Assembly: GCF_004362045.1 (NCBI RefSeq)
Contig: NZ_SNWX01000005.1
Location: forward strand, 1 to 64,000
DNA from: Halanaerobium saccharolyticum
GTDB taxonomy: Bacteria; Bacillota; Halanaerobiia; Halanaerobiales; Halanaerobiaceae
Direction of reading: 5' to 3'
Length of the DNA: 64,000 bases
Positions 1 to 64,000 of the stretch are shown piece after piece (the first letter of the stretch is position 1; the number at the start of each line of letters is the position of its first letter). A model generated the notes under the pieces. It was not told the origin of the DNA and did not search any database. It worked only from the letters and a program-made list of their open reading frames with translations. A program made the position numbers and the translations under genes.

Positions 1-221
1 CTGTATCTTATTTGAGCTGATTTTAGTGTAGAAAATACTGTTTAGAGTAATATTTTATCTTTTTTATTTTTTAAAAATCATTTGCGGAATCTCTGTGTGC
101 CGGCGGTTTTTGTTGTAAAGAAATAAAATAAGTGATAAGATAAATGATAAGAATTATAATTTATTAAATTAAAGCAGTAGAGTCTTTGAGTATTAATTCT
201 ATAAAAGAAAGGAAGATTTAT
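1..221. other. AT-rich region upstream of the first gene
   Basis: No gene is visible here. The stretch is AT-rich apart from a short GC-richer patch near 95-110. An AAGGAAG ribosome site near 209-215 belongs to the next gene. I cannot place a promoter with confidence. Confidence 0.4.
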
Positions 222-491
222 GTGAAAGCAATTATAAGTGTAATTGGTGTTGATCAGATCGGTATTATTGCTGAAGTAAGTACACTTCTAGCAGAGAAAA
301 AAGTAAATATTGTAGATATCAGCCAGACAATTCTTGATGATTATTTTACAATGACAATGCTTGTTGAACTTGATTCTCTAGAAATCCCTCTAGTAAAATT
401 AAAAAAAGAATTAAAGGTAAAAGGAGAAAAGCTGGGAGTATCGATTAAATTACAGCATGAAGATATTTTCCGCTCCATGCACAGAATTTAA
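222..491 (+). CDS. ACT-domain protein, UPF0237 family
   Basis: Small 89-residue protein made of a single ACT domain. The N-terminus carries the typical pattern VIGVDQIGIIAEVS, followed by a second conserved stretch NIVDISQTIL. ACT domains usually bind amino acids or other small ligands and regulate a partner. I chose the GTG at 222 because an AAGGAAG site lies about 7 bases upstream and the resulting length fits the family; an in-frame TTG at 186 would add 12 residues without a good site. The gene lies 68 bases ahead of a UPF0210 gene, a pairing seen in many Firmicutes and archaea. The true ligand and function are unknown. Confidence 0.85.
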   Translation: MKAIISVIGVDQIGIIAEVSTLLAEKKVNIVDISQTILDDYFTMTMLVELDSLEIPLVKLKKELKVKGEKLGVSIKLQHEDIFRSMHRI

Positions 492-559
492 AGTCGGGGT
501 TTTTGGTTAAAATTATTTTTATTGATTTTAATGTTTAAAGTTTGAGAGGAAGTGAGTAA

Positions 560-1918
560 ATGTTAAATACATATGAGATTATGGAAACAATCAGAATGTT
601 GGAAGAAGAAAAGTTGGATATTAGAACAGTTACTATGGGTATCTCTTTAAGTGATTGTGCAGATAGTGATGGAGCCAGAGCAAGAGAAAAAATATATAAT
701 AAAATTACTAAATATGCAGGTAATTTAGTTAAAACAGCAGAAGAAATCGAAGTTAAATATGATATTCCAATTATCAATAAAAGAATTTCTGTAACTCCAA
801 TTTCACTTGTGGCAGCTGCCAGTAACGATTCAGATTACATAGAATTTGCTAAAACTCTGGATAAGGCAGCAAAAGAAGTAGGAGTGGACTTTATTGGTGG
901 TTTTTCAGTTCTGGTTCATAAAGGAATGACAGAGGCTGATAAAAAATTAATTAATTCGATTCCAGAAGCTCTGGCTCAGTCTGAAAGAGTCTGTTCTTCC
1001 GTAAATATTGGTACCACCAGAGCCGGATTAAATATGGATGCTGTTGCTAAAATGGGAGAGGTAGTTAAAAAATGTGCTGAGCTAACTGCTGATAATGGTG
1101 GAGTAGCAGCCAGTAAGCTGGTAGTTTTCGCTAATGCTCCCGAAGATAATCCTTTTATGGCAGGTGCTTTCCACGGAGTTGGTGAAGGTGAATGTATGAT
1201 AAATGTAGGTATTTCTGGCCCGGGTGCTGTAAAAGCGGCTTTAACCAAAGTTAAAGGTGAGCCTTTTGATCTGGTTGCAGAAACTATTAAAAAGACAGCT
1301 TTTAAAATTACAAGGATGGGTCAGCTGGTGGCAAAAGAGGCTTCAGAAAAACTCGGTGTAACTGCAGGTATTGTTGATTTATCACTCGCTCCTACACCGG
1401 CAGTTGGAGATAGTGTTGCTCGAATTTTAGAAGAAATGGGAGTAGAAGTAGCTGGTGCTCATGGAACAACAGCTGCTCTTGCCCTATTAAATGATGCTGT
1501 TAAAAAAGGAGGCGTAATGGCTTCTTCCCATGTTGGGGGCTTAAGTGGAGCTTTTATTCCAGTTAGTGAAGATGCTGGTATGATTGAAGCAGTAGAAAAA
1601 GGAGCTTTAAATCTGGAAAAATTAGAGGCGATGACTGCAGTCTGCTCAGTCGGTCTGGATATGATAGCAGTCCCTGGAAAAACTACAGCAGATACAATTT
1701 CTGCGATAATTGCAGATGAGGCTGCAATTGGAATGGTTAACCATAAGACAACAGCTGTAAGGTTAATTCCAGTTCCTGGTAAGGATGTCGGGGAAGAAGT
1801 AGTTTATGGTGGGCTGTTTGGCAGAGCACCAATTATGAAAGTTAGTGATTATTCTAGCAGTGATTTTATTGCCAGAGGTGGCAGAATCCCGGCACCACTA
1901 CAGAGTCTTAAAAATTAG
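560..1918 (+). CDS. UPF0210 family protein (DUF711)
   Basis: A 452-residue protein matching the UPF0210/DUF711 family in length and in conserved stretches such as [12 protein letters not shown] near the middle of the N-terminal half, [14 protein letters not shown], and [19 protein letters not shown]. The family is widespread in anaerobes and archaea and has a glycyl-radical-enzyme-like fold, but no established reaction. No signal peptide or membrane segment is seen, so it is probably cytosolic. It follows an ACT-domain gene, its usual partner, suggesting the ACT protein regulates or complexes with it. The start ATG at 560 has a GAGAGGAAG site nearby. A terminator follows. Confidence 0.88.
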
Positions 1919-1933
1919 AATACTGATAATTAT

Positions 1934-1980
1934 AAAACAGTACTTTCCTGAATTTCAACTCGGGATTGTGCTGTTTTTTT
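1934..1980 (+). terminator. Rho-independent terminator after UPF0210 gene
   Basis: Arms AAAACAGTAC (1934-1943) and GTGCTGTTTT (1968-1977) pair with one G-T wobble, an inner stem TCCTGA/TCGGGA extends it, and a T run follows. It closes the ACT/UPF0210 operon. Confidence 0.85.
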
Positions 1981-2025
1981 GATTTGAATAATTTTCAGAA
2001 AATAAGAGAAAATTTAAAATATTAC

Positions 2026-2054
2026 TTGATTTTTAAAATATAATAGTATACAAT
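2026..2054 (+). promoter_or_regulatory. Promoter of araR operon
   Basis: A TTGATT box at 2026-2031 and a TACAAT box at 2049-2054 are separated by exactly 17 bases, a good vegetative promoter. Transcription would start near 2060, inside the following palindrome. Confidence 0.65.
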
Positions 2055-2056
2055 AT

Positions 2057-2084
2057 AACCAACAAGTTAACATACAACTTGGTT
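2057..2084. promoter_or_regulatory. Probable AraR operator
   Basis: An inverted repeat with perfect arms CAAGTT (2063-2068) and AACTTG (2076-2081) and outer AACC/GGTT bases lies directly on the predicted transcription start of the regulator operon. This is the expected place for autorepression by the GntR/LacI-type regulator encoded just downstream. The half-site ACAAGTT recurs at 17095-17101 in front of the FGGY kinase. Assignment to AraR is an inference. Confidence 0.55.
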
Positions 2085-2105
2085 AAAAGTAGGGAGAGTT
2101 GTTGT

Positions 2106-3182
2106 ATGAAAAAAGCTAAATACAGAGAAATTATTGATTATTATAAAAATTACATAGAACATCACGAATTAATTGATGGGGATTTACTGCCTTCAGAATC
2201 TGAGGTAGCTGATAAATTTAAATACAGTCGAGATACAGTTAGAAGAGCTTTAGAGGAATTGGAGAAAGAAAAGATTGTTTCCAGAAAAAGAGGAAAAGGA
2301 ACATTTTATCGTGATTCTAAAAATACTGTTAAAGAAAAGCGAATTGCTGTGATAACTACTTATTTATCAAATTATATCTTCCCAAATATAATTTCCGGGA
2401 TTGAAGAAGTGGTTAGTTCAAAACATTATACTTTAAATCTTGCTAATACAGATAATGATCCCAATAAAGAAAGAAAGCATTTAAGAAAAGTTATAGACAA
2501 TGGTGTTGACGGCTTAATCATTGAGCCTACCAAAAGTGCATTAGACACTCATAATATGGATTTATACAGAGAACTTAAAGCCAAAAAAATTCCTTTTGTT
2601 ATGTTAAATGCTTATTATAGAGAATTAAATCCATCTTATGCAATTGTCAATGACTACAAAGGTGGATATAAAGCGGCTCAGTATTTGCTGCAGTTAGGAC
2701 ATACAAATATTGCTGGTATTTTTAAAGAAGATGATCTGCAGGGGATTTTTAGACAAAAAGGCTTCAAAAAGGCTTTAACTGATTATGGAATTGATCCAGA
2801 ATCAGCAGAGATTGGCACCTATATAACAAGTCAAATTTCCTCTTATCCTTATCACTGGATGGATAAGATGCTGTCTCATAAAAATAGACCGACAGCGGTT
2901 GTCTGCTATAATGATGAAATTGCAGTTGATATTGTCAAAGCAATTATTGATAATGGTTTAAAGGTTCCAGATGATATTTCGGTTGTTTCTTTTGATGATT
3001 CAATTTTAGCTACAGCAACAAATGTTAAATTGACAACTGTCAGACATCCAAAGGAAGAACTGGGAAGACATGCTGCCCGTTTATTATTTAATATGCTGGA
3101 AATCGGGGTTGAAAAGCCCAGATTTTTATATAATCCAGAATTAGTAGTTAGAGATTCTTGTAAAGAGTTAAGAAGGAGGTAG
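2106..3182 (+). CDS. araR: GntR/LacI-hybrid arabinose repressor AraR
   Basis: A 358-residue regulator with two parts. Residues about 1-70 form a GntR-type winged helix (LPSESEVADKFKYSRDTVRRAL), ending in the typical GKGTFY wing. Residues about 78-358 form a LacI/periplasmic-binding-type effector domain. This combination is characteristic of AraR, which represses arabinose genes until L-arabinose binds. The ATG at 2106 has a GGGAGAG site; an in-frame TTG at 2079 lies inside the operator and is less likely. It is followed after 10 bases by an ABC transporter and then araA and araD, which supports the arabinose role. A perfect-arm palindrome over its own start site suggests autoregulation. Confidence 0.82.
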   Translation: MKKAKYREIIDYYKNYIEHHELIDGDLLPSESEVADKFKYSRDTVRRALEELEKEKIVSRKRGKGTFYRDSKNTVKEKRIAVITTYLSNYIFPNIISGIEEVVSSKHYTLNLANTDNDPNKERKHLRKVIDNGVDGLIIEPTKSALDTHNMDLYRELKAKKIPFVMLNAYYRELNPSYAIVNDYKGGYKAAQYLLQLGHTNIAGIFKEDDLQGIFRQKGFKKALTDYGIDPESAEIGTYITSQISSYPYHWMDKMLSHKNRPTAVVCYNDEIAVDIVKAIIDNGLKVPDDISVVSFDDSILATATNVKLTTVRHPKEELGRHAARLLFNMLEIGVEKPRFLYNPELVVRDSCKELRRR

Positions 3183-3192
3183 TTAAAATTAA

Positions 3193-4695
3193 ATGAGCAA
3201 ACTTTTAGAAATGCACGGAATAAGCAAATCATTTTATGGTACTCAGGCTTTAAAAGATGTAGATATTAAAATTGAGCCAGGAGAAATCCAGGCAGTTTGT
3301 GGAGAAAATGGGGCCGGGAAATCAACACTGATGAATATTATGACCGGTATTTTACAGCCTGATTCAGGTGAAATAGTTTTTGAAGGTCAAACATTAAGTG
3401 ATTTAAATCCTCGTACAGCTCAGGAAAAGGGGATCAGTATTGTTCACCAGGAATTAAGTCTCTGTCCGGAAGTAAGCGTTGCGGAAAATATATTTATGGG
3501 AAGAGTCCCTGAAAAAAGACGGGGAATGGTCAATTTTAAGCAGATGCGCCAGGAAGCGGAAAAAGTATTGAACAGATTAAACCTGGAGATTGATGTTAAA
3601 AAACCTGTTGGGAAATTAGGTATTTCAGAACAGCAGATGGTTGAAATAGCAAAGGCTTTATCAATTAATGCTAAAATATTAATTTTGGATGAGCCCACAT
3701 CTTCCTTAACAGATACTGAATCCCAGATTTTGTTTGAAAATTTAATGAGACTAAAAAAAGAAGGAATTGCAATCTTCTTTATAAGTCACCGGCTAACGGA
3801 AATTTTTCAGGTCTGTGATAGTTATACAGTTTTAAGAGATGGTGTACATGTTGGTAATGGAAAAATTGAAGCTGTTGACCCAGATGATATTGTTCGAATG
3901 ATGGTTGGAAGAGAACTTGATCAAGCTTATCCTGACAAAGGGACTGAGGTTGGAAAAAATATACTTAAAGTCAAAAATATTAGCCGAAAAGATGAATTTG
4001 AAAATATCAGCTTTGAAGTTAATGAAAAAGAAATAATAGGTTTATTTGGTCTAATTGGAGCTGGAAGATCAGAAACAATGCGGACTGTTTTTGGAATTAA
4101 TCAGCCTGATAGTGGGAAAATTGAACTTTTTAATGAAGATATAACCGCTAATAATACCAGAAAAAATATTGATCAGGGATTAGTTTATATTTCTGAAGAT
4201 AGAAAAGAGCAGGGATTATTTTTAGACATGGATTTAAATGCTAATGTTGTTGCAGCTGACCTGGAACAGGTATCTGAAAACAATCTTGTAAAAAAGAGAA
4301 AAGTTAAAAAAATTGGCGAAAATTTTGTAGAAATAATGAATACAAAATATGCAAGTTTAGATCAGCCGGTTAGAAGTTTAAGTGGAGGTAATCAACAAAA
4401 GGTTCTACTCGCCAAATGGCTTGCCGTTGAACCAAGAATTTTGATTCTTGATGAGCCAACAAGGGGTATTGATGTTGGTACTAAGTTCGAAATTCATACT
4501 AAATTAAGAGAACTGGCAAATGACGGCCATGGAGTAATGTTTATTTCTTCTGAATTACCGGAAATTCTTGGTTTAAGTGATAGAATTCTAGTCATGCATC
4601 AGGGAAGATTAGTAGGAGAACTTGATGCTGAGACAGCAACTGAAGAAGAAATAATGATGTATGCTTCAGGTAGAAAAAATGATTTTAAAAATTAA
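3193..4695 (+). CDS. Sugar ABC transporter, dual ATPase (RbsA/XylG/AraG type)
   Basis: A 500-residue ATPase made of two fused ABC modules, as usual for the carbohydrate-uptake CUT2 family. The first module has Walker A GENGAGKST and Walker B ILDEPTSSL with the H-loop ISHR. The second has the degenerate Walker A GLIGAGRSE typical of the family, the signature LSGGNQQK, and ILDEPTRGIDVG. It drives import of a monosaccharide through the permease encoded next. AGGAGG ends the preceding regulator gene and serves as its ribosome site. Position between araR and araA suggests L-arabinose as substrate, which is inferred and not shown by sequence alone. Confidence 0.9.
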   Translation: MSKLLEMHGISKSFYGTQALKDVDIKIEPGEIQAVCGENGAGKSTLMNIMTGILQPDSGEIVFEGQTLSDLNPRTAQEKGISIVHQELSLCPEVSVAENIFMGRVPEKRRGMVNFKQMRQEAEKVLNRLNLEIDVKKPVGKLGISEQQMVEIAKALSINAKILILDEPTSSLTDTESQILFENLMRLKKEGIAIFFISHRLTEIFQVCDSYTVLRDGVHVGNGKIEAVDPDDIVRMMVGRELDQAYPDKGTEVGKNILKVKNISRKDEFENISFEVNEKEIIGLFGLIGAGRSETMRTVFGINQPDSGKIELFNEDITANNTRKNIDQGLVYISEDRKEQGLFLDMDLNANVVAADLEQVSENNLVKKRKVKKIGENFVEIMNTKYASLDQPVRSLSGGNQQKVLLAKWLAVEPRILILDEPTRGIDVGTKFEIHTKLRELANDGHGVMFISSELPEILGLSDRILVMHQGRLVGELDAETATEEEIMMYASGRKNDFKN

Positions 4696-4716
4696 TAAAT
4701 GGAGGGATAAAAAAGA

Positions 4717-5685
4717 ATGCAAAATTCTCAAGGTTCTAGTATTCTTAAAAAGTTATTTGGTTTAAGAGAAGCTTCGCTTGCACTTATAATTATTGTTTTT
4801 GCAGCTTTGCTTAGTTTTATGGCTCCTGGGTTTTTAAGTACCTATAATATTAACACAACTTTAATTGGTTTATCAATGGATGGAATTCTGGCAGTAGGAA
4901 TGACCCTGGTTTTAGTTGTGGGAGGAATTGATCTGTCAGTTGGTTCAGTTATGGCTTTTGCCAATGTGCTCGCTGGTATGACAATGGTAACTCTGGGTTT
5001 GAATATCTGGGTAGCTGTACTAGTTTCAATAGCTTTATCTGTTCTAATTGGATTTAGTATTTCACAATTTATTACTAAAATTCATTTAAGTCCTTTTATT
5101 ACAACATTAAGTATGATGTCAATTGGTCGTGGGATGGCCTATATTATTACAAAAGGTTCTCCTGTGAGTATAGGTAATATTTCTCAGACTTTTGACTTTA
5201 TCGGAGGAGGAAAAACATTCGGTATTCCAAATCCTGGTCTAATATTAATAGTTTTAGTAATAGTTATGGACTTTTTAATGAGGAATTCTAAAACATTTAG
5301 AAAAATTTATTATGTTGGTTCAAATGAAGAGGCAGCTAAATTTTCCGGAATTAATGTAAATAAAATTAAAATAATGGTTTACATACTGTGTTCTACTTTA
5401 GCTGGTTTTGCTGGTATTTTAAGCTTAGCTCGCTTTGGGGTGGCAACTCCAACAGCAGGTACCGGAGCTGAATTAAGAGCTATTGCGGGTGCAGTTATTG
5501 GAGGAGCCAGTTTAACCGGTGGAGAAGGTACAGTGCTGGGTGCCTTTTTAGGTATCATCTTAGTTGGTCTGGTTAACAATGCACTGGTGCTGCTTGGGGT
5601 TTCTGTTTACTGGCAGCAGTTAGTTGTTGGTCTAGTACTTCTCAGTGCTGTAATTATTGATATGAAAGTTCACAGTAATAAGTAA
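4717..5685 (+). CDS. Sugar ABC transporter permease (RbsC/AraH type)
   Basis: A 322-residue integral membrane protein with many hydrophobic helices, matching CUT2-type permeases. The conserved GIDLSVGS stretch follows the first helices, and the cytoplasmic loop signature KFSGINVNKIK and the glycine-rich GAVIGGASLTGGEGT segment are present. It starts at an ATG with a GGAGGG site 21 bases after the ATPase stop, so the two are translated from one message. With the ATPase before it and the binding protein after it, it forms a complete importer, probably for L-arabinose. Confidence 0.9.
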   Translation: MQNSQGSSILKKLFGLREASLALIIIVFAALLSFMAPGFLSTYNINTTLIGLSMDGILAVGMTLVLVVGGIDLSVGSVMAFANVLAGMTMVTLGLNIWVAVLVSIALSVLIGFSISQFITKIHLSPFITTLSMMSIGRGMAYIITKGSPVSIGNISQTFDFIGGGKTFGIPNPGLILIVLVIVMDFLMRNSKTFRKIYYVGSNEEAAKFSGINVNKIKIMVYILCSTLAGFAGILSLARFGVATPTAGTGAELRAIAGAVIGGASLTGGEGTVLGAFLGIILVGLVNNALVLLGVSVYWQQLVVGLVLLSAVIIDMKVHSNK

Positions 5686-5748
5686 TTTGATTATTTAAGT
5701 GTGTATTATACACATTTTAAATAAAAAAAGAAACAGGAGGGGTTTATT

Positions 5749-6741
5749 TTGAAAAAATTATTAGTTTTAGTCATGGTTTTCGCTTTAACTCTCAGTTTTG
5801 TTGGAATGGCAGCGGCACAGAATGAATCACCAATGCAGGGAAGTATGGAAGATGAGTATGTTATGGTAACCTTTGTTTCTGGTATTGAATACTGGAAACC
5901 AGCATACAGAGGTATGGAAGATGCTGCTTCGAACTTAGGGGTTTCCACTCGTTATACTGGAGCTACTGATTATGATATTAATCAACAGGTAACAGTTTTA
6001 GAACAGGTTATTGCTCAGCAGCCAGCTGGTATTCTGTTAACAGCTATTAATCCCGATGCTTTAGTTGGCCCAATAAATAGAGCAATGGAAGCTGGTATTC
6101 CTGTAGTAACTTTTGATGCAGATGCACCAGATTCCAATCGTTATTCTTTCTTAGCTACTTCTAACTATGAAGCTGGTGTTAAAGCGGCTAATTATCTGGC
6201 AGATCTAAATAATGGAGAAGGTAATTTAGGTTTAATTACTATACCTGGTCAGTTAAATCACGAAGAAAGAGCCCGTGGTTTCCAGGAAACAATTGCTAAT
6301 GACTACCCAGATATGAAAGTTGTTTCAGTTCAGGATGGTCAGTCTGATCAGTCTGCTTCTGCAAGAGCAATGGGTTCAATGATTCAGGCTAACCCGGATT
6401 TAGTAGGAGTGTTTACCACTGAAGCTTCTACTGGTGTAGGTGCAGCGACTGCAGTTGAAGAGGCTGGTATGGTTGAGAATATTGATATTGTTAGTTTTGA
6501 TACTGATCCTGGAACACTGGATTTTGTCGAAGCTGGCGTTATTGATGCTACTTTAGCTCAGGGTACCTGGAATATGGGTTACTGGGGACAGATGTTCCTC
6601 TTCCATTTAACTGAAGGTCTGTTAGATCCAATTGAAAACGGAGACTGGAAGGAAGCAGGAATCAATCCTCTACCTGATTATGTAGATACTGGCGTAAACT
6701 TAGTAACTCAGGAAAATGTTGAATTTTATATGGCTGACTAA
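5749..6741 (+). CDS. Periplasmic sugar-binding protein (CUT2 family)
   Basis: A 330-residue substrate-binding protein of the RbsB/peripla_BP_4 type. A signal peptide is clear (KK, hydrophobic core, cleavage probably between A23 and Q24, AAA-QNE) but there is no lipobox cysteine, so it should be released into a periplasm and not lipid-anchored. The start is TTG at 5749 with an AGGAGGGG site. The order ATPase, permease, binding protein is the reverse of the common order. A strong hairpin follows. Its position beside araA suggests L-arabinose as ligand; other pentoses are possible. Confidence 0.88.
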   Translation: MKKLLVLVMVFALTLSFVGMAAAQNESPMQGSMEDEYVMVTFVSGIEYWKPAYRGMEDAASNLGVSTRYTGATDYDINQQVTVLEQVIAQQPAGILLTAINPDALVGPINRAMEAGIPVVTFDADAPDSNRYSFLATSNYEAGVKAANYLADLNNGEGNLGLITIPGQLNHEERARGFQETIANDYPDMKVVSVQDGQSDQSASARAMGSMIQANPDLVGVFTTEASTGVGAATAVEEAGMVENIDIVSFDTDPGTLDFVEAGVIDATLAQGTWNMGYWGQMFLFHLTEGLLDPIENGDWKEAGINPLPDYVDTGVNLVTQENVEFYMAD

Positions 6742-6753
6742 ATAAGTTATAAT

Positions 6754-6790
6754 ATAAGGAGAGGTTTTACTGCCTCTCCTTATTAATTAA
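6754..6790 (+). terminator. Terminator after the arabinose transporter
   Basis: An 11-bp perfect stem (6754-6764 with 6773-6783, core AAGGAGAGG/CCTCTCCTT) is followed by an AT-rich tail ending in a T run. It separates the transporter genes from araA. Confidence 0.8.
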
Positions 6791-6868
6791 ATTTTTAGTC
6801 AGAAACTTTTTTCTTAAAAATTTAATTAATACAAAAATTTTTAGCTTTACTTTTGATTATAAATAAAA

Positions 6869-6899
6869 TACTTTAGAGTTAATAAAATATACTAAAGTA
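6869..6899. promoter_or_regulatory. Inverted repeat upstream of araA
   Basis: Perfect arms TACTTTAG (6869-6876) and CTAAAGTA (6892-6899) flank a 15-base spacer just before the araA ribosome site. It could be a regulator site or an mRNA hairpin; it does not resemble the operator in front of araR. Confidence 0.4.
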
Positions 6900-6914
6900 A
6901 TAAGGAGGAAAATA

Positions 6915-8411
6915 ATGAAAAATATTTTTGAAACACAAGAATTATGGTTTGTTACAGGAAGTCAGCATTTATATGGGGATCAGGTTTTAAAAGAAGTAGA
7001 AGAAAACAGTAAAAAAATAGCAGAAGGACTTTCTGCTGCTGACGAGATTCCAGTAGAAATTAGATTTAAAAGTGTGGTTACAACAGCTGAAGAAATTAGA
7101 AAAGTTGTCCTGGAAGCTAACAGTGATGATAATTGTATCGGGATTATTACCTGGATGCATACATTCTCACCTGCTAAAATGTGGATTGCAGGCTTAAAAG
7201 CAATGCAAAAACCGCTTTTACATTTACACACTCAGTTTAATAGAGATATTCCATGGGATGAAATTGATATGAACTTTATGAATACAAATCAAGCTGCACA
7301 TGGTGGTCGTGAGTATGGTTTTATGGTCAGCCGGATGGATAAAAATCGCAAAGTTGTAGTCGGCCACTGGCAGAATGAGCAAGTACAGCGACGTATTGGT
7401 GTCTGGACCAGAGCTGCTGCAGCCTGGGCTGATGCACAGGGTGCAAAGTTTGCTCGGTTTGGTGACAATATGCGTAATGTTGCAGTTACTGAGGGAGATA
7501 AAGTTGAAGCTCAGATGAAATTTGGTTATGAGGTTCACTATTACGGTATTGGTGACTTAGTTGAATACATCAATGATGTTGATCAAGCAGAAATTGCAGA
7601 ATTAATAGAAGTATATAAACAGGAATATAATGTCCAAAAGAATTTACTGGATGGAGAAGGAAAAGAGTCTCTTAAAGAATCTGCTAGAATTGAAATTGGC
7701 CTTCGTAAATTCTTAGAAGATGGAGATTTTAAAGGTTTTACCACCAATTTTGAAGACTTACACGGTATGAAACAGCTTCCGGGACTTGCTGTACAGAGAT
7801 TGATGAAAGAAGGATATGGATTTGGTGGTGAAGGTGACTGGAAAACTGCCGCCCTGGTAAGAGCGATGAAAGTTATGGGTTCTGGTTTAGAAGGTGGTAC
7901 TTCATTTATGGAATTCTATACCTATCATCTTGATCCTAAAGATACAAAGGTTCTGGGTGCTCATATGCTGGAAGTCTGTGAAAGTATTGCTGATGGCAAG
8001 GCCAATTTAGAAATGCATCCTTTAGGAATAGGCGGCAAAGAAGATCCAGCCAGACTTGTATTTGATGTTGCTGCAGGTCCTGCGGTTAATGCTACTATAA
8101 TTGATATGGGTAATAGATTTAGATTGATAGTTAATGAAGTTGAAGTTGACAGAGCAGAAAAAGAAATGCCTGAGCTGCCGGTAGCCAGAGTATTCTGGAA
8201 GCCAAAACCAAACTTAAGAGAAGCTGTAGAATCCTGGATTTATGCAGGAGGAGCACACCATACAGGTTTTTCAAAAGATGTTACAGCTGAACATTTAAGG
8301 GATTTCGCAGAAATTGCCGATATAGAAATTGTTACAATTGACCAGGATACAGATGTCAATAGTTTCAAGAAAGAATTAAAATGGAATGATGTTTATTATA
8401 AACTGAAATAA
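6915..8411 (+). CDS. araA: L-arabinose isomerase
   Basis: A 498-residue protein with the family's typical start ([13 protein letters not shown]) and full length. It converts L-arabinose to L-ribulose, the first step of arabinose use, and needs a divalent metal such as manganese. Conserved stretches include [39 protein letters not shown] (with the metal-binding glutamate region), and GGAHHTGFS near the C-terminus. The ATG at 6915 follows a TAAGGAGG site. It is flanked by terminators on both sides, so it seems to be transcribed alone. The inverted repeat just upstream is a candidate control site. Confidence 0.97.
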
Positions 8412-8447
8412 AGAGAAATCTTTATTTTAAATACTTAGTATTATAGA

Positions 8448-8499
8448 TGGTGAGATGAAAATTTATTTTAAGAGAATGAATTTCATTTCACCATTTTTA
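8448..8499 (+). terminator. Terminator after araA
   Basis: A 13-bp stem with one wobble pair, outer arms TGGTGA/TCACCA and inner arms ATGAAA/TTTCAT, is followed by TTTTTAC. Confidence 0.85.
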
Positions 8500-8543
8500 C
8501 TTTTATTATAAATTTAAGCAGAGCTTTTATCAATTAATAATTC

Positions 8544-8572
8544 TTGTTAAATAATATTTTCTCTGATATAAT
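8544..8572 (+). promoter_or_regulatory. Promoter of araD operon
   Basis: TTGTTA at 8544-8549 and TATAAT at 8567-8572 with a 17-base spacer. It would drive araD and the sensor kinase and ANTAR regulator genes behind it. Confidence 0.7.
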
Positions 8573-8637
8573 TTATAAAAGTCATAATTTTAGGTGAATA
8601 AAAAGGTAATAAATGTCTATGAAGGAGATGCTAATAG

Positions 8638-9336
8638 ATGCTTGAAAAACTTGAAAAACTTAAAAAAGAAGTTCTGGAAGCTAATTTAGAACTTCCTAAA
8701 AAAAATCTTGTCACATATACCTGGGGTAATGTAAGTGGTATCGATAGAGAAAAAGGCTTATTTGTTATTAAGCCGAGTGGAGTTGACTATGAAAAAATGA
8801 CTTTTGAAGATATGGTTGTTGTTGATCTTGAAGGTAATAAAGTTGAAGGTGAGTTAAATCCTTCTTCAGATACTGCAACCCACCTCTATTTATATAATCA
8901 TTTTCAAGAAATTGGAGGGATTGTACACACTCATTCTTCCTGGGCCACCAGCTGGGCACAGGCAGGCAGAGGAATCCCGGCTTTTGGTACAACCCATGCA
9001 GACTATTTTTATGGTGAGATTCCCTGCACCCGCAAAATGACAGCTGCAGAAATTAAAGGCCAGTATGAAAGAAATACTGGAAAAGTGATTGTAGAAAGAT
9101 TTAAAGATATTGATCCGACTCAGAGACCTGGAGTTTTAGTAAATAATCATGGTCCTTTTAGCTGGGGAACAGATGCAGCTAATTCTGTGCACAATGCAGT
9201 TGTAATGGAAGAAGTTGCAAAAATGGCCTACAGAGCAGTCAATTTAAATCCTGACTTAGAACAGATTGATCAGGTATTACTGGATAAACATTTTTTAAGA
9301 AAACACGGTAAAAATGCTTATTATGGACAAAAATAG
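8638..9336 (+). CDS. araD: L-ribulose-5-phosphate 4-epimerase
   Basis: A 232-residue class II aldolase-fold epimerase that converts L-ribulose 5-phosphate to D-xylulose 5-phosphate, linking arabinose to the pentose phosphate pathway. The zinc-binding [14 protein letters not shown] stretch, the N-terminal TWGNVSG and the PSGVDYEKM phosphate region are present, as is a later histidine in the NNHGPFSWG segment. The start ATG at 8638 follows GAAGGAGA. The next gene, a histidine kinase with an ABC domain, starts within about 20 bases, so araD and that sensor are likely cotranscribed. Confidence 0.95.
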
Positions 9337-9356
9337 TTTTTAAAAAGGTGAAAAAA

Positions 9357-11195
9357 TTGAGTGAAAGTATTTTTGAAATTAATAAATTAACCACTTTTGA
9401 TGATGACTGGTCTAAGATAGAGGATGTCAATTTAAAATTAGAAAGCGGCAATATTTTTGCTCTGGTTGGAGAAACTGGAGCTGGCAAAACAACTTTTGTC
9501 AATGTTTTAGCCGGTATAATTGATGATTATGATGGTGAAATTATTTACAAGAATAGATTGTTAACTAAAAAAGAGCAAAAGAATATTTTTGGTTTTATCT
9601 ATCAAAAATCAACTTTAATAAATAAGATGACAATTGCAGAAAATTTATTTTTTGTGGATTTTCCTACCAGAAAAATAGGTCCTTTTATCAGCTGGAAGCA
9701 GGTTAAGAAAAAGGCAAAAGAATACCTGGATTATTTTGATATTGACTTTGATTTGAATAAAAATGTGGGAGTTTTAACTTCAGAGGAAAAGAAAATAATT
9801 GAATTTATTAAAGTATTTATAAAAGATCCCGAAATTATTATTTTACATGAGCCTACCACAAATTTAAGTATTGACAGCTTAGATAAATTATACAGTATTA
9901 TCAAAAAATTAAGAGAAAAAAACAAAATAATAATTTATGTAACAAAGCAGTGGGAAGAGGGACTGAAAGTAGCTGACAAAATTGCTGTTTTAACTAAAGG
10001 GAAAATTGCAGGAGTTTTAGAGGCTGAAGAAGCAAAGAAGAATCCTAAAAAGTTATTAAATTTATTTTTGGGAATTTATGATGAAAGAGTAAAAAAAGAT
10101 GAGACTCCTGATGTTATTGACTCAATTTTTAAAGCAGCTGAGTTTTTGACATCTGAATATGAATTAAAGGACGTACTTAAATTCTTAGCAGAAAAAGTTA
10201 CAGAAATTATGGGAGCGGATTCCTGTGTTATTAATTTAGTTGATGAAAAGACTGAAACAATAATTGATAGAATTGAATTTAAAAAAACTCAGAATAAGAT
10301 TCCACAAATCAAAAAAGATAAAATATTTGAGATAACAAAAGATAATAAATTATTCTATACCAATTCCAGGGAAAAGGGATTTAATTTCCTATTTGATGGT
10401 GACAGTTATGGAATTAATACTGTCATTATGTCTTCAGTTCTGATAAGATCACAGCTGGCAAGTGTAATAAAACTGCATTATAGAAATATTTATGTCTACT
10501 CTGAGATTGAATGGAAGTATCTTTCTACCTTCGCCAGACAGGCAGCTATTGCCATTGAAGACACAAGATTAATGGGAAGATCAGCCCTATTACAGGAAAG
10601 TCATCACAGAATAAAAAACAATCTGCAGTCTATTATTAGTCTGATATCTATTCAAAAAGACTTTTTAAAAGAGGATGTAGATTATGATTCAGTAATTAAT
10701 ATCTTAAATGATATTATGTCGAGAATAAAAAGTATTGCTGCAGTACATGATCTTTTATCAAAAGACAAAATGGGCAGAAGTATAATTAACATTAAAGAAA
10801 TTATTAATAAAGTATTAGATTTTGCTGCCTATCCATCATTGAATAGAGAAATAAAAATAAAAAAGGAACTGGAAGATATATTTATTCCATATAATAAGGC
10901 TACTACGATAGTCTTAATAGTTAATGAATTGGTAGCTAATTGTTATGAACACGCTTTTTCAGATCAGGATTTTGGAAAAATAATTGTGAAATGCAAAAAA
11001 ATAAATGATAGAATATCGCTAGTTATTCAGGATAATGGTAAGGGAATGCCGGAAGATTTTGATGTTGAAAACTCTACAACTTTAGGTTTAAGTATTGTTT
11101 ATTCGATTATTAATAATGAATTTAATGGTAAAATAGATTTTAACGCTTTAGACAAAGGAACAAAAGTCACAATTAAAATTCCATTTAAATATTAG
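9357..11195 (+). CDS. Fusion of degenerate ABC ATPase, GAF domain and HisKA_2 histidine kinase
   Basis: About 612 residues. Residues 1-235 resemble one CUT2 sugar ABC ATPase module with an intact Walker A (GETGAGKTT, near 39-47). The signature is lost (LTSEEKK where LSGGQ-like is expected), Walker B aspartate is a histidine (ILHEPTT, near 160), and the H-loop histidine is replaced (YVTKQW). Residues about 255-400 look like a GAF domain. Then comes a HisKA_2 dimerisation motif HHRIKNNLQ (about 416-424) and an HATPase domain with NELVAN (about 522) and DNGKGMP (about 558). No membrane segments. It probably binds ATP and acts as a soluble sensor. The TTG at 9357 has an AAAGGTG site; GTG at 9348 is the alternative. 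The cognate regulator follows after a 13-base gap. Confidence 0.85.
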   Translation: MSESIFEINKLTTFDDDWSKIEDVNLKLESGNIFALVGETGAGKTTFVNVLAGIIDDYDGEIIYKNRLLTKKEQKNIFGFIYQKSTLINKMTIAENLFFVDFPTRKIGPFISWKQVKKKAKEYLDYFDIDFDLNKNVGVLTSEEKKIIEFIKVFIKDPEIIILHEPTTNLSIDSLDKLYSIIKKLREKNKIIIYVTKQWEEGLKVADKIAVLTKGKIAGVLEAEEAKKNPKKLLNLFLGIYDERVKKDETPDVIDSIFKAAEFLTSEYELKDVLKFLAEKVTEIMGADSCVINLVDEKTETIIDRIEFKKTQNKIPQIKKDKIFEITKDNKLFYTNSREKGFNFLFDGDSYGINTVIMSSVLIRSQLASVIKLHYRNIYVYSEIEWKYLSTFARQAAIAIEDTRLMGRSALLQESHHRIKNNLQSIISLISIQKDFLKEDVDYDSVINILNDIMSRIKSIAAVHDLLSKDKMGRSIINIKEIINKVLDFAAYPSLNREIKIKKELEDIFIPYNKATTIVLIVNELVANCYEHAFSDQDFGKIIVKCKKINDRISLVIQDNGKGMPEDFDVENSTTLGLSIVYSIINNEFNGKIDFNALDKGTKVTIKIPFKY

Positions 11196-11208
11196 GAGAT
11201 TGATAATA

Positions 11209-11790
11209 ATGAAGAAGTTGAAAATTCTAATAGCTGAAGATGAATATCTGGTTCTGATGGGATTGAAAAGCAATCTTAAAGAACTGGGACATGAAATCAT
11301 TGCAGAGGCTATGAATGGTAAAGAAGCTATTGAACTAGCAAAAGAAAAATCTCCAGACCTGATCATTGCAGATATAAATATGCCTGAGATTGATGGCATA
11401 GAAGCTGTTAAACAGATTAATAAAGATCAGGTAATTCCAAGTATTATTGTAACCGGGTATTCTGATGACGAACTAATTGAAAAAGCAAGCAAGGTAGGAG
11501 TTTTTGCCTATTTAGTTAAGCCAGTCGGCCTGGAAGAACTGAAGGCTTCAATAATAATTGCAATGAATAAATACGAAGAATTTAAAGAAGTTAACAGAGA
11601 ATTAAAAGATCAAAAGAAGGCTTTAGAAAACAGAAAACTTATTGAAAGAGCTAAAGGGATACTAATGGATACACTTTCTCTGACTGAAGCCGAAGCAATG
11701 AAAAAATTACAGCAGAAAAGTCAGGAAGAAAATTCCAAACTGGTTGAAGTGGCAAAAAACATTATTGAAATGAATGAATATTTAAACTGA
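11209..11790 (+). CDS. ANTAR-type response regulator (RNA-binding antiterminator)
   Basis: A 193-residue protein with a receiver domain and a C-terminal ANTAR domain. The receiver has the phospho-acceptor aspartate D55 in IIADINMPEIDG and the conserved lysine K104 in YLVKPV. The ANTAR part (about 137-193) has the hallmark ERAKGILM with alanine, lysine and glycine at 148-150, then the helix with EAMKKLQQ. ANTAR proteins bind paired hexaloop hairpins in leader RNA and prevent termination. A matching structure lies directly downstream at 11925-12027. The ATG at 11209 has TAGGAGA 9 bases upstream. Its kinase partner is the gene just before it. Confidence 0.93.
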   Translation: MKKLKILIAEDEYLVLMGLKSNLKELGHEIIAEAMNGKEAIELAKEKSPDLIIADINMPEIDGIEAVKQINKDQVIPSIIVTGYSDDELIEKASKVGVFAYLVKPVGLEELKASIIIAMNKYEEFKEVNRELKDQKKALENRKLIERAKGILMDTLSLTEAEAMKKLQQKSQEENSKLVEVAKNIIEMNEYLN

Positions 11791-11863
11791 GGCCAAAAAA
11801 AGAGTATAAGAAAGCATGAAGAGTTTAAATTCTTCTAATGATAATTTTTGACCAAAATTCAAC

Positions 11864-11892
11864 TTGATTAATTATAATTTATTGAATATAAT
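11864..11892 (+). promoter_or_regulatory. Promoter of ANTAR-controlled leader
   Basis: TTGATT at 11864-11869 and TATAAT at 11887-11892, spacer 17. The predicted start near 11899 is about 25 bases before the first hairpin, leaving a short leader that begins with the regulatory structure. Confidence 0.65.
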
Positions 11893-11924
11893 GTTTTTAG
11901 AAAATAATAAATATTAAATACTTT

Positions 11925-12036
11925 GTGCTGATGGGGGTACATTGTATTAAGGTGATGGAGCCTTGTATTATATTTTTGGGTGAACTATATTTAATTAGTT
12001 CATTATCTAAAGATATAATGCAGGGCTTTTTATGTT
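11925..12036 (+). ncRNA. Leader RNA with two ANTAR-like hairpins overlapping a terminator
   Basis: Hairpin 1: GTGCT (11925-11929) pairs with GGTAC (11936-11940) around loop GATGGG. Hairpin 2: AAGGT (11949-11953) pairs with GCCTT (11960-11964) around loop GATGGA. Both sit in the shared context TGATGGRG, 8 bases apart. A terminator forms from 11959-11973 pairing with 12013-12027 (15 bp, two wobble pairs) with an inner stem TGAACTA/TAGTTCA, followed by a T-rich tract from 12027. The 5' arm of the terminator includes the 3' side of hairpin 2, so the two folds exclude each other. This is the layout of known ANTAR antitermination targets. The loops have A and G three positions apart but offset by one from the published A1/G4 rule in my folding. 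Confidence 0.75.
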
Positions 12037-12205
12037 TTTATATAAATTTTTAAGATTTTTATAAGTAAATAAGCAAATATATTTTGAAGGGAGGGAAAAT
12101 AATTTTGCATTTGGGATTATGTTGACTGGAATAATATAATATTATAAATAAATAACTATTCCTCTCATATTTAAAATATTCATAAAATTATAGGAGGTTA
12201 TTATT

Positions 12206-13123
12206 TTGAAAAAATTAGTAGTATTATTAACTTTGGTTTTAATGGTTTCTGTATTTAGCGGAGTAAGTTTTGCGCAGGATGATGATCAAATTTCAATTGG
12301 GATGTCTTTTCAGGAAATGAATAATGAGTATTTTATAGTAATGAGAGAAGCTCTAGAGTCAGCTGCTAAATCTATTGGAGCGGAAGTAATGTATACAGAT
12401 GCCAGACATGATGTAAATAAACAGATCAGTGATGTGCAGGATATGGTAACAAAAGGCATTGACATCCTATTACTTAATCCCGCTGATTCTGTAGGCGCTG
12501 AAGCAGCCGTTCAATATGCAAAAGATCAGGGAGTTTATGTAATTGCGATTGATGCTCAAGCTGAAGGTCCAATAGATGCTTTTGTTGGTTCTAAAAACTA
12601 TGATGCAGGTTATAAAGCAGGTCAAGAAATGGCAAAGGATCTGAATGGTGAAGGTAAAGTTGCTATTTTAGATGGTATTCCAGTAGTACCAATCTTAGAA
12701 AGAGTTGAAGGATTTAGAGCCGCAATTTCTGAATATCCTGATATTGAGATTGTAGATGTACAGAATGGTCAGCAGGAACGTTCCAAAGCGATGTCAGTTA
12801 CAGAAAATATGATGCAGGCTAATCCTGATTTAGATGCTATTTTTAGTGTAAATGATACTGGAGCTTTAGGTTCTTTAGCAGCAATTAAAAGTGCTAATGA
12901 AGATATTAAATTGTACAGTGTTGATGGACATCCAGAAGCTATAGAAGCAATTCTTAATGGAGATATTTTTCAGGCGACAAGTGCTCAGTTTCCAAGAGAT
13001 CAGGTTAGGATCGGTATTGGCATTGGTTTAGCTAAATACTGGGGAGCAGAAAAAATGCCAGAAAAAATACCAGTACCTGTTAAATTAATTAATGATGAAA
13101 ATGCAGAAGGATTTAGCTGGTAA
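12206..13123 (+). CDS. Periplasmic sugar-binding protein of the ANTAR-controlled transporter
   Basis: A 305-residue RbsB-type binding protein. The signal peptide ends near A23 (SFA-QDD) and has no lipobox cysteine. The mature part begins ISIGMSFQEMNNEYF, typical of ribose- or polyol-type binding proteins, and later shows DARHDVNKQISDVQDM and FSVNDTGALGSLAAI. The start is TTG at 12206 with an AGGAGG site. It lies about 180 bases after the leader terminator and is followed by a 15-bp perfect hairpin. The dehydrogenase at the operon end suggests a sugar alcohol or rare pentose ligand, but this is uncertain. Confidence 0.87.
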   Translation: MKKLVVLLTLVLMVSVFSGVSFAQDDDQISIGMSFQEMNNEYFIVMREALESAAKSIGAEVMYTDARHDVNKQISDVQDMVTKGIDILLLNPADSVGAEAAVQYAKDQGVYVIAIDAQAEGPIDAFVGSKNYDAGYKAGQEMAKDLNGEGKVAILDGIPVVPILERVEGFRAAISEYPDIEIVDVQNGQQERSKAMSVTENMMQANPDLDAIFSVNDTGALGSLAAIKSANEDIKLYSVDGHPEAIEAILNGDIFQATSAQFPRDQVRIGIGIGLAKYWGAEKMPEKIPVPVKLINDENAEGFSW

Positions 13124-13144
13124 TAAATTTGTAATATTATTTAA

Positions 13145-13174
13145 GAGGATTCTCCCTTTAAAGGGAGAATCCTC
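13145..13174 (+). terminator. 15-bp perfect hairpin between binding-protein and ATPase genes
   Basis: Arms 13145-13159 and 13160-13174 are perfect reverse complements with core GATTCTCCC/GGGAGAATC. No T run follows, so it more likely protects the binding-protein message or partly reduces downstream expression than stops transcription fully. Confidence 0.75.
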
Positions 13175-13192
13175 AAAAATGAGGTGTTTAAT

Positions 13193-14704
13193 TTGGATAA
13201 TATATTAGAAATTAAAAATGTTACTAAAGAATTTCCTGGAGTTCTGGCTTTAGATAATGTTAGTTTTAATATCAGAAGAGGAGAAGTCCATGTTTTAATT
13301 GGAGAAAACGGAGCAGGGAAGTCAACATTAATGAAAATTTTATCTGGAGTTTATCAGGCTAATAGTGGTAAGGTTTTATTAAATGGTGATGAAATTGATT
13401 TTAGTAATCCAAAAGAAGCTCAGTTAGCCGGTATCAGTATTATTTATCAGGAGTTTAGTTTAATTCCTTATTTAAATGCAGTTGAAAATATATTTTTGGG
13501 TAGAGAATATAAAAAAAATGGTGTTTTAGATAAAAAAAGAATGACTGAAGAAGCAAAAGACTTACTTGATACATTTGAGGTTGAAATTGATTTAGAAAAA
13601 TCGGTTAATCAATTGAGTGTTGCAGAACAGCAATTTATAGAGATTGCTAAGGCAGTTTCTATAAATGACAATGTTCTGATTTTAGATGAGCCAACTGCTA
13701 CTTTGACCAATCAAGAAACAGAAATTTTATTTAATTTAATTAGAAACTTAAAAGAAAAGGGAGTTACGATGATTTTCATTTCTCACCATTTAGAAGAAGC
13801 TTTTGAAATTGGAGATAGACTTACCTGTTTAAGAGATGGAAAATGGGTAGGAACAGAAAACATTTCTGATTTAAGCGAAAAGAAGATAATTAAGATGATG
13901 GTTGGGAGAGATATAGGTGATACTTTCCCCGATAGAGAAGGAAAATATCAAAAAGAAATTATGATTGAAGTTAACGATCTAAAAAGAAATGAAAAAGAAG
14001 AGTTTATTAATTTTAAGGTAAGAAAAGGAGAAATATTGGGGGTAGCTGGTTTAGTCGGTTCTGGGAGAACTGAAATGGCCAGAGCATTAATTGGGGCAGA
14101 TAAAGTTTTAAGTAAAGAAATATATATTAATGGAAAAAAAGTTGAAATAAATTCTCCTTCAGATGCTTTAGATAATGGAATTGGATTAATTCCTGAAAAT
14201 CGAAAATCTCAGGGCCTGATTTTAGGACTAAGTGTTAAAGACAATATTTCGATTAACAGTCTTGATAAAATCTTAAAAAGCAATTTATTTATCAATAAAA
14301 AAGAAGAGAAAAAAAGATCACAAAAATTAGTTGAAGATTTAAATATTAAAACTCCGAGCTTAAAACAAACTGTTAAAAATTTAAGTGGTGGTAATCAGCA
14401 AAAAGTAGTTTTGGCAAAATGGCTGGGTACTGATAGTAATGTTTTAATATTTGACGAACCAACTCGAGGTATAGATGTCGGTGCTAAGTTAGAAATTTAT
14501 AAATTGATGAATGAGTTAGTAGATATGGGAATTTCAATAATAATGATTTCTTCTGAATTACCAGAAGTTCTAGCAATAAGTGATAGGATTATGATAATGC
14601 ATAAGAATAAAATTAATGCTGTTTTAGATAACAATGAAGATGTAGATCAAGAGACTATAATGTATTACGCTACTGGAGGGGAACAATATGACAGGGCAAC
14701 TTAG
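13193..14704 (+). CDS. Sugar ABC transporter, dual ATPase (second system)
   Basis: About 503 residues with two ABC modules. Module 1 has Walker A GENGAGKST, VAEQQ in the signature region and ILDEPTATL with H-loop ISHH. Module 2 has GLVGSGRTE, LSGGNQQK and IFDEPTRGIDVG. It powers the importer formed with the preceding binding protein and the following permease. I prefer the TTG at 13193 because GAGGTG lies 6 bases upstream; GTG at 13184 overlaps that site. The stop overlaps the permease start by 17 bases, indicating translational coupling. Confidence 0.9.
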   Translation: MDNILEIKNVTKEFPGVLALDNVSFNIRRGEVHVLIGENGAGKSTLMKILSGVYQANSGKVLLNGDEIDFSNPKEAQLAGISIIYQEFSLIPYLNAVENIFLGREYKKNGVLDKKRMTEEAKDLLDTFEVEIDLEKSVNQLSVAEQQFIEIAKAVSINDNVLILDEPTATLTNQETEILFNLIRNLKEKGVTMIFISHHLEEAFEIGDRLTCLRDGKWVGTENISDLSEKKIIKMMVGRDIGDTFPDREGKYQKEIMIEVNDLKRNEKEEFINFKVRKGEILGVAGLVGSGRTEMARALIGADKVLSKEIYINGKKVEINSPSDALDNGIGLIPENRKSQGLILGLSVKDNISINSLDKILKSNLFINKKEEKKRSQKLVEDLNIKTPSLKQTVKNLSGGNQQKVVLAKWLGTDSNVLIFDEPTRGIDVGAKLEIYKLMNELVDMGISIIMISSELPEVLAISDRIMIMHKNKINAVLDNNEDVDQETIMYYATGGEQYDRAT

Positions 14705-15659
14705 TGATAAAATTAAGAATAACAATTTTAAAGAATTACTTAAAAAACCAGAAGTTTTAACTTTTGCCGGCTTAATCTTACTTTCTTTATTTATGTCGAT
14801 TTTTACAGATACTTTTCTTACAGGTAGAAACCTGGTTAATGTAGCTCGACAGATTTCAATTAATGGCATTATAGCTGTTGGGATGACCTTTGTAATTTTA
14901 ACAGCTGGTATTGACCTTTCAGTAGGGTCGGTTATGGCTTTTTCTGGAACAATGCTGGCTGCAGGAATGGCAGATTGGGGCTTACACCCTGTTTTAGCTA
15001 TATTTTTTGCTTTATTAGTTGGTGGTCTATTTGGATTAATTAACGGTACTTTAATTTCTTATGCTAATATGCCACCTATTATCGTAACCCTGGCAATGAT
15101 GGAAGTTCCAAGGGGACTGGCCTTATTGTATACAGGTGGATATCCACTCTCAGGTTTGCCAAGTTCTTTTTCTGTTCTCGGTAGAGGTTATGTATTTGGA
15201 TTTTTACCTGTACCTGTTTTGATAATGGCTGTGGTCTATTTAATTGCCTATATTTTGCTGACCCAGCTTCCATTCGGCAGATATATTTATGCAATTGGAG
15301 GTAATGAAGAAGCTGTTAGATTATCCGGTATTAAAGTAAAAAAATATAAAATATTTGCCTATGTGATCAGTGGTTTGACAGCAGCAACCAGTGGTATAGT
15401 TATAACATCTCGTTTAATGTCCGGTCAGCCAATGGCAGGTACTGGATTTGAACTTGATGCAATTGCTGCAGTTGTTTTAGGTGGAACAGATATAGCTGGT
15501 GGTCGAGGTAGTATTATCGGTACAATCATTGGGGCTTTTACTCTTGGAGTATTAACAAATGGTCTTAATCTTTTAGGAGTTTCCCCCTATGTTCAGAGAG
15601 TTTTTAAAGGGTTAATTATTTTATTAGCTATCTACTTTAGTTCTAAAAAGAAAAAATAA
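14688..15659 (+). CDS. Sugar ABC transporter permease (second system)
   Basis: A 323-residue RbsC-type permease with the usual GIDLSVGSVMAFSG motif after the first helices, the cytoplasmic loop VRLSGIKVKKYK and the GTDIAGGRGSIIG segment near the C-terminus. The ATG at 14688 lies inside the end of the ATPase gene with a GGAGGGGA site. It forms the channel of the ANTAR-controlled importer. The next gene is a zinc-dependent dehydrogenase 25 bases downstream, suggesting the imported substrate is oxidised directly. Confidence 0.9.
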   Translation: MTGQLSDKIKNNNFKELLKKPEVLTFAGLILLSLFMSIFTDTFLTGRNLVNVARQISINGIIAVGMTFVILTAGIDLSVGSVMAFSGTMLAAGMADWGLHPVLAIFFALLVGGLFGLINGTLISYANMPPIIVTLAMMEVPRGLALLYTGGYPLSGLPSSFSVLGRGYVFGFLPVPVLIMAVVYLIAYILLTQLPFGRYIYAIGGNEEAVRLSGIKVKKYKIFAYVISGLTAATSGIVITSRLMSGQPMAGTGFELDAIAAVVLGGTDIAGGRGSIIGTIIGAFTLGVLTNGLNLLGVSPYVQRVFKGLIILLAIYFSSKKKK

Positions 15660-15684
15660 TTTAAAAATTAGGAGGAGTTATTAA

Positions 15685-16761
15685 ATGAGTGAATTACCAG
15701 AAAAAATGAAAGCTGTAAAGGCCTATGCACCAGAGGATTACAAAGTTGAGGAAGTTGATCGTCCAAAAGCAGATCCAGGAGAAGTAATTATTAAAATTAG
15801 TGCCTGTGGAATCTGTGGTAGTGATTTAAAAGCTTATCACGGAAGTGATATGTTCTGGGGTGGAGATGATCCCTGGTTAAAATCACCTGTTACTCCAGGT
15901 CACGAATTCTTTGGTACTGTTGTTGAACTTGGCAAAGGTGCAGCAGAAATGCATAAAGTAGAAATTGGAGATAGAGTTACAACAGATCAGATAAAACCCT
16001 GTGGAGAATGCCGATTCTGCAAAAGTGGAAAGTACTGGATGTGTGAAGTCCATGATATGTATGGATTCCAGAAAGATATAGCTGAAGGTGGCTGGGCAGA
16101 GTACATGAAGATTTATCCTAACTCTGAAATTTATAAAATACCTGATTCAGTAACTTTTGAAGAAGCAAGTTTAATTGAACCTATGGCCTGTGCTGTGCAT
16201 ACAGTTCAGAGAGCAGAAATAGAATTTGAGGATGTAGTTGTTCTGGCAGGAGCTGGAACTCTGGGTTTAAGCATGACTCAATTAATTAAAATGAAAACTC
16301 CAAAAAAATTAATTGTCCTAGATTTAAATGAAAAACGCTTAGAATTAGCTAAAAAACACGGGGCTGACATGGTAATAAATCCGGCAAAAGAGGATGCAAT
16401 TAAAATTGTTAAAGATCTAACTGATGGCTATGGCTGTGATGTTTATATTGAAGCTACAGGTTCTCCAGCAGGAGTAAAGCAGGGTCTTGAAATGGTTAGA
16501 AAATTGGGTACTTTCGTAGAATTTAGTGTATTTGGGGAAGAAACCACCACCGACTGGAGTGTTATTGGTGACCGTAAAGAACTTGATATTAGAGGTTCAC
16601 ATCTGGGACCATATACTTATCCAATAGTCATTGATTTACTTGATAGAGGTTTATTATCTGCAGAAGGTTATGTTGCAAAAACATATCATTTAGAAGATTT
16701 TGAAGAGGCATTAGAAGAAGCGCATGATAAAGATAATATTAAAGTATTATTAAAACCGTAA
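15685..16761 (+). CDS. Zinc-dependent medium-chain dehydrogenase, polyol type
   Basis: A 358-residue MDR-family enzyme. The catalytic zinc region has C41 and C44 in ACGICGSDLKAYHG and GHEF downstream. Four structural-zinc cysteines are in PCGECRFCKSGKYWMC. The nucleotide fold has AGAGTLGLS, followed by the acidic stretch VLDLNEKR that favours NAD. It resembles erythritol/threitol and other polyol dehydrogenases more than simple alcohol dehydrogenases. It is the last gene of the ANTAR-controlled transporter operon and is followed by a strong terminator. The likely role is oxidation of an imported polyol to a ketose; the exact substrate cannot be read from sequence. Confidence 0.82.
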   Translation: MSELPEKMKAVKAYAPEDYKVEEVDRPKADPGEVIIKISACGICGSDLKAYHGSDMFWGGDDPWLKSPVTPGHEFFGTVVELGKGAAEMHKVEIGDRVTTDQIKPCGECRFCKSGKYWMCEVHDMYGFQKDIAEGGWAEYMKIYPNSEIYKIPDSVTFEEASLIEPMACAVHTVQRAEIEFEDVVVLAGAGTLGLSMTQLIKMKTPKKLIVLDLNEKRLELAKKHGADMVINPAKEDAIKIVKDLTDGYGCDVYIEATGSPAGVKQGLEMVRKLGTFVEFSVFGEETTTDWSVIGDRKELDIRGSHLGPYTYPIVIDLLDRGLLSAEGYVAKTYHLEDFEEALEEAHDKDNIKVLLKP

Positions 16762-16795
16762 GCATGATATTAATTTAATATATATTACTGTTTAG

Positions 16796-16878
16796 AGGAA
16801 TCTTTCTTTAGTGGTTTATTATGATGACTAATTATAATGAATTTTTCAACACTTAGAAAGATTCCTTTAAATTTTTTA
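16796..16878 (+). terminator. Terminator after the polyol dehydrogenase operon
   Basis: A 12-bp perfect stem, AGGAATCTTTCT (16796-16807) with AGAAAGATTCCT (16855-16866), extended by partial pairing, is followed by TTTAAATTTTTT. Confidence 0.8.
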
Positions 16879-16934
16879 AATTGAATAATAAATCACATAA
16901 ATATATAGAGAAGAAATGGATTAATTTTGCTAAA

Positions 16935-16992
16935 AGAAGTTGCAAATGCAGTAAGGTGATTATCTGCAGACATTGCAGAAAAGGCAACTTCT
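16935..16992 (+). ncRNA. Candidate structured leader upstream of the FGGY kinase
   Basis: Outer 9-bp stem AGAAGTTGC (16935-16943) with GCAACTTCT (16984-16992). Inside, CTGCA at 16964-16968 can pair with TGCAG at 16947-16951 or with TGCAG at 16974-16978, two mutually exclusive inner stems. It sits in a 398-base gap between a terminator and the kinase promoter, so it may be a separate small RNA or a remnant. I do not recognise a known riboswitch class. Confidence 0.35.
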
Positions 16993-17056
16993 GGACATTC
17001 AGATTAACCAACTGTTTTAATTTTGATTAAATAGATTTAGATATAATTAAAATTGA

Positions 17057-17101
17057 TTGCAGGAATAACTGAATAAATGTTGAAATATATAAATACAAGT
17101 T
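17057..17101 (+). promoter_or_regulatory. Promoter region of the FGGY kinase with TTGCAGG box and AraR-like half-site
   Basis: TTGCAGG at 17057-17063 recurs in front of three xylose operons, with AGCAGG at a fourth. TATAAA at 17088-17093 serves as the likely -10. ACAAGTT at 17095-17101 equals a half-site of the palindrome in front of araR. Confidence 0.45.
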
Positions 17102-17159
17102 ATATTAGCTGTTTTGAAGGAGATATGTAAAAGAAAAAAATAATTTTGGAGGTTTATTT

Positions 17160-18758
17160 ATGGAAGCAGAAAAAAAGGAAATTATTAAAAATGGCAAGAC
17201 TATTTTAGGTATTGAGTTAGGCTCAACTAGAATCAAATCAGTTTTATTAGATGAAAATAATGAAACTATTGCAACAGGAAGTCATGGCTGGGAAAACAGC
17301 TATGAGGATGGGGTCTGGACCTATAGTTTAGAAGAAGTCTGGAAGGGGCTTCAAAGTAGTTATAAAAATTTAGTTGATAATGTTAAAGAAGAATATGATG
17401 TGGTACTTAGAAAAATAGATTCAATTGGTTTTAGTGCGATGATGCACGGATATTTAGCTTTTAATAAAGATGATGAACTTTTGGTTCCTTTTAGAACCTG
17501 GCGCAATAATTTTACTGGTGAGGCAAGTGAAAAATTAACAGAAATTTTTGATTATCCTATACCGCAAAGATGGAGTGTAGCCCATTTATATCAGGCAATA
17601 CTTAATGGGGAGGAACATGTAAGTGATGTTGATTATATAACTACTTTAGCCGGTTATGTACACTGGCAGTTATCAGGAAAAAAAGTATTAGGTGTTGGAG
17701 ATGCATCGGGAATGTTTCCAATAAATATAAAAACTGCTTCATTTAACAAAAGAATGTTTGAACAGTTTGATAACTTAGTTGAAGATAAAAATTACAGCTG
17801 GAAAATAGAAGATATTATGCCAAAAACCTTAGTTGCTGGTGATGAAGCTGGGAAACTAACTGATAAAGGAGCAAAATTATTAGACCCTACTGGTAATTTA
17901 GAGGCTGGTAGTCTAATGTGCGCCCCTGAAGGAGATGCTGGTACTGGAATGGTGGCAACAAACAGTGTTGCAGAGCGCACAGGTAATGTATCTGCTGGTA
18001 CATCTATTTTTGCAATGGTTGTTTTAGAAGATGAACTCAAAAAAGTTCATCCTGAAATAGATCTGGTTACAACACCATCTGGAAACTTAGTTGCAATGTC
18101 TCACTCAAATAACTGTACTTCAAACTTAGATTCCTGGATCAATCTCTTTAAAGAAGTTACTGAATCTCTGGGTTTTGATGTAGATATGAATACCCTTTAT
18201 GAGACTTTATATACTAAATCTCTTGCAGGAGATAAAGACTGTGGTGGACTTTTAGCCTATGGTTATCTTTCTGGAGAACATATTACTGGATTTGAAGAGG
18301 GAAGACCACTATTTGCTAGATCTTCTGAAAGTAATTTCAATTTAGCTAATTTTATGAGGGTCAATCTTCAGAGTGCACTGGGTGCTATGAAAATTGGGAT
18401 GGATATTCTCTTAAAGGAGGAAAATGTTCAACTTGATAAAATGCTGGGCCACGGAGGTTTGTTTAAAACTGAAGGAGTTGCACAGCGTTATATGGCAGCA
18501 GCTGTTAATGCACCGGTATCAGTAATGGAAACAGCCGGTGAAGGTGGTGCCTGGGGAATTGCTTTACTGGCTTCCTATCATTTAAATAAAGAAGAAGGAC
18601 AGAGCCTGGAAGAATTTCTTAATCAGGAAATCTTCAAAAACCAGAATGAAAAAATTGTTAAACCAGATCAGGAAGATGTTAAAGGTTTTGAAGAATTTAT
18701 GGAGAGATATAAAGCTGGACTGCCAATTGAAAGAGCAGCTGTAGAAAACTTAAAATAG
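17160..18758 (+). CDS. FGGY-family carbohydrate kinase, probable L-ribulokinase
   Basis: A 532-residue FGGY kinase with the N-terminal phosphate loop [17 protein letters not shown] and a C-terminal ATPase half containing [19 protein letters not shown] and [16 protein letters not shown]. The window has araA and araD but no classic araB, and a kinase for L-ribulose is needed between them. Clostridia use a distinct ribulokinase type (AraK) not orthologous to AraB, and this protein fits in size and setting. Adjacent araM and the ACAAGTT box at its promoter support an arabinose role. Other ketose substrates, including the product of the upstream polyol dehydrogenase, remain possible. The ATG at 17160 follows GGAGG. 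Confidence 0.82.
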
Positions 18759-18776
18759 TTTGACTGAATAACCTCT

Positions 18777-18810
18777 AAATTAACCTCAACTAATTGGTTG
18801 GGGTTAATTT
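18777..18810 (+). terminator. Hairpin after the FGGY kinase
   Basis: AAATTAACCTCAAC (18777-18790) pairs with the GTTGGGGTTAATTT segment ending at 18810. Only a weak T-rich tail follows, so termination may be partial and araM may be reached by readthrough. Confidence 0.6.
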
Positions 18811-18925
18811 AATTCTAAATGCAGGAAAAAGCAAGGTAACAGTTAATTATAATTAACATAAGATAATTCAGGACTTGAAAAAAGTTTTTGTTTAAATTTT
18901 ATGCAACCGGGAGGTAAAAATTAAA

Positions 18926-20257
18926 ATGAATATTAAAAAAATATCAGGAGAAAAATGTTCCTGTGGAAAGGTCCATCAGATTCCAATTGAAGATGTGATT
19001 ATAGCAGAAAATGCTCTAGACAGAACCACTGCTCTGATTAAAGAGATTACTGAGGAGCAGAAAATATATCTGATAGTTGATCAGAACACCAAAAAGGCAG
19101 CTGGAGCAGAATTAAAAGAAAAATTATTAGCAGCAAATTTTGAGGTAGTTGAAATTATGCTGAAAGAAAGAGAAGAAGATGATCATTTAGTTCCAGAACC
19201 AGGAGCGCTTTTTAAAATTATCGAAAAAGTTGAGCCTGACGGTTATGTGCTGGCCTGTGGTTCAGGATCAATAAACGACTTAACAGCTTATGCTGCTCAT
19301 AAAATGCAGCTGCCTTATTCAGTCTTTGCAACTGCGCCATCGATGGATGGCTATGCTTCTTCTGTCTCATCAATTACTGTGGATGGAGTTAAAAAAACCT
19401 ACAGCACAACTCCACCAGAATTAATTATTGCTGATCTAAATATTTTAAAAGCTGCACCCTGGAAATTAATTCAATCCGGGCTGGGCGACCTTCTGGGTAA
19501 AGTTTCTTCACTCCTGGAATGGAAATTAGGAGTAGCTCTTTTTGATGAATATTTCTGTCAGGAAGCTTTTGATTTAGTAGAAAATGTGCTGAATGATTTA
19601 ATAAATAACTCGGAAAAAATTATTGCCAGAGAAGAGCTGGGTATTGAGATTTTAACCAAGGGATTAATATATTCTGGAGTTTCAATGATGATGGTCGGTA
19701 GTTCACGGCCTGCCTCGGGTACTGAACATCATATTTCTCACTTTTTTGATATGTATGCCGGTATTTTCCAGAAGTCAGTGCCAACTCACGGTATTAAAGT
19801 GGGAACTGCTTCCTTTATCAGCAGTAATTTTTACCTAAAATTACTGGAAACTGATTTTAATGAATTTGAATTAGAGCATAATCGAGAGGATAGAGAAAAA
19901 GAAATCCGGGAAGCATATTTAGATAAAGCGGATGGTATTTTAGAACTGCTTGATCAGCGCTGGGAACATGATTTAATTACTAAAGATGACTTGTTGAATC
20001 AGGAAGAGCAGATCAAATCAAATATCAGAGAATTTAAAGACTACCTGGAAAGTGTAGAAGGAATTTTAGCTGATTTTGGTTTTTTCGAAAGAAAAGATGT
20101 TAAAAATTTAAATCGGGATTGGCTCAAAAAAGCAGTGAATCACGGCTTTGAACTCAGATTCCGCTATACTATTTCCACACTTTTAAGACAGGCAGGTCTA
20201 TTAGAAAAATGGGGAGATCACGTACTGTCAAAACTTGATGAAAAATTGAGTGATTAA
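18926..20257 (+). CDS. araM: Glycerol-1-phosphate dehydrogenase AraM/EgsA
   Basis: A 443-residue iron-containing-dehydrogenase-fold protein matching AraM, which reduces dihydroxyacetone phosphate to sn-glycerol 1-phosphate. The N-terminus carries the short Cys/His segment CSCGKVHQIP. The nucleotide-binding region reads ACGSGSINDLTAYAAHKM, and the conserved ATAPSMDGYASSVSSI follows. Metal-ligand histidines are in SGTEHHISHFFDM and PTHGIKVG. The gene sits in arabinose operons of Bacillus, as it does here, although its link to arabinose breakdown is not understood. ATG at 18926 with GGGAGG upstream. A clear terminator follows. Confidence 0.88.
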   Translation: MNIKKISGEKCSCGKVHQIPIEDVIIAENALDRTTALIKEITEEQKIYLIVDQNTKKAAGAELKEKLLAANFEVVEIMLKEREEDDHLVPEPGALFKIIEKVEPDGYVLACGSGSINDLTAYAAHKMQLPYSVFATAPSMDGYASSVSSITVDGVKKTYSTTPPELIIADLNILKAAPWKLIQSGLGDLLGKVSSLLEWKLGVALFDEYFCQEAFDLVENVLNDLINNSEKIIAREELGIEILTKGLIYSGVSMMMVGSSRPASGTEHHISHFFDMYAGIFQKSVPTHGIKVGTASFISSNFYLKLLETDFNEFELEHNREDREKEIREAYLDKADGILELLDQRWEHDLITKDDLLNQEEQIKSNIREFKDYLESVEGILADFGFFERKDVKNLNRDWLKKAVNHGFELRFRYTISTLLRQAGLLEKWGDHVLSKLDEKLSD

Positions 20258-20304
20258 AAGGAATAAGAAGCAGTTTATAAATTTTATCTATTTCGGTAGT
20301 TTAC

Positions 20305-20338
20305 GGCTGAAGTTGAAATATTACTTCAGCCTATTTTT
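20305..20338 (+). terminator. Terminator after araM
   Basis: GGCTGAAGT (20305-20313) and ACTTCAGCC (20323-20331) form a perfect stem followed by TATTTTTTA. Confidence 0.88.
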
Positions 20339-20453
20339 TATAGGGTATTATGTAGATTTTTTACTGCTTAAATAGGGTAAAAAAATAAAAGTGAAAAATT
20401 TTGTAGTAAGAGGTAAAAATAATGTAGTGACTATTTATCTAAATTGTCTTAAA

Positions 20454-20469
20454 ATTAACTTAAGTTAAT
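20454..20469. promoter_or_regulatory. Palindrome upstream of araN
   Basis: ATTAACTTAAGTTAAT is a perfect 16-base palindrome 28 bases before the araN start. It is a candidate operator. It contains AAGTT/AACTT elements but in the opposite arrangement to the araR palindrome, so the same regulator is not certain. Confidence 0.45.
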
Positions 20470-20497
20470 AAAATAAAAAATAGGAGGAATAATTATT

Positions 20498-21772
20498 ATG
20501 AAAAAATCTTTGCTTATTCTTTTAGTTTCAACAATGCTTCTTATCTTTACTGTCTCTGCTGCGGCTGAGACCACAACTTTGACTTTCTGGACTTTTCAGG
20601 AATTACACCAGCAGTTTTTAGAAAAAGAAGTTGCCCGCTGGAATGAAAACAATCCTGACAATCAGATTAATCTCGAAGCAACAGTTTATCCTTATGACCA
20701 GATGCATAATAAACTGTTAATTGCTCTCCAGTCCGGTGTTGGTGCACCTGATATGGCAGATATTGAAATCAGTAAATTTGCCAATTATTTAAAGGGAAGT
20801 AATCCTCAGTTAGTTCCAATGAATGATGTAGTAGAACCGAATATGGATAAAATGATTGAGGCTAGATTCGCCAACTATGCTAAAAATGGTAACTATTATG
20901 GTATTCCTTACCATGTTGGAGCAACTGTGATGTATTATAACATGGAAATGATGGATGCAGCTGGTGTTGATATTAACAAAATAGTAACCTGGGACGATTT
21001 TGTAGAAGCAGGTAAAAAAGTTAAAGATGCTACCGGTAAACCAATGACTACAGTTGAAGTAACAGAACACTGGACCCTATATCCTATGATCAGTCAGATT
21101 GGATCTGATATTTTTGCAGAAGATGGCAGTGTTATTTTAGATAATGAGAAGAACGAAAGAGTTTTAACATTTATTAATGATATGGTTCATAAACACGAAA
21201 TAGCAATTCCTGCCCCTGGTGGATTCCATCATTCAGAAGAATACTGGAACTTTATGAATAATGAAGGTGCTGCAACTTTAATGATGCCTCTCTGGTATAT
21301 GGGTAGATTTGTGCAGTATATGCCTGATCTAAAAGGAAAGATGGCTATTCGTCCTTTACCTGTCTGGGATGAAGGCGGAAACAGATCAGCCGGTATGGGT
21401 GGTACAGGTACAGTTGTAACAATTCAGAGTGATCAGCAGCAGCTGGCAAAAGAGTTTTTAGCAGAAGCAAAATTATCAGTTGAAGCTTCGCATAAGCTCT
21501 GGACAGAACTTGGCTTTGACCCTGTAAGATGGGGAGTCTGGGATGATCCAATTATGTCAGAACCAAATCAGTATACTGAATACTTTAGAAATGATGATAT
21601 TTTTGGAATGTTATTAGAAATTAGAGATGAAATCAATCCTACTATGGTTACAGAGCAGTATCCAAAGGCAATTGACTTACTCAAGAAAAATGTTTCATTT
21701 AAGGTTATTAAACAGCAGAGTCATACTCCTGCAGAAGCTTTAGAAGAAGCGGCAGAAGAGTTAAGACAGTAA
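20498..21772 (+). CDS. araN: Arabino-oligosaccharide-binding protein AraN
   Basis: A 424-residue family-1 extracellular solute-binding protein. The signal peptide ends near A23 (AAA-ETT) and, unlike the Bacillus lipoprotein, has no lipobox cysteine. The mature protein shows the AraN-like patterns LTFWTFQELHQQF, APDMADIEISKFANYLKG, PAPGGFHHSEEYWNFMN and YMGRFVQYMPDLKGKMAIR. In Bacillus, AraNPQ imports alpha-1,5-arabino-oligosaccharides. It is followed by a terminator-like hairpin and then the two permeases, and a secreted GH43 ends the cluster. No cognate ATPase is encoded here; a shared MsmX-type ATPase elsewhere is expected. Confidence 0.87.
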   Translation: MKKSLLILLVSTMLLIFTVSAAAETTTLTFWTFQELHQQFLEKEVARWNENNPDNQINLEATVYPYDQMHNKLLIALQSGVGAPDMADIEISKFANYLKGSNPQLVPMNDVVEPNMDKMIEARFANYAKNGNYYGIPYHVGATVMYYNMEMMDAAGVDINKIVTWDDFVEAGKKVKDATGKPMTTVEVTEHWTLYPMISQIGSDIFAEDGSVILDNEKNERVLTFINDMVHKHEIAIPAPGGFHHSEEYWNFMNNEGAATLMMPLWYMGRFVQYMPDLKGKMAIRPLPVWDEGGNRSAGMGGTGTVVTIQSDQQQLAKEFLAEAKLSVEASHKLWTELGFDPVRWGVWDDPIMSEPNQYTEYFRNDDIFGMLLEIRDEINPTMVTEQYPKAIDLLKKNVSFKVIKQQSHTPAEALEEAAEELRQ

Positions 21773-21802
21773 AAGATTAATTATTAAAATAATTTCTAAA
21801 TA

Positions 21803-21868
21803 GGCTAAAAGGTTCGGCTCTAATCTTAAGCAAATCAAATGATTAAGTTGGGTCTTTTAGCCTTTTAT
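21803..21868 (+). terminator. Attenuating terminator between araN and araP
   Basis: GGCTAAAAG (21803-21811) pairs with CTTTTAGCC (21854-21862), followed by TTTTATT. It lies immediately before the araP ribosome site, so it should lower permease expression relative to the binding protein. Confidence 0.8.
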
Positions 21869-21882
21869 TAAGGAGAGTTTTT

Positions 21883-22788
21883 ATGCAGATACTTAAAAAT
21901 TTCTATGAAAAATACATTAACTCGAGAAAAGTGGCTCCATATATTTTTGTGGCTCCTTTTATAATTGTATTTCTTGTTTTTTATTTATATCCAATGATTT
22001 CCACTATTATTATGAGTTTTCAGGAAATTGGTTTTGGAGAGCCTAAATTTGTTGGTTTAGAAAATTACAGGGATTTATTTAATGTTCATTATAAAAATGC
22101 ATTATTAACAAGTACTAATTATACCTTCTGGACAATTTTAGTTTTAGTACCCTTACCAATTGTTTTGGCCGTACTTTTAAATAGTGACAAAACAAAATTT
22201 ACTAACTTTTTTCGCTCATCAATTTTTATGCCGGCTTTAACCTCTGTAATTGTGGCAGGTATGTTTTTTAGATATGCTTTTGGAGAACAGGCTTCTACTT
22301 TAGCTAATTCCATTATTGGAGTTTTTGGTCTGGAACCCATTACCTGGCTGCAGAATTCTATTCCCGCTATGATTGCTCTGGTTGTTTTATGTGTCTGGCG
22401 CTGGCTGGGAGTAAATATAATTTATTTTTTATCAGGTCTGCAGAGTATTCCCGAAGAAATTTATGAAGCAGCAGATATTGATGGTGCCAGCAGCTGGGAT
22501 AAATTTAAATACATTACTATTCCCTCTTTAAAACCTGTTATCATCTATGTAATTACGATCAGTGTTTTTGGTGGTTATAAAATGTTTGCCGAAAGTTATG
22601 CCTATTGGCAGACAGCAACACCAAATGATATTGGGATGACAATAGTTTCCTATATTTATCAAACTGGTTTTAATAACTTTAATATGGGATTTGCTTCTGC
22701 AATCGGAATAACTCTTTTGCTAATTGTATTAATTGTTAATATAATACAGCTTAATTTATTCGGATTATTCAAAAAGGGGGAACAGTAA
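21883..22788 (+). CDS. araP: ABC transporter permease AraP (MalF type)
   Basis: A 301-residue CUT1 permease with about six hydrophobic segments and the EAA-loop signature EEIYEAADIDGASSWDKFKY in the last third. The N-terminal cytoplasmic stretch precedes APYIFVAPFIIVFLVFYLYP. The ATG at 21883 follows AAGGAGAG. It overlaps the next permease by one base (TAATG), so both are translationally coupled. Together with AraQ it forms the channel for arabino-oligosaccharides delivered by AraN. Confidence 0.87.
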   Translation: MQILKNFYEKYINSRKVAPYIFVAPFIIVFLVFYLYPMISTIIMSFQEIGFGEPKFVGLENYRDLFNVHYKNALLTSTNYTFWTILVLVPLPIVLAVLLNSDKTKFTNFFRSSIFMPALTSVIVAGMFFRYAFGEQASTLANSIIGVFGLEPITWLQNSIPAMIALVVLCVWRWLGVNIIYFLSGLQSIPEEIYEAADIDGASSWDKFKYITIPSLKPVIIYVITISVFGGYKMFAESYAYWQTATPNDIGMTIVSYIYQTGFNNFNMGFASAIGITLLLIVLIVNIIQLNLFGLFKKGEQ

Positions 22789-23624
22789 TGTCAAAAAATA
22801 AGATTCAGGTTACAGCTATAATTTTAGTTTTATCATTTTTCGCGTTTTTTGCTCTGGCTCCATTTTTCTTTATGCTGATTTCTTCTTTTAAACCAGGTGA
22901 TCAGATAATTAAAAATGGAATAAGCGCAAGTATAGATTTTGATATAATGTCCTTTCAAAATTATAAGACATTATTTACAGAAAGAAGTGGAATATATCTT
23001 CACTGGTATAAAAACAGTGTTTTAATAACCACAATTCAGACAGCCGCAGCGGTGTTTTTAAGTTCCTGGGTTGGTTATGGACTTGCTGTTTATGAGTTTA
23101 AAGGTAAAAATCTAATTTTTATTTTAGTTCTAGTCTTAATGATGGTCCCAATCGAAATTTTAATACTTCCCCTTTATAAACTGTCTATTACTTTAGGAAT
23201 TCTGGATAGTTATGCCGGGGTAATTCTGCCCTTTATTGTACCACCGGTAGCAGTTTTCTTTTTCCGGCAGTTTGCGGTTGGTCTACCAACAGAATTAATT
23301 GATGCAGCAAGAATTGATGGAGCTTCAGAGTTTGCTATTTTCTTTAAAATAATGATGCCGTTAATGAAACCAGCTTTTGGAGCTATGATAATTCTGCAGG
23401 CAATGTTCAGCTGGAATGCTTTTGTCTGGCCGCTGATTGTTTTACGCTCAAATGAAAACTTCACTTTACCTATAGGACTTGCTTCTTTGATCACTCCTTA
23501 TGGTAATAGTTATGATATGTTATTTTCCGGTGCAGTAATTTCGGTTGTTCCAATTATTATTCTTTTCATGTTTAAGCAGAATTCATTTATTTCTGGTTTA
23601 ACAGTTGGAGGAGTAAAAGGTTAG
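22788..23624 (+). CDS. araQ: ABC transporter permease AraQ (MalG type)
   Basis: A 278-residue CUT1 permease of the MalG class, ending in the family-typical FISGLTVGGVKG. The EAA-loop is GLPTELIDAARIDGASEFAI. The start overlaps the araP stop. A secreted glycosidase follows after a short gap with an AGAAGGAG site, so it is probably the fourth gene of this operon. Confidence 0.87.
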   Translation: MSKNKIQVTAIILVLSFFAFFALAPFFFMLISSFKPGDQIIKNGISASIDFDIMSFQNYKTLFTERSGIYLHWYKNSVLITTIQTAAAVFLSSWVGYGLAVYEFKGKNLIFILVLVLMMVPIEILILPLYKLSITLGILDSYAGVILPFIVPPVAVFFFRQFAVGLPTELIDAARIDGASEFAIFFKIMMPLMKPAFGAMIILQAMFSWNAFVWPLIVLRSNENFTLPIGLASLITPYGNSYDMLFSGAVISVVPIIILFMFKQNSFISGLTVGGVKG

Positions 23625-23640
23625 AGAAGGAGAATTGATA

Positions 23641-24915
23641 TTGAAATCTAAATCCAAATTCAGACAGCAAAATCAATTGATTATTTTTTTACTCACATTA
23701 CTGATCATTTCAGTTTATGGGAGTTCAGTTCTGGCAGCAGCTCCAGTTGTTATGGAAGATCATTTTCAGATTAAAAAAATTGAAGCGGTTGAAATTAGAG
23801 CAGAAGCTGGCGAGCAGATAAAATTACCAAAAAAGCTGGAAGTTGAGTTTGAAAGTGGAATTAGAGCTGAGTTTCCTGTTGACTGGATGTTAAATGATCA
23901 GCCGAATTATCAGGAAAAAGGAAATTATCAAATTGAAGGTAAAATATTTGTTAAAGATTACCCTGACCCTTTAATTGAGCAGCGGGCTGATCCCTTTATT
24001 TATAAACATCAGGATGGCTATTATTACTTTACTGCTTCTTATCCAGAATATGATCGGATTATTATGCGCAGAGCTAAAACAATATCTGGCTTAAAAGAGG
24101 CTAAAGAAAAGGTTATCTGGTGGAAGCATCCGGATCAGGAAATGAGCAAACATATCTGGGCTCCAGAGATTCATTTTATTGACGGCAGCTGGTATATCTA
24201 TTTTGCAGCTTCCAGAACTGACGCGATCTGGGCGATTAGACAGTATGTTATAAAAAATGATTCTGCTAATCCAATGGAAGGTAAGTGGGTAGAAAAAGGA
24301 AAAATAGAAATGAATTTTGAAGAATTCACCCTGGATGCCACTACTTTTACTCATCAAAACCAGAGATATCTGGTCTGGGCTCAGAAAAAATATGGAGATT
24401 CAAATCTATATATTGCAGAACTTAAAACCCCCTGGGAAATTAAGGGGAGCCAGAAGTTAATTGCTGAGCCGGTACACAGCTGGGAGAGAAAAGGGTTTAA
24501 TGTAAATGAAGGTCCGGCTGTAATTAAAAAAGGAGATAAGATTTTCATCTCTTATTCTGCAAGTGCTACTGATTCTAATTATGCAGTAGGACTGCTGACA
24601 GCCAGTCAGGATGATGATCTATTAAATCCTGATTCCTGGTCAAAGTATGGTGCTCCTATTTTCAAAAGTAGTGAGCTGACCGATGAGTATGGACCTGGTC
24701 ATAATTCTTTTACAGTCGATGGAAATGGAAATGATATTTTAGTTTACCATTCCAGATCATATAAGGAGATTAGTGGAGATCCACTTTATGATCCAAACCG
24801 ACATACCAGAGTCCAGCGAATTTTTTGGGATCAAAATAATAATCCTGTGTATGGTATTCCAGGCTATGAAATAAAAGGCAGTAAAGATGTCACTGCAGAA
24901 ATTATAATTGACTAA
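23641..24915 (+). CDS. Secreted GH43 glycosidase with N-terminal Ig-like domain
   Basis: About 424 residues. A signal peptide (residues about 1-34, LAAA) directs export. Residues about 40-110 resemble a bacterial Ig-like domain (LPKKLEVEFESGIRAEFPVDW). The GH43 beta-propeller follows: catalytic-base aspartate in QRADPFIYKHQDGYYY, an aspartate in FTLDATTFTHQN and the general-acid glutamate in NVNEGPAVIKKG. Members act on arabinan or arabinoxylan. Its place behind araNPQ suggests release of arabino-oligosaccharides outside the cell. TTG at 23641 is favoured because AGAAGGAG lies 8 bases upstream; TTG at 23635 is too close. Confidence 0.83.
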   Translation: MKSKSKFRQQNQLIIFLLTLLIISVYGSSVLAAAPVVMEDHFQIKKIEAVEIRAEAGEQIKLPKKLEVEFESGIRAEFPVDWMLNDQPNYQEKGNYQIEGKIFVKDYPDPLIEQRADPFIYKHQDGYYYFTASYPEYDRIIMRRAKTISGLKEAKEKVIWWKHPDQEMSKHIWAPEIHFIDGSWYIYFAASRTDAIWAIRQYVIKNDSANPMEGKWVEKGKIEMNFEEFTLDATTFTHQNQRYLVWAQKKYGDSNLYIAELKTPWEIKGSQKLIAEPVHSWERKGFNVNEGPAVIKKGDKIFISYSASATDSNYAVGLLTASQDDDLLNPDSWSKYGAPIFKSSELTDEYGPGHNSFTVDGNGNDILVYHSRSYKEISGDPLYDPNRHTRVQRIFWDQNNNPVYGIPGYEIKGSKDVTAEIIID

Positions 24916-24984
24916 ATTAACTATATAGTTGTGAAGATTAGATTTTAATAATTTAAATAATTATTTCTATATAACATTTTTAAC

Positions 24985-25016
24985 AGAAGAGCTCTCTTTT
25001 TGGGAGTTCTTTTGTT
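24985..25016 (+). terminator. Terminator after the arabinose block
   Basis: AAGAGCTCTC (24987-24996) pairs with GGGAGTTCTT (25002-25011), with G-T wobbles, followed by a short T run. Confidence 0.75.
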
Positions 25017-25104
25017 ATTATAACTATAATTTTATTAAAAAGGCTGTTTAATTAGTATTAAAATGTTATAATATAAGTAGACTATACAGGAAAGTAGCGA
25101 TATT

Positions 25105-26955
25105 ATGAAAGAAAACTTATTGCTTAAAATCAAAATAAAATTATACCGTTATCTTCGAAAAACCCATATCCAGAATCGTTTAATAGTTCTATTTTTAATT
25201 CTTTCTTTATTTCCAATGTTAATTACAGGTATTTACTCCTATCAGAAATCAAGTCAGGCGATTCATGATAAAATTAATACCTATTCCGTGGAAGTAGTTA
25301 ATCAGGTGGCAAAAAATATTGAGGAAGAATTAACCAGAATGGAATATCAGACGATAGAAATTGCTTTTTCGGAACTTGTACAAAATACTCTCAGTAATTA
25401 TGAGCAGTTGAGTGAGTGGGAAGTCTATGATGCCAGATATCGCATGAGAGCTGAGATGGTACGCAAATTTTCTTTTTCCGAATATATCTCTGATGTTCAA
25501 TTATTTACTGATCAAGGAGATAAAATTATTGCTTATGGTGATACCGGCTTTACTTTAACTTTTAAGGATAATTTTAGAAAAAATTTACTTGCAGAAATTC
25601 AGGAAAAAAATGGGGCGCCTGTCTGGAAGGCGGTAGATTTTAGAGATGAGCTGCATCAGATCAGCCGTGTTTATCCCGAAAATACTCCTGAAAAGTCATA
25701 TGGAATAATTATTGGAAGAACAATTAAAGAATTATATGAAGGAACAGAGCTGGGCACTATTATTATCAGAATAAATGAAAATCTTTTTTCTGATATCTAC
25801 CGTAATATTGATTTAGGTCAGGGAACTGAAATTTTTATTGTTAATACAGAAGGTACTGTTGTTTCTACCAGAAATAATAATATCAGGTTTAATGAAAAAT
25901 ATCCAGAAGCTGAGCTGATTCAAAAAATTAGGGAAGATGCAGGTTCTACTAATGAAAGTTTCGAATTAGCAATTGCACAGGAAAAAAATATGGCTGCCTA
26001 TTCTCCAATAAAAGGTGTTGATTGGTATGTAGTCAGTACTATTCCTTTCTCTTATTTAAATAAAGAAACAGGTCAGATTGCTAAAGATATTATGGGAATT
26101 AGTTTGATTATTTTTCTGCTGGCAGTATTTTTATCATATATATTCACTAAAAGTATTTCAGATCCGCTTAATAATTTAGTTGAAGCCATGAATCAGGTTG
26201 AAGAAGGAAATTTAGAAGTTAAAATTGATGATCAGGCACAGGATGAGCTTGCTGAAGCCAGTTCTAATTTTAATCAGATGGTTGAAGAATTAAAAGAACT
26301 TGTGGAGGATGTTAAAGAAAAAGAAAAACAAAAAAGCAATTTAGAATTTAAAGCACTTCAGGCTCAGATTAATCCTCATTTTCTTTCTAATATTTTAAAC
26401 ACTGCTCGACTGCTGGCAGATATGCAGAATGCAGACAATTTGGAAAACTTTCTTTCTTCAGTAATCAACCTGCTTCATTTGAGCATGAATAATAAAGAGG
26501 ACTTCATTACGGTTGAGAAAGAAGTAGAGTATCTTGAGAGTTATCTAAATATCCAGCAGTTTAGACTGCACAATAAATTTGATGTTAAATTTGAAATAGA
26601 AGAAAATCTAATGGATTATAAAATACCTCGCTTTTTACTGCAGCCGGTTGTAGAAAATTCTATTATTCACGGTATTAGTGCTAAAAGTGGACAGGGAATG
26701 ATTGAAATAAAAGGTTTTACTCAAAATAGCCAGGTTATTTTTACAATTACAGATGATGGGATAGGAATGTCAGAATCTGAAATAGAAAATTTATTAAACG
26801 AAAAGAAGGAGAATAAAAATCAATTTTCTGGTATTGGGATTAATAACGTAAAAGAGAGAATTGAACTTTATTTTGGCAGAGAATATGGAATTGAAATTGA
26901 AAGTTTAAAAGGTTATTTTACCACTGTTAAAATTATTTTACCTGAAATCAATTAA
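25105..26955 (+). CDS. YesM-type sensor histidine kinase
   Basis: A 616-residue membrane sensor. One helix near residues 25-47, then a large extracellular Cache-type region, a second helix near 330-352, a HAMP segment (DPLNNLVEAMNQVEEGNLEV), a coiled coil, and a LytS/YesM-type kinase core. The phospho-acceptor histidine is H425 in ALQAQINPHFLSN. The ATPase domain has VVENSIIHGI, DDGIGMS and FSGIGINNVKERI. It partners the AraC-type regulator 45 bases downstream. Such pairs usually sense extracellular saccharides and activate adjacent transporter and glycosidase genes. Lying between the arabinose and xylan blocks, it may control either. Confidence 0.92.
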   Translation: MKENLLLKIKIKLYRYLRKTHIQNRLIVLFLILSLFPMLITGIYSYQKSSQAIHDKINTYSVEVVNQVAKNIEEELTRMEYQTIEIAFSELVQNTLSNYEQLSEWEVYDARYRMRAEMVRKFSFSEYISDVQLFTDQGDKIIAYGDTGFTLTFKDNFRKNLLAEIQEKNGAPVWKAVDFRDELHQISRVYPENTPEKSYGIIIGRTIKELYEGTELGTIIIRINENLFSDIYRNIDLGQGTEIFIVNTEGTVVSTRNNNIRFNEKYPEAELIQKIREDAGSTNESFELAIAQEKNMAAYSPIKGVDWYVVSTIPFSYLNKETGQIAKDIMGISLIIFLLAVFLSYIFTKSISDPLNNLVEAMNQVEEGNLEVKIDDQAQDELAEASSNFNQMVEELKELVEDVKEKEKQKSNLEFKALQAQINPHFLSNILNTARLLADMQNADNLENFLSSVINLLHLSMNNKEDFITVEKEVEYLESYLNIQQFRLHNKFDVKFEIEENLMDYKIPRFLLQPVVENSIIHGISAKSGQGMIEIKGFTQNSQVIFTITDDGIGMSESEIENLLNEKKENKNQFSGIGINNVKERIELYFGREYGIEIESLKGYFTTVKIILPEIN

Positions 26956-27000
26956 AATTAAGTAGGTAATTATCAATTTATTTTAGAAAGGATATTCAGA

Positions 27001-28614
27001 ATGTTAAAAGTAATGATAGTTGAAGATGATATTTTTGATTATACACATCTAAAAAATATAATTGACTGGAATCAAGAGGGTTTTCAAATATCGGAACAGA
27101 TTAAAAATGTAGAAGAGGCTGAAAATAAATTAGCAGAAGAAAATTTTGATATTTTGATTACTGATATGAAGATGCCCGGTAAAAGTGGAGCTGAATTGAT
27201 TAAATTTGCAGCTAAAAATTATCCAGAAATCAAAACAATTGCTGTAAGTGGATATAAAGAGTTTGATTATGTCAAAAAAAGTTTAAAGGCCGGAGCAGAG
27301 GATTATATCTTAAAACATGAATTAAGACAGGATAGTTTAACCAGCCTGCTTACCGCGCTAAGTAAAAAAATCAAGCAGAATAGAGAAGATAAAAATAGTG
27401 ATATTTTTGAAGAAAGTTTTTTTGTCGATCAAAAAAATATTTTAATTCAAAATTTTGCTGAAAAGCTGGTGCGGGGTCATTTTGCTAATAAAGAAGATTT
27501 AAAAAAACAAATTGAATTACTTTCTATTAATTTTGACCTTAAAAATATAGTAATTACAATTGGTCAGTTTGATAATTATCGGGAATTACAGCAAAAATAT
27601 TCTGCTGCTAAACTTTTGAATATTAAACGCTCCTTTATCAATATGGCAGATGAAATTTTAAAAGAGAATGGTAAATCTTTTGCAGTTTTAAAAGATGAGA
27701 AAAACTTTCTCTTTTTGTTTTCTTTTCAGGAAAATAGTGAATTGAAAATTAACAACAGCACCACTTCTGCTATCAATAGGATTAAATCCGCTTTAAAAAA
27801 CTATTTGAATATCACAGCCAGTTTTGCAGTAAGTAATATTCTGCAGAGCCCCCTGGAGATAGCAAAAAACTATAATCAAACATCAGAATTACTTGAAAAT
27901 AAATTTTATCAGGGTCAAGATATGATTATTTATCAAAATCAGAATAATCGAATTGATAATCAAAAATTTAATCTTGATATTAAAAGAGAAAAGCTTTTAT
28001 TAAAATATATAGAAAAAAAAGATGCGGCAGCTTTAAAAAATGAACTGGAAGATTTATTTAATGATATAGCTCGGATTAAACCCGGCTTATCTGTTTTAAA
28101 GATGACTCTTATTTCACTGATCAATATTATCAACAGCAGTATTAAAGATAAGGGCTTAAATGGGGAAAATATTTTTGAGGAAAAAGGTAATCCCTATCAA
28201 AAATTAGAAAAACTAAACTCTCTGGCAGAATTTAAAGATTGGATAATAACCATTTATCTTAATTTAGTTGAAGAATTGAAAGATAAAAATAATTACTCAA
28301 ATTTAATTAATCAGACATTACTTTATATAGATAAAAACTATGATCAGGATCTAACTTTAGGCCGGGTAGCTGCCGAAATCGGTGTCAGTTATTCTTATCT
28401 CAGTCGAAAATTTAAAAAAGAATGTGGACAGGGTTTTAGTGATTATCTAAATCAGCTGAGAATTAAAAAAGCTAAAAAAATGATTCGATCTGGCGATAAA
28501 AATATCAAAGAAATTGTTAATCTGGTTGGGTTTAATAATTACAATTATTTTTTTAAGGTATTCAAAGATTCAGAGGGAATGACTCCCAGTGAGTATGAGA
28601 GGAAAAAAAGATAG
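27001..28614 (+). CDS. YesN-type response regulator (receiver plus AraC HTH)
   Basis: A 537-residue regulator. The N-terminal receiver has acidic residues in VEDDIFDY, the phospho-acceptor D55 in ILITDMKMPG and a lysine in DYILKHE. A long middle region follows. The last 100 residues hold two AraC helix-turn-helix motifs (VAAEIGVSYSYLSRKFKKE and IVNLVGFNNYNYFFKVFK). AraC-family proteins often bind direct repeats; repeated elements occur upstream of the next operon at 28727-28764, so that operon is a plausible target. The pair with the YesM kinase is clear. A terminator follows. Confidence 0.92.
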   Translation: MLKVMIVEDDIFDYTHLKNIIDWNQEGFQISEQIKNVEEAENKLAEENFDILITDMKMPGKSGAELIKFAAKNYPEIKTIAVSGYKEFDYVKKSLKAGAEDYILKHELRQDSLTSLLTALSKKIKQNREDKNSDIFEESFFVDQKNILIQNFAEKLVRGHFANKEDLKKQIELLSINFDLKNIVITIGQFDNYRELQQKYSAAKLLNIKRSFINMADEILKENGKSFAVLKDEKNFLFLFSFQENSELKINNSTTSAINRIKSALKNYLNITASFAVSNILQSPLEIAKNYNQTSELLENKFYQGQDMIIYQNQNNRIDNQKFNLDIKREKLLLKYIEKKDAAALKNELEDLFNDIARIKPGLSVLKMTLISLINIINSSIKDKGLNGENIFEEKGNPYQKLEKLNSLAEFKDWIITIYLNLVEELKDKNNYSNLINQTLLYIDKNYDQDLTLGRVAAEIGVSYSYLSRKFKKECGQGFSDYLNQLRIKKAKKMIRSGDKNIKEIVNLVGFNNYNYFFKVFKDSEGMTPSEYERKKR

Positions 28615-28630
28615 GTTATTATAATAAAGT

Positions 28631-28662
28631 AAAAGGCTGCCATTAAAATGGTGGCTTTTTTA
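28631..28662 (+). terminator. Terminator after the two-component pair
   Basis: AAAAGGCTGCCATT (28631-28644) pairs with the AATGGTGGCTTTTT segment (28647-28660) with one bulge, followed by a T run. A near copy occurs at 34982-35020. Confidence 0.8.
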
Positions 28663-28687
28663 ATTTTAAATAAAAAAACAAAATTTC

Positions 28688-28764
28688 TGCAGGGCTTTTT
28701 AATTGAGTCGTGAATATAATAATAGAGAGTTAATTTAAACTTTAAATTAACTCTTAAAAAATAG
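28688..28764 (+). promoter_or_regulatory. Xylose-type promoter module, copy 1
   Basis: TGCAGG at 28688-28693, TATAAT at 28715-28720, then a 27-bp perfect palindrome with a one-base centre at 28727-28753 (arms begin GAGTTAATTTAAA). The palindrome is built from 12-bp units TTAATTTAAACT and TTAAATTAACTC. The same layout recurs at 35042, 40792 and 44741. It controls the operon starting with the cytoplasmic GH43. Confidence 0.7.
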
Positions 28765-28778
28765 GAAGGAATTGATTT

Positions 28779-30203
28779 ATGAAAAAACAGCAAGTTAACC
28801 CGTATTTACCATCATGGGAGTATATCCCTGATGCTGAACCTTATGTTTTTAATGACCGAGTTTATATTTACGGTTCTCATGACCAATTTAACGGTCATGC
28901 CTACTGTCTGAATGATTATGTCTGCTGGTCAGCTCCAGTTGATGACCTGGCAGATTGGAGTTATGAAGGAGTAATTTATAAAAAAACAGAAGATCCTCTT
29001 AATCCAGATGCCAGCATGTGCTTATATGCTCCGGATGTGACTGTTGGCCCAGATGGTCGCTATTACCTTTACTATGTTCTTGATAAGCTCTCTATAGTTT
29101 CAGTGGCTGTCTCTGATACTCCGGCTGGAGAATATGAGTTTTATGGTTATGTCCATTATCAGGATGGCACTCGCCTGGGTGAAAAAGAAGGAGATCAGCC
29201 TCAGTTTGATCCAGGTGTCATTACCGAAGGTGAAAAAACATATTTGTATACTGGCTTCTGTCAGAAAGGTGATGAATCAAGAAATGGAGCGATGGGCACA
29301 GTTTTAGACTCAGATATGCTGACAATTATTGAAGAACCTAAATTTGTAATTCCAAGTGAACCTTATAGTGAAGGAACAGGTTTTGAAGGACATGAGTTTT
29401 TTGAAGCCCCATCAATTAGAAAAAGAGGAGATACATATTATTTAATTTATTCCTCAATTTTAATGCATGAATTATGTTATGCTACCAGTAAGATGCCAAC
29501 TGAAGGTTTTAAATATCAGGGTACTATTGTCAGCAATGCTGATATTGGTATTGACAGCTATAAAGCGGCTGATAAACCAATGTATTATGGCGGCAATAAT
29601 CACGGCAGCATTGTTGAAATAAATAAACAGTGGTATATCTTTTATCACCGGCATACGAATGGAACCAATTTTAGCAGACAGGCCTGTCTGGAAAAAATTG
29701 AATTTACAGATCAGGGAAATATTCCCCAGGTAGAGATGACTTCTTCTGGCTCTAAAGATAATCAGTTAATTGGAGTAGGAGAATATCCGGCCTATCTTGC
29801 CTGCAATTTATTTACAGATGAAGAATCAGTTTATACTGATTTTACCGGTGCCTGGATGGATAATCAGTTTCCGAAGATAACTCAGGCTGGAAAAGACGGA
29901 GATAAAGAGACAGGCTATATCCAGAATATGAAAGATTCTGCAACTGCAGGTTTTAAATACTTTGAGATTAATAATATAAATAAAGTTAAAATAAAAGTTC
30001 GAGGTTACTGCAGCGGCAGATTTGAAGTTAAGACAGCCTGGGATGGTGAAGCTTTGGCAGAAATCCCGGTTAGATTTTCGAATATCTGGCAGGGATATTC
30101 AACATCTGTTGAAATTCCAGCTGGAGTACAGTCATTATATTTTACCTACAGAGGGGAAGGAAGTGCGAGTTTAGCTTCGTTTACTCTGCTGCCAGGAAAC
30201 TAA
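28779..30203 (+). CDS. Intracellular GH43 glycosidase with C-terminal CBM6-like domain
   Basis: A 474-residue protein without signal peptide. The GH43 propeller covers residues about 1-320: NPYLPSWEYIPDAEPYVF carries the catalytic base region, CLYAPDVTVGPDGRYYLYYV the middle aspartate, and HEFFEAPSIRKRGDTYYLIY the acid glutamate. The C-terminal 130 residues resemble a beta-sandwich binding module. The family includes xylosidases and arabinofuranosidases acting on arabinoxylan fragments. As first gene of an operon with GH120 beta-xylosidase it likely removes side chains or xylose from imported oligosaccharides. ATG at 28779 with GGAAGGA upstream. Confidence 0.85.
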   Translation: MKKQQVNPYLPSWEYIPDAEPYVFNDRVYIYGSHDQFNGHAYCLNDYVCWSAPVDDLADWSYEGVIYKKTEDPLNPDASMCLYAPDVTVGPDGRYYLYYVLDKLSIVSVAVSDTPAGEYEFYGYVHYQDGTRLGEKEGDQPQFDPGVITEGEKTYLYTGFCQKGDESRNGAMGTVLDSDMLTIIEEPKFVIPSEPYSEGTGFEGHEFFEAPSIRKRGDTYYLIYSSILMHELCYATSKMPTEGFKYQGTIVSNADIGIDSYKAADKPMYYGGNNHGSIVEINKQWYIFYHRHTNGTNFSRQACLEKIEFTDQGNIPQVEMTSSGSKDNQLIGVGEYPAYLACNLFTDEESVYTDFTGAWMDNQFPKITQAGKDGDKETGYIQNMKDSATAGFKYFEINNINKVKIKVRGYCSGRFEVKTAWDGEALAEIPVRFSNIWQGYSTSVEIPAGVQSLYFTYRGEGSASLASFTLLPGN

Positions 30204-30239
30204 AAAAATTTGAATTGTCACAGAAAAATATAATATTCG

Positions 30240-30272
30240 TACCGCTATTTATGTAGCGGTATTTATTTTTTT
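30240..30272 (+). terminator. Terminator between GH43 and GH120 genes
   Basis: TACCGCTA (30240-30247) and TAGCGGTA (30254-30261) form a perfect stem followed by TTTATTTTTTT. It should reduce readthrough into the GH120 operon, unless another promoter drives that operon. Confidence 0.85.
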
Positions 30273-30298
30273 AAAATAATTTAATAGGGGGATAATAA

Positions 30299-32287
30299 AT
30301 GAGTTCTGAATATCATGTTTCAAAAAAAGGCTCAGATTTTAATCGAGGAACTAAAGAAGAACCATTTTTAACAATCAATAAAGCTGCACAAATTGCAAAA
30401 GCTGGAGATACGGTTGTTGTTCACGAAGGTACATACCGAGAGTGGGTTAAACCAAAGAATAGAGGTTTGAGTGACCGAAGGAGAATTACTTATCAGACAG
30501 CTGAAAATGAAAAAGTAGTGATTAAGGGTTCAGAAAGAATAAAAGACTGGGAGAATGTTGAAGCTTCAATCTGGAAAACAGAAATAGATAATAAATTTTT
30601 TGGAGATTATAATCCCTATCAGGAAGAAATTTTTGGTGACTGGCTAATCCATACTGGTGGTCAGGAAACTAAACACTTGGGAGATGTTTATCTAAATGGA
30701 ATGTCTTTTTATGAGGTTGATTCATATGATAAATTAGTTGATCCAGGAGTTAAAACTGAAATCAAAGATGACTGGACTGGTAAAATAGACAAAGTTAAAA
30801 ATCCGGAGCAGACAAAATATCTCTGGTATGTAGAGATTGATCATGAAAAGACTACTATTTATGCTAATTTTCATCAGGCAGATCCAACTGAGGAGCTAGT
30901 TGAGATAAATGTCCGTAAAGCCTGTTTTTATCCAGAAACTACTGGTATTGATTATATTACTGTTAAGGGCTTTGAAATGGCCCAGGCAGCTACTCCCTGG
31001 ACACCTCCTACAGCAGACCAGCCTGGCTTAATTGGTCCTAACTGGAGTAAAGGTTGGATTATTGAAGATAATGATATACACGATGCAAAATGCAGTGCAG
31101 TTAGTATTGGTAAAACTGCAGCAACTGGAGATAATTTTCGCAGTAAAAGACAGGATAAACCAGGTTATAAATATCAGATTGAATCAGTTTTTGAAGCAGA
31201 AGATTATGGCTGGAACAAAGATAATATTGGATCTCATATTATCAAAAATAATACTATTCATGATAGTGGTCAGAATGGAGTTGTTGGTCATTTAGGCTGT
31301 ATCTTCAGTGAAATCTACAACAATCATATCTATAATATTGCTTTAAAAAGAGAATTTTATGGTCATGAAATTGCTGGAATCAAGCTTCATGCTCCTATTG
31401 ATGTAGAAATTCATGATAACCGGATTAATGACTGCTCATTAGGTACCTGGATGGACTGGCAGACACAGGGAACCAGAATTAGCAGTAATCTTTATTATAA
31501 TAATAACCGGGATTTATTTATTGAAGTCAGCCACGGTCCTTATATAGTTGATAATAATATTTTGGCTTCAGATTATGCACTGGATAATTTTTCTCAGGGT
31601 GGAGCCTATGTAAACAATTTAATTGCAGGGAAGATGGTCCAGCGTAAAGTTTTAAAGAGATCAACTCCCTACCATCAGCCGCACAGTACTAAAATTAAAG
31701 GTTTTACAGTGATTTTAGGGGGAGATGACCGGTTTTATAATAATATCTTTATTGGTCTTGCTGATTTGGAAGATATTATTAACGTTGATCACGGAGCTAC
31801 CTCTAATGACAAAGCTAGAGAAGGTGTAGGAACTGCCCATTTTGATGATTATACAGCTTCTTTAGAGGAATATTTTGAAAAAGTACACCAAAAGCCGGGA
31901 GATGTGGAGATATTTATGGATACCAACCAGCCGGTCTATATTAATAATAATCTTTATTTAAAAGGAGCCATTCCTTTTGAACGAGAAGAAAATAATGTAG
32001 TTCTGGATAATTTTGATCCTGAATTAAATATTGAAGAAAAAAATAATGATGTTTATCTAAACTGTAAACTGCCGGAAGAATTTGCTGAAATCAAAACTCA
32101 AATCCTGAGTACAGAAAGTCTGGCAAAAGTTAGAATCGCTGATGCTGACTTTGAAAATAAGGATGGGAGCAGTTTAAAGATTAATAGAGATTATCTAGGA
32201 GAAGAAAACACTGCTGAAAGTCCAGTCGGTCCTTTAACTAAATTTAAGCAGGGAGAAAATAATATTAAAGTCTGGGAGCGATCTTAA
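30299..32287 (+). CDS. GH120 beta-xylosidase
   Basis: A 662-residue right-handed beta-helix protein matching the GH120 family, whose type member is a Thermoanaerobacterium beta-xylosidase. The N-terminus (EYHVSKKGSDFNRGTKEEPF) and HEGTYREWVKPKNRGLS are family-like. The known catalytic pair in the type enzyme is an aspartate and a glutamate 23 residues apart. Here D386 in TWMDWQTQG and E409 in DLFIEVSHGP have exactly that spacing. No signal peptide, so it splits xylo-oligosaccharides in the cytoplasm. The ATG at 30299 has an AGGGGG site. Its stop overlaps the dehydratase start by one base. Confidence 0.85.
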   Translation: MSSEYHVSKKGSDFNRGTKEEPFLTINKAAQIAKAGDTVVVHEGTYREWVKPKNRGLSDRRRITYQTAENEKVVIKGSERIKDWENVEASIWKTEIDNKFFGDYNPYQEEIFGDWLIHTGGQETKHLGDVYLNGMSFYEVDSYDKLVDPGVKTEIKDDWTGKIDKVKNPEQTKYLWYVEIDHEKTTIYANFHQADPTEELVEINVRKACFYPETTGIDYITVKGFEMAQAATPWTPPTADQPGLIGPNWSKGWIIEDNDIHDAKCSAVSIGKTAATGDNFRSKRQDKPGYKYQIESVFEAEDYGWNKDNIGSHIIKNNTIHDSGQNGVVGHLGCIFSEIYNNHIYNIALKREFYGHEIAGIKLHAPIDVEIHDNRINDCSLGTWMDWQTQGTRISSNLYYNNNRDLFIEVSHGPYIVDNNILASDYALDNFSQGGAYVNNLIAGKMVQRKVLKRSTPYHQPHSTKIKGFTVILGGDDRFYNNIFIGLADLEDIINVDHGATSNDKAREGVGTAHFDDYTASLEEYFEKVHQKPGDVEIFMDTNQPVYINNNLYLKGAIPFEREENNVVLDNFDPELNIEEKNNDVYLNCKLPEEFAEIKTQILSTESLAKVRIADADFENKDGSSLKINRDYLGEENTAESPVGPLTKFKQGENNIKVWERS

Positions 32288-34041
32288 TGTTAAAAAGTCA
32301 AAAAATACGAAAAAGTAGTCCAGAACTTGATGCTTTAAAAATGGGGATGGACTGGGAAGAAGAGGATTTATCTAAAGCTCAAATTATAGTCAGCAGCACC
32401 TACGGATATGGTCATCCAGGCAGTTTTCATCTTGATCAGCTGGTTGAGCAGGCCCTGCAGAGTTTAAAAAATAGGGGAGCAAAAGGTGCTTCAATGATAG
32501 TCAGTGACATCTGTGATGGAATTGCCCAGGGACATGATGGGATGAATTATTCCCTGGTTTCTAGAGAGATGATCGCAAATATGGTAGAAGTTCAGGCTAA
32601 GGCTGCTCCTTATGATGGAATGATTATGATCTCAGCCTGTGATAAGGCAATACCGGCTCATTTACTGGCAGCAGCCAGATTAAATCTGCCAACAATTCAC
32701 GTACCTGGTGGATCAATGGCCCTGGGTAAGAAAAATACAACTGTTGATATGACTGCCAGTGATTATGCAAAATATAAAAGGGGAGAAATCAGTAAAGAAA
32801 AGTATTTAGAAACTCAAAAGCTGGCCTGTCCTTCCTGTGGAGCCTGTCAGTTTATGGGTACCGCCTCTACAATGCAGGTTATGGCTGAAGCCCTTGGTCT
32901 GGCACTACCCGGTTCGGCTTTAATTCCAGCCAACGGTCCCTACTTAAAAGAAATGGCTGATTTGGCCTCTTCATATTTAACTGAAGCTGTAAAGAAAGAT
33001 TTCAAAGTTAAAGATATAGTAACTAAAGAGTCAATTGAAAATGCGATTACAGTTCATGCTGCCATAGGCGGTTCAAGTAATGCCCTGCTGCATCTACCAG
33101 CTTTTGCTCATGAGCTGGGAATAGAAATTGACGGCAACTTATTTGATGAAATTAACCGCAGAGTTCCATTTTTGGTGAATACAATTCCGAGTGGTGACTA
33201 TCCCACTCAGTATTTCTGGTATGCCGGTGCAGTGCCGGAAATTATGGAAAGAATTAAAGAACATCTTCACCTTGATGTTTTAACTATTACAGGAAGGACT
33301 CTGGCAGAAAATCTTAAAACTTTAGAAAGTTTTTCCTACCTCAAAGGAATGGAGGCCAAACCGGCATTAATGCCTGAAAAAGAAAAAGTAATTTTCTCGG
33401 TTGATTCTCCGATTAATAACCAGGGAGCGATTGCAATATTAAAGGGTAATCTGGCTCCAGAAGGTTCAGTGGTCAAGCATTCTGCTCTACCTGAGGAAAT
33501 GAAGAACTTTGTCGGCCGGGCCCGAGTCTTTGATCGCGAAGAGGAAGCGATGGAAGCTGTTTTAAATGGAAATATAGTTTCCGGTGATGCCGTAATTATC
33601 CGTTATGAAGGTCCTAAAGGCAGTGGAATGCCTGAAATGTATTATACAACAGAGGCTATTGCTTCTGATCCAAAATTAAATAAAACAACTGCTCTGATAA
33701 CTGACGGCAGATTTTCTGGTGCCACCAGAGGACCGGCGATTGGTCATGTTTCACCAGAGGCTGTCTCAGGGGGACCAATAGCTTTAGTCGAAGAAAATGA
33801 TTTAATAGAAATTAATATCGAGAAAAGAGGATTAAATATTGTTGGAGTTAATGGTCAAGTAAAAACAGAGAAAGAAATCAGCAAGATTTTAAAAGAGCGC
33901 TCAAATAGGTGGGAAAAGCCAGAATCAGGTTTTTTAAATGGTGTACTGGGAATCTTCAGCCAGCTTGCTGCTTCTCCAATGAAGGGTGCCTATATTGATA
34001 CAGAATATTTAACTGAATTAATAAATAATAGTACTAAATAG
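32287..34041 (+). CDS. IlvD/EDD-family dehydratase, probable pentonate dehydratase
   Basis: A 584-residue dehydratase of the IlvD/EDD family. It has iron-sulfur cysteines in ISACDKAIPAH and LACPSCGACQFMGTASTMQ plus an upstream cysteine in SDICDGIAQGHDG, and the C-terminal DGRFSGATRGPAIGHVSPEA. Family members dehydrate dihydroxy acids or sugar acids. It overlaps the GH120 gene and is followed by a DHDPS-family aldolase, so D-xylonate or L-arabinonate is a better guess than the branched-chain amino acid substrate. No sugar dehydrogenase that would make the acid is obvious next to it. Confidence 0.8.
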   Translation: MLKSQKIRKSSPELDALKMGMDWEEEDLSKAQIIVSSTYGYGHPGSFHLDQLVEQALQSLKNRGAKGASMIVSDICDGIAQGHDGMNYSLVSREMIANMVEVQAKAAPYDGMIMISACDKAIPAHLLAAARLNLPTIHVPGGSMALGKKNTTVDMTASDYAKYKRGEISKEKYLETQKLACPSCGACQFMGTASTMQVMAEALGLALPGSALIPANGPYLKEMADLASSYLTEAVKKDFKVKDIVTKESIENAITVHAAIGGSSNALLHLPAFAHELGIEIDGNLFDEINRRVPFLVNTIPSGDYPTQYFWYAGAVPEIMERIKEHLHLDVLTITGRTLAENLKTLESFSYLKGMEAKPALMPEKEKVIFSVDSPINNQGAIAILKGNLAPEGSVVKHSALPEEMKNFVGRARVFDREEEAMEAVLNGNIVSGDAVIIRYEGPKGSGMPEMYYTTEAIASDPKLNKTTALITDGRFSGATRGPAIGHVSPEAVSGGPIALVEENDLIEINIEKRGLNIVGVNGQVKTEKEISKILKERSNRWEKPESGFLNGVLGIFSQLAASPMKGAYIDTEYLTELINNSTK

Positions 34042-34068
34042 TAATTTAAAAATGTGAGGAGGATAAAA

Positions 34069-34965
34069 TTGATTAAAGGAATTATAACACCAACAATTAC
34101 AGTCTTTAATCAGGATCAAAAGATTGATTTTGAGGCCACAGAAGAACATATAGAAAAATTAATAGAGGCTGGAGTAAACGGTATTTTGTTTTTAGGTAGT
34201 ATTGGAGAATTTTTCGCCATGACTTCAGCAGAAAAGAAGAAGCTGATTTCTTTTGCTGTAAAAACTGTTAACAAGCGGGTGCCGGTTTTAGTTGGTACTG
34301 GAGGAACAGCAGCAGAGGATGTAATAGAATTAACTAATTTTGCCCAGGATGAGGGAGTTGACGGAGCAGCTGTAATTACTCCTTATTTCTTTCAATTTAA
34401 CCAGCAGACTCTTTATAATTATTACAGCCACATTGCTCAGAATGTTGATCTGGATTTCTATATTTATAATTTTCCCGCCCGCAGTGGAGTCAACATTTCT
34501 CCGGAGACAGTTTATAAGCTGGCCCGGGACCACAATAATATTGTAGGAATTAAAGATACAATGGATACAATCAGCCACACTCGCGAATTAATTCAAAGAG
34601 TAAAAATACCATTAAAAAAAGATTTTGCTGTCTATTCCGGATTTGATGAATATTTTCTTCCTAATTTATTAAATGGAGGAGATGGTTTGATCGGTGGATT
34701 ATCTAATGTGTTGCCAGAGTTATTTGCAGATTTTTATAGCGCCTATCAAAAAGGAGATTTTAATAAAATAAAAGAATTAGACAATAAAATCAATCTAATG
34801 ATGGATATCTACAGTATTTCTAATCCCTTTTTCCCGGCAATTAAAAAGGCAGTTTCTCTCAGCGGCAGCAATTTAAATGCAGTCTGCAAAGAACCGGTTG
34901 GTCTGCTGACAGATGAACAGAGCAATAAAATTAAACAAACATTAACTAAAGTTAATTTAATCTAA
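34069..34965 (+). CDS. DHDPS/NAL-family aldolase, probable 2-keto-3-deoxy-pentonate aldolase
   Basis: A 298-residue class I aldolase of the dihydrodipicolinate synthase fold. It has the substrate-binding FLGSIGEFFAMTSAEKKKL region, a tyrosine in FYIYNFPARSG, and the Schiff-base lysine in IVGIKDTMD. Partnered with the dehydratase just upstream it would split 2-keto-3-deoxy-pentonate to pyruvate and glycolaldehyde (Dahms route). Lysine biosynthesis is less likely given the setting. TTG at 34069 is preferred because AGGAGG lies 6 bases upstream; the GTG at 34054 precedes that site. Confidence 0.8.
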   Translation: MIKGIITPTITVFNQDQKIDFEATEEHIEKLIEAGVNGILFLGSIGEFFAMTSAEKKKLISFAVKTVNKRVPVLVGTGGTAAEDVIELTNFAQDEGVDGAAVITPYFFQFNQQTLYNYYSHIAQNVDLDFYIYNFPARSGVNISPETVYKLARDHNNIVGIKDTMDTISHTRELIQRVKIPLKKDFAVYSGFDEYFLPNLLNGGDGLIGGLSNVLPELFADFYSAYQKGDFNKIKELDNKINLMMDIYSISNPFFPAIKKAVSLSGSNLNAVCKEPVGLLTDEQSNKIKQTLTKVNLI

Positions 34966-34981
34966 AATAATCTAATTATAG

Positions 34982-35020
34982 AAAAAGCTGCCGGTAAAAT
35001 GGTGGCTTTTTCTTTTTTTT
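34982..35020 (+). terminator. Terminator after the aldolase
   Basis: AAAAGCTGCC pairs with GGTGGCTTTT (two wobbles), followed by a long T run. It closely matches the one at 28631-28662. Confidence 0.82.
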
Positions 35021-35041
35021 ATTAAAAAAATCTGAAATTTC

Positions 35042-35118
35042 TTGCAGGAATTTTTGCTTGAGTGTTGAATATTAATATTAGAGAGTTAATTTATCGCTTA
35101 AATTAATACTTAAATTAA
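35042..35118 (+). promoter_or_regulatory. Xylose-type promoter module, copy 2
   Basis: TTGCAGG at 35042-35048, an AT-rich -10 region near 35070, and three 12-bp units from 35086 (TTAATTTATCGC, TTAAATTAATAC, TTAAATTAAGAA), preceded by GAG. About 34 bases separate the GCAGG box from the repeats, as in the other copies. Confidence 0.65.
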
Positions 35119-35244
35119 GAATTTTTATTATCCTGTTTTACAATGTCATATTTAAAGGAGGGGATAATTGTTCTCTTGTTTTAATTATTAACTTTGAAAG
35201 TTGAAAAGTCTTTGAATTTCAAATTAAAAGGGAGGAATAATTTT

Positions 35245-36525
35245 ATGAAAAATGTTTCAATTTTATCACTTGCTTTATTAATGGTATTTTCTCTTGTTTT
35301 TGCTGGTACAGTTATGGCTCAGGATGAGGTAACTTTAACTCTCTGGGATATTAGAACTGCTGCTGATCAGGCTACTCCAGCAGTAAAAGATGCAATTAAA
35401 CGCTTTGAGGCGGATAATCCAAATGTGAATATCGAACATGTTCCAACCCAAAATGATAACTATAAAACAAAATTAAGAACAGCAATGTCGGCTGACAATG
35501 CACCAGATTTATTTATGACCTGGGGTAGTGCCAGTTTAGAAAGATATGTAGATGCAGGAAAAGTTTATTCCCTACAGCCACATATGACAGAAGACTGGAG
35601 AAATAATTTTATGCCAGCTGCTATGGATTTGGGTATAGTAGACAGTGAAGTATATGGTGTACCAGTTACAAATGTGTCACCTGCCCTCGTCTGGTATAGA
35701 GAAGATTTATTTGAGAAACACGGACTTGAAGTACCAGCGACCTACGAAGAACTAGTAAATGTTGTAAATGTATTTAAGGAAAATGGAATTACACCTTTTG
35801 CTCTGGCCAATAAGAATAAGTGGCCTGGATCAATGTATTTTATGTATTTAGTTGATAGAATTGGCGGTCCGGATGCACTGCAGAAAGCAATCAGCAGAGA
35901 GGGTGCTTTTAACGATCAGCCATTTATTGAAGCAGGTAGAAGAATTCAGGAACTAGTAAAAATGGGGGCTTTCCCTAGAGGTGTTAATGGTCTTGATGAA
36001 AACGCCTCCCAGTCTAGAACATTATTATATACTGATCGGGCAGCAATGTATCTTATGGGCAGCTGGGCTTATTCTGGCTTTAAAAATGAAGCTCCTGATA
36101 TGGTAGATCAGTTTAATTTCTTTAACTTCCCGGAAATCAAATCTGGCGAAGGGGATCCTTCTAATCTGGTAGGAACACCTGGAGATAACTATTATTCTGT
36201 TTCAACAAAAGCAGAAAATAAAGAAGCTGCAGTTGAGTTCTTACATTATCTAACTGACTCAAAAATGGGAGAAGAATTAATTGCAATCGGAAATATTCCT
36301 CCATTTAGAGGTGTAGGTGAAAAAATAGAGGATCCAATAATGAAGAAAATTTATAATACAAGTCAGAAAGCAAACCATATTCAGCTCTGGTATGATCAAA
36401 CATTACCATTAGAACTGGCACAGGTTCATCTAAACACAACTCAGGCTTTATTTGGACTGGAAATGACACCAGAAGAAGCAGCTAATAAGATGGAAGCAGC
36501 TGCCAAAAAATATTATGGTGAATAA
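35245..36525 (+). CDS. Xylo-oligosaccharide-type ABC substrate-binding protein (family 1)
   Basis: About 426 residues. A signal peptide ends near A25 (VMA-QDE) with no lipobox cysteine. The mature part (VTLTLWDIRTAADQATPAVK) is a family-1 extracellular solute-binding protein of CUT1 systems. The ATG at 35245 has GGGAGGA at a proper distance; the upstream in-frame start at 35194 would spoil the signal peptide. It heads an operon with two permeases and a GH3 beta-xylosidase-type enzyme, so xylo-oligosaccharide uptake is likely. A perfect 12-bp hairpin separates it from the permeases. The ATPase is not encoded nearby. Confidence 0.85.
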   Translation: MKNVSILSLALLMVFSLVFAGTVMAQDEVTLTLWDIRTAADQATPAVKDAIKRFEADNPNVNIEHVPTQNDNYKTKLRTAMSADNAPDLFMTWGSASLERYVDAGKVYSLQPHMTEDWRNNFMPAAMDLGIVDSEVYGVPVTNVSPALVWYREDLFEKHGLEVPATYEELVNVVNVFKENGITPFALANKNKWPGSMYFMYLVDRIGGPDALQKAISREGAFNDQPFIEAGRRIQELVKMGAFPRGVNGLDENASQSRTLLYTDRAAMYLMGSWAYSGFKNEAPDMVDQFNFFNFPEIKSGEGDPSNLVGTPGDNYYSVSTKAENKEAAVEFLHYLTDSKMGEELIAIGNIPPFRGVGEKIEDPIMKKIYNTSQKANHIQLWYDQTLPLELAQVHLNTTQALFGLEMTPEEAANKMEAAAKKYYGE

Positions 36526-36560
36526 ATAAGAAGAATAAAGTAATGGAACTAGAATTAATA

Positions 36561-36587
36561 AGCAGAGAGGAATTTTTCCTCTCTGCT
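36561..36587 (+). terminator. Hairpin between binding-protein and permease genes
   Basis: AGCAGAGAGGAA (36561-36572) and TTCCTCTCTGCT (36576-36587) form a perfect 12-bp stem with a three-base loop and no long T run, so message stabilisation or partial attenuation is likely. Confidence 0.78.
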
Positions 36588-36610
36588 CTAATTTGAGAGG
36601 TGGATAATTA

Positions 36611-37498
36611 ATGAATAAAAAAGAATTAATGAATAATAAATATTTTATTGCAGCATTATTTTTACTGCCGGCAGTCCTTTTTTCTCTGGTTTATTTAATT
36701 ATTCCCATTCCACTTTCTGCCTATTATTCATTTTTTAAGTGGGATGGTATAGGGGCAATGAAATTTTTAGGCCTGGAAAACTGGGCAGAATTGTTGAATG
36801 ATCCAATATTCTGGTCTTCGATGGCCAATAACTTTAAACTTGTAGCAATATCTCTGGTAGTCCAGATACCAATTGCTCTGTTTTTAGCAGTATTATTAAC
36901 TCGTAAAATTAAGGGTGCTGATTTCTTTAAAACTATATATTTTGTACCAATGTTATTATCGTCAATTGCAGTAGCATTTCTCTGGCGTTATATGTATGAT
37001 CCGACTTTTGGTTTGATAAATGGAGTTTTAAATTTAGTTGGTTTAGAACAGTTAACGCGGAGCTGGCTGGGAAATCCTGATATTGCTTTTTATTCTGTAG
37101 CAGCTCCAATTCAGTGGCGTTTTATACCACTTTATATGATTATTTTTATGGCTGGTATTTCCAATATACCAGAACAGTTATATGAAGCAGCAGAAATAGA
37201 TGGAGCCAGCAATTTACAGAGTTTTTTCTTTGTTACTTTACCAATGTTAAGGTCCACGGTCGTTAATGCCTCTGTCTTGATTATTGTTGGTTCACTTAAA
37301 TATTTTGCCATGATTTTTGCTTTAACAGGTGGAGGGCCAAATCACGCTTCCGAATTAATGGCCACCTATCTTTATTCTAAATCCTTTACAGAAATGAATA
37401 TGGGTTATGGTAGTACAATTTCTGTAGCTTTATTTTTAGTTGCACTTATTGTATCAGTTGTATTTTTACGATTCAGTAAAAAAGATGTCAGGAATTAG
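36611..37498 (+). CDS. ABC transporter permease (MalF type)
   Basis: A 295-residue CUT1 permease with about six membrane segments and the EAA loop NIPEQLYEAAEIDGASNLQS. Typical patterns include LFLLPAVLFSLVYLIIPIPL at the N-terminus and GGPNHASELMATYLY near the end. It pairs with the MalG-type permease directly downstream. The ATG at 36611 follows GAGAGGTG. The operon ends with a GH3 enzyme, suggesting oligosaccharide uptake. Confidence 0.88.
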   Translation: MNKKELMNNKYFIAALFLLPAVLFSLVYLIIPIPLSAYYSFFKWDGIGAMKFLGLENWAELLNDPIFWSSMANNFKLVAISLVVQIPIALFLAVLLTRKIKGADFFKTIYFVPMLLSSIAVAFLWRYMYDPTFGLINGVLNLVGLEQLTRSWLGNPDIAFYSVAAPIQWRFIPLYMIIFMAGISNIPEQLYEAAEIDGASNLQSFFFVTLPMLRSTVVNASVLIIVGSLKYFAMIFALTGGGPNHASELMATYLYSKSFTEMNMGYGSTISVALFLVALIVSVVFLRFSKKDVRN

Positions 37499-37507
37499 GT
37501 GAAAATA

Positions 37508-38332
37508 ATGATTAATAAACTAAAGCAGTTAGTTATTTATTTGTTTTTGCTGATCTGGTTAGTAATAACAGGTTACCCACTTGTATTTTTAGTACAGAAC
37601 AGCTTTAAGATCAGGATGGAGTTTTTCCGCAATCCTGTCTGGTCACTACCAGAGAGTTTCACACTTCAAAATTATATTGATGTAATGGAATCTGGCTTTT
37701 ATATATATTTTATTAACAGTATTATAGTCTGCTTTATCTCAGTTGCAATTATAATTATTGTTTCTGCTCTGGCGAGTTATGCAATTTCGAGAATAGACTT
37801 TAAATTTAATAAACTTGTTTATATTTTATTTTTGGCTGGAATGATGATTCCAATTCATTCAACTCTGATTCCAATCTACAAGATAACACTTTCAATGGGC
37901 TTATATGATAAACTTTCAGCTTTGATTGGTCCTTATGTTGCCTTTAGTCTTCCAATTTCTGTTTTTATTTTAACAGGTTTTATAAATGATATTCCCTATG
38001 AACTGGAAGAAGCAGCGATTATAGATGGAGCAAGCAGGTTCAGGATTTTTAAAGATATAATTTTACCTTTAGTTAAACCGGCAATTGCTACGGTTGCTAT
38101 TTATAATCTTACTTTACTCTGGAACCAGTTTGCCTACGCTCTTGTTTTAACCTCAAGTCCCAGTAAAAGAATTTTGACCCTTGGCTTATTTGAATTTCAG
38201 GGCCAGCATGGAATTAATATTCCTTTAACTTTAACAGCACTTTTCTTATCAGTTTTGCCTTTGATAATCCTTTATGTATTCTTACAGGAGCATATTATTA
38301 AAGGAATGACAGCTGGAGCGTTAAAAGGATAA
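37508..38332 (+). CDS. ABC transporter permease (MalG type)
   Basis: A 274-residue CUT1 permease with EAA loop IPYELEEAAIIDGASRFRIF and the family-typical end IIKGMTAGALKG. The ATG at 37508 has an AGGTG site 6 bases upstream; the GTG at 37499 lies within that site. It completes the channel with the preceding permease and is followed closely by the GH3 gene. Confidence 0.88.
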   Translation: MINKLKQLVIYLFLLIWLVITGYPLVFLVQNSFKIRMEFFRNPVWSLPESFTLQNYIDVMESGFYIYFINSIIVCFISVAIIIIVSALASYAISRIDFKFNKLVYILFLAGMMIPIHSTLIPIYKITLSMGLYDKLSALIGPYVAFSLPISVFILTGFINDIPYELEEAAIIDGASRFRIFKDIILPLVKPAIATVAIYNLTLLWNQFAYALVLTSSPSKRILTLGLFEFQGQHGINIPLTLTALFLSVLPLIILYVFLQEHIIKGMTAGALKG

Positions 38333-38371
38333 AAATATAGATAATATTTTAAGATGAAGGAGAGATATTTT

Positions 38372-40723
38372 ATGGCAAAGTTTAATTTAGATGATTATTC
38401 ATTAGAGGAAAAAGTAGATAAATTACTGGCAGAGATGACTTTAGAAGAAAAAGTAGCTCAGCTGGGATCGATTGGTCCTGATAAAATTTTAGAAAAGGGC
38501 AAGTTTTCAGAAGAGAAAGCAGCTAAATATTTAAAAAATGGGATCGGCCAGATCACAAGAATTGCCGGTGCCAGCGCCCTGGAACCTGAAGCTGCAGCAG
38601 AAGCAGCAAATAAGATGCAGAAATATATTGCCGAAAATACCCGGCTTGGAATTCCAGCAATTGTTCACGAAGAGTGTTTGAGCGGGTACATGGGTAAGGG
38701 GGGAACAACTTTTCCCCAGTCAATCGGAGTTGCCAGCAGCTGGGAACCGGAATTACTGGAAAGACAGACTGATGTAATTAGAAAACAGCTGCGCTCAATT
38801 GGAGCTCATCTGGCTTTATCACCGGTTGCTGATGTGGCAAGAGATCTGCGCTGGGGTAGAGTAGAAGAAACATTTGGAGAAGATCCCTATCTGACAGCAG
38901 AGATGGTAACATCTTATGTTAAAGGACTGCAGGGAGATAAATTGTCAGATGGGATTGTGGCAACTCTCAAGCATTTTGCCGGTCACAGTTATTCAGAAGG
39001 TGGCCGTAATCATGCACCGGTAAATATTTCTGAAAGAGAGCTGCGGGAAAGTTTTCTGTTTCCTTTTGAAGCAGCAATTAAAACTGCAAATGCTGGTTCA
39101 GTGATGAATGCTTATCATGATATTGATGGTATTCCCTGTGCTTCTTCCCGAGAATTATTAACTGATATCTTAAGAGGAGAATGGGGTTTTGACGGAATTG
39201 TTGTTTCTGATTACTGGAGTATTAAGATGCTGCATAATGAACATAAGGTAGCTCGCTCTATGCAGGAAGCAGGAATTAAAGCTTTAGAAGCTGGCCTGGA
39301 TATTGAATTACCTGAAACAGAATGCTATGGACAGAAGCTTGTTGACGCAGTAAATGATGGTTTAATTTCAGAAGCTGTTATCAATCAGTCAGTGAGAAGA
39401 CACCTGCGCTATAAGTTTAAGGTCAATGCTTTTGATCAGCGCTATGTCGATATAGATAAAATTAAAGATTTATTTGAGACAGAAGAACAGAGAGAGCTGG
39501 CCCGGGAATCAGCCCGAAAATCTATGGTTTTACTTAAAAATGAAAACAATTTACTGCCTTTAGCTAAAAACATATCTTCTTTGGCTGTAATTGGACCTTC
39601 TGCCGACAGTACCCGTAATTTACTTGGTGATTATGCTTACAGTGCGCATGTTGACAGTAAGGAAGATGCAGTTGAGGTAATAAGTATTTTGGATGGAATT
39701 AAAAGTAAAATTTCTCAGGATATTAAAATTAATTATGCCTATGGCTGTGGTATTATGGATACAAATCAGGATGGCTTTGCTGAAGCAGTTATGGCAGCCA
39801 AAGAATCGGAAGTTGCAGTAGTTGTTGTTGGCGGTAAGTCTGGACTTTCCGGAATGGGAGAAAACGAAAATAGTGATGATGATGTAGTTGATTTTGAAGG
39901 AGGGGCTTTTTTAAGTGAGCTGCAGGATACTACTGATACCACTGGCGAACATCATGACCGTACTTCCCTGGACTTACCGGGAGTGCAGAAAGAATTAATT
40001 AAAGAGATTGTAAAGACAGGTACTCCAGTTGTAGTCGTACTTGTTAATGGAAGACCTTTATCAATTGAATGGACTGCAGAAAATGCGGATGCAATTTTAG
40101 AAGCCTGGCTGCCGGGAGAAGAAGGTGGAAATGGTGTTGCAGATGTATTATTTGGAGATTATAACCCAGCCGGAAAACTTCCGGTTTCAATTCCAAAAAA
40201 TGTAGGACAGACACCAATTCATTATAATCGCCGCCATATGTCTCATTATAGAGATTATGTATTTACCGGTAACAGACCCCTATATCCCTTTGGTTTTGGC
40301 TTAAGTTATACTAATTTTGAATACTCTAACTTAAAAGTCACACCAGAGGAGTTTAAAGGAAATAAGACAATTAGGGTTAAAGCAGATATCAAAAATACAG
40401 GTCAGGTTGAGGGAGCAGAGGTAGTTCAATTATATATTCATGACAGGATTGCATCTTTAACCAGACCGATTAAGTCACTTAAAGGATTTAAGAGGATTGA
40501 ACTAAAAGCAGGAGAAACTAAAACGGTTGAATTTAAATTAAAAGCCGAACAGCTGTCATTTTACGATAAAGATATGAATTTAGTGGTTGAGCCAGGTGAG
40601 TTTGAAATAATGCTCGGCAGTTCCTCAACTGACATTAGACTGGAAGAGGTTATTGAGTTAAAAGGTGATAAAATTGAATTAACAGCGGAGAGAGATTATT
40701 TTACTGAAGTCAGAGTTAAATAA
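38372..40723 (+). CDS. GH3 beta-xylosidase/beta-glucosidase-type glycosidase
   Basis: A 783-residue GH3 enzyme without signal peptide. The N-terminal barrel starts LEEKVDKLLAEMTLEEKVAQ and carries the nucleophile D280 in GIVVSDYWS. The second domain includes SARKSMVLLKNENNLLPL and the glycine-rich LPGEEGGNGVADVLFGDYNPAGKLPVS region. A fibronectin III-like domain ends the protein (SLKGFKRIELKAGETKTVEF). As the last gene of a transporter operon under a xylose-type promoter module, xylo-oligosaccharides are the likely substrate. ATG at 38372 follows GAAGGAGAG; the ATG at 38354 is too early for that site. Confidence 0.9.
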   Translation: MAKFNLDDYSLEEKVDKLLAEMTLEEKVAQLGSIGPDKILEKGKFSEEKAAKYLKNGIGQITRIAGASALEPEAAAEAANKMQKYIAENTRLGIPAIVHEECLSGYMGKGGTTFPQSIGVASSWEPELLERQTDVIRKQLRSIGAHLALSPVADVARDLRWGRVEETFGEDPYLTAEMVTSYVKGLQGDKLSDGIVATLKHFAGHSYSEGGRNHAPVNISERELRESFLFPFEAAIKTANAGSVMNAYHDIDGIPCASSRELLTDILRGEWGFDGIVVSDYWSIKMLHNEHKVARSMQEAGIKALEAGLDIELPETECYGQKLVDAVNDGLISEAVINQSVRRHLRYKFKVNAFDQRYVDIDKIKDLFETEEQRELARESARKSMVLLKNENNLLPLAKNISSLAVIGPSADSTRNLLGDYAYSAHVDSKEDAVEVISILDGIKSKISQDIKINYAYGCGIMDTNQDGFAEAVMAAKESEVAVVVVGGKSGLSGMGENENSDDDVVDFEGGAFLSELQDTTDTTGEHHDRTSLDLPGVQKELIKEIVKTGTPVVVVLVNGRPLSIEWTAENADAILEAWLPGEEGGNGVADVLFGDYNPAGKLPVSIPKNVGQTPIHYNRRHMSHYRDYVFTGNRPLYPFGFGLSYTNFEYSNLKVTPEEFKGNKTIRVKADIKNTGQVEGAEVVQLYIHDRIASLTRPIKSLKGFKRIELKAGETKTVEFKLKAEQLSFYDKDMNLVVEPGEFEIMLGSSSTDIRLEEVIELKGDKIELTAERDYFTEVRVK

Positions 40724-40791
40724 TGATGACTCTGCCTACCTGGCTACTGATCAACAAAACATTTTGAAAAATTTAAAAAAATTATAATTAA

Positions 40792-40869
40792 TTGCAGGAA
40801 TTTAGCGAATTATGGAGAAAGATATAATTAGCGGGTTAATTTAATACTTAAATTAAATCTTAAATTAAA
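40792..40869 (+). promoter_or_regulatory. Xylose-type promoter module, copy 3
   Basis: TTGCAGG at 40792-40798, TATAAT at 40823-40828, then three 12-bp units from 40836 (TTAATTTAATAC, TTAAATTAAATC, TTAAATTAAAGG). It lies in front of xylF. No clear terminator is seen between the GH3 gene and this module. Confidence 0.7.
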
Positions 40870-40947
40870 GGAGGTGCAAGTAGATAAAGGTAACTAATTT
40901 TGGTTTTTATTTTTAATTTCATAAAAAAATTAAGGGGGATTAATTTA

Positions 40948-41982
40948 ATGCGAAAAAGTATTATTATTTCAATATTATTAGTGTTGCTATTTTTAGGTTC
41001 TTTTGGGGTAATGGCTCAGGATGATCAACTGGTAATCGGATTATCAATGGATAATTTAAGACTGGAAAGATGGCAGCATGACCGTGATATTTTTGTAAAA
41101 AGAGCAGAAGAAATGGGAGCAAAGGTATTAGTTCAATCTGCTAATGGTGACGATATGGTTCAGATGTCACAGGCAGAAAACTTAATAACTCAGGGTATTG
41201 ATGTGCTGGTTGTAGTTCCCCATAATGGAAAGGTAATGGGTAGTATTGTTAGAGAAGCCCATGCAAATGATGTACCTGTACTGGCTTATGATAGAATGCT
41301 GATGGATTCGAAAGTTGATTATTATCTCTCTTTTGATAATGTTAGAGTAGGAGAACTACAGGCTGAATTTTTAGTTGAAAGACAGCCTACAGGAAACTAC
41401 TTTTTACTGGGCGGATCACCAACTGATAATAATGCAAAATTATTCCGTCAGGGTCAGATGAATATTTTACAGCCTTATATTGATCAAGGAAAGATAAACA
41501 TTGTCGGTGACCAGTGGGCAAAAGATTGGCTGCCACAGGAAGCATTAAGTATTGTTGAAAATGCCCTGACAGCTAATAATAATAACATTGATGTTATTGT
41601 AGCTTCCAATGATAGTACTGCCGGTGGAGCAATTCAGGCATTAGCTGAACAGGGACTTGCCGGAGAAGTCTTAGTTTCTGGACAGGATGCAGATCTTGCT
41701 GCCTGTCAGAGAATTGTAGAAGGTACTCAAACAATGACAGTTTATAAACCAATTCAGGATCTGGCTACACGCGGTGCAGAAATTGCAGTGAAAATGGCTA
41801 AGGGTGAAGAAGTAAAAACTAATGGTGCAATAAATAATGGTGAATATGATGTACCTTCAGTTTTACTAACACCGATTCAGGTTCATAAAGGCAATATGGT
41901 TGAGACAGTAATTGCAGATGGATTCCATGAGATGGAAGAAGTATATAAAAATGTACCTAAATCTGAATGGCCTGAACAATAA
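40948..41982 (+). CDS. xylF: D-xylose-binding periplasmic protein
   Basis: About 344 residues. The signal peptide ends near A23 (VMA-QDD), without lipobox. The mature protein (VIGLSMDNLRLERWQHDRDI) matches XylF, with DRMLMDSKVDYYLSFDNV, LGGSPTDNNAKLFRQGQM and VSGQDADLAACQRI as family features. It delivers D-xylose to XylGH encoded next. The ATG at 40948 follows AAGGGGGA; a start at 40900 would place the signal peptide too far in. A GC-rich hairpin sits between it and xylG. Expression is probably controlled by the triple-repeat module upstream. Confidence 0.92.
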   Translation: MRKSIIISILLVLLFLGSFGVMAQDDQLVIGLSMDNLRLERWQHDRDIFVKRAEEMGAKVLVQSANGDDMVQMSQAENLITQGIDVLVVVPHNGKVMGSIVREAHANDVPVLAYDRMLMDSKVDYYLSFDNVRVGELQAEFLVERQPTGNYFLLGGSPTDNNAKLFRQGQMNILQPYIDQGKINIVGDQWAKDWLPQEALSIVENALTANNNNIDVIVASNDSTAGGAIQALAEQGLAGEVLVSGQDADLAACQRIVEGTQTMTVYKPIQDLATRGAEIAVKMAKGEEVKTNGAINNGEYDVPSVLLTPIQVHKGNMVETVIADGFHEMEEVYKNVPKSEWPEQ

Positions 41983-41993
41983 TTATAAAAAAT

Positions 41994-42018
41994 AAGGGGC
42001 ATTAATTTGCCCCTTTTT
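41994..42018 (+). terminator. Hairpin between xylF and xylG
   Basis: AAGGGGC (41994-42000) pairs with GCCCCTT (42009-42015), followed by TTTATTT. A leaky terminator lowering xylGH relative to xylF is likely. Confidence 0.8.
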
Positions 42019-42046
42019 ATTTCCTTCATGAAAGGAGTTGAGTAAT

Positions 42047-43576
42047 TTGGAAGAAGTTTTATTAGAAACTAAAAGTATTATAAAAGATTTCCCTGGAGTT
42101 AGAGCCTTAGATAAAGTATCTTTTCAGGTCAAAAAGAATCAGATTCACGCCCTTTGCGGAGAAAATGGAGCTGGCAAGTCAACTTTGATTAAAGTTCTCA
42201 GCGGAGTTTATCCGGCTGGTAGTTATGAAGGTCAAATTTTTTTAAAAGGTGAAGAAAAAAATTTTGAAAATATTCATCAGGCTGAAGAAAATGGCATAGC
42301 AGTGATTCATCAGGAATTAACACTTTTTGAAGAGATGAATGTAGCTGAAAATATTTTTATGGGAAATGAAATTTCTCATAACGGTTATATTGACTGGAAC
42401 GAAATGTACAATCAAACAAATAAATGGATTAAGAAGATGAAATTGGAGGGAGTAAACCCGACAACTAAAGTTGGTCAGCTGGGGGTTGGAAAACAGCAGC
42501 TTATTGAAATAGCAAAAGCTCTATCTAAAAATTCCAGACTTTTAATATTAGATGAACCAACTGCGTCTTTAACAGATAGTGAAGTTGATTTGTTAATGGA
42601 AATTCTCAGGGACTTAAGAGAAGAAGGAGTAACCTGTATTTATATCTCTCATAAATTAAATGAAGTCTTTGAGATTGCTGATTATATTTCTGTTTTAAGA
42701 GATGGGGAATATATTGGTGGGGATTTTAAAGAAAATTTAGACGAAAGAAAAGTAGTTAAAATGATGGTCGGTCGCTCAATTGAGCAGATGTTTCCTGATA
42801 GAAATAATACGGCAGGTAAAGAAATTTTAAAAGTTGATAATTTGAATTTGAGGGACTATCAGGGGGATCAGATATTAGAAAATATTTCATTTGAGCTGGC
42901 TGAAGGAGAAATTTTAGGTATTTTTGGTCTAATTGGTGCCGGAAGAACGGAAATTGCTAATACACTTTTTGGCTATTTAACCGGAAGCAAAAAAGGAGAT
43001 ATTTATTTAGATAATGAAAAGGTAGATATTCAGTCTCCAAAAGAAGCTTTACACAAAGGAATTGCACTAATCTCAGAAGATAGGAAAAAATTCGGTATTA
43101 TACCTCCCATGAGTGTTAAAGAAAATATTTCAATTTCTTTTTTAGAAAAATTTAAGAATTTCTTAGTTATCGATGAAAATGAAGAAATTTTAACAACTTC
43201 TGAACTGGTAGATAAATTAAATGTTAAAACGGCATCTTTAAATACAAAAATTGTTAATTTAAGTGGAGGTAATCAGCAGAAAGCAATTTTAGCTAAAAAT
43301 CTTGTAGAAACGCCCAGAGTTTTAATAATGGATGAGCCAACACGCGGAATCGATGTTGGAGCTAAACAGGAAATTTACGAGTTAATGAATAATTTTGCTC
43401 AAAATAAGATGGGAATTATAATGATATCTTCAGAATTGCCAGAAATACTGGGGATGAGTGATCGAATTGTTGTCATGCATGAAGGGAAAATAACCAAAGA
43501 GTTTGATAATAGAAATCGGGATGTCAGTCAGGAAGAAATAATGGTTTATGCAACAGGGGGAGAAATGAATGGCTAA
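42047..43576 (+). CDS. xylG: Xylose ABC transporter ATPase
   Basis: About 509 residues with two ABC modules. Module 1 has GENGAGKST and ILDEPTASL with H-loop ISHK. Module 2 has GLIGAGRTE, LSGGNQQK and IMDEPTRGIDVG. It couples ATP use to xylose import with XylF and XylH. I choose the TTG at 42047 because AAAGGAG lies 9 bases upstream; the TTG at 42038 abuts that site. It overlaps xylH by 8 bases. Confidence 0.92.
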   Translation: MEEVLLETKSIIKDFPGVRALDKVSFQVKKNQIHALCGENGAGKSTLIKVLSGVYPAGSYEGQIFLKGEEKNFENIHQAEENGIAVIHQELTLFEEMNVAENIFMGNEISHNGYIDWNEMYNQTNKWIKKMKLEGVNPTTKVGQLGVGKQQLIEIAKALSKNSRLLILDEPTASLTDSEVDLLMEILRDLREEGVTCIYISHKLNEVFEIADYISVLRDGEYIGGDFKENLDERKVVKMMVGRSIEQMFPDRNNTAGKEILKVDNLNLRDYQGDQILENISFELAEGEILGIFGLIGAGRTEIANTLFGYLTGSKKGDIYLDNEKVDIQSPKEALHKGIALISEDRKKFGIIPPMSVKENISISFLEKFKNFLVIDENEEILTTSELVDKLNVKTASLNTKIVNLSGGNQQKAILAKNLVETPRVLIMDEPTRGIDVGAKQEIYELMNNFAQNKMGIIMISSELPEILGMSDRIVVMHEGKITKEFDNRNRDVSQEEIMVYATGGEMNG

Positions 43577-44711
43577 TACTAAAAAAATTAAACTAGATTT
43601 TAGAACATATATGATGATTATTGCTCTTGTATCAATCTGGATTATTTTTTCTTTTACAACAGGAGGAGATTTTTTAACAGCTAGAAATATTTCTAATTTA
43701 TTTAGGCAGTCTGTATTTACATCAATGCTGGCTATCGGAATGGTTATGGTTATTATTATGGGCCACATTGATCTTTCAGTTGGATCTCTGGTAGGACTAG
43801 CTGGTGGAGTAGTAGCAATTTTAGATGTCTGGCAGGGAATGAACCCAGTTTTCTCAATTGGGCTGACACTTTTATTAGGTTTAATTTTAGGTTTATGGAA
43901 TGGTTGGTGGACTGCTTACAGAAAAGTGCCTTCTTTTATAGTTACTTTAGGTGGTTTATTAATCTTTAGAGGTATATTAGTTGGGATTACTGGTGGTACA
44001 ACTATCGGACCAATGAGTGATTTGTTTTATTATTTTGGTAAAGGATATTTTTCAGATGTTACAGGCCTTGTTTTTGCACTAGTAGTTGGCCTGGCTGTTA
44101 TATTCATTCAGCTTAAATCTAGAAAAGATAAATTAAAATATGGTTTTGATGTACTTCCTCTGAAATTTGAAATTTTAAAAATTGCAGTATCCGTAATATT
44201 ACTGGTAGTATTTATTCTGGTTTTTAATGCCTATCGCGGTATTCCAATTCCCTTGATGGTTTTAACCATTTTTCTGGCTATATTTTCGTTTATAACTAAT
44301 AAAACAACATTTGGCCGCTATATTTATGCAATTGGTGGAAACAGTGATGCTGCAAAATTATCCGGGATAGATATTAAAAAAATAACACTGACTGTTTTTA
44401 TGCTTAATGGTTTGATGGCAGCAATTGGTGGAATATTTTTAACATCGCGCTTAAGTGCTGCATCTGTAGCCGCTGGTGATGGTGCTGAATTAGATGCTAT
44501 TGCTTCTTGTGTAATTGGTGGTGCCAGTCTTGCTGGTGGTATTGGTAAAGTCGGAGGCGCAGTAGTTGGTGCTATTGTGATGGCCAGTTTAGATAATGGT
44601 ATGAGTTTAATGAATGTGGAAAATTTCTGGCAGTCGATAATTAAAGGTTTAATATTAATTCTGGCTGTCTGGGTTGATATTTATACCAAAAACAAAAAAG
44701 CAGCTGCCTAA
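43569..44711 (+). CDS. xylH: Xylose ABC transporter permease
   Basis: A 380-residue permease, longer than RbsC-type permeases because of the extra helices typical of XylH. It has GHIDLSVGSLVGLAGG, a mid-protein insert with LKSRKDKLKYGF, and AKLSGIDIKKITLTVFMLNG in the cytoplasmic loop. It overlaps the xylG stop, indicating coupled translation. It forms the xylose channel. Confidence 0.93.
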   Translation: MANTKKIKLDFRTYMMIIALVSIWIIFSFTTGGDFLTARNISNLFRQSVFTSMLAIGMVMVIIMGHIDLSVGSLVGLAGGVVAILDVWQGMNPVFSIGLTLLLGLILGLWNGWWTAYRKVPSFIVTLGGLLIFRGILVGITGGTTIGPMSDLFYYFGKGYFSDVTGLVFALVVGLAVIFIQLKSRKDKLKYGFDVLPLKFEILKIAVSVILLVVFILVFNAYRGIPIPLMVLTIFLAIFSFITNKTTFGRYIYAIGGNSDAAKLSGIDIKKITLTVFMLNGLMAAIGGIFLTSRLSAASVAAGDGAELDAIASCVIGGASLAGGIGKVGGAVVGAIVMASLDNGMSLMNVENFWQSIIKGLILILAVWVDIYTKNKKAAA

Positions 44712-44739
44712 TTAAAATTTTTTAAAAAATAAAATTAAA

Positions 44740-44816
44740 AAGCAGGATTTTAATAATTAGTCTTGAATAATATAAATAGAGAGTTAATTTAATACTTAAT
44801 TTAATACCTAAATTAA
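44740..44816 (+). promoter_or_regulatory. Xylose-type promoter module, copy 4 (xylA)
   Basis: AGCAGG at 44741-44746, TATAAA at 44771-44776, then GAG and three 12-bp units from 44784 (TTAATTTAATAC, TTAATTTAATAC, CTAAATTAATGT). The first two units are identical. It lies about 55 bases before xylA. Confidence 0.7.
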
Positions 44817-44870
44817 TGTAACTGGCAGTAAATCAAACTTATATTTATTAAAAATGGAGGTAATCAAATT

Positions 44871-46190
44871 ATGAAAAATGTTTTTGAAGATTTTAAGAAA
44901 GTGCAATATGAAGGACCTGAATCAGATAATCCAATGGCGTTTAAATATTATAACCCAGAAGAAAAGATTGCTGGTAAGACTATGGAAGAGCATTTGAAGT
45001 TTTCAATCGCTTACTGGCATACTTTTGCTGATACTGGTGAAGATCCATTTGGTGCTGGAACCAGAAATTACCCCTGGGCTGATATTAAAGATCCTCTGGA
45101 TAGAGCAAAGGCCAAGGTTGAAGGTGCCTTTACTTTTATGGAGAAATTAGGTGCCCCCTATTTCTGCTTCCACGATCGGGATGTAGCTCCTGAGGGAAAA
45201 ACAGTTGCTGAAAGTTATAAGAACTTAGATACTATTGTTGACCTGATTGAAGAGAAGATGGATGAGACTGGAATTAAACTGCTTTGGGGAACAGCAAACA
45301 TGTTTACTAATCCCCGCTTTATGAATGGAGCTTCAACTTCTCCTAATGCAGATATATTTGCTATGGCAGCTGCTCAGGTTAAAAAGGCAATGGAAGTTAC
45401 TAAAAGACTTGGTGGTCAGAACTATGTATTCTGGGGCGGCCGCGAAGGTTATGAAACTCTACTCAATACAAATATGGCCTTAGAACAGGATAATCTGGCT
45501 CGCTTCCTGGAGATGGCAGTAGATTATAAAGAAAAAATAGGTTTTGATGGTCAGCTGTTAATTGAACCAAAACCAAAAGAGCCTACCAAGCATCAGTATG
45601 ACTTTGATGCAGCAAATGTTATTGCTTTTTTAAGAAAATATGATCTAGATAAACACTTTAAAGTTAATCTGGAAGCAAACCACGCAACCTTAGCCGGACA
45701 TACCTTTGAGCATGAGCTTCACTATGCCAGAATTAATGATATGCTGGGAAGTGTAGATGCCAATCAGGGTGACTTATTACTCGGCTGGGATACAGATCAG
45801 TTCCCAACTAATATTTATACAACAACGCTGGCCATGTATGAGATACTTAAAAATAATGGTCTGGGTAAAGGTGGCTTAAACTTTGATGCAAAAGTTCGCC
45901 GTCCCTCCTTTAAAATGGAGGATTTATTCTACGGACATATTGCTGGAATGGATGCCTTTGCTAAAGGTTTAAAAATTGCTAATAAACTATTAGAAGATAG
46001 AGTCTTAGAAGATTTTGTAGCTGAAAGATATTCCAGCTTTGAAAGTGGAATCGGTAAGAAGATTGTCAACAAAGAAGTTGGCCTGGAAGAATTAGCGGAA
46101 TATGCCTTAGAACTTGGTGAAATTGAAAATCATTCAGGACATCAGGAAATGCTGGAAGGAAGGTTAAACCAGTATATTTTAAATAACTAG
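44871..46190 (+). CDS. xylA: Xylose isomerase
   Basis: A 439-residue class II xylose isomerase, converting D-xylose to D-xylulose. Typical features are [29 protein letters not shown] with the catalytic histidine and aspartate, [14 protein letters not shown], the metal-ligand region [15 protein letters not shown], and [11 protein letters not shown]. The ATG at 44871 has a GGAGG site. It is transcribed from its own triple-repeat promoter and followed by a GC-rich hairpin. No xylulokinase is seen adjacent, so that step must be supplied elsewhere or by the FGGY kinase at 17160. Confidence 0.97.
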
Positions 46191-46219
46191 ATTTAAATTT
46201 TTACCTGCTAAAAGCTGAG

Positions 46220-46243
46220 TTGGCGGCTGAATTTAGCCGCCAA
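46220..46243 (+). terminator. GC-rich hairpin after xylA
   Basis: TTGGCGGCT (46220-46228) and AGCCGCCAA (46235-46243) form a perfect 9-bp stem. The T run is delayed, so it may be a weak terminator or a message stabiliser. Confidence 0.7.
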
Positions 46244-46322
46244 TCTCACAAATTTTTAAAACAATTAACGGAAAGAAAGATTCAAAAAATTAAAATAATA
46301 TTGAAAAATTTATCATTTCCTA

Positions 46323-46366
46323 TTGAAAACTGGAGATTTTTTTAGTATAATTAAATAAACCGGTTT
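46323..46366 (+). promoter_or_regulatory. Promoter and AAACCGGTTT operator of the LacI gene
   Basis: TTGAAA (46323-46328), 17-base spacer, TATAAT (46346-46351). AAACCGGTTT at 46357-46366 covers the expected start site. This is the position for autorepression by the LacI protein encoded next. Confidence 0.78.
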
Positions 46367-46383
46367 CGAAGGAAGTGTAAAAA

Positions 46384-47379
46384 ATGGTTACAATCAATGA
46401 TATAGCTAAAAAAGCAAAAGTTTCAAAATCAACAGTTTCTAAAGTAATCAATAATTATTCGGGTGTTGGTGATGATACCAAAGAAAAAGTTTTAAAAATT
46501 ATGAAAGAAAATAACTACTGGCCGAATTCAGTTGCCCGAAGTCTATCTACTAAAAAATCTTATACAATTGGTATTTTTGGTCCTCAAATTTTAAATAACT
46601 TTTTCTTTAGAGAAGTTTTTGAGGGAATAGAAGCTGTAATGGGAGATAAGGGTTATGATCTTCTGTATTTCACCAATAAACAGTGGGATGAATCCTGGGT
46701 TGATTACAGCTACAAAGAAAAATGTGAGAATCGAAATGTTGATGGAGTAATCATGATGGGTTATGGAAAGGTAAATATTGCCCAGTTTGATAGGCTGCTG
46801 AATTCTGAGATTCCATCTGTTTTTATTGATTTAGATTTAGTTGGCTCTAATACTTCCTATGTAACTTCAGATAATACTGGTGGAGCCAAAAAAGCCGTTG
46901 AATACTTATATAGTTTAGGGCACAGAAAGATTGCAATGATTAGAGGTCTTAATGGATTTAAGGTAGCAACTGATAGATTTGTTGGTTTTCAGCAGGCTGT
47001 TAAAGCATTGAATCTTCCCTATAATTCAAAATGGATGTTTGATGGTGATTACAGTATGGAAACAGGATACAGATCAATGGAAAAGATATTAAAGCTGGAT
47101 AAAAAACCTACAGCAATTTTTGCTGAGGATTTAATTGCCGTTGGTGCCATCAAAGCTATTCGTGAAGCTGGTTTAAAAGTTCCGGCTGATTTTTCAGTGA
47201 TTGGTTTTGACAGCATTGAAGTGGGAAGACATTATAATTTAACAACTATTGCCCAGGATCAAATTGGACTGGGGCAGGCAGCCTCTAAATTATTATTAAA
47301 TATTATAAATCAAAAGTCGTTTTCACCAATTATTTTACCAACCAGATTAATTGAAGGAGAGACCTGCAAAAAAATATAA
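46384..47379 (+). CDS. LacI-family transcriptional repressor
   Basis: A 331-residue LacI regulator. The N-terminal helix-turn-helix (VTINDIAKKAKVSKSTVSKV) and hinge (PNSVARSLSTKKSYTIG) are typical, followed by the sugar-binding domain (VTSDNTGGAKKAVEYLYSLG). LacI proteins with this hinge usually bind palindromes with a central CG; AAACCGGTTT occurs over its own start, twice before the GH8 gene and once before the family-5 binding protein at the window end. It therefore probably controls the xylan depolymerisation operons and responds to xylo-oligosaccharides. The ligand is inferred from context. The ATG at 46384 follows a GAAGG-type ribosome site. Confidence 0.92.
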   Translation: MVTINDIAKKAKVSKSTVSKVINNYSGVGDDTKEKVLKIMKENNYWPNSVARSLSTKKSYTIGIFGPQILNNFFFREVFEGIEAVMGDKGYDLLYFTNKQWDESWVDYSYKEKCENRNVDGVIMMGYGKVNIAQFDRLLNSEIPSVFIDLDLVGSNTSYVTSDNTGGAKKAVEYLYSLGHRKIAMIRGLNGFKVATDRFVGFQQAVKALNLPYNSKWMFDGDYSMETGYRSMEKILKLDKKPTAIFAEDLIAVGAIKAIREAGLKVPADFSVIGFDSIEVGRHYNLTTIAQDQIGLGQAASKLLLNIINQKSFSPIILPTRLIEGETCKKI

Positions 47380-47384
47380 AAATT

Positions 47385-47458
47385 TTGAGTTTTAACTAAA
47401 CCGGTTTCTATACAAATTACAGTTAAAATTTTTTAATATTCAATTTTTAAACCGGTTT
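47385..47458 (+). promoter_or_regulatory. GH8 promoter with two AAACCGGTTT operators
   Basis: TTGAGT (47385-47390) and TATACA (47409-47414) with an 18-base spacer. AAACCGGTTT lies in the spacer (47398-47407) and again at 47449-47458. The two sites are 51 bases apart centre to centre, about five helical turns, so looping or cooperative repression is possible. Confidence 0.72.
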
Positions 47459-47481
47459 CCAAAAGGTTAGGAGGAACTTAC

Positions 47482-48603
47482 TTGGACCAAGAAGGAGCTT
47501 TTAAAACGGGGGATTATCAAAATTTGCTTGAAATATATGGTTATTCCAAAGATGAAATTGCGATAAAAATTGATAAGACCTGGAATTCTCTTTTTTTTGA
47601 TGAAGATTTAAAATTTTATTATGAAATTGACGATAACCTGGCTTATATTAGTGATACAGGTAATAATGATGTAAGAACAGAAGGAATGTCTTATGGGATG
47701 ATGGCTGCAGTACAGCTTAATCAAAAAGAAGTTTTTGACAGGCTCTGGCGCTGGACAAAAAAATATATGTATCAGCCAGCCGGGGAATATAAGGGGTATT
47801 TTGCCTGGTCCTGTGATCTTAGAGGGAATAAGAATTCTGAAGGGCCGGCTCCAGATGGTGAAGAATATTTTGCAATGGCCTTACTTTTTGCTTCCAACAG
47901 GTGGGGAGATGGGAAAGCTCTTTTAAATTATTCAGAGCAGGCAAAAGAAATTTTGCATGAGGTTGTTCATAAGGGAGTAGATTCACCAGGTGACCCAATG
48001 TGGAACCCTGATAATTATTTAATCAAATTTATTCCAGAAGTTGAATTCTCAGATCCTTCTTATCATCTGCCGCATTTTTATGAATTATTTGCCCGCTGGG
48101 GAAATGAAGAAGATCAGGATTTCTGGTTAAAGGCTGCAGAGGCAAGCAGAAAATATATAAAGCAGTCCTGCCATGCCGAAACCGGTTTATCAGCTGAATA
48201 TGCAGAATATGACGGCAGTCCCCGCTTTGAAGAAGGGCATGGCGATTTTTACAGTGATGCCTACCGGGTTGCTTTTAATATTGGAGTTGATTCACTCTGG
48301 TTTAGAAAAGACCCCTGGCAGCAGGAAGCAGCCTATAATTTACAGAAATTCTTTGCTGATAAAGAGGAATATACAAAATACTCGATTGATGGAAGAAAAT
48401 TAGAAAAACCTGATTATTTACATTATCTTGGGCTTAAAGCTGCCAATGCTTCGGCATCACTTGCCGGGGAAAATGAATTTACAGAAAAATATCTAAAAGA
48501 TTTTTGGGAAGCTGAGCTGAGAACAGACGAGCGCCGCTACTATGATAATTTTCTTTATTTATTTGCCTTACTTGCATTAAGCGGCAATTTTAGAATTTAT
48601 TAG
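47482..48603 (+). CDS. GH8 reducing-end xylose-releasing exo-oligoxylanase (Rex type)
   Basis: A 373-residue GH8 enzyme without signal peptide, close in length to the Bacillus Rex enzymes. The general acid is E67 in DVRTEGMSYGMM and a likely base is D259 in GDFYSDAYRV. Tryptophans in AWSCDLRGN and RWTKKYMYQ line the cleft. Rex enzymes remove xylose from the reducing end of short xylo-oligosaccharides, so it should work in the cytoplasm on imported products of the GH10 enzyme. TTG at 47482 follows TTAGGAGG. Two LacI-type operators lie upstream. Confidence 0.88.
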   Translation: MDQEGAFKTGDYQNLLEIYGYSKDEIAIKIDKTWNSLFFDEDLKFYYEIDDNLAYISDTGNNDVRTEGMSYGMMAAVQLNQKEVFDRLWRWTKKYMYQPAGEYKGYFAWSCDLRGNKNSEGPAPDGEEYFAMALLFASNRWGDGKALLNYSEQAKEILHEVVHKGVDSPGDPMWNPDNYLIKFIPEVEFSDPSYHLPHFYELFARWGNEEDQDFWLKAAEASRKYIKQSCHAETGLSAEYAEYDGSPRFEEGHGDFYSDAYRVAFNIGVDSLWFRKDPWQQEAAYNLQKFFADKEEYTKYSIDGRKLEKPDYLHYLGLKAANASASLAGENEFTEKYLKDFWEAELRTDERRYYDNFLYLFALLALSGNFRIY

Positions 48604-48625
48604 TTTAAATGATTCTTAATTTTCG

Positions 48626-48648
48626 GATAAAATTGATTCAATTTTATC
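48626..48648 (+). terminator. Hairpin between GH8 and binding-protein genes
   Basis: GATAAAATTG (48626-48635) and CAATTTTATC (48639-48648) form a perfect 10-bp AT-rich stem with a three-base loop. No T run follows; an attenuator or operator role is possible. Confidence 0.55.
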
Positions 48649-48681
48649 AAATATACATCAAAATTATAAGGAGGGTTTATT

Positions 48682-50298
48682 TTGAAGAAAGGTTTAAGTA
48701 TTTTATTTTTAATGTTGGTTCTGTCTTTAGCTTTTACAGCTGCAGCAGGAGCTCAGGATGATTTAAAGGAATTTGATGTTTTCATATCTGTTTCCTTACC
48801 TGACTATTCTGGCTCATCAATTGTTGGTGACATTATTCAGAAAGAAACAGGGGTCAAATTAAACAGAGAATATCTCGTTGGAGATTTAGAGCAGAAAGTC
48901 GGTTTAATGATTGCCAGTCAGGATTATCCTGATATGCTGGTAGCAGCTCATTTTACTGACAAATTTGTTGAAGCAGGTGCTTTAATTCCTCTGAATGATT
49001 TAATCGAAAAACATGCTCCAAACATCAAAAAATATTATGCAAAGCATCTGGATGCTTTAAAAAAGGAAGATGGGAATATTTATTATTTACCTCAGCTAGC
49101 CATTCCTTTTGAGCCAGCTGAAAGAAGATATCCATCAGTAGGATTTTTCATCAACAAAAGAGTGCTGGAAGCAAATGATTATCCATTTATAAAATCATTT
49201 GATCAGTATTTTAAGTTAATTGAAGATTACCAAAAAGAACATCCAGAATATAATGGCCAAAAAACAATCGGGTATACTACTTTATTTGATGGTTGGAGAA
49301 GATTTGCAACCACCAATGGTCCTATGCACTTAATGGGTTACCCAAATGAAGGTGGATTTGTTCCAGTAAAAGAAGGAGAAGAATATGTTGTAAGACCTTA
49401 TTATGGAAGTAATGTTGAAAAGTACTATTATAAAAAATTAAATGAAATGTACAATAAAGGTGTTGTAGATCAGGAAGCATTTGTATCTAATTTTGACCAG
49501 TACTTAGAAAAGATAAGTTCTGGCCGAGTTTTAGGAACACTTAACCAGTACTGGCAGGTTCAGCAGGCTCAGGAAGTTTTAATTAATGAACGTCCTGACA
49601 GCATTATGGTACCTTTCCCTGTAACCTATGATCCAATTGTTGAAGAACATATGAGAGATAAACCATATGTTCAGACTACACAGGGTATGGGTATTACAAC
49701 TGCCTGTGAAGATCCAGTTGCAGCAATTAAATACTTAGATTATCTTGTAAGCATTGAAACACAGCATTTAATTCAGTGGGGTATTAAAGGTAAGCACTAT
49801 CAGGTAGATGAAGATGGTATGTTCTACAGAACCGAAGAACAGCTGGCTAAGTTTAGAGATCCTAACTGGGTTAGAGATGTTTTTGGTCGTCATTATTTTT
49901 ATAATGCATTTCCAAGTCTAACTGGTCTTGGTCCTAATGGGAACAGTTTTATGCCCAGCAGACAGCCCAGTGCAATTTATGCAAACAGCTCAGCTGCAGA
50001 AAAAGAGGTAATGGATGCTTATGGTGTTAAATCATTTACCGGCTTGTATAATAAGCCATTTGAAGATAGAAAATACTTCCCACTCTGGACAATTACCTTA
50101 CCTACAAACTCTAAAGCTCAGATTGAATCAACAAGAATGACTAATGCTTTAGTACAGCATGTTCCAACACTGGTTATGGATTCAACAGAGAAGTTTGAAG
50201 CTAACTGGGATGCTTATACTGAACAGATTAGTGGTTTAATGGATGCTCAAATTAAAGAATATCAAAAACAGATTGACTGGAGAATGGAAAACTGGTAA
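48682..50298 (+). CDS. Extracellular solute-binding protein (LplA/YtcQ type)
   Basis: A 538-residue binding protein of the large LplA/YtcQ group. The signal peptide ends near A24 (AGA-QDD), without lipobox. It pairs with LplB/YtcP-type permeases encoded next. This group imports complex oligosaccharides such as pectin or xylan fragments, including aldouronic acids. The setting between GH8 and GH10 supports xylan fragments. TTG at 48682 follows AAGGAGGG. A strong hairpin separates it from the permeases. Confidence 0.87.
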   Translation: MKKGLSILFLMLVLSLAFTAAAGAQDDLKEFDVFISVSLPDYSGSSIVGDIIQKETGVKLNREYLVGDLEQKVGLMIASQDYPDMLVAAHFTDKFVEAGALIPLNDLIEKHAPNIKKYYAKHLDALKKEDGNIYYLPQLAIPFEPAERRYPSVGFFINKRVLEANDYPFIKSFDQYFKLIEDYQKEHPEYNGQKTIGYTTLFDGWRRFATTNGPMHLMGYPNEGGFVPVKEGEEYVVRPYYGSNVEKYYYKKLNEMYNKGVVDQEAFVSNFDQYLEKISSGRVLGTLNQYWQVQQAQEVLINERPDSIMVPFPVTYDPIVEEHMRDKPYVQTTQGMGITTACEDPVAAIKYLDYLVSIETQHLIQWGIKGKHYQVDEDGMFYRTEEQLAKFRDPNWVRDVFGRHYFYNAFPSLTGLGPNGNSFMPSRQPSAIYANSSAAEKEVMDAYGVKSFTGLYNKPFEDRKYFPLWTITLPTNSKAQIESTRMTNALVQHVPTLVMDSTEKFEANWDAYTEQISGLMDAQIKEYQKQIDWRMENW

Positions 50299-50329
50299 AA
50301 ACCAGTCTATAAGCTTATCATTAATGATT

Positions 50330-50356
50330 GGAGTGGGAAGCTCAGCTTCCTGCTCC
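50330..50356 (+). terminator. Hairpin between binding-protein and LplB-type permease genes
   Basis: GGAG-tg-GGAAGCT (50330-50342) pairs with AGCTTCC-tg-CTCC (50344-50356), 13 pairs including two wobbles. A smaller stem ACTGGT/ACCAGT overlaps the stop codon just before. A message-stabilising role is likely. Confidence 0.7.
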
Positions 50357-50414
50357 TAAATAAAAATTTTCTATTTTTTGATTAACTAGTACAAATCTTG
50401 GAGGAGGAATATTT

Positions 50415-51335
50415 GTGAAAAGCAGCGGAAATACTTTCTGGCAGAAACTATGGAAGCAGAAAGCCTTAGTTTTAATGTCACTTCCATTTATAATTTATGT
50501 TATTATATTTAAATATATACCCTTATGGGGCTGGTTAATGGCCTTTCAAAATTACTGGCCGGGGAATTCATTTTTCGAGCAGACCTGGGTTGGCTTAGAG
50601 AATTTCAGATTACTTTTATCAGATCCGGTGTTTTTTGATGTTTTAAGAAACACACTTGCCATGAGTGTAATTAAGCTTTTATCAGGGATGTTTTTTTCAA
50701 TTTTACTTGCCCTGGTTTTAAATGAAGTACGTTTTGCTAAATTCAAAAAAATCACCCAGACAATTTCATATTTACCCCATTTTATTTCCTGGGTTGTAGG
50801 TGCTAACCTGGTGATGAATGCTCTTTCTACTAATGGAATTGTAAATGATCTTTTATTGAATTTGGGCATTGTCGATTCTCCTATTATGTTTATGGGGATT
50901 CCAAAACTGTTTTGGTGGATAGTTGGAGCCTCTCATGTCTGGAAAACAGTTGGATTTGGAGCAATTTTATACCTGGCCTCTATAGTTTCAATCAGCCCAA
51001 GTTTATACGAAGCAGCAGTAATTGATGGTGCCAGCAGACTACAGAGAATTAGATATATCACTTTACCGGCTTTAAAACCAGTTATTATAATTTTATTAAT
51101 TATTAATGTCGGCCGTTTGATGAATATGGGCTTCCAGCAGATTTATCTGCTCAGCAATGGAAGAGTAATTGAATATTCAAGAATTTTTAGGATTTTTGAG
51201 CTTGATTTTGGCCTAAAAATGATGCGCTATTCTTTTGCTACTGCGGCAGGTATTTTTAGAAGTTTAGTTAGTATTGTTTTAGTCTTTAGTGCCAATCAAA
51301 TAGCTAAAATGATGGGCGAGGAAAGATTAATTTAA
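50415..51335 (+). CDS. ABC transporter permease (LplB type)
   Basis: A 306-residue permease with about six membrane segments, matching the LplB group that pairs with YtcQ-like binding proteins. Features are YIPLWGWLMAFQNYWPGNSF, the EAA loop ISPSLYEAAVIDGASRLQRI, and a C-terminal FSANQIAKMMGEERLI. The GTG at 50415 follows GAGGAGGA. It forms the channel with the next gene. Confidence 0.9.
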   Translation: MKSSGNTFWQKLWKQKALVLMSLPFIIYVIIFKYIPLWGWLMAFQNYWPGNSFFEQTWVGLENFRLLLSDPVFFDVLRNTLAMSVIKLLSGMFFSILLALVLNEVRFAKFKKITQTISYLPHFISWVVGANLVMNALSTNGIVNDLLLNLGIVDSPIMFMGIPKLFWWIVGASHVWKTVGFGAILYLASIVSISPSLYEAAVIDGASRLQRIRYITLPALKPVIIILLIINVGRLMNMGFQQIYLLSNGRVIEYSRIFRIFELDFGLKMMRYSFATAAGIFRSLVSIVLVFSANQIAKMMGEERLI

Positions 51336-51353
51336 AAGGAGGAATACATTCTT

Positions 51354-52253
51354 ATGATCAGAGCCAAAAAAAGAGGCTGGGATGATATTTTACTAGATGT
51401 ATTTATTTATACATTTTTAATAGCTTTAATTATTGTGACCCTCTATCCATTTTTAAACACACTGGCAATTTCGTTTAATGAGGGAAGAGACAGTATAAAA
51501 GGTGGGATTTATCTCTGGCCGCGTGAATTTACAACTTTTAATTATGAATCATTATTAACAGATCAACAAATTTTTCATGCAGCAGGTGTTTCTATTGCCA
51601 GAACTGTTTTGACAACAGTTTTTGGAACTTTTTTAACAGCGATGCTGGCTTATGTAATCAGCCGCAAAGATTTTGTTTTAAGAAAATTTATTACCTTTAT
51701 CTATGTTTTAACAATGTATGTTCAGGGTGGACTAATTCCGACTTATTTCCTCTACCAGCGGCTTGGTTTAACCAACAACTTTTGGGTTTATGTACTGCCC
51801 GGACTGGTGGCTGCCTTTAATTTAATTATTGTTAGAACATATATCAATGGTCTACCAGAAAGTTTAATCGAATCAGCAAAAATTGATGGTGCTTCGGAAT
51901 TTACTATTTTCTTAAAAATAATTATGCCCTTAAGTAAACCAGTGCTGGCAACAATTGCTATTTTTACAGCTGTTTATCACTGGAGTGCCTGGTGGGATGT
52001 TTTTCTCTATAACTCATCCAATCCAGCTCTCGCAACTTTACAGTATGAGCTGATGAAAGTTCTGGCTACCGCCAATTCAATGTCAGGCTCAATGCAGCAG
52101 GCTTTAGCAAATTCAGCCCAATCTGCTCAGATTACTCCGCGTGCCATTAGAGCAACCATGACTATTATTGTTACAGTGCCAATTGCAGTTGTTTATCCAT
52201 TTCTGCAGCGATACTTTGTCCATGGTCTGACCCTTGGTGGAGTAAAAGAATAA
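51354..52253 (+). CDS. ABC transporter permease (YtcP type)
   Basis: A 299-residue MalG-class permease of the YtcP group, with FNEGRDSIKGGIYLWPREFT, the EAA loop GLPESLIESAKIDGASEFTI and an end FVHGLTLGGVKE. The ATG at 51354 follows AAAGGAGG. A terminator separates it from the xylanase gene, so it probably ends the transporter transcript with partial readthrough. Confidence 0.9.
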   Translation: MIRAKKRGWDDILLDVFIYTFLIALIIVTLYPFLNTLAISFNEGRDSIKGGIYLWPREFTTFNYESLLTDQQIFHAAGVSIARTVLTTVFGTFLTAMLAYVISRKDFVLRKFITFIYVLTMYVQGGLIPTYFLYQRLGLTNNFWVYVLPGLVAAFNLIIVRTYINGLPESLIESAKIDGASEFTIFLKIIMPLSKPVLATIAIFTAVYHWSAWWDVFLYNSSNPALATLQYELMKVLATANSMSGSMQQALANSAQSAQITPRAIRATMTIIVTVPIAVVYPFLQRYFVHGLTLGGVKE

Positions 52254-52289
52254 ATTAGATTTAAAGTTTAATATTTTCTTAACAACTTA

Positions 52290-52345
52290 AGAGAAAGCTT
52301 ATTGAAGCAGAATTAAATTTGCTTTTTATAAGTTTTCTCTTTTTA
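52290..52345 (+). terminator. Terminator before the GH10 xylanase
   Basis: AGAGAAAGCTTAT (52290-52302) pairs with ATAAGTTTTCTCT (52328-52340) with one wobble, followed by TTTTTAA. No clear promoter follows before the xylanase, so readthrough or an unusual promoter must drive it. Confidence 0.8.
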
Positions 52346-52403
52346 ATATAGATAAATATTGCGAAAATTAAGTTAAGAAATAATTCTAATCAGGGGGATT
52401 TAA

Positions 52404-55028
52404 ATGAACTTTATAAGAGAAATCAAAAAGGATGTGTTTTTAGTTACAATTTTAATTTTACTTTCTGCTGTATTATTTTCAGCTTCAGCAGCTGCCGAAG
52501 TAGTCTATCAAACTGATTTTGAAGCTGGTGCTGGTAACTGGCAGCCAAGAGGTGAAGGAGTAGAACTGGAAATCACTGATTCTGCTGCAGCCAGCGGCAG
52601 TCAGAGTCTGTTGGTCAGAGGCAGAACTCAAAATTGGAATGGACCAAGTCTTGACATTCATAATATTGTTGAAGAAAATAAAGAGTATAATTTTTCAATG
52701 ATGGTTAAACTTGTGGAAGGTTCTGAGAAGTCAACAATTATTTTAAGTACAGAAAATAATAAGGATGGCAGCAATTCCTGGGATAATGTAACCAGTGCAG
52801 AAGTTACTGCTGATAAATGGGTTGAACTGAGTGGAAATTATTTAATTAATTCAGGTCTGGATAGGATTACTCTCTATGCGGAATCAGCTAATGCCGAATT
52901 AGAATTTTTAATTGACGATCTTGTTATTAAAAAGGAAGGTGAAATCGTGCAGAAGATGGAAGCAGACATTCCTTCTTTAAAAGAGGCTTATGCAGATTAT
53001 TTTAAGATCGGAGCAGCTGTTGAGCCTTATCAATTAGAGGGAGAACACGGCAAAATATTAAAAAAGCACTTCAACAGTCTGACTGCAGAAAATGTAATGA
53101 AACCAGAGACAGTACAGCCAGAAGAAGGCGAATTTAATTTTACTGGTGGTGATAAGATTCGCAAATTTACTAAAGAAAATGAGATGGTAATGAGAGGCCA
53201 CACCTTAGTCTGGCACAGTCAGGTTCCAGAATGGTTTTTTGAAGATGAAGAAGGTAATTTAGTTTCTAAAGAAGTTCTTTTAGATAGAATGAGAAAACAT
53301 ATTGAAAAAACCATGGAGCATTATAAGGGTGATATAGACAGCTGGGATGTTGTAAATGAAGCGATTGATCCTGCTTCAACTGAGACCAGTGGACTAAGAA
53401 ATAGTAAGTGGTATCAGATAGCGGGAATTGATTATATTAAAGAGGCCTTTATTCATGCTAATAAAATTGATCCAGAGGCTAAATTATATATCAATGATTA
53501 CAGCCTTTTATCAGATCCGGCTAAAAGAGATATTATGTATAGAGTTGTTAAAGAACTGCTGGCTGAAGGGATTCCAATTGATGGGATAGGAATGCAGGGT
53601 CATATTAATATTGAATCACCTTCAATTGCTGCAATGGAGAAAACTTTAGAGAAATTTGCTTCTCTGGGAGTAGATCTCCAGATAACTGAGCTCGACATGA
53701 GTGTCTATACAAATAATAATCAGAGTTATGACAGCTTTAGTAAGGAGCTAGCTGTTAAGCAGGGACACCGCTACCGTGAGATTTTTAATCTCTTTAAACA
53801 ATATTCTGATTCAATTACCAATGTTACTCTCTGGGGAATTGTGGATGATCATACCTGGTTAACAGGTTTCCCGGTAGAAAGAAATAACTGGCCTCTCTTA
53901 TTTGACCAGTCATTAAAAGCTAAACCAGCATTCTGGGGAGTTGTTGATCCGGATAGACTACCTGTAATCACCAAAGAATTTGATATTTCTCAGGGCAGCC
54001 CAGCGATTGATGCTGAAAGTGATTTGATCTGGCAGAATACCGGAGAGACTCTGGATTTAGAAGAAAATGAATATCTCGGTGGAGAAGTTAAGTTGAGCTG
54101 GGATGAAAAAAACATCTATCTTTATGCTCAGATTGAAGATGAGAGTAAAAATGCTGAAGATACTTTAGAAATATTTGTAGATGAGTCAAATGCAAAAACA
54201 GCTAATTCTAAAGGACTAAAACATTACCAGATTAAAAGAAGTGGAGAATCCAATTTAAAAACTGCAGCAGTAGAAAAAGATAAGTCTTATCTGATTGAAG
54301 CAGTTATACCGGTAGAAAGTCGGGATTTAAAAGTTGGAGATCAAGTTGGATTTGATCTTAAAATTAATGATGCAGAATCTAAAACTTCTATTATCTGGAA
54401 TGACTTTACTAAAAAGCAGACTGAAAGTGCAGAGAATTACGGGACTTTAAATTTAAAAGAAGAACCCGTAATTACAGAAGCAGTTTACGGTCAAGCAGAA
54501 ATTGATGCTGAAATGGATGAGAGCTGGGAAGATGCTAACACAATCAAAACGGAGAAAATAATTTCCGGTGAAAATCCAGCTACTGCTGAAGTTAAGACCA
54601 TGTGGGATGAAAATACTTTATACATCTTTGCTGAAGTAAAAGATTCAGCCCTCAGCCTGGCCGGTGAGCAGGTACATGAAGAGGATTCTGTTGAGATATT
54701 TGTCGACGAAAATAATGATAAAAGTACTGAATATCAGTCAGATGATACTCAGTATAGAATAAACTATTTAAATCAGCAGTCATTTAATCCCGAACGGGAA
54801 GGCTTAAAAACAGCCACCCGAGTAACTGAAACCGGTTATGTTGTTGAAGCTGCTGTACCTTTTGTAGAAATCACTGCAGAGGAAGGCCAGATTATTGGCT
54901 TTGATTTCCAGGTTAATGATGATGGAAATGGTGATGGCACTAGAGACGGAGTAACTATCTGGAATGATCAGAGTGGAGAAGGTTGGAGAAATATGTCCGG
55001 ACTTGGGAACCTGATTTTTGTAAAATAG
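52404..55028 (+). CDS. Secreted GH10 endo-xylanase with CBM4_9-type and two CBM9-type modules
   Basis: An 874-residue modular enzyme. A signal peptide ends near A31. Residues about 33-175 form a CBM4_9/CBM22-type beta-sandwich (VVYQTDFEAGAGNWQPRGEG). The GH10 barrel covers about 190-515, with the acid/base E319 in WDVVNEAID and the nucleophile E429 in QITELDMSVY, plus MRGHTLVWHSQVPEWF. Two C-terminal CBM9-type modules (about 530-690 and 695-874) end the protein. It cuts xylan outside the cell into oligosaccharides for the adjacent transporter. CBM9 modules typically bind reducing ends. ATG at 52404 follows AGGGGG. Confidence 0.93.
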   Translation: MNFIREIKKDVFLVTILILLSAVLFSASAAAEVVYQTDFEAGAGNWQPRGEGVELEITDSAAASGSQSLLVRGRTQNWNGPSLDIHNIVEENKEYNFSMMVKLVEGSEKSTIILSTENNKDGSNSWDNVTSAEVTADKWVELSGNYLINSGLDRITLYAESANAELEFLIDDLVIKKEGEIVQKMEADIPSLKEAYADYFKIGAAVEPYQLEGEHGKILKKHFNSLTAENVMKPETVQPEEGEFNFTGGDKIRKFTKENEMVMRGHTLVWHSQVPEWFFEDEEGNLVSKEVLLDRMRKHIEKTMEHYKGDIDSWDVVNEAIDPASTETSGLRNSKWYQIAGIDYIKEAFIHANKIDPEAKLYINDYSLLSDPAKRDIMYRVVKELLAEGIPIDGIGMQGHINIESPSIAAMEKTLEKFASLGVDLQITELDMSVYTNNNQSYDSFSKELAVKQGHRYREIFNLFKQYSDSITNVTLWGIVDDHTWLTGFPVERNNWPLLFDQSLKAKPAFWGVVDPDRLPVITKEFDISQGSPAIDAESDLIWQNTGETLDLEENEYLGGEVKLSWDEKNIYLYAQIEDESKNAEDTLEIFVDESNAKTANSKGLKHYQIKRSGESNLKTAAVEKDKSYLIEAVIPVESRDLKVGDQVGFDLKINDAESKTSIIWNDFTKKQTESAENYGTLNLKEEPVITEAVYGQAEIDAEMDESWEDANTIKTEKIISGENPATAEVKTMWDENTLYIFAEVKDSALSLAGEQVHEEDSVEIFVDENNDKSTEYQSDDTQYRINYLNQQSFNPEREGLKTATRVTETGYVVEAAVPFVEITAEEGQIIGFDFQVNDDGNGDGTRDGVTIWNDQSGEGWRNMSGLGNLIFVK

Positions 55029-55051
55029 CTTAGTGTTGTTATAATATTCAC

Positions 55052-55105
55052 TTGTACCCGGTCCAAAAAGGTTGTTTTGGACCGGGTACAAATATGTAAT
55101 ATAAT
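55052..55105 (+). promoter_or_regulatory. Aldo/keto reductase promoter with a 17-bp perfect inverted repeat
   Basis: Arms 55052-55068 and 55075-55091 are perfect reverse complements around a 6-base loop; the core is ACCCGGTCC/GGACCGGGT. TTGGAC at 55077-55082 in the right arm lies 17 bases from TATAAT at 55100-55105. An operator for an unknown regulator fits best; the arm could also act as a terminator for the xylanase gene. Confidence 0.65.
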
Positions 55106-55128
55106 AGATATAAAAGGAGGGTTTAAGC

Positions 55129-55500
55129 ATGAAAAAAGTTCAGCTTGGAAAGACAGGTCTTAAAGTCAGTCAGATGGGTTTAGGCTGTTTATATTTTGGT
55201 GCCCGAGACAGTAAAGAGAAATCCTTTAGAAGAATGGATCAGTACCTTGCTGCTGGCGGAAATTTTTTAGATACTGCCAATATGTATTCTCACTGGATAA
55301 GTGATCAGACTCAGGGTGGAGAAAGTGAAAAGATGATTGGTAAATGGCTGAAGGAGAGAAATAATAGAGAGGATGTAATTATAGCTTCCAAAGTTGGCTT
55401 TCCCTATCCCGGCACAGAATATGGAAGCAGTAAAGAACAGATCAAAGAAGAGTGTCACAAAAGTTTAGAAAGACTGGGCACTGACTTTCTTGATCTTTAC
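55129..55500 (+). pseudogene. Aldo/keto reductase, 5' part (interrupted)
   Basis: First 124 codons of an aldo/keto reductase. They include the family start GLKVSQMGLGCLYFG, the catalytic aspartate and tyrosine in FLDTANMYSHW and the catalytic lysine in VIIASKVGFPYPG. The sequence stops being reductase exactly after LDLY, where the mobile element begins, and a stop codon follows two codons later. The rest of the gene resumes in frame at 59241. The joined gene would give 314 residues, the normal length. It is now almost surely inactive, since the catalytic histidine is in the other part. Confidence 0.9.
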
Positions 55501-55505
55501 CGAAT

Positions 55506-55555
55506 TTAGCCGAGAAAGCCTCGCTTATGCTAATAGGCGGGGATGAATCGGCTAA
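55506..55555 (+). repeat. Left-end hairpin of the IS605-type element
   Basis: Outer stem TTAGCCGA/TCGGCTAA (55506-55513, 55548-55555) and inner stem CCTCGC/GCGGGG (55519-55524, 55537-55542). Such subterminal hairpins are bound by TnpA in this family. Confidence 0.7.
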
Positions 55556-55686
55556 TTTATAGTTGAAAAAGCTTTATATTTGTTGAACGTTTGTTCTTTT
55601 AGTGGTATAATATATTTAGTAATAAAGTTTTTTGCATTGTATTAAAATATCATTGATATTAATAATTATTGAAAAAGGTGTTTGAT

Positions 55687-56467
55687 ATGCAATTAACATA
55701 TGTGCTGGAGTTATTAAAACCAACTAAAAGAAAAGAAAATATATTCTTAAATAACATTGCTGAAGTAGTTAAGAATCGTCAGGCTATTGCTGATAAACTT
55801 AAAGCAGGGAAAGCTAAGTTAAGTTCTGCTGACTTTAAAGAGATAAATCTCCCCTCTTCTGTTAAAAATCAGAATATTAGAGAAGTTAAAGCTCTCTACA
55901 AACTATTCTTAAAGTCTGGTTCTAATAAAGATAATATAGAATTCAAAGCTAACCAGCCCATTTGCTATAATAATCAAAATTATAAAATTGATCACCATAT
56001 AATTTCAATCCCTCTTTATACCAACAAATGCAAAAGATTTGCCTTCCCTGTTAAACAGACTGAAAGATTTGAAAATCTGCAGCAGTATATCGATAATGGT
56101 TGCAAATTGGGTAAAGCCAGTCTCTTCTACAAAAGAGGCAAATGGTATTTTGCTGTAACAATTAAAATTGCTGATAAGAAAACCACTAACTCTAATTTAA
56201 TGGGAATTGACATAGGGCTTCGCCAATTAGCTGTTGCCAGTGTTAAAAACCCTCAAGGCAAAGAAATTAATCGCCAATTCCACAATGGTAAACAGGCAGG
56301 TTTTATCCGCAAAAAGTATCGTATGTTAAGAAGAAAACTGGGTCAATCTAAAAAAGGTTAAAGCTATTAAAAATATTAATGACAAAGAGCAGAGATGGAT
56401 GACTGATTTAAACCATAAAATTAGTCGCCAGCTTATTAATTCGCTTTGCTGCGACGGTCCTGTGGGC
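55687..56467 (+). pseudogene. TnpB RNA-guided nuclease, 5' part (frameshifted and interrupted)
   Basis: The N-terminal region and first RuvC aspartate of TnpB (LMGIDIGLRQLAVASV) are present. The open frame ends with a stop at 56359-56361; skipping one base near the A run at 56350-56355 restores VKAIKNINDKEQRWMTDLNH and then SRQLIN. Shortly after, the coding sequence is broken by a GC-rich patch and the IS1182-like insertion. The ATG at 55687 has AAAAAGGTG upstream. Two independent lesions mean the nuclease is inactive in this copy. Confidence 0.85.
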
Positions 56468-56487
56468 CTAGGAGCCTCAGACAGAAA
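56468..56487 (+). repeat. Left end of IS1182-like element with CTAG target copy
   Basis: CTAG (56468-56471) followed by the terminal repeat GAGCCTCAGACA (56472-56483). The inverted copy is at 58574-58589. CTAG on both sides reads as a 4-bp target duplication, though it could also be counted as part of a 16-bp repeat. Confidence 0.85.
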
Positions 56488-56597
56488 TAATATGTCATAA
56501 ACCCCAGAATATAACAAAAATAATATATAATACTATATATTGATATAACCTCAAAAACACTGTCATATCAAGGAAAAAAGTTTTAAAAACAATAGAA

Positions 56598-56656
56598 AAA
56601 ACACCCCTTTTATGATATAATTGAATCATAGCAAAAACCAAAAAAAGGGGTGTTTT
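56598..56656 (+). terminator. Hairpin at the 5' end of the transposase region
   Basis: AAAACACCCCTTTT (56598-56611) and AAAAGGGGTGTTTT (56643-56656) are perfect 14-bp arms ending in a T run. It lies about 70 bases before the transposase start. Such structures usually shield the transposase gene from outside transcription. Confidence 0.8.
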
Positions 56657-56723
56657 CATTGATTACAATTATATCACATAAAACAGACAAAAATCCAGTA
56701 AAATTTCTGGCAGGTGGTCTAAA

Positions 56724-58393
56724 ATGAGTCGCAGATCACCATCTCGAAATCAAATATCTTTAATTCCTGAATTAGTAAAGAATAGAATTGAGAACAAACC
56801 ACATGCTGCTCGCTTTTTCTTTTACATAGCCAGTGTTTTATATCTTCCTTTTTATGAGACTGAATATCAGGGTACACCTCCATATGACAGACCAACACTG
56901 GTTGCATTAATCCTGTATAGTTTATACAAAGGTCAGTTTACTCCTGAAGAGATGATTGAATTTGCAAAAGAAAATTTAGGAGCCATCTGGATTTTAGGGA
57001 AGATGTCACTCCCCTCTGCAAAGACTCTTTCTCGGGTGATAGCCGATATCCTTGATAACATTGAACTTATCTTTGAGCAGGTCATCTGTCTCTGCCATAC
57101 CTTTAATCTCATTGGTCAAGAAAGAATGTATATTGATGGAACAAAAACTAAGGCCAATGCTTCTAAACATAAAGCTATGAGTTATGAATATATGTGTAAA
57201 AAATAGATAAAAGCGAAGAACAGATCTCTGATTTAATAAAAGAAGTATTTGCTTTTATGGATAACTATGATCAACTTAGCGATAAAGAATTAAAAGAATT
57301 AATTCTTTCAGAATCCAAGAAAATATATCAAGATACTAAAGCTCAACATCTTAAAAAATTAAAAGAAGAAAAGATTGCTTTATTTAGTGGAAAACAAGAG
57401 CAAAATTCAACTATAAATAATCCTAAACAGGATTCAAAAATACTGAACAGAGTAAATTGTAATAATAAAGAAGATGTCAAAGAAACTATGGACTCCATAG
57501 GATTTAAAGCTGTTCGTTTTGAAAAAATGAAAAATTCAAAAGAACTTTTAGAAGAAAACTGGAAAAAGGAAAATGGCAATACTAAGATACCTAATAAAAC
57601 TCAAATCAACTTTACTGATCCCGAATCATCAATAATGACTACAAAACATAATGGAGTACAGCAGTGTTATAATAATTTTGCTCTAGTTGATGATAAAGCC
57701 CATATAATCACAGGAGCTTATACCACAAATTCTCCTGGAGACAAACAGGCTTTTATTCCCACAGTAGAACATGCTGAAAGTATATCAACTCTACCGGAAA
57801 GAATTACTATAGGAGCAGACGCAGGTTTTTTCTCGGCTAATAATATAGAATATAGCATTAAAAATGATATAGACTTTTTTGTATCATTTCCGGTATCTAA
57901 CAGTTCTTACGCTAAAGATAAGTTCACCTATAATACAGAAAATGATTGGTATATCTGTCCTGAAGATAGGATATTAAGGCCGGGTAAAAATGCTCGTAAA
58001 GGAACTAAGACTACAGTCTATAAGACTGAGTCCTGTCCTGACTGTCCTTCTCAAAGCAGGTGTACTAAAGCTAAAGACGGTATCCGTAAGATAGTTAGAG
58101 AAATGGCAGAAGACAAACTTCGTGAAATTTCTAAAGAAAAAGCACTAACACCAGAAGGTAGAGAAATACTCAGGATGAGAAAAAGTGTTCCAGAGCCTGT
58201 TTGGGGTAATATGAAACAGCGTGATGACCTGGTACAATTACATTATCGTGGGTTAGATAAAGCAGGTAAAGAATTTAAGCTTCGATGTGTAATGCATAAT
58301 TTACGGAAACTATTTAAAGTATTCGCCAATAATACAGCAGCTCGAAATACAATTATAAAAATGGGGACTGTTCCCCTGGATAATGTTATATAA
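56724..58393 (+). CDS. IS1182-family transposase in two frames (-1 shift)
   Basis: The first frame gives 160 residues and stops at TAG 57204-57206. The second continues in the -1 frame from 57203, for a joined length of about 556 residues, normal for the family. The junction is TGT AAA AAA TAG, six A bases then a stop, so either programmed -1 slippage or loss of one A explains it. DDE candidates are the aspartate in MYIDGTKTKANASK, that in GADAGFFSANN and the glutamate in PEPVWGNMKQ. The cysteine cluster CPDCPSQSRC is typical. The ATG at 56724 follows GGCAGGTGG. Confidence 0.82.
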
Positions 58394-58569
58394 AAGATAT
58401 TAATAATCCGGTTTGCAGGAGGTGAATTTAAAATAGTACGGACAGAAGAATATTGATTTTAAAAAAAGTATCAATATGATGCTTAAGTTTTCTATACCCA
58501 AATTTAACTTTTCTATATTATGGAAAACAAAAAAGGCATAGGACCTTTCAAAATTTTTATTGTAAAATA

Positions 58570-58589
58570 TTTTTGTCTGAGGCTCCTAG
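58570..58589 (+). repeat. Right end of IS1182-like element with CTAG target copy
   Basis: TGTCTGAGGCTC (58574-58585) is the inverted terminal repeat and CTAG (58586-58589) the second target copy. Confidence 0.85.
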
Positions 58590-58638
58590 TGTCTGCAGCG
58601 AGGCGGAAAAAGTGCCGAGCGTAAGACGGCAGGAGCAA

Positions 58639-58956
58639 GTTGGCACTATAATTATGGAGAATCTAGAAAATATCCGAAATACTGCTAATAGTCTTAATAG
58701 AGTAGATAGAAACCTCCATAGCTGGGCTTTCTATCAACTACAACAATTTATTAAATATAAAGCTGAATTAGCTGGGATTAAGGTAGAATATATAAATCCT
58801 AAATATACCTCCCAGAGTTGTTCTAAATGCAACAAAGTTAAAAAATCCAACCGCAAAGCTAATCTATACTCTTGCGAGTGTGGTAATCATATCCACTCTG
58901 ATTTAAATGCAAGCAGAAATATAGCCAATAAATATTTAGAACAACAATCTGCTTAG
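58639..58956 (+). pseudogene. TnpB RNA-guided nuclease, 3' part
   Basis: This part starts at VGTIIMENLENIR, which holds the RuvC glutamate, continues through a zinc-finger (SCSKCNKVKKSN and SCECG) and ends with the third catalytic residue in HIHSDLNASRNIANK. All active-site residues are thus conserved but split from the N-terminal part. An open frame extends upstream into the IS end, but those residues are not TnpB. Confidence 0.88.
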
Positions 58957-59240
58957 ATGGTAATAGTCTAAGTGCCTGAGTGCCTATATTAGCATAATGT
59001 TAGGATTATACTATTGAAATGTATAGTCGGCTATCTCAGGAGGGCTGATGGCACAGCCTGAAGTCGAAGTCGAATTGGGTTACTAGAAATAGACTGCCTT
59101 CTAATCATTCGACAACCTCGTTAAGGTCTTGATGGCCTAATGCCGAAACTGTCATTGCATAATACAAAAGAGAGTTTCGGTGAAAGTTTCTTTAAGGAAT
59201 CCTCGTTCGTGACTATAGGAACGGGCGGGGAGGATGTCAA
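58957..59240 (+). ncRNA. Candidate omega RNA region and right end of the IS605-type element
   Basis: The 284 bases between the tnpB stop and the right boundary are non-coding and rich in short stems; a terminal hairpin is formed by ATCCTC-GTTC (59199-59208) with GAAC (59219-59222) and GAGGAT (59230-59235). TnpB guide RNAs are transcribed from this position, with the guide taken from the flank. Here the guide would begin TATGCTCACACTGATG at 59241. Confidence 0.55.
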
Positions 59241-59813
59241 TATGCTCACACTGATGACGTCAATACACCAATGGAGGAAACACTGGAAGCATTTAATGAA
59301 TTGATAACAGAAGGTAAGGTTAGAGCAATTGGAGCCAGCAATTTTAAAGCCTGGCGTCTGGAAAGGGCGCGCCAGATAGCTGAGAGAAATCACCGGCAGA
59401 GTTATAGTGCTATTCAGCAGCGTTATTCCTACTTAAGGCCCAAAAGCGGCTGGGATTTTGGGGATCAGGTAGCAGCAAATCAGGATTTATTTGAATTTAT
59501 AGAGGATACAGGCATCTCTCTTGTGGCCGATTCTCCACTGCTTCAGGGAGCTTATACCAATCCTAACAAAGAATTTAAAGAACAGTATCAGGGACCGGAT
59601 ACAGATATAAGGCTGGCAATTTTGGATAAAATTGCTGCCGAAACGGGAGCAACCCGCAATCAGCTTGTCTATTACTGGCTGATGAATAGAAAACCAAATG
59701 CTATCCCTTTAATTGCAGCAACTACAGATGAACAGTTTGAAGAGGCTGTTGGCAGTCTGGAACTTGAGTTAAGTGAAGACATGCTAAAAGCAATGACTGA
59801 AGCTAAATTTTAA
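59241..59813 (+). pseudogene. Aldo/keto reductase, 3' part
   Basis: Continues the reductase in frame from codon 125: YAHTDDVNTPMEE has the catalytic histidine, followed by GKVRAIGASNFKAWRLERA and the cofactor region near PLIAATTDEQFEEAVGSLE. Internal ATG codons could allow translation of a short product, but it would lack three of the four catalytic residues. The element lies between LDLY and YAH. A terminator follows. Confidence 0.9.
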
Positions 59814-59826
59814 AAAAATAAATTAG

Positions 59827-59851
59827 GCAGGATAGTTTTTTATCCTGCTTT
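59827..59851 (+). terminator. Terminator after the aldo/keto reductase
   Basis: GCAGGATA (59827-59834) and TATCCTGC (59841-59848) form a perfect stem; TTTC follows. T-rich tail is short. Confidence 0.7.
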
Positions 59852-59880
59852 CAATACATAATCTTAAGGAGTATAAATAA

Positions 59881-61758
59881 ATGCAGAATAAAAATTTAAA
59901 ATTACCATCTTTAATTACTAAGGGAATGGTCTTACAGCAAAATGAAGAAATTAAAATCTGGGGCTGGTCTCAGCCTCAGGAGGAAGTTAAAGTTTATTTT
60001 AAAGAAAAGGTATATACAGCCGAAGCAAACAGTGACGGCGAATGGTTTCTATTTTTACCAGCCCAAAGAGCGGGTGGCCCTTTTGAAATGAAAATTAGAG
60101 CTGCTGCAGAAGAAATTACAGTCAGTGATATTTTAATTGGCGAAGTCTGGCTCTGTTCGGGTCAGTCAAATATGGAACTACCGATGCAGCGGGTTAAAGA
60201 TCGCTATGCTGAGGAAATAAAAGCTGCAGGAAATGATCAAATTAGAGAATTCAAACTGCCGATAACTTATAATTTTAAAGATGAAAATAACGATATTAAG
60301 GGGGCCAGCTGGAAGAAAGTTTCGAAGAAGACTATCAGCGACTTTTCAGCTTTAGCTTATTTCTTTGCCAAAAAGTTAAATGAAAAATATCAAGTTCCAG
60401 TGGGTATTTTAAATGCAAGTGTAGGTGGCTCACCTGTTGAAGCCTGGATGAGCAGAAAATCACTGGCAGCCTATCCAGAGTATTTAAAAAGGGCAGCTGA
60501 ATTTGCTCAGCCGGATAAGATTAAAGAAGTAGAAGCACATAATCTTGAGGTTAATAAAGAATGGGCTAAAAGAGTTTATGAAAATGATAGGGGCTTAAAT
60601 AATCAGCCGCCATATTTTGACCCAGCTTATAATGACTCTGACTGGCAGACTGTTAGGATTCCAACTAAATTTGACCGGCTCAACTTTGCCAACAAAAATG
60701 GTGTTGTCTGGTTTAGAAAAAAGATTGAATTGACTAAAGCTGAAGCAGAAAAACCTGCTAAACTCTGGTTGGGAAGGATTGTAGATGCAGATACAGCCTA
60801 TGTTAATGGTAAAAGAGTGGGAGCAGTAACCTACAAATATCCACCCCGCAAATATAAGCTTAAAAAAGGTATTTTAAAAGCTGGTAAGAATTTAATTGCA
60901 CTGAGAGTTGTTGTTAATAACGGTCAGGGGGAGTTTGTAGCTGATAAACCATATAAGCTTTTCCTTGGAGAGAATGAAATAGATCTGAAGGGTGAATGGA
61001 AGTACAAAGTTGCTGCTGTGATTAAAGAAGATAAAAAAGAAGAGATTTTTATTCAGTGGCAGCCTACCGGTTTATTTAATGCAATGATTGCTCCACTGCT
61101 AAATTATAAGATTAAAGGAGTCTGCTGGTATCAGGGTGAATCAAATACCGGCCGGGAAGAGGAATATAAAGACCTGTTTTCTGAAATGATCAAACTCTGG
61201 CGCCAGAGATTTGACCAGGGCAAGTTTCCCTTTATTTATGCCCAACTGCCAAACTTTGAGCCACCTGAGGAAAATGAAAGAGAAATCTGGGCAGCCTTCC
61301 GTAATGCACAGCGTGATGCTTTAAAGTTAGAAAATACTGCAATGACTGTTAATCTTGACTTAGGAGAGTGGAATGATCTTCATCCTCTAAATAAAAAAGA
61401 TGTGACTCACAGATTTTATTTAGCAGCCCGTAAGCTTGCTTATGGAGAGGATGTGATCTACAGTGGACCGGAATTAAAAAAGTTAACTAAAAAAGAGAAG
61501 CAAATAATTCTGGAATTCAACAATCTTGCTGGAGGCTTAAAAGTTAAAGGTGAGCAGTTAAAGGGATTTGAACTGGCAGCAGCAGATAAGAAATTTAAAA
61601 TAGCCAAAGCTGAATTAAATAATAATCAGGTTATTATCGATACTAAAGAAGTAGAGGATCCTAGATATCTCCGTTATGCCTGGAAAGATAATCCCGAAGA
61701 GGCCAATTTATATAATCAGCTAGATTTTCCGGCAGGAACTTTTTTAGAAAAGCTGTAA
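59881..61758 (+). CDS. SGNH-type sialate/acetyl-xylan O-acetylesterase
   Basis: A 625-residue protein of the sialate O-acetylesterase (SASA) group. The nucleophile serine is S96 in LCSGQSNMELPMQ. A galactose-binding-like beta domain is inserted around residues 240-380 (NDSDWQTVRIPTKFD, LWLGRIVDADTAYVNGKRVG), and a later catalytic region has GVCWYQGESN and DLHPLNKKDV with histidine. No signal peptide is seen. In this xylan setting, removal of acetyl groups from imported xylo-oligosaccharides is more plausible than sialate chemistry. ATG at 59881 follows AAGGAG. Confidence 0.85.
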   Translation: MQNKNLKLPSLITKGMVLQQNEEIKIWGWSQPQEEVKVYFKEKVYTAEANSDGEWFLFLPAQRAGGPFEMKIRAAAEEITVSDILIGEVWLCSGQSNMELPMQRVKDRYAEEIKAAGNDQIREFKLPITYNFKDENNDIKGASWKKVSKKTISDFSALAYFFAKKLNEKYQVPVGILNASVGGSPVEAWMSRKSLAAYPEYLKRAAEFAQPDKIKEVEAHNLEVNKEWAKRVYENDRGLNNQPPYFDPAYNDSDWQTVRIPTKFDRLNFANKNGVVWFRKKIELTKAEAEKPAKLWLGRIVDADTAYVNGKRVGAVTYKYPPRKYKLKKGILKAGKNLIALRVVVNNGQGEFVADKPYKLFLGENEIDLKGEWKYKVAAVIKEDKKEEIFIQWQPTGLFNAMIAPLLNYKIKGVCWYQGESNTGREEEYKDLFSEMIKLWRQRFDQGKFPFIYAQLPNFEPPEENEREIWAAFRNAQRDALKLENTAMTVNLDLGEWNDLHPLNKKDVTHRFYLAARKLAYGEDVIYSGPELKKLTKKEKQIILEFNNLAGGLKVKGEQLKGFELAAADKKFKIAKAELNNNQVIIDTKEVEDPRYLRYAWKDNPEEANLYNQLDFPAGTFLEKL

Positions 61759-61774
61759 AATATTTGTTAATTGT

Positions 61775-61803
61775 TTGACAACTCTAAACTGGTATGTTAG
61801 TAT
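61775..61803 (+). promoter_or_regulatory. Promoter and partial operator of the GntR gene
   Basis: TTGACA (61775-61780), 17-base spacer, TAGTAT (61798-61803). The -10 overlaps ATGTTAGTAT, the right half of the palindrome at 62554-62573, so the regulator probably controls itself. Confidence 0.7.
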
Positions 61804-61831
61804 TATTAATATATTGATTGGTGGTGAGTTT

Positions 61832-62515
61832 ATGAATTTAGCTAAACATGATGAATACAAAAATTTAAATATGAAGGATTATGTCTATAATGTTTTAAAG
61901 GAAAATATTATGAACCTTTCTTTGAAACCTGGAACAACTCTGCGCAAAAAAGAGATAGCAAAGGAGTTTGGAGTCAGCCGGACTCCAATTCGGGAAGCTT
62001 TTGTAAAGTTGAAAGAAGAAGGTTTAATTGATGTTTATCCTCAGAAAGGTACTTTTGTCTCATATATAGATTTAGACAAGGTACAGGAAGCCAAGTTTAT
62101 GCGGGAAGCTCTAGAAATCAAAATAGTTGAACTTGCCTGTGATATTTTTCCGGAGGAAAAAATGTTTGATTTAGAGGCAAATTTGCAGATTCAAAAGGTA
62201 AGTTTAAAACAAAATAATTATCAAAAACTTTTTGAATATGACAATGAGTTTCACGAAATGCTTTTTGCAAGCTGTAATATGGCTAATATTTGGACAGCAA
62301 TTGAACAGTTAAGCACCCATCTAAATAGGATGAGAATGCTCAGTTTATCAGCTGACTTTAACCGGTCTGATGTAATTGGAGATCATATGAAAATTATTAA
62401 TGCAATTGAAAGCAGGAATCCCAAAAAGGCCAAAAATACAATGAAATCTCATATTAGTCGAATTCAATTTGATCAGGAAAAATTGAAAAGAGATTATCCT
62501 GATTATTTTGTTTAG
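61832..62515 (+). CDS. GntR-family regulator, FadR subgroup
   Basis: About 227 residues. The N-terminal winged helix (IAKEFGVSRTPIREAFVKLK) ends in QKGTFVS. The C-terminal all-helical FCD domain has the metal-ligand pattern (DNEFHEMLF, HMKIINAIESRNPKKAKN, MKSHIS). Sugar-acid-responsive regulators such as UxuR-type proteins belong here. It lies between the esterase and a family-5 substrate-binding protein, whose promoter carries a perfect palindrome also seen in part at its own promoter. ATG at 61832 follows GGTGGTGAG; a start at 61775 would overlap the promoter. Confidence 0.88.
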   Translation: MNLAKHDEYKNLNMKDYVYNVLKENIMNLSLKPGTTLRKKEIAKEFGVSRTPIREAFVKLKEEGLIDVYPQKGTFVSYIDLDKVQEAKFMREALEIKIVELACDIFPEEKMFDLEANLQIQKVSLKQNNYQKLFEYDNEFHEMLFASCNMANIWTAIEQLSTHLNRMRMLSLSADFNRSDVIGDHMKIINAIESRNPKKAKNTMKSHISRIQFDQEKLKRDYPDYFV

Positions 62516-62553
62516 AAGTAGATTTTAATTTTAAGACTGCTATTTTTATTGTT

Positions 62554-62575
62554 TATACTAACATGTTAGTATAAT
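62554..62575. promoter_or_regulatory. 20-bp palindromic operator overlapping TATAAT
   Basis: TATACTAACATGTTAGTATA (62554-62573) is perfectly palindromic and overlaps a TATAAT box at 62570-62575. The right half also occurs at the promoter of the GntR gene. The remainder of the 306-base gap up to 62821 holds the AAACCGGTTT box and a good ribosome site for the next gene. Confidence 0.78.
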
Positions 62576-62621
62576 TAGAATTACTAAAAACCGGGCATTA
62601 ATAATTTTTTAGCTTTATAAA

Positions 62622-62631
62622 AAACCGGTTT
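62622..62631. promoter_or_regulatory. AAACCGGTTT operator, fourth copy
   Basis: Identical to the three sites around the LacI and GH8 genes. It lies about 50 bases after the GntR palindrome, so two regulators probably control the following transporter. Confidence 0.72.
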
Positions 62632-62821
62632 CTATAAATTTTGTCTTATTTAATTATAACTTTATAACAGATAAAAACCCTAAACAGGAGGTGAAGAAAG
62701 TTATAATTGTTCTTTGCAGCAAAATTAAATTTTAAAAAATATAAAATCTATAATAATAATCTATAAAGATATAAGTCTATAAAATATAGGTAATATATTA
62801 ACACTATGAGGGAGGAAAAAA

Positions 62822-64000
62822 ATGTTTAAATCAAAAAAGGTTGTTTTTTCACTAGTAGTTATGATTATTGCCTTAATGACTGTCACAGTAGGTGCTGCTA
62901 AAATACCTGACAGCTGGTCTGATCCACAGACAGCAGCTGAAGCAGGAATCACAGAATTTAACCAGTCTCCTATTCTGGATAAAAAAGTAGAGAGTGGTGA
63001 ACTTCCACCTGTAGAAGAAAGATTGCCAGTACCTGAAGATCTGCAGGTAATTGAACCGGTTGAAGAAGTAGGTCAGTATGGAGGGAAGGTTGTTTCTACA
63101 GCTATTGGACCAAGCACTGAATCAGATGGGACAGTTATGCGCCCCTGGATGTTTCAACTGGATAAATCAATGGCAAATGCTGTACCAGATATTGCAAAGA
63201 GTTTTGAGTTAACAAATGAAGCTAAAACTTTAACAATTCACCTTCGTGAAGGACTTAAATGGTCTGATGGCCATCCTTTTACTACAGAAGATATTATTTT
63301 CTGGTGGGAAGATGTTGCCATGCATGAAGAAGTTAATCACTGGACACAGTGGAATTGGAAAATGGATGGGGTTGCCCCAGAATTTACAGCTGTTGATGAT
63401 TATACTTTAAAAATTGAATTTCCTAGATCCAACCCAACAATTGTTGATACTACCTTAACCTGGTGGAGAAGTCAGCAGAGTTTCTTCTTTTCTCCAAAGC
63501 ACTATTTAAAGCAGTTCCATGCTGATTATAATCCTGAAGTAGAAGAAATAGCTGAAGAAAAAGGCTTTGGTAACTGGGTACAGTACTTTACCAATAAAAT
63601 GCAAGTTGGACCAGTCCAGACAAATACCGAATTACCGACAATGGGAGCCTGGGTTTTAGAAGATATCAATTCATCTAGAAAAACATTTGTTCGCAATCCA
63701 TATTATTACAAAGTTGATACAGAAGGAAATCAGCTACCATATGTTGATGAGTGGGAAATAACAATTAAATCTGATGCTGAGGTGGCTAAGGTTGATGCCC
63801 TTCAGGGTAATATTGACTTTGCTGCTCGTATTTTAACCCCAAGTGAGTTCCCAATGTACAAGCAGAATGAAGAGGTTGGTAACTATACTACTTATGCTTA
63901 TAATAACCCAGTTCAGGCTCAAATTGGTTTAACATTTAATGTTAACCATCCTGAAGAAGCTAAAAGAAAAGTGTATTCCAACAAAAAATTTAGACAGGCA
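62822..64000 (+). CDS. Family-5 substrate-binding protein (partial, runs off the window)
   Basis: At least 393 residues with no stop before the window end. The signal peptide ends near A25 (VGA-AKI) without lipobox. The mature part matches SBP_bac_5 proteins: TLTIHLREGLKWSDGHPFTT, DIIFWWED, and SSRKTFVRNPYYYKVD. Family members bind oligopeptides or oligosaccharides. With the GntR and LacI operators in front, a xylan-derived oligosaccharide is a likely ligand. The ATG at 62822 follows GAGGGAGG. Transporter permeases and ATPases should follow outside the window. Confidence 0.88.
   Translation, partial: MFKSKKVVFSLVVMIIALMTVTVGAAKIPDSWSDPQTAAEAGITEFNQSPILDKKVESGELPPVEERLPVPEDLQVIEPVEEVGQYGGKVVSTAIGPSTESDGTVMRPWMFQLDKSMANAVPDIAKSFELTNEAKTLTIHLREGLKWSDGHPFTTEDIIFWWEDVAMHEEVNHWTQWNWKMDGVAPEFTAVDDYTLKIEFPRSNPTIVDTTLTWWRSQQSFFFSPKHYLKQFHADYNPEVEEIAEEKGFGNWVQYFTNKMQVGPVQTNTELPTMGAWVLEDINSSRKTFVRNPYYYKVDTEGNQLPYVDEWEITIKSDAEVAKVDALQGNIDFAARILTPSEFPMYKQNEEVGNYTTYAYNNPVQAQIGLTFNVNHPEEAKRKVYSNKKFRQA

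Follow-up and report, generated by a model that had tools for sequence, protein, structure and literature searches.

Organization of the locus

The window, i.e., the whole 64,000-nt stretch of DNA analyzed here, carries a histidine kinase gene followed by the gene of a response regulator, a leader RNA with an intrinsic terminator, and an operon encoding a CUT2 sugar importer together with a dehydrogenase (Table 1). The first-pass annotation had placed the kinase gene between araD and an ANTAR regulator; indeed, the gene starts 20 bases past the end of araD, and the ATG of the response regulator gene follows at 11209. Further upstream, positions 2079-3182 encode a protein combining a GntR-type DNA-binding N-terminus with a LacI-type sugar-binding domain (AraR-like). 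The first CUT2 operon and araA/araD follow this gene.

Between the two candidate starts of the kinase gene, TTG at 9357 fits better than GTG at 9348 because an AAGGTG Shine-Dalgarno sequence is situated just upstream of the TTG, overlapping the GTG. The residue numbers of the kinase are counted from GTG 9348.

Table 1. Coordinates of the genes, protein domains, motifs and RNA elements of the kinase locus.
Feature	Coordinates	Strand	Remarks
ABC-GAF-HisKA_2 histidine kinase gene	9357..11195	+	612 aa from TTG 9357 (615 aa from GTG 9348); architecture in 19 genomes
ABC domain resembling the CUT2 N-half; predicted to be a pseudo-ATPase and the input module	9369..10076	+	Pfam/NCBIfam, tree, AlphaFold/Foldseek
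Walker A GETGAGKTT	9468..9494	+	Intact in window, lost in 4/19 homologues
Walker B Asp to His (H167)	9846..9848	+	Motif reads IIILHEPT
H-loop His to Lys (K200)	9945..9947	+	Motif reads YVTKQW
GAF domain	10161..10559	+	Pfam; present in 16/16 homologues scanned
HisKA_2 dimerisation/phospho-acceptor domain	10596..10817	+	Predicted phospho-His H420 in HHRIKNNLQ
HATPase_c kinase domain	10899..11189	+	N531, D562, G564, G566 invariant
Response regulator with ANTAR RNA-binding domain (ATG 11209)	11209..11790	+	Response_reg 1.4e-28, ANTAR 3.7e-18
P1 hairpin, TGTGC-TGATGGGG-GTACA	11924..11941	+	Leader pattern, covariance-model match; covariation in homologues
P2 hairpin, AAGG-TGATGGAG-CCTT	11949..11964	+	3' arm doubles as the 5' terminator arm
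Intrinsic terminator	11960..12031	+	Mutually exclusive with P2
CUT2 substrate-binding protein, first gene past leader	12206..13123	+	Pfam/NCBIfam
CUT2 tandem ATPase, Walker B and H-loop intact	13184..14704	+	Pfam/NCBIfam, residue check
CUT2 permease, proposed docking partner of kinase	14688..15659	+	Pfam, synteny; docking inferred
Zn-dependent polyol-type dehydrogenase, same operon	15685..16761	+	Pfam/NCBIfam

Domain architecture of the kinase

The kinase had been described as a CUT2-like ABC module fused to a GAF domain and a HisKA_2 kinase, and the order of the Pfam domains in one open frame agrees with this description: ABC_tran at 25-171 (2e-21), GAF_3 at 272-404, HisKA_2 at 417-490 and HATPase_c at 518-614. 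The phospho-acceptor histidine and the N and G boxes characteristic of HisKA_2 kinases were found, with H419 and H420 invariant along with the HATPase_c residues listed in Table 1. The ABC part was nearest, according to NCBIfam, to the importer ATPases AlsA, XylG, AraG and RbsA of the CUT2 class, along their N-terminal half. Active CUT2 ATPases carry two halves per chain; the kinase has a single ABC_tran stretch, which is followed by the GAF domain and the kinase.

The lack of membrane helices described earlier was borne out by hydropathy analysis. The maximum 19-residue Kyte-Doolittle mean was 1.39 in the kinase, compared to 2.58 in the adjoining permease.

An AlphaFold2 model of the kinase, made from a 16-row alignment, had a mean pLDDT of 76 and a pTM of 0.46; since the pTM is low, the placement of the domains relative to each other is not to be trusted. 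The ABC domain was modeled mostly with pLDDT 80-92, the linker near 245-253 had low confidence, and a single long helix spanned residues 386-440. The top Foldseek matches of the model were ABC nucleotide-binding domains.

The first-pass annotation had also raised the concern that a sequencing error could have joined two genes, and had suggested looking for the same domain order across genomes. The ABC-GAF-HisKA_2 architecture was found in 19 genomes, the same four domains were present in 16 of the 16 homologues scanned, and full-length matches occurred class-wide. Given that the same fusion, mostly with the same neighbours, appears in 19 genomes, an assembly or sequencing artefact joining an ABC gene to a kinase gene has practically no chance of being the explanation.

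Degeneration of the ABC catalytic motifs

Comparison of individual residues upheld the earlier description of the ABC domain as having an intact Walker A, a Walker B with Asp changed to His, and no H-loop histidine (GETGAGKTT, H167 and K200). In addition, the Q-loop Gln is present and the Glu following Walker B is kept.

The motifs were then counted in 19 homologues, the kinase of the window included. Walker A was intact in 8 of them, read GxxGxGKK in 7, with Lys at the Mg-binding Ser/Thr, and was absent in the remaining 4 (L050, L051, L052 and L059). The Walker B Asp was lost in 15 (10 have His in its place, 3 Asn, 1 Tyr and 1 Gln), and the H-loop His in 18, L058 being the sole keeper. By comparison, all the CUT2 ATPases compared had both Walker A and Walker B, as well as the H-loop His save for one row that ended there. 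The mean pairwise identity in Walker A was 0.48 among the kinases vs. 0.97 among the ATPases, while for the whole ABC domain the values were 0.35 and 0.45, respectively.

The Asp of Walker B was retained in four outer-branch members, L058, L062, L063 and L072. The idea of a degenerate domain had been said to fail if homologues showed an intact Walker B and signature. This concern holds in part, as these four members do keep the Asp, but three of them are without the H-loop His.

The absence of an LSGGQ signature, which the first-pass annotation had listed among the signs of degeneration, is true of the kinase of the window but is weak evidence, because catalytically intact CUT2 ATPases are also without LSGGQ. 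At this site CUT2 ATPases have LSVAEQQ, LGISEQQ or LSIAQKQ, with LSVAEQQ and LGISEQQ in the intact ATPases of the window itself, while the kinase family has mostly EEKK.

We also observed that E168 (9849-9851), the Glu after Walker B, was invariant in all members despite the loss of the preceding Asp and, often, of the P-loop.

Distribution, ancestry and selection

The architecture was present in 14 of 61 relatives, in 13 of 59 genomes of the class and in 8 of 398 genomes sampled across the phylum; additional members were found around the distant ones. A search for related loci in genome contigs produced matches to the ABC part or the kinase part alone, and none to the whole architecture.

A tree of 59 ABC domains placed those of the kinases with the N-halves of the CUT2 ATPases, apart from the C-halves, with support of 100/100. 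Within this side they formed one clade, weakly supported (83/40). Thus, judging from the tree, the kinase ABC domain appears to descend from the N-terminal half of a CUT2 ATPase or from beside it. Because the kinase domains have a clade of their own on the N-half side, they are probably no recent copies of the adjoining ATPase. A recent duplication of the neighbouring ATPase was considered as the origin of the domain but found no support, since the kinase ABC domains group together beside all the N-halves, the branch that unites them being weak.

The dN/dS ratios of the ABC part (Nei-Gojobori) were 0.08-0.22 in L050-L052, i.e., in three of the four members without a P-loop, and 0.11-0.13 in L053-L055, with some dS values near saturation. 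These ratios indicate that the ABC domain has been kept by selection even where ATP binding of the usual kind would be impossible. In most of the pairs compared, the GAF domain evolved more slowly than the ABC part.

In G003, G005, G008 and G011, which belong to the same genus as the window, the system was 45-47% identical to that of the window and had a different importer, while in G012, from another genus, it was 65% identical. Such a pattern suggests transfer or loss of whole cassettes.

Two loci showed disrupted kinase genes. L049:8184-9970 (G025) is a kinase remnant, situated behind an araDA-CUT2 operon resembling that of the window, where the ABC and GAF domains break off abruptly; within 70 bases there follows a dehydrogenase fragment 78% identical to the product of the window's gene at 15685, as if a single deletion had taken the end of the kinase, the response regulator, the leader and the importer at once. 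In L046:8566-10419 (G019), a TAG stop splits the kinase gene, leaving most of the ABC domain in one ORF and the rest in another. This is either a pseudogene or a sequencing error; the response regulator and the leader are apparently intact.

Response regulator, importer operon and leader RNA

The regulator next to the kinase gene combines a receiver with an ANTAR domain, as in systems of the EutVW type. The region of its acceptor Asp, DI[NS]MP, and the receiver Lys were invariant in 12 systems.

Nearly all loci, across several orders, shared one arrangement: the ABC-carrying kinase, the ANTAR response regulator, a leader of 260-900 bases, and an operon of CUT2 substrate-binding protein, ATPase and permease. 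There were variations of it. The first downstream gene belonged to the URO-D family in L058, and in L059 the CUT2 permease was upstream of the kinase. In L056, a glycyl radical enzyme came first and CUT2 permeases after it; here (L056:4419-7172) the ANTAR-type leader precedes the gene of this enzyme, which is pyruvate-formate-lyase-like, and the CUT2 permeases beyond it are two in number. In G042 the contig ended after the response regulator, and the RNA model placed the leader on another contig, at whose end it precedes a CUT2 substrate-binding protein and ATPase.

A pentitol or a pentose is a reasonable guess for the substrate of the importer, because the operon contains a Zn-dehydrogenase and, in G012, the same operon continues with an FGGY kinase and an AraD-like epimerase.

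The region 11915-12050 folds at -50.5 kcal/mol (z = -9.5 vs. shuffles) and contains a dual hairpin, the second of which overlaps the intrinsic terminator. Both P1 and P2 were identified in 16 of 18 leaders, some of them by eye and with shorter stems or a longer loop, and P2 sat on the terminator arm in 17 of the 18. Elements with a stem of at least 4 were observed 28 times vs. 0.42 expected from shuffles; the pattern was derived from the same leaders, so that this ratio measures its strength and is no independent test. Independent support came from covariation: in nine aligned leaders, 94% of the cells paired, compared to 33-63% for slid structures, and changes on both sides were seen in 5 of 8 pairs.

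A covariance model built from these nine leaders, with that of the window left out, matched the window at 11924-11964 with an E-value of 7e-4. The same model matched L057, L071 and L056 at E-values from 2e-8 to 2e-5, and the G042 leader too. Searches of 13 whole genomes showed that every match with E < 0.01 falls at these systems. The element of the window went unreported in the whole-genome search of G000, where the first pass retains a limited number of candidates; a direct search found it at 11924-11964. A match at 49985-50021 (E-value 0.075) is situated inside an ORF and was taken as chance. An Rfam scan of the window gave no match.

In 13 aligned leaders, the equivalent of G4 of the hexaloop and the A at position 2 were invariant. 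In the frame that matches the eut loops, position 1 was C, G or T instead of A in nearly all loops, which is a point against an EutVW-like reading. The loop size hinges on a U-G closing pair, without which the loops have 8-9 nt. The leaders of L050, L051 and L052, members without a P-loop, had two P1-type hairpins before P2 rather than one.

Taken at the level of genes and RNA elements, control of the sugar importer by an EutVW-like antitermination two-component system is well supported. The leader RNA at 11924-12031, absent from the first-pass annotation, is most likely bound by the ANTAR partner of the kinase; as the target of that protein, it would mean that the transporter under control, and probably the one being sensed, is the importer at 12206-15659.

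Proposed mechanism and its alternatives

We propose a cytoplasmic two-component system coupled to a transporter, where the importer senses via a docked ABC domain and ANTAR antitermination is the output; we consider the case for this whole scheme evenly balanced. The kinase dimer would present two retired CUT2 ABC domains to the CUT2 importer whose genes lie just downstream, and these domains would dock on its permease, a homodimer. Together with its sugar-loaded binding protein, this permease would then make up the membrane receptor that the kinase itself does not have, and the state of the permease would set the kinase activity through the GAF domain and the coiled-coil segment. By analogy with known families, the HisKA_2 kinase would phosphorylate the ANTAR response regulator, and the phosphorylated regulator would dimerise and hold the P1 and P2 hairpins at 11924-11964. 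The overlapping terminator at 11960-12031 would be prevented from forming, so that the importer operon at 12206-16761 would be transcribed and the importer would be induced by its own substrate.

We give about an even chance to the docking of the ABC domain on the importer permease, the likeliest of the roles considered for the domain. The first-pass annotation had raised docking on a sugar permease, in place of the true ATPase, as one of its two readings. Docking is favoured by the CUT2 ancestry of the domain, since a CUT2 nucleotide-binding domain (NBD) is expected to fit a CUT2 permease; by the near-invariant synteny with a CUT2 importer; by the lack of membrane helices in the kinase and of any other membrane sensor; and by the fact that the fold was kept when catalysis was lost. 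Kinases of this kind are dimers and CUT2 permeases are homodimers, and this match in stoichiometry favours docking as well. Still, the conservation test adds nothing to it, because residues 86-118, where the domain is expected to face the permease, were not conserved beyond the domain average (0.32 vs. 0.41, compared to 0.35 vs. 0.45 for the whole domain). Once the kinase part was accounted for, the distances of the ABC domain co-varied weakly with those of the permease (partial r 0.25, p 0.03), and the invariant E168 is odd for a pure docking domain, which counts against docking.

The same output could be driven by the GAF domain as the true sensor of a cytoplasmic sugar, polyol or sugar phosphate, with the ABC domain serving as a dimerisation aid or persisting as a passive remnant. 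GAF domains commonly bind small molecules, all members scanned have one, and its slower change relative to the ABC part in most pairs compared points the same way. Yet purifying selection acts on the ABC domain in the pairs compared, and a passive remnant would leave unexplained why the CUT2 ancestry of the domain matches the class of the neighbouring transporter. We judged this explanation rather unlikely.

Two other explanations give the ABC domain an active role away from the permease. The first-pass annotation had suggested that the domain could read the ATP level; that is, Walker A would bind ATP or ADP without hydrolysis and the energy state would be reported to the kinase. We consider this quite improbable. 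The intact Walker A of the window and seven homologues and the invariant Glu after Walker B are in line with ATP sensing, but 4 of the 19 members have no P-loop and 7 have GxxGxGKK. Of the four, the three compared are still under purifying selection, which makes a universal ATP-level sensor unlikely; moreover, L050-L052 retain the leader RNA, and L050, L051 and L059 the kinase motifs. What may stand of the suggestion is ATP sensing within the subgroup of the window. Even less probable, in our estimate, is that the partner of the ABC domain is the ATPase of the importer and not the permease, whether the domain makes an NBD-NBD contact with that ATPase or sequesters it. Dimerisation of NBDs is natural for ABC domains, and nearly every operon has the ATPase nearby; on the other hand, a CUT2 ATPase already has its two halves in tandem within a single chain, and no motif of the kinases is more relaxed than Walker A, which belongs to the NBD-dimer interface.

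Going back to docking on the permease, its consequence would be a class of soluble histidine kinases where a retired importer ATPase has become the plug for the permease socket. A two-component antitermination system would thereby use a sugar ABC importer as its transmembrane receptor too. We regard this broader statement as tentative, somewhat short of even.

Signalling by ABC importers and sensing of extracellular sugars by soluble kinases are usually inferred from a few examples of membrane kinases. In the present case, the likely partner follows from the ancestry of the input domain and the target from the leader RNA, which makes the full signal path testable in one operon. If correct, the mechanism would add a pseudo-ATPase turned receptor adaptor, as well as a new type of input for ANTAR antitermination.

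Comparison with known systems

Transporter-gated kinases such as BceS (PMC6978683, PMC7828314) and ANTAR antitermination are already known. In a literature search that left most subscription journals outside, we found no published account of an ABC-GAF-HisKA_2 kinase, nor of any histidine kinase whose input is an ABC nucleotide-binding domain.

The ABC domain of the kinase is related to the N-terminal half of the CUT2 ATPases RbsA, AraG, XylG and AlsA. It differs from them in being single rather than tandem, in its fusion to a kinase, and in the loss of the Walker B Asp and the H-loop His.

BceAB-BceS is a case of a transporter-gated kinase with flux sensing (PMC6978683, PMC7828314). As at the present locus, a two-component system lies beside the ABC transporter that it regulates, and the transporter is the proposed sensor. 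However, BceAB transports peptides and the kinase BceS is of the intramembrane type, whereas here the kinase is soluble, with no hydrophobic segment above 1.39 where a Bce-type kinase has transmembrane helices, and the transporter is a CUT2 sugar importer. In addition, the kinase described here carries an NBD-derived domain and its output is RNA-binding.

A close parallel is EutW/EutV, the ethanolamine two-component antitermination system of Enterococcus, Listeria and Clostridium. There, antitermination acts through dual hexaloops with P2 overlapping the terminator; EutV binds two hexaloops with A1 and G4, and G4 is the only base-specific contact (PMC3369931, PMC8934654). Both systems have a histidine kinase with an ANTAR response regulator and two small hairpins before a terminator, the second one overlapping it, and the G at position 4 of the hexaloop is conserved in the kinase-linked leaders. 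The differences are the ABC domain, which the available text on eut does not describe for EutW; C, G or T at loop position 1 vs. A in eut, and loops of 8-9 nt, rather than hexaloops, if the U-G closing pair is disallowed; also, the target here is a CUT2 sugar importer. From the gene and leader comparisons it is well supported that the ABC-kinase system would work like EutVW, with a shifted loop consensus.

Follow-up and report, generated by a model that had tools for sequence, protein, structure and literature searches.

A probable variant ANTAR-type antitermination leader between a response regulator gene and a sugar importer operon in Halanaerobium saccharolyticum

The leader between an ANTAR response regulator gene and a sugar ABC operon in Halanaerobium saccharolyticum raises the question of whether sugar import can be controlled by an RNA switch of the ANTAR type. 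The window analysed here is a stretch of 64,000 nucleotides (contig NZ_SNWX01000005.1, positions 1 to 64,000), and the leader elements and genes between 9348 and 20257 lie on its forward strand. By far the best reading of the segment, and a very likely one, is an ANTAR-type transcription antitermination leader of variant form; binding, antitermination and signal are inferred, as there are no binding or termination data.

Upstream of the leader lies a sensor kinase gene (9348–11195; the start codon may instead be TTG at 9357), whose product consists of a degenerate monosaccharide-importer-type ABC ATPase domain (residues about 1–240) followed by GAF, HisKA_2 and HATPase domains (Pfam matches: ABC_tran, 2e-21; GAF_3, 1.2e-06; HisKA_2, 5e-16; HATPase_c, 7e-13). 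It is followed by a REC-ANTAR response regulator gene (11209–11790; Response_reg, 3e-28; ANTAR, 3.6e-18), the sole ANTAR match in the whole genome. According to domain searches, the first gene after the leader encodes an RbsB-like sugar-binding protein (Peripla_BP_4; 12206–13123), and it is followed by an RbsA/XylG/AraG-like monosaccharide ABC importer ATPase (13184–14704), an RbsC-like permease (14688–15659) and a zinc-dependent dehydrogenase (15685–16761). An FGGY-family sugar kinase (17160–18758) and an AraM-like glycerol-1-phosphate dehydrogenase family protein (18926–20257) are encoded further downstream, for which a shared transcript is not shown. Upstream of the kinase gene are an AraR-type GntR/periplasmic-binding regulator, a second importer, L-arabinose isomerase (829 bits; cutoff 622) and L-ribulose-5-phosphate 4-epimerase (408 bits; cutoff 389). 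The locus is part of an L-arabinose cluster, while the importer's own sugar is not established. The same cluster holds a second two-component system (25105–28611), composed of a Cache-HAMP histidine kinase and an AraC-type response regulator, which adjoins GH43 and other carbohydrate genes.

The leader contains two tandem hairpins. P1 (UGUGCU[GAUGGG]GGUACA; 11924–11941) is supported by fold, covariation and a match to our leader model R1, and is flanked by an outer 5-bp helix (11917–11921/11944–11948). P2, the putative antiterminator (UAAGGU[GAUGGA]GCCUUG; 11948–11965), is supported by fold and covariation and is mutually exclusive with an intrinsic terminator (11957–12031), whose 5' arm overlaps the loop and 3' arm of P2; the segment GCCUU at 11960–11964 belongs to the P2 3' arm and also begins the terminator 5' arm. 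In a fold restricted to the initial part of the transcript, P1 and P2 both form (-16.1 kcal/mol), and once the downstream arm is present P2 is predicted to be absorbed into the terminator. The terminator consists of 27 contiguous pairs and an apical helix followed by U5 (12027–12031), with a folding energy of -37.7 kcal/mol for 84 nt (z -8.7). The whole leader folds at -50.5 kcal/mol (z = -9.1), and none of 200 shuffled sequences is as stable. A sigma-A type promoter, TTGATT-17-TATAAT, is found at 11864–11892, and its 3' end is 31 nt upstream of P1. In the single-sequence scan, shuffled sequences yield as many promoters, which is no better than chance; the promoter is nevertheless likely to be real, because a comparable one, at similar spacing and position, exists 19–49 nt upstream of P1 in 14 of 16 homologous leaders.

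Most of what the initial annotation had claimed about this RNA held. The tandem hairpins with GATGGG and GATGGA loops were confirmed, with the cores 6 rather than 8 nt apart, as were the sharing of the P2 3' side with the terminator, the T tract, the 17-base promoter spacer and the end of the regulator gene about 130 bases before the first hairpin (stop at 11790, 133 nt upstream of P1). Two further descriptions needed correction, namely a terminator of 15 bp and a promoter beginning about 25 bases upstream. The mutually exclusive ANTAR architecture that it proposed, and that an absence of covariation in homologous leaders would have refuted, is supported by strong covariation, and its sugar-importer target with a dedicated kinase is supported by conservation of the same arrangement in related genomes. 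The Rfam search that it suggested found no family at gathering score in the window; a permissive Rfam search of the leader gave only microRNA-type matches to the long hairpin, which were judged to be chance. The annotation missed both the failure of the loops at A1 of the canonical A1/G4 hexaloop rule, alongside replaced RNA-contact residues in the regulator, and the fusion of the kinase to an ABC ATPase.

The architecture of the leader is conserved beyond this genome. In related genomes the regulators are 46–70% identical and adjoin the same type of fused kinase, and a sugar importer comes next in nearly all of them; in two genomes a glycyl radical enzyme or its activase is the first gene, with importer genes behind. 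Matches to the kinase (E <= 1e-40) and to the R1 leader (E <= 1e-3) coincide exactly: of 61 related genomes, the same 14 have both, together with the regulator. Across 18 leaders we counted 30 occurrences of the hairpin pattern; shuffled sequences gave 0.5 on average and never more than 3. For 16 aligned leaders, 91% of cells are paired and the covariation score is 0.53, compared with 0.26 after shuffling (0 of 500), while a sliding-partner control reaches at most 0.21. In a second alignment, which includes five sites outside the training set, 95.5% are paired with a covariation score of 0.61 (0.27 shuffled); P1 is paired in 100% of these sequences and 5 of its 6 pairs are changed on both sides. 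Hairpin ends were trimmed by hand before alignment, which flatters the paired percentage somewhat but has less effect on covariation and on the sliding control. Conservation and covariation of the leader are shown by these results.

The site is also single in its genome: R1 matches only 11924–11964 (39.7 bits). A wider regulon was sought, but R1 found no second site genome-wide and a search with the 7-nt-loop pattern yielded none. R1 sites outside the training set were found in G042, adjoining an ANTAR fragment and a sugar-binding gene, and in Mesobacillus campisalis and Gracilibacillus halophilus, adjoining the kinase and an importer. Another, in an Oscillospiraceae genome, precedes an importer operon that ends in regulator and kinase. 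This leader (L157:1063-1150) heads genes for AnmK, importer ATPase, permease, binding protein, epimerase, ANTAR regulator and fused kinase, and therefore the switch would control its own regulators. A further site comes from a Caldilineae genome (Chloroflexota; L136:7179-7260), with 7-nt loops, behind an ANTAR regulator with F164, Q172 and N175 whose partner kinase has a PAS-GAF arrangement and no ABC domain. It precedes genes for alanine dehydrogenase and formate-tetrahydrofolate ligase, so the enlarged loop is not confined to sugar systems. A third ANTAR-like hairpin is present in leaders of G057, G058, G053, G033, G019 and Mesobacillus (L059, L060, L061, L063, L066, L129:7670-7800), in which the last hairpin overlaps the terminator and the first two are 15–50 nt apart where measured. 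By analogy with the EutV model, the third hairpin could possibly add regulator recruitment.

The loops depart from the known form. EutV and NasR targets are hexaloops with A1 and G4, closed by C:G (PMC3369931, PMC7496416). In the window folding predicts 6 nt for both loops, their stems meet the requirement of at least 3 bp (Ramesh 2012 definition), G4 is present in both and the overlap of P2 with the terminator is as required. However, position 1 is G in both loops, which fails the A1 criterion of the same definition, and no paired A1/G4 hexaloops were found at this site; the closing pair is U:G in both hairpins, which fails the C:G criterion derived from NasR SELEX (PMC7496416). Strict membership of the canonical target family is therefore lost at A1 and C:G. 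Most homologues carry 7-nt loops (7 or 8 nt) against 6 nt in the window, with G at the G4 place in every one aligned; most are closed by U:G, and a base other than A1 together with U:G recurs across genera and families. An alternative register with a bulged U and a hexaloop A-W-G-R-N-N was judged by hand and rejected: it breaks the closing pair in several homologues, and bases other than G occur at its fourth position. The register adopted here preserves pairing and the constant G4.

We also scanned for N-A-N-G-R in loops of 6–8 nt, with two hairpins and a terminator required. Leaders at Met172-type regulators all have an A1 hexaloop in P2 (AATGGG, AATGGC, AACGAC, AATGAT, AATGAA, AAAGGA, AAAGAA), and two P1 loops depart from this form (GATGAA, CATGACTG). 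At regulators with M164 and N175, all leaders found are non-canonical: the loops have 7 or 8 nt, except in the window and G012, where they have 6 nt and G1. Applied to 898 kb of other regulator loci, the scan gave three matches, all of which are also R1 sites. Canonical loops (A1-A-W-G4-R-N hexaloops closed by C:G) include those of eut leaders of the same genus. Both regulator types coexist in G005 and G025, and in G005 the two leader types remain distinct.

The residues that read the loop are changed as well. In EutV, Tyr164 stacks on G4 and Met172, which the structural study put forward as a loop-size gauge, inserts into the loop; Y164A weakens binding 55-fold, while M172A and the triple mutant N173A/R175A/R177A abolish it (PMC8934654). 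In the clade of the window regulator, position 164 is an invariant Met (aromatic in the EutV-type site), position 172 is Gln, Arg, Asn or Lys (Met once), and position 175 is Asn in all aligned members, with His in one distant member. The EutV-type contact set thus fails at three positions (164, 172, 175) and is met at 142, 149 and 160, since Arg142, Lys149 and Glu160 are invariant in regulator alignment A2. D55 and K104 are also invariant there, which satisfies the requirement for a phosphorylatable REC domain. Because the EutV contacts are replaced and there are no binding data, the case for RNA binding here draws on conservation, not on known contacts.

In the tree, all 23 fused-kinase regulators group in one clade (99/82); its sister (97/85) comprises three relatives lacking the ABC domain (Desulfosporosinus, G263). 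With a single exception, the non-canonical leaders go with one regulator clade, and the switch of loops and residues therefore amounts to one or two events, close to a single event. The Caldilineae regulator, which carries Phe164, Gln172 and Asn175, likewise goes with 7-nt loops, and this implicates position 172 more than 164. The changes in residues and loops are shown; the link between them is inferred from sequence alone and rests on known contacts, not on many independent replicates.

The N-terminal 240 residues of the kinase have sugar importer ATPases as their nearest NCBIfam models. A structure model of low confidence (pTM 0.39) gives this part an ABC fold, and the remainder of the model matches the light-activated histidine kinase EL346. 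The domain does not meet the motif test for an active ABC ATPase (Walker A, signature, Walker B DE, switch His): in the window kinase Walker A is intact, the signature reads LTSEEKK, Walker B has HE for DE and the switch His is replaced. Among homologues, Walker A is gone in many, and in most Walker B reads HE and another residue takes the place of the switch His; the basal kinases G059, G350 and G401 retain the Walker B Asp, and G059 the switch His. The domain is under constraint because it has its own conserved motif set (LSxEEKK, TKQWEEALK). The H-box and ATP-site motifs are invariant, and the criterion for a HisKA_2 histidine kinase is met. On domain homology only, it is likely that an importer ATPase domain became a non-catalytic sensor domain.

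Some copies of the locus are irregular. In G019 (L066) the kinase ORF, in a region about 1900 nt upstream of the regulator, is broken within its ABC domain into pieces of 149 and 455 aa, and the downstream permease is split too, by frameshift, pseudogene formation or sequencing error. G025 has two intact kinase copies and an apparently broken third (G025:C1:1308921-1309493; one in-frame TAG) beside them. In Bacillaceae (L127, L128, L129) the gene for the fused kinase is found upstream of the regulator but in opposite orientation, and Walker A has been lost from its ABC domain.

From the above, a mechanism can be proposed, in which RNA binding, its dependence on phosphorylation, the direction of control and the identity of the sugar are all inferred. 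RNA polymerase would start at the promoter at 11864–11892. By default P2 would dissolve into the long terminator and transcription would halt at about 12031, ahead of the sugar importer operon. The neighbouring kinase would phosphorylate the neighbouring regulator, and the phosphorylated dimer would bind P1 and then P2, keeping P2 closed so that the polymerase reads through. Regulators of this clade would read N-A-W-G4-R-N(-N) loops, usually closed by U:G, and not the canonical A1-A-W-G4-R-N with C:G. The kinase probably senses sugar uptake via its pseudo-ABC-ATPase front end; that this domain docks on the RbsC-like permease of the importer is a possibility only, speculative and based on domain homology.

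The rival explanation that survives best is that this is an ordinary ANTAR leader whose loop and residue differences are neutral drift without an altered recognition code, which remains possible. In its favour, A2-W3-G4-R5 and the general architecture are common to canonical leaders, E160, R142 and K149 are conserved, and the window loops remain 6 nt. Against it, the aligned clade members share M164 and N175 without exception, U:G closure and non-A1 loops recur across genera and families, mutation of the corresponding EutV residues abolishes or strongly cuts binding, and two genomes hold both regulator types, in one of which the leader types stay distinct. An opposite sign, with the regulator destabilising P2, promoting termination and repressing the importer, is very unlikely: the sign cannot be revealed by sequence, but known two-component ANTAR regulators antiterminate (PMC3369931, PMC8934654) and the overlap geometry makes stabilisation of P2 antiterminating. 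We give equally little weight to control by a riboswitch or another RNA-binding protein, e.g. of the BglG/SacY type. Sugar operons often use such antiterminators; however, no Rfam family matches at gathering score, the leader has tandem small hairpins and not one long RAT hairpin, and it is strictly linked to the ANTAR gene. A plain intrinsic terminator between two operons, with chance small hairpins and no regulator, is likewise very improbable: the terminator alone is very stable, but there are 30 patterned hairpins against 0.5 expected, compensatory changes in P1 outside the terminator, a promoter positioned to read directly into it, and strong matches only in genomes with regulator and kinase.

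The variant ANTAR leader can be compared with known systems. Like EutV/EutW of Enterococcus faecalis (PMC3369931, PMC8934654), whose model assigns dimer recruitment to P1 and blocking of the terminator to P2 (PMC8934654), it has a REC-ANTAR regulator with a kinase, tandem hairpins, overlap of P2 with the terminator, the loop core A2-W3-G4-R5 seen in eut-type leaders of the same genus, and conserved E160, R142 and K149. It differs in RNA (position 1 not A, mostly U:G closure, 7-nt loops in most homologues, some three-hairpin leaders) and in protein (Tyr164 to Met, loss of Met172, Arg175 to Asn, an ABC ATPase domain in the kinase), as well as in its sugar importer target. NasR and AmiR leaders also place ANTAR-read hairpins before a terminator and serve nitrogen targets; NasR is a one-component regulator with a SELEX preference for C:G closure with A1 and G4 (PMC7496416), while AmiR is controlled through direct binding of AmiC. 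Mycobacterium Rv1626 (1s8n), also REC-ANTAR and the nearest solved structure by sequence (1e-39), keeps the Met-Asp-Arg-Arg segment lost in the window clade and has an unrelated setting. The kinase N-terminal 240 residues are homologous to the first ATPase domain of RbsA/XylG/AraG importers, from which they differ by replaced signature, Walker B Asp and switch His, by loss of Walker A in many homologues and by fusion to GAF-HisKA_2. Neither ANTAR control of sugar import, an ABC-ATPase/histidine-kinase fusion nor an ANTAR branch with altered loops and altered reading residues was found in the open-access literature searched; subscription papers and supplements were outside its scope, and a prior description of any of these is possible.

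A bolder reading is that an ANTAR branch has switched its RNA code and become insulated from eut-type ANTARs of the same cell, with loop position 1 and the closing pair freed, a 7-nt loop, and aromatic 164, Met172 and Arg175 replaced, and that its kinase uses a dead importer ATPase to read the state of the sugar transporter. We hold it only tentatively, the balance being against it. The clade provides a natural experiment on how ANTAR domains read RNA, as it lacks Met172, the proposed loop-size gauge (PMC8934654), and has mostly enlarged loops, and synthetic regulation could make use of an orthogonal ANTAR/RNA pair. The window site would escape any search that requires A1/G4 hexaloops, so further regulons of this kind may have gone unnoticed. 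A cytosolic sensor of transport is suggested by the pseudo-ABC kinase, and ANTAR control would extend from nitrogen and ethanolamine metabolism to sugar uptake.
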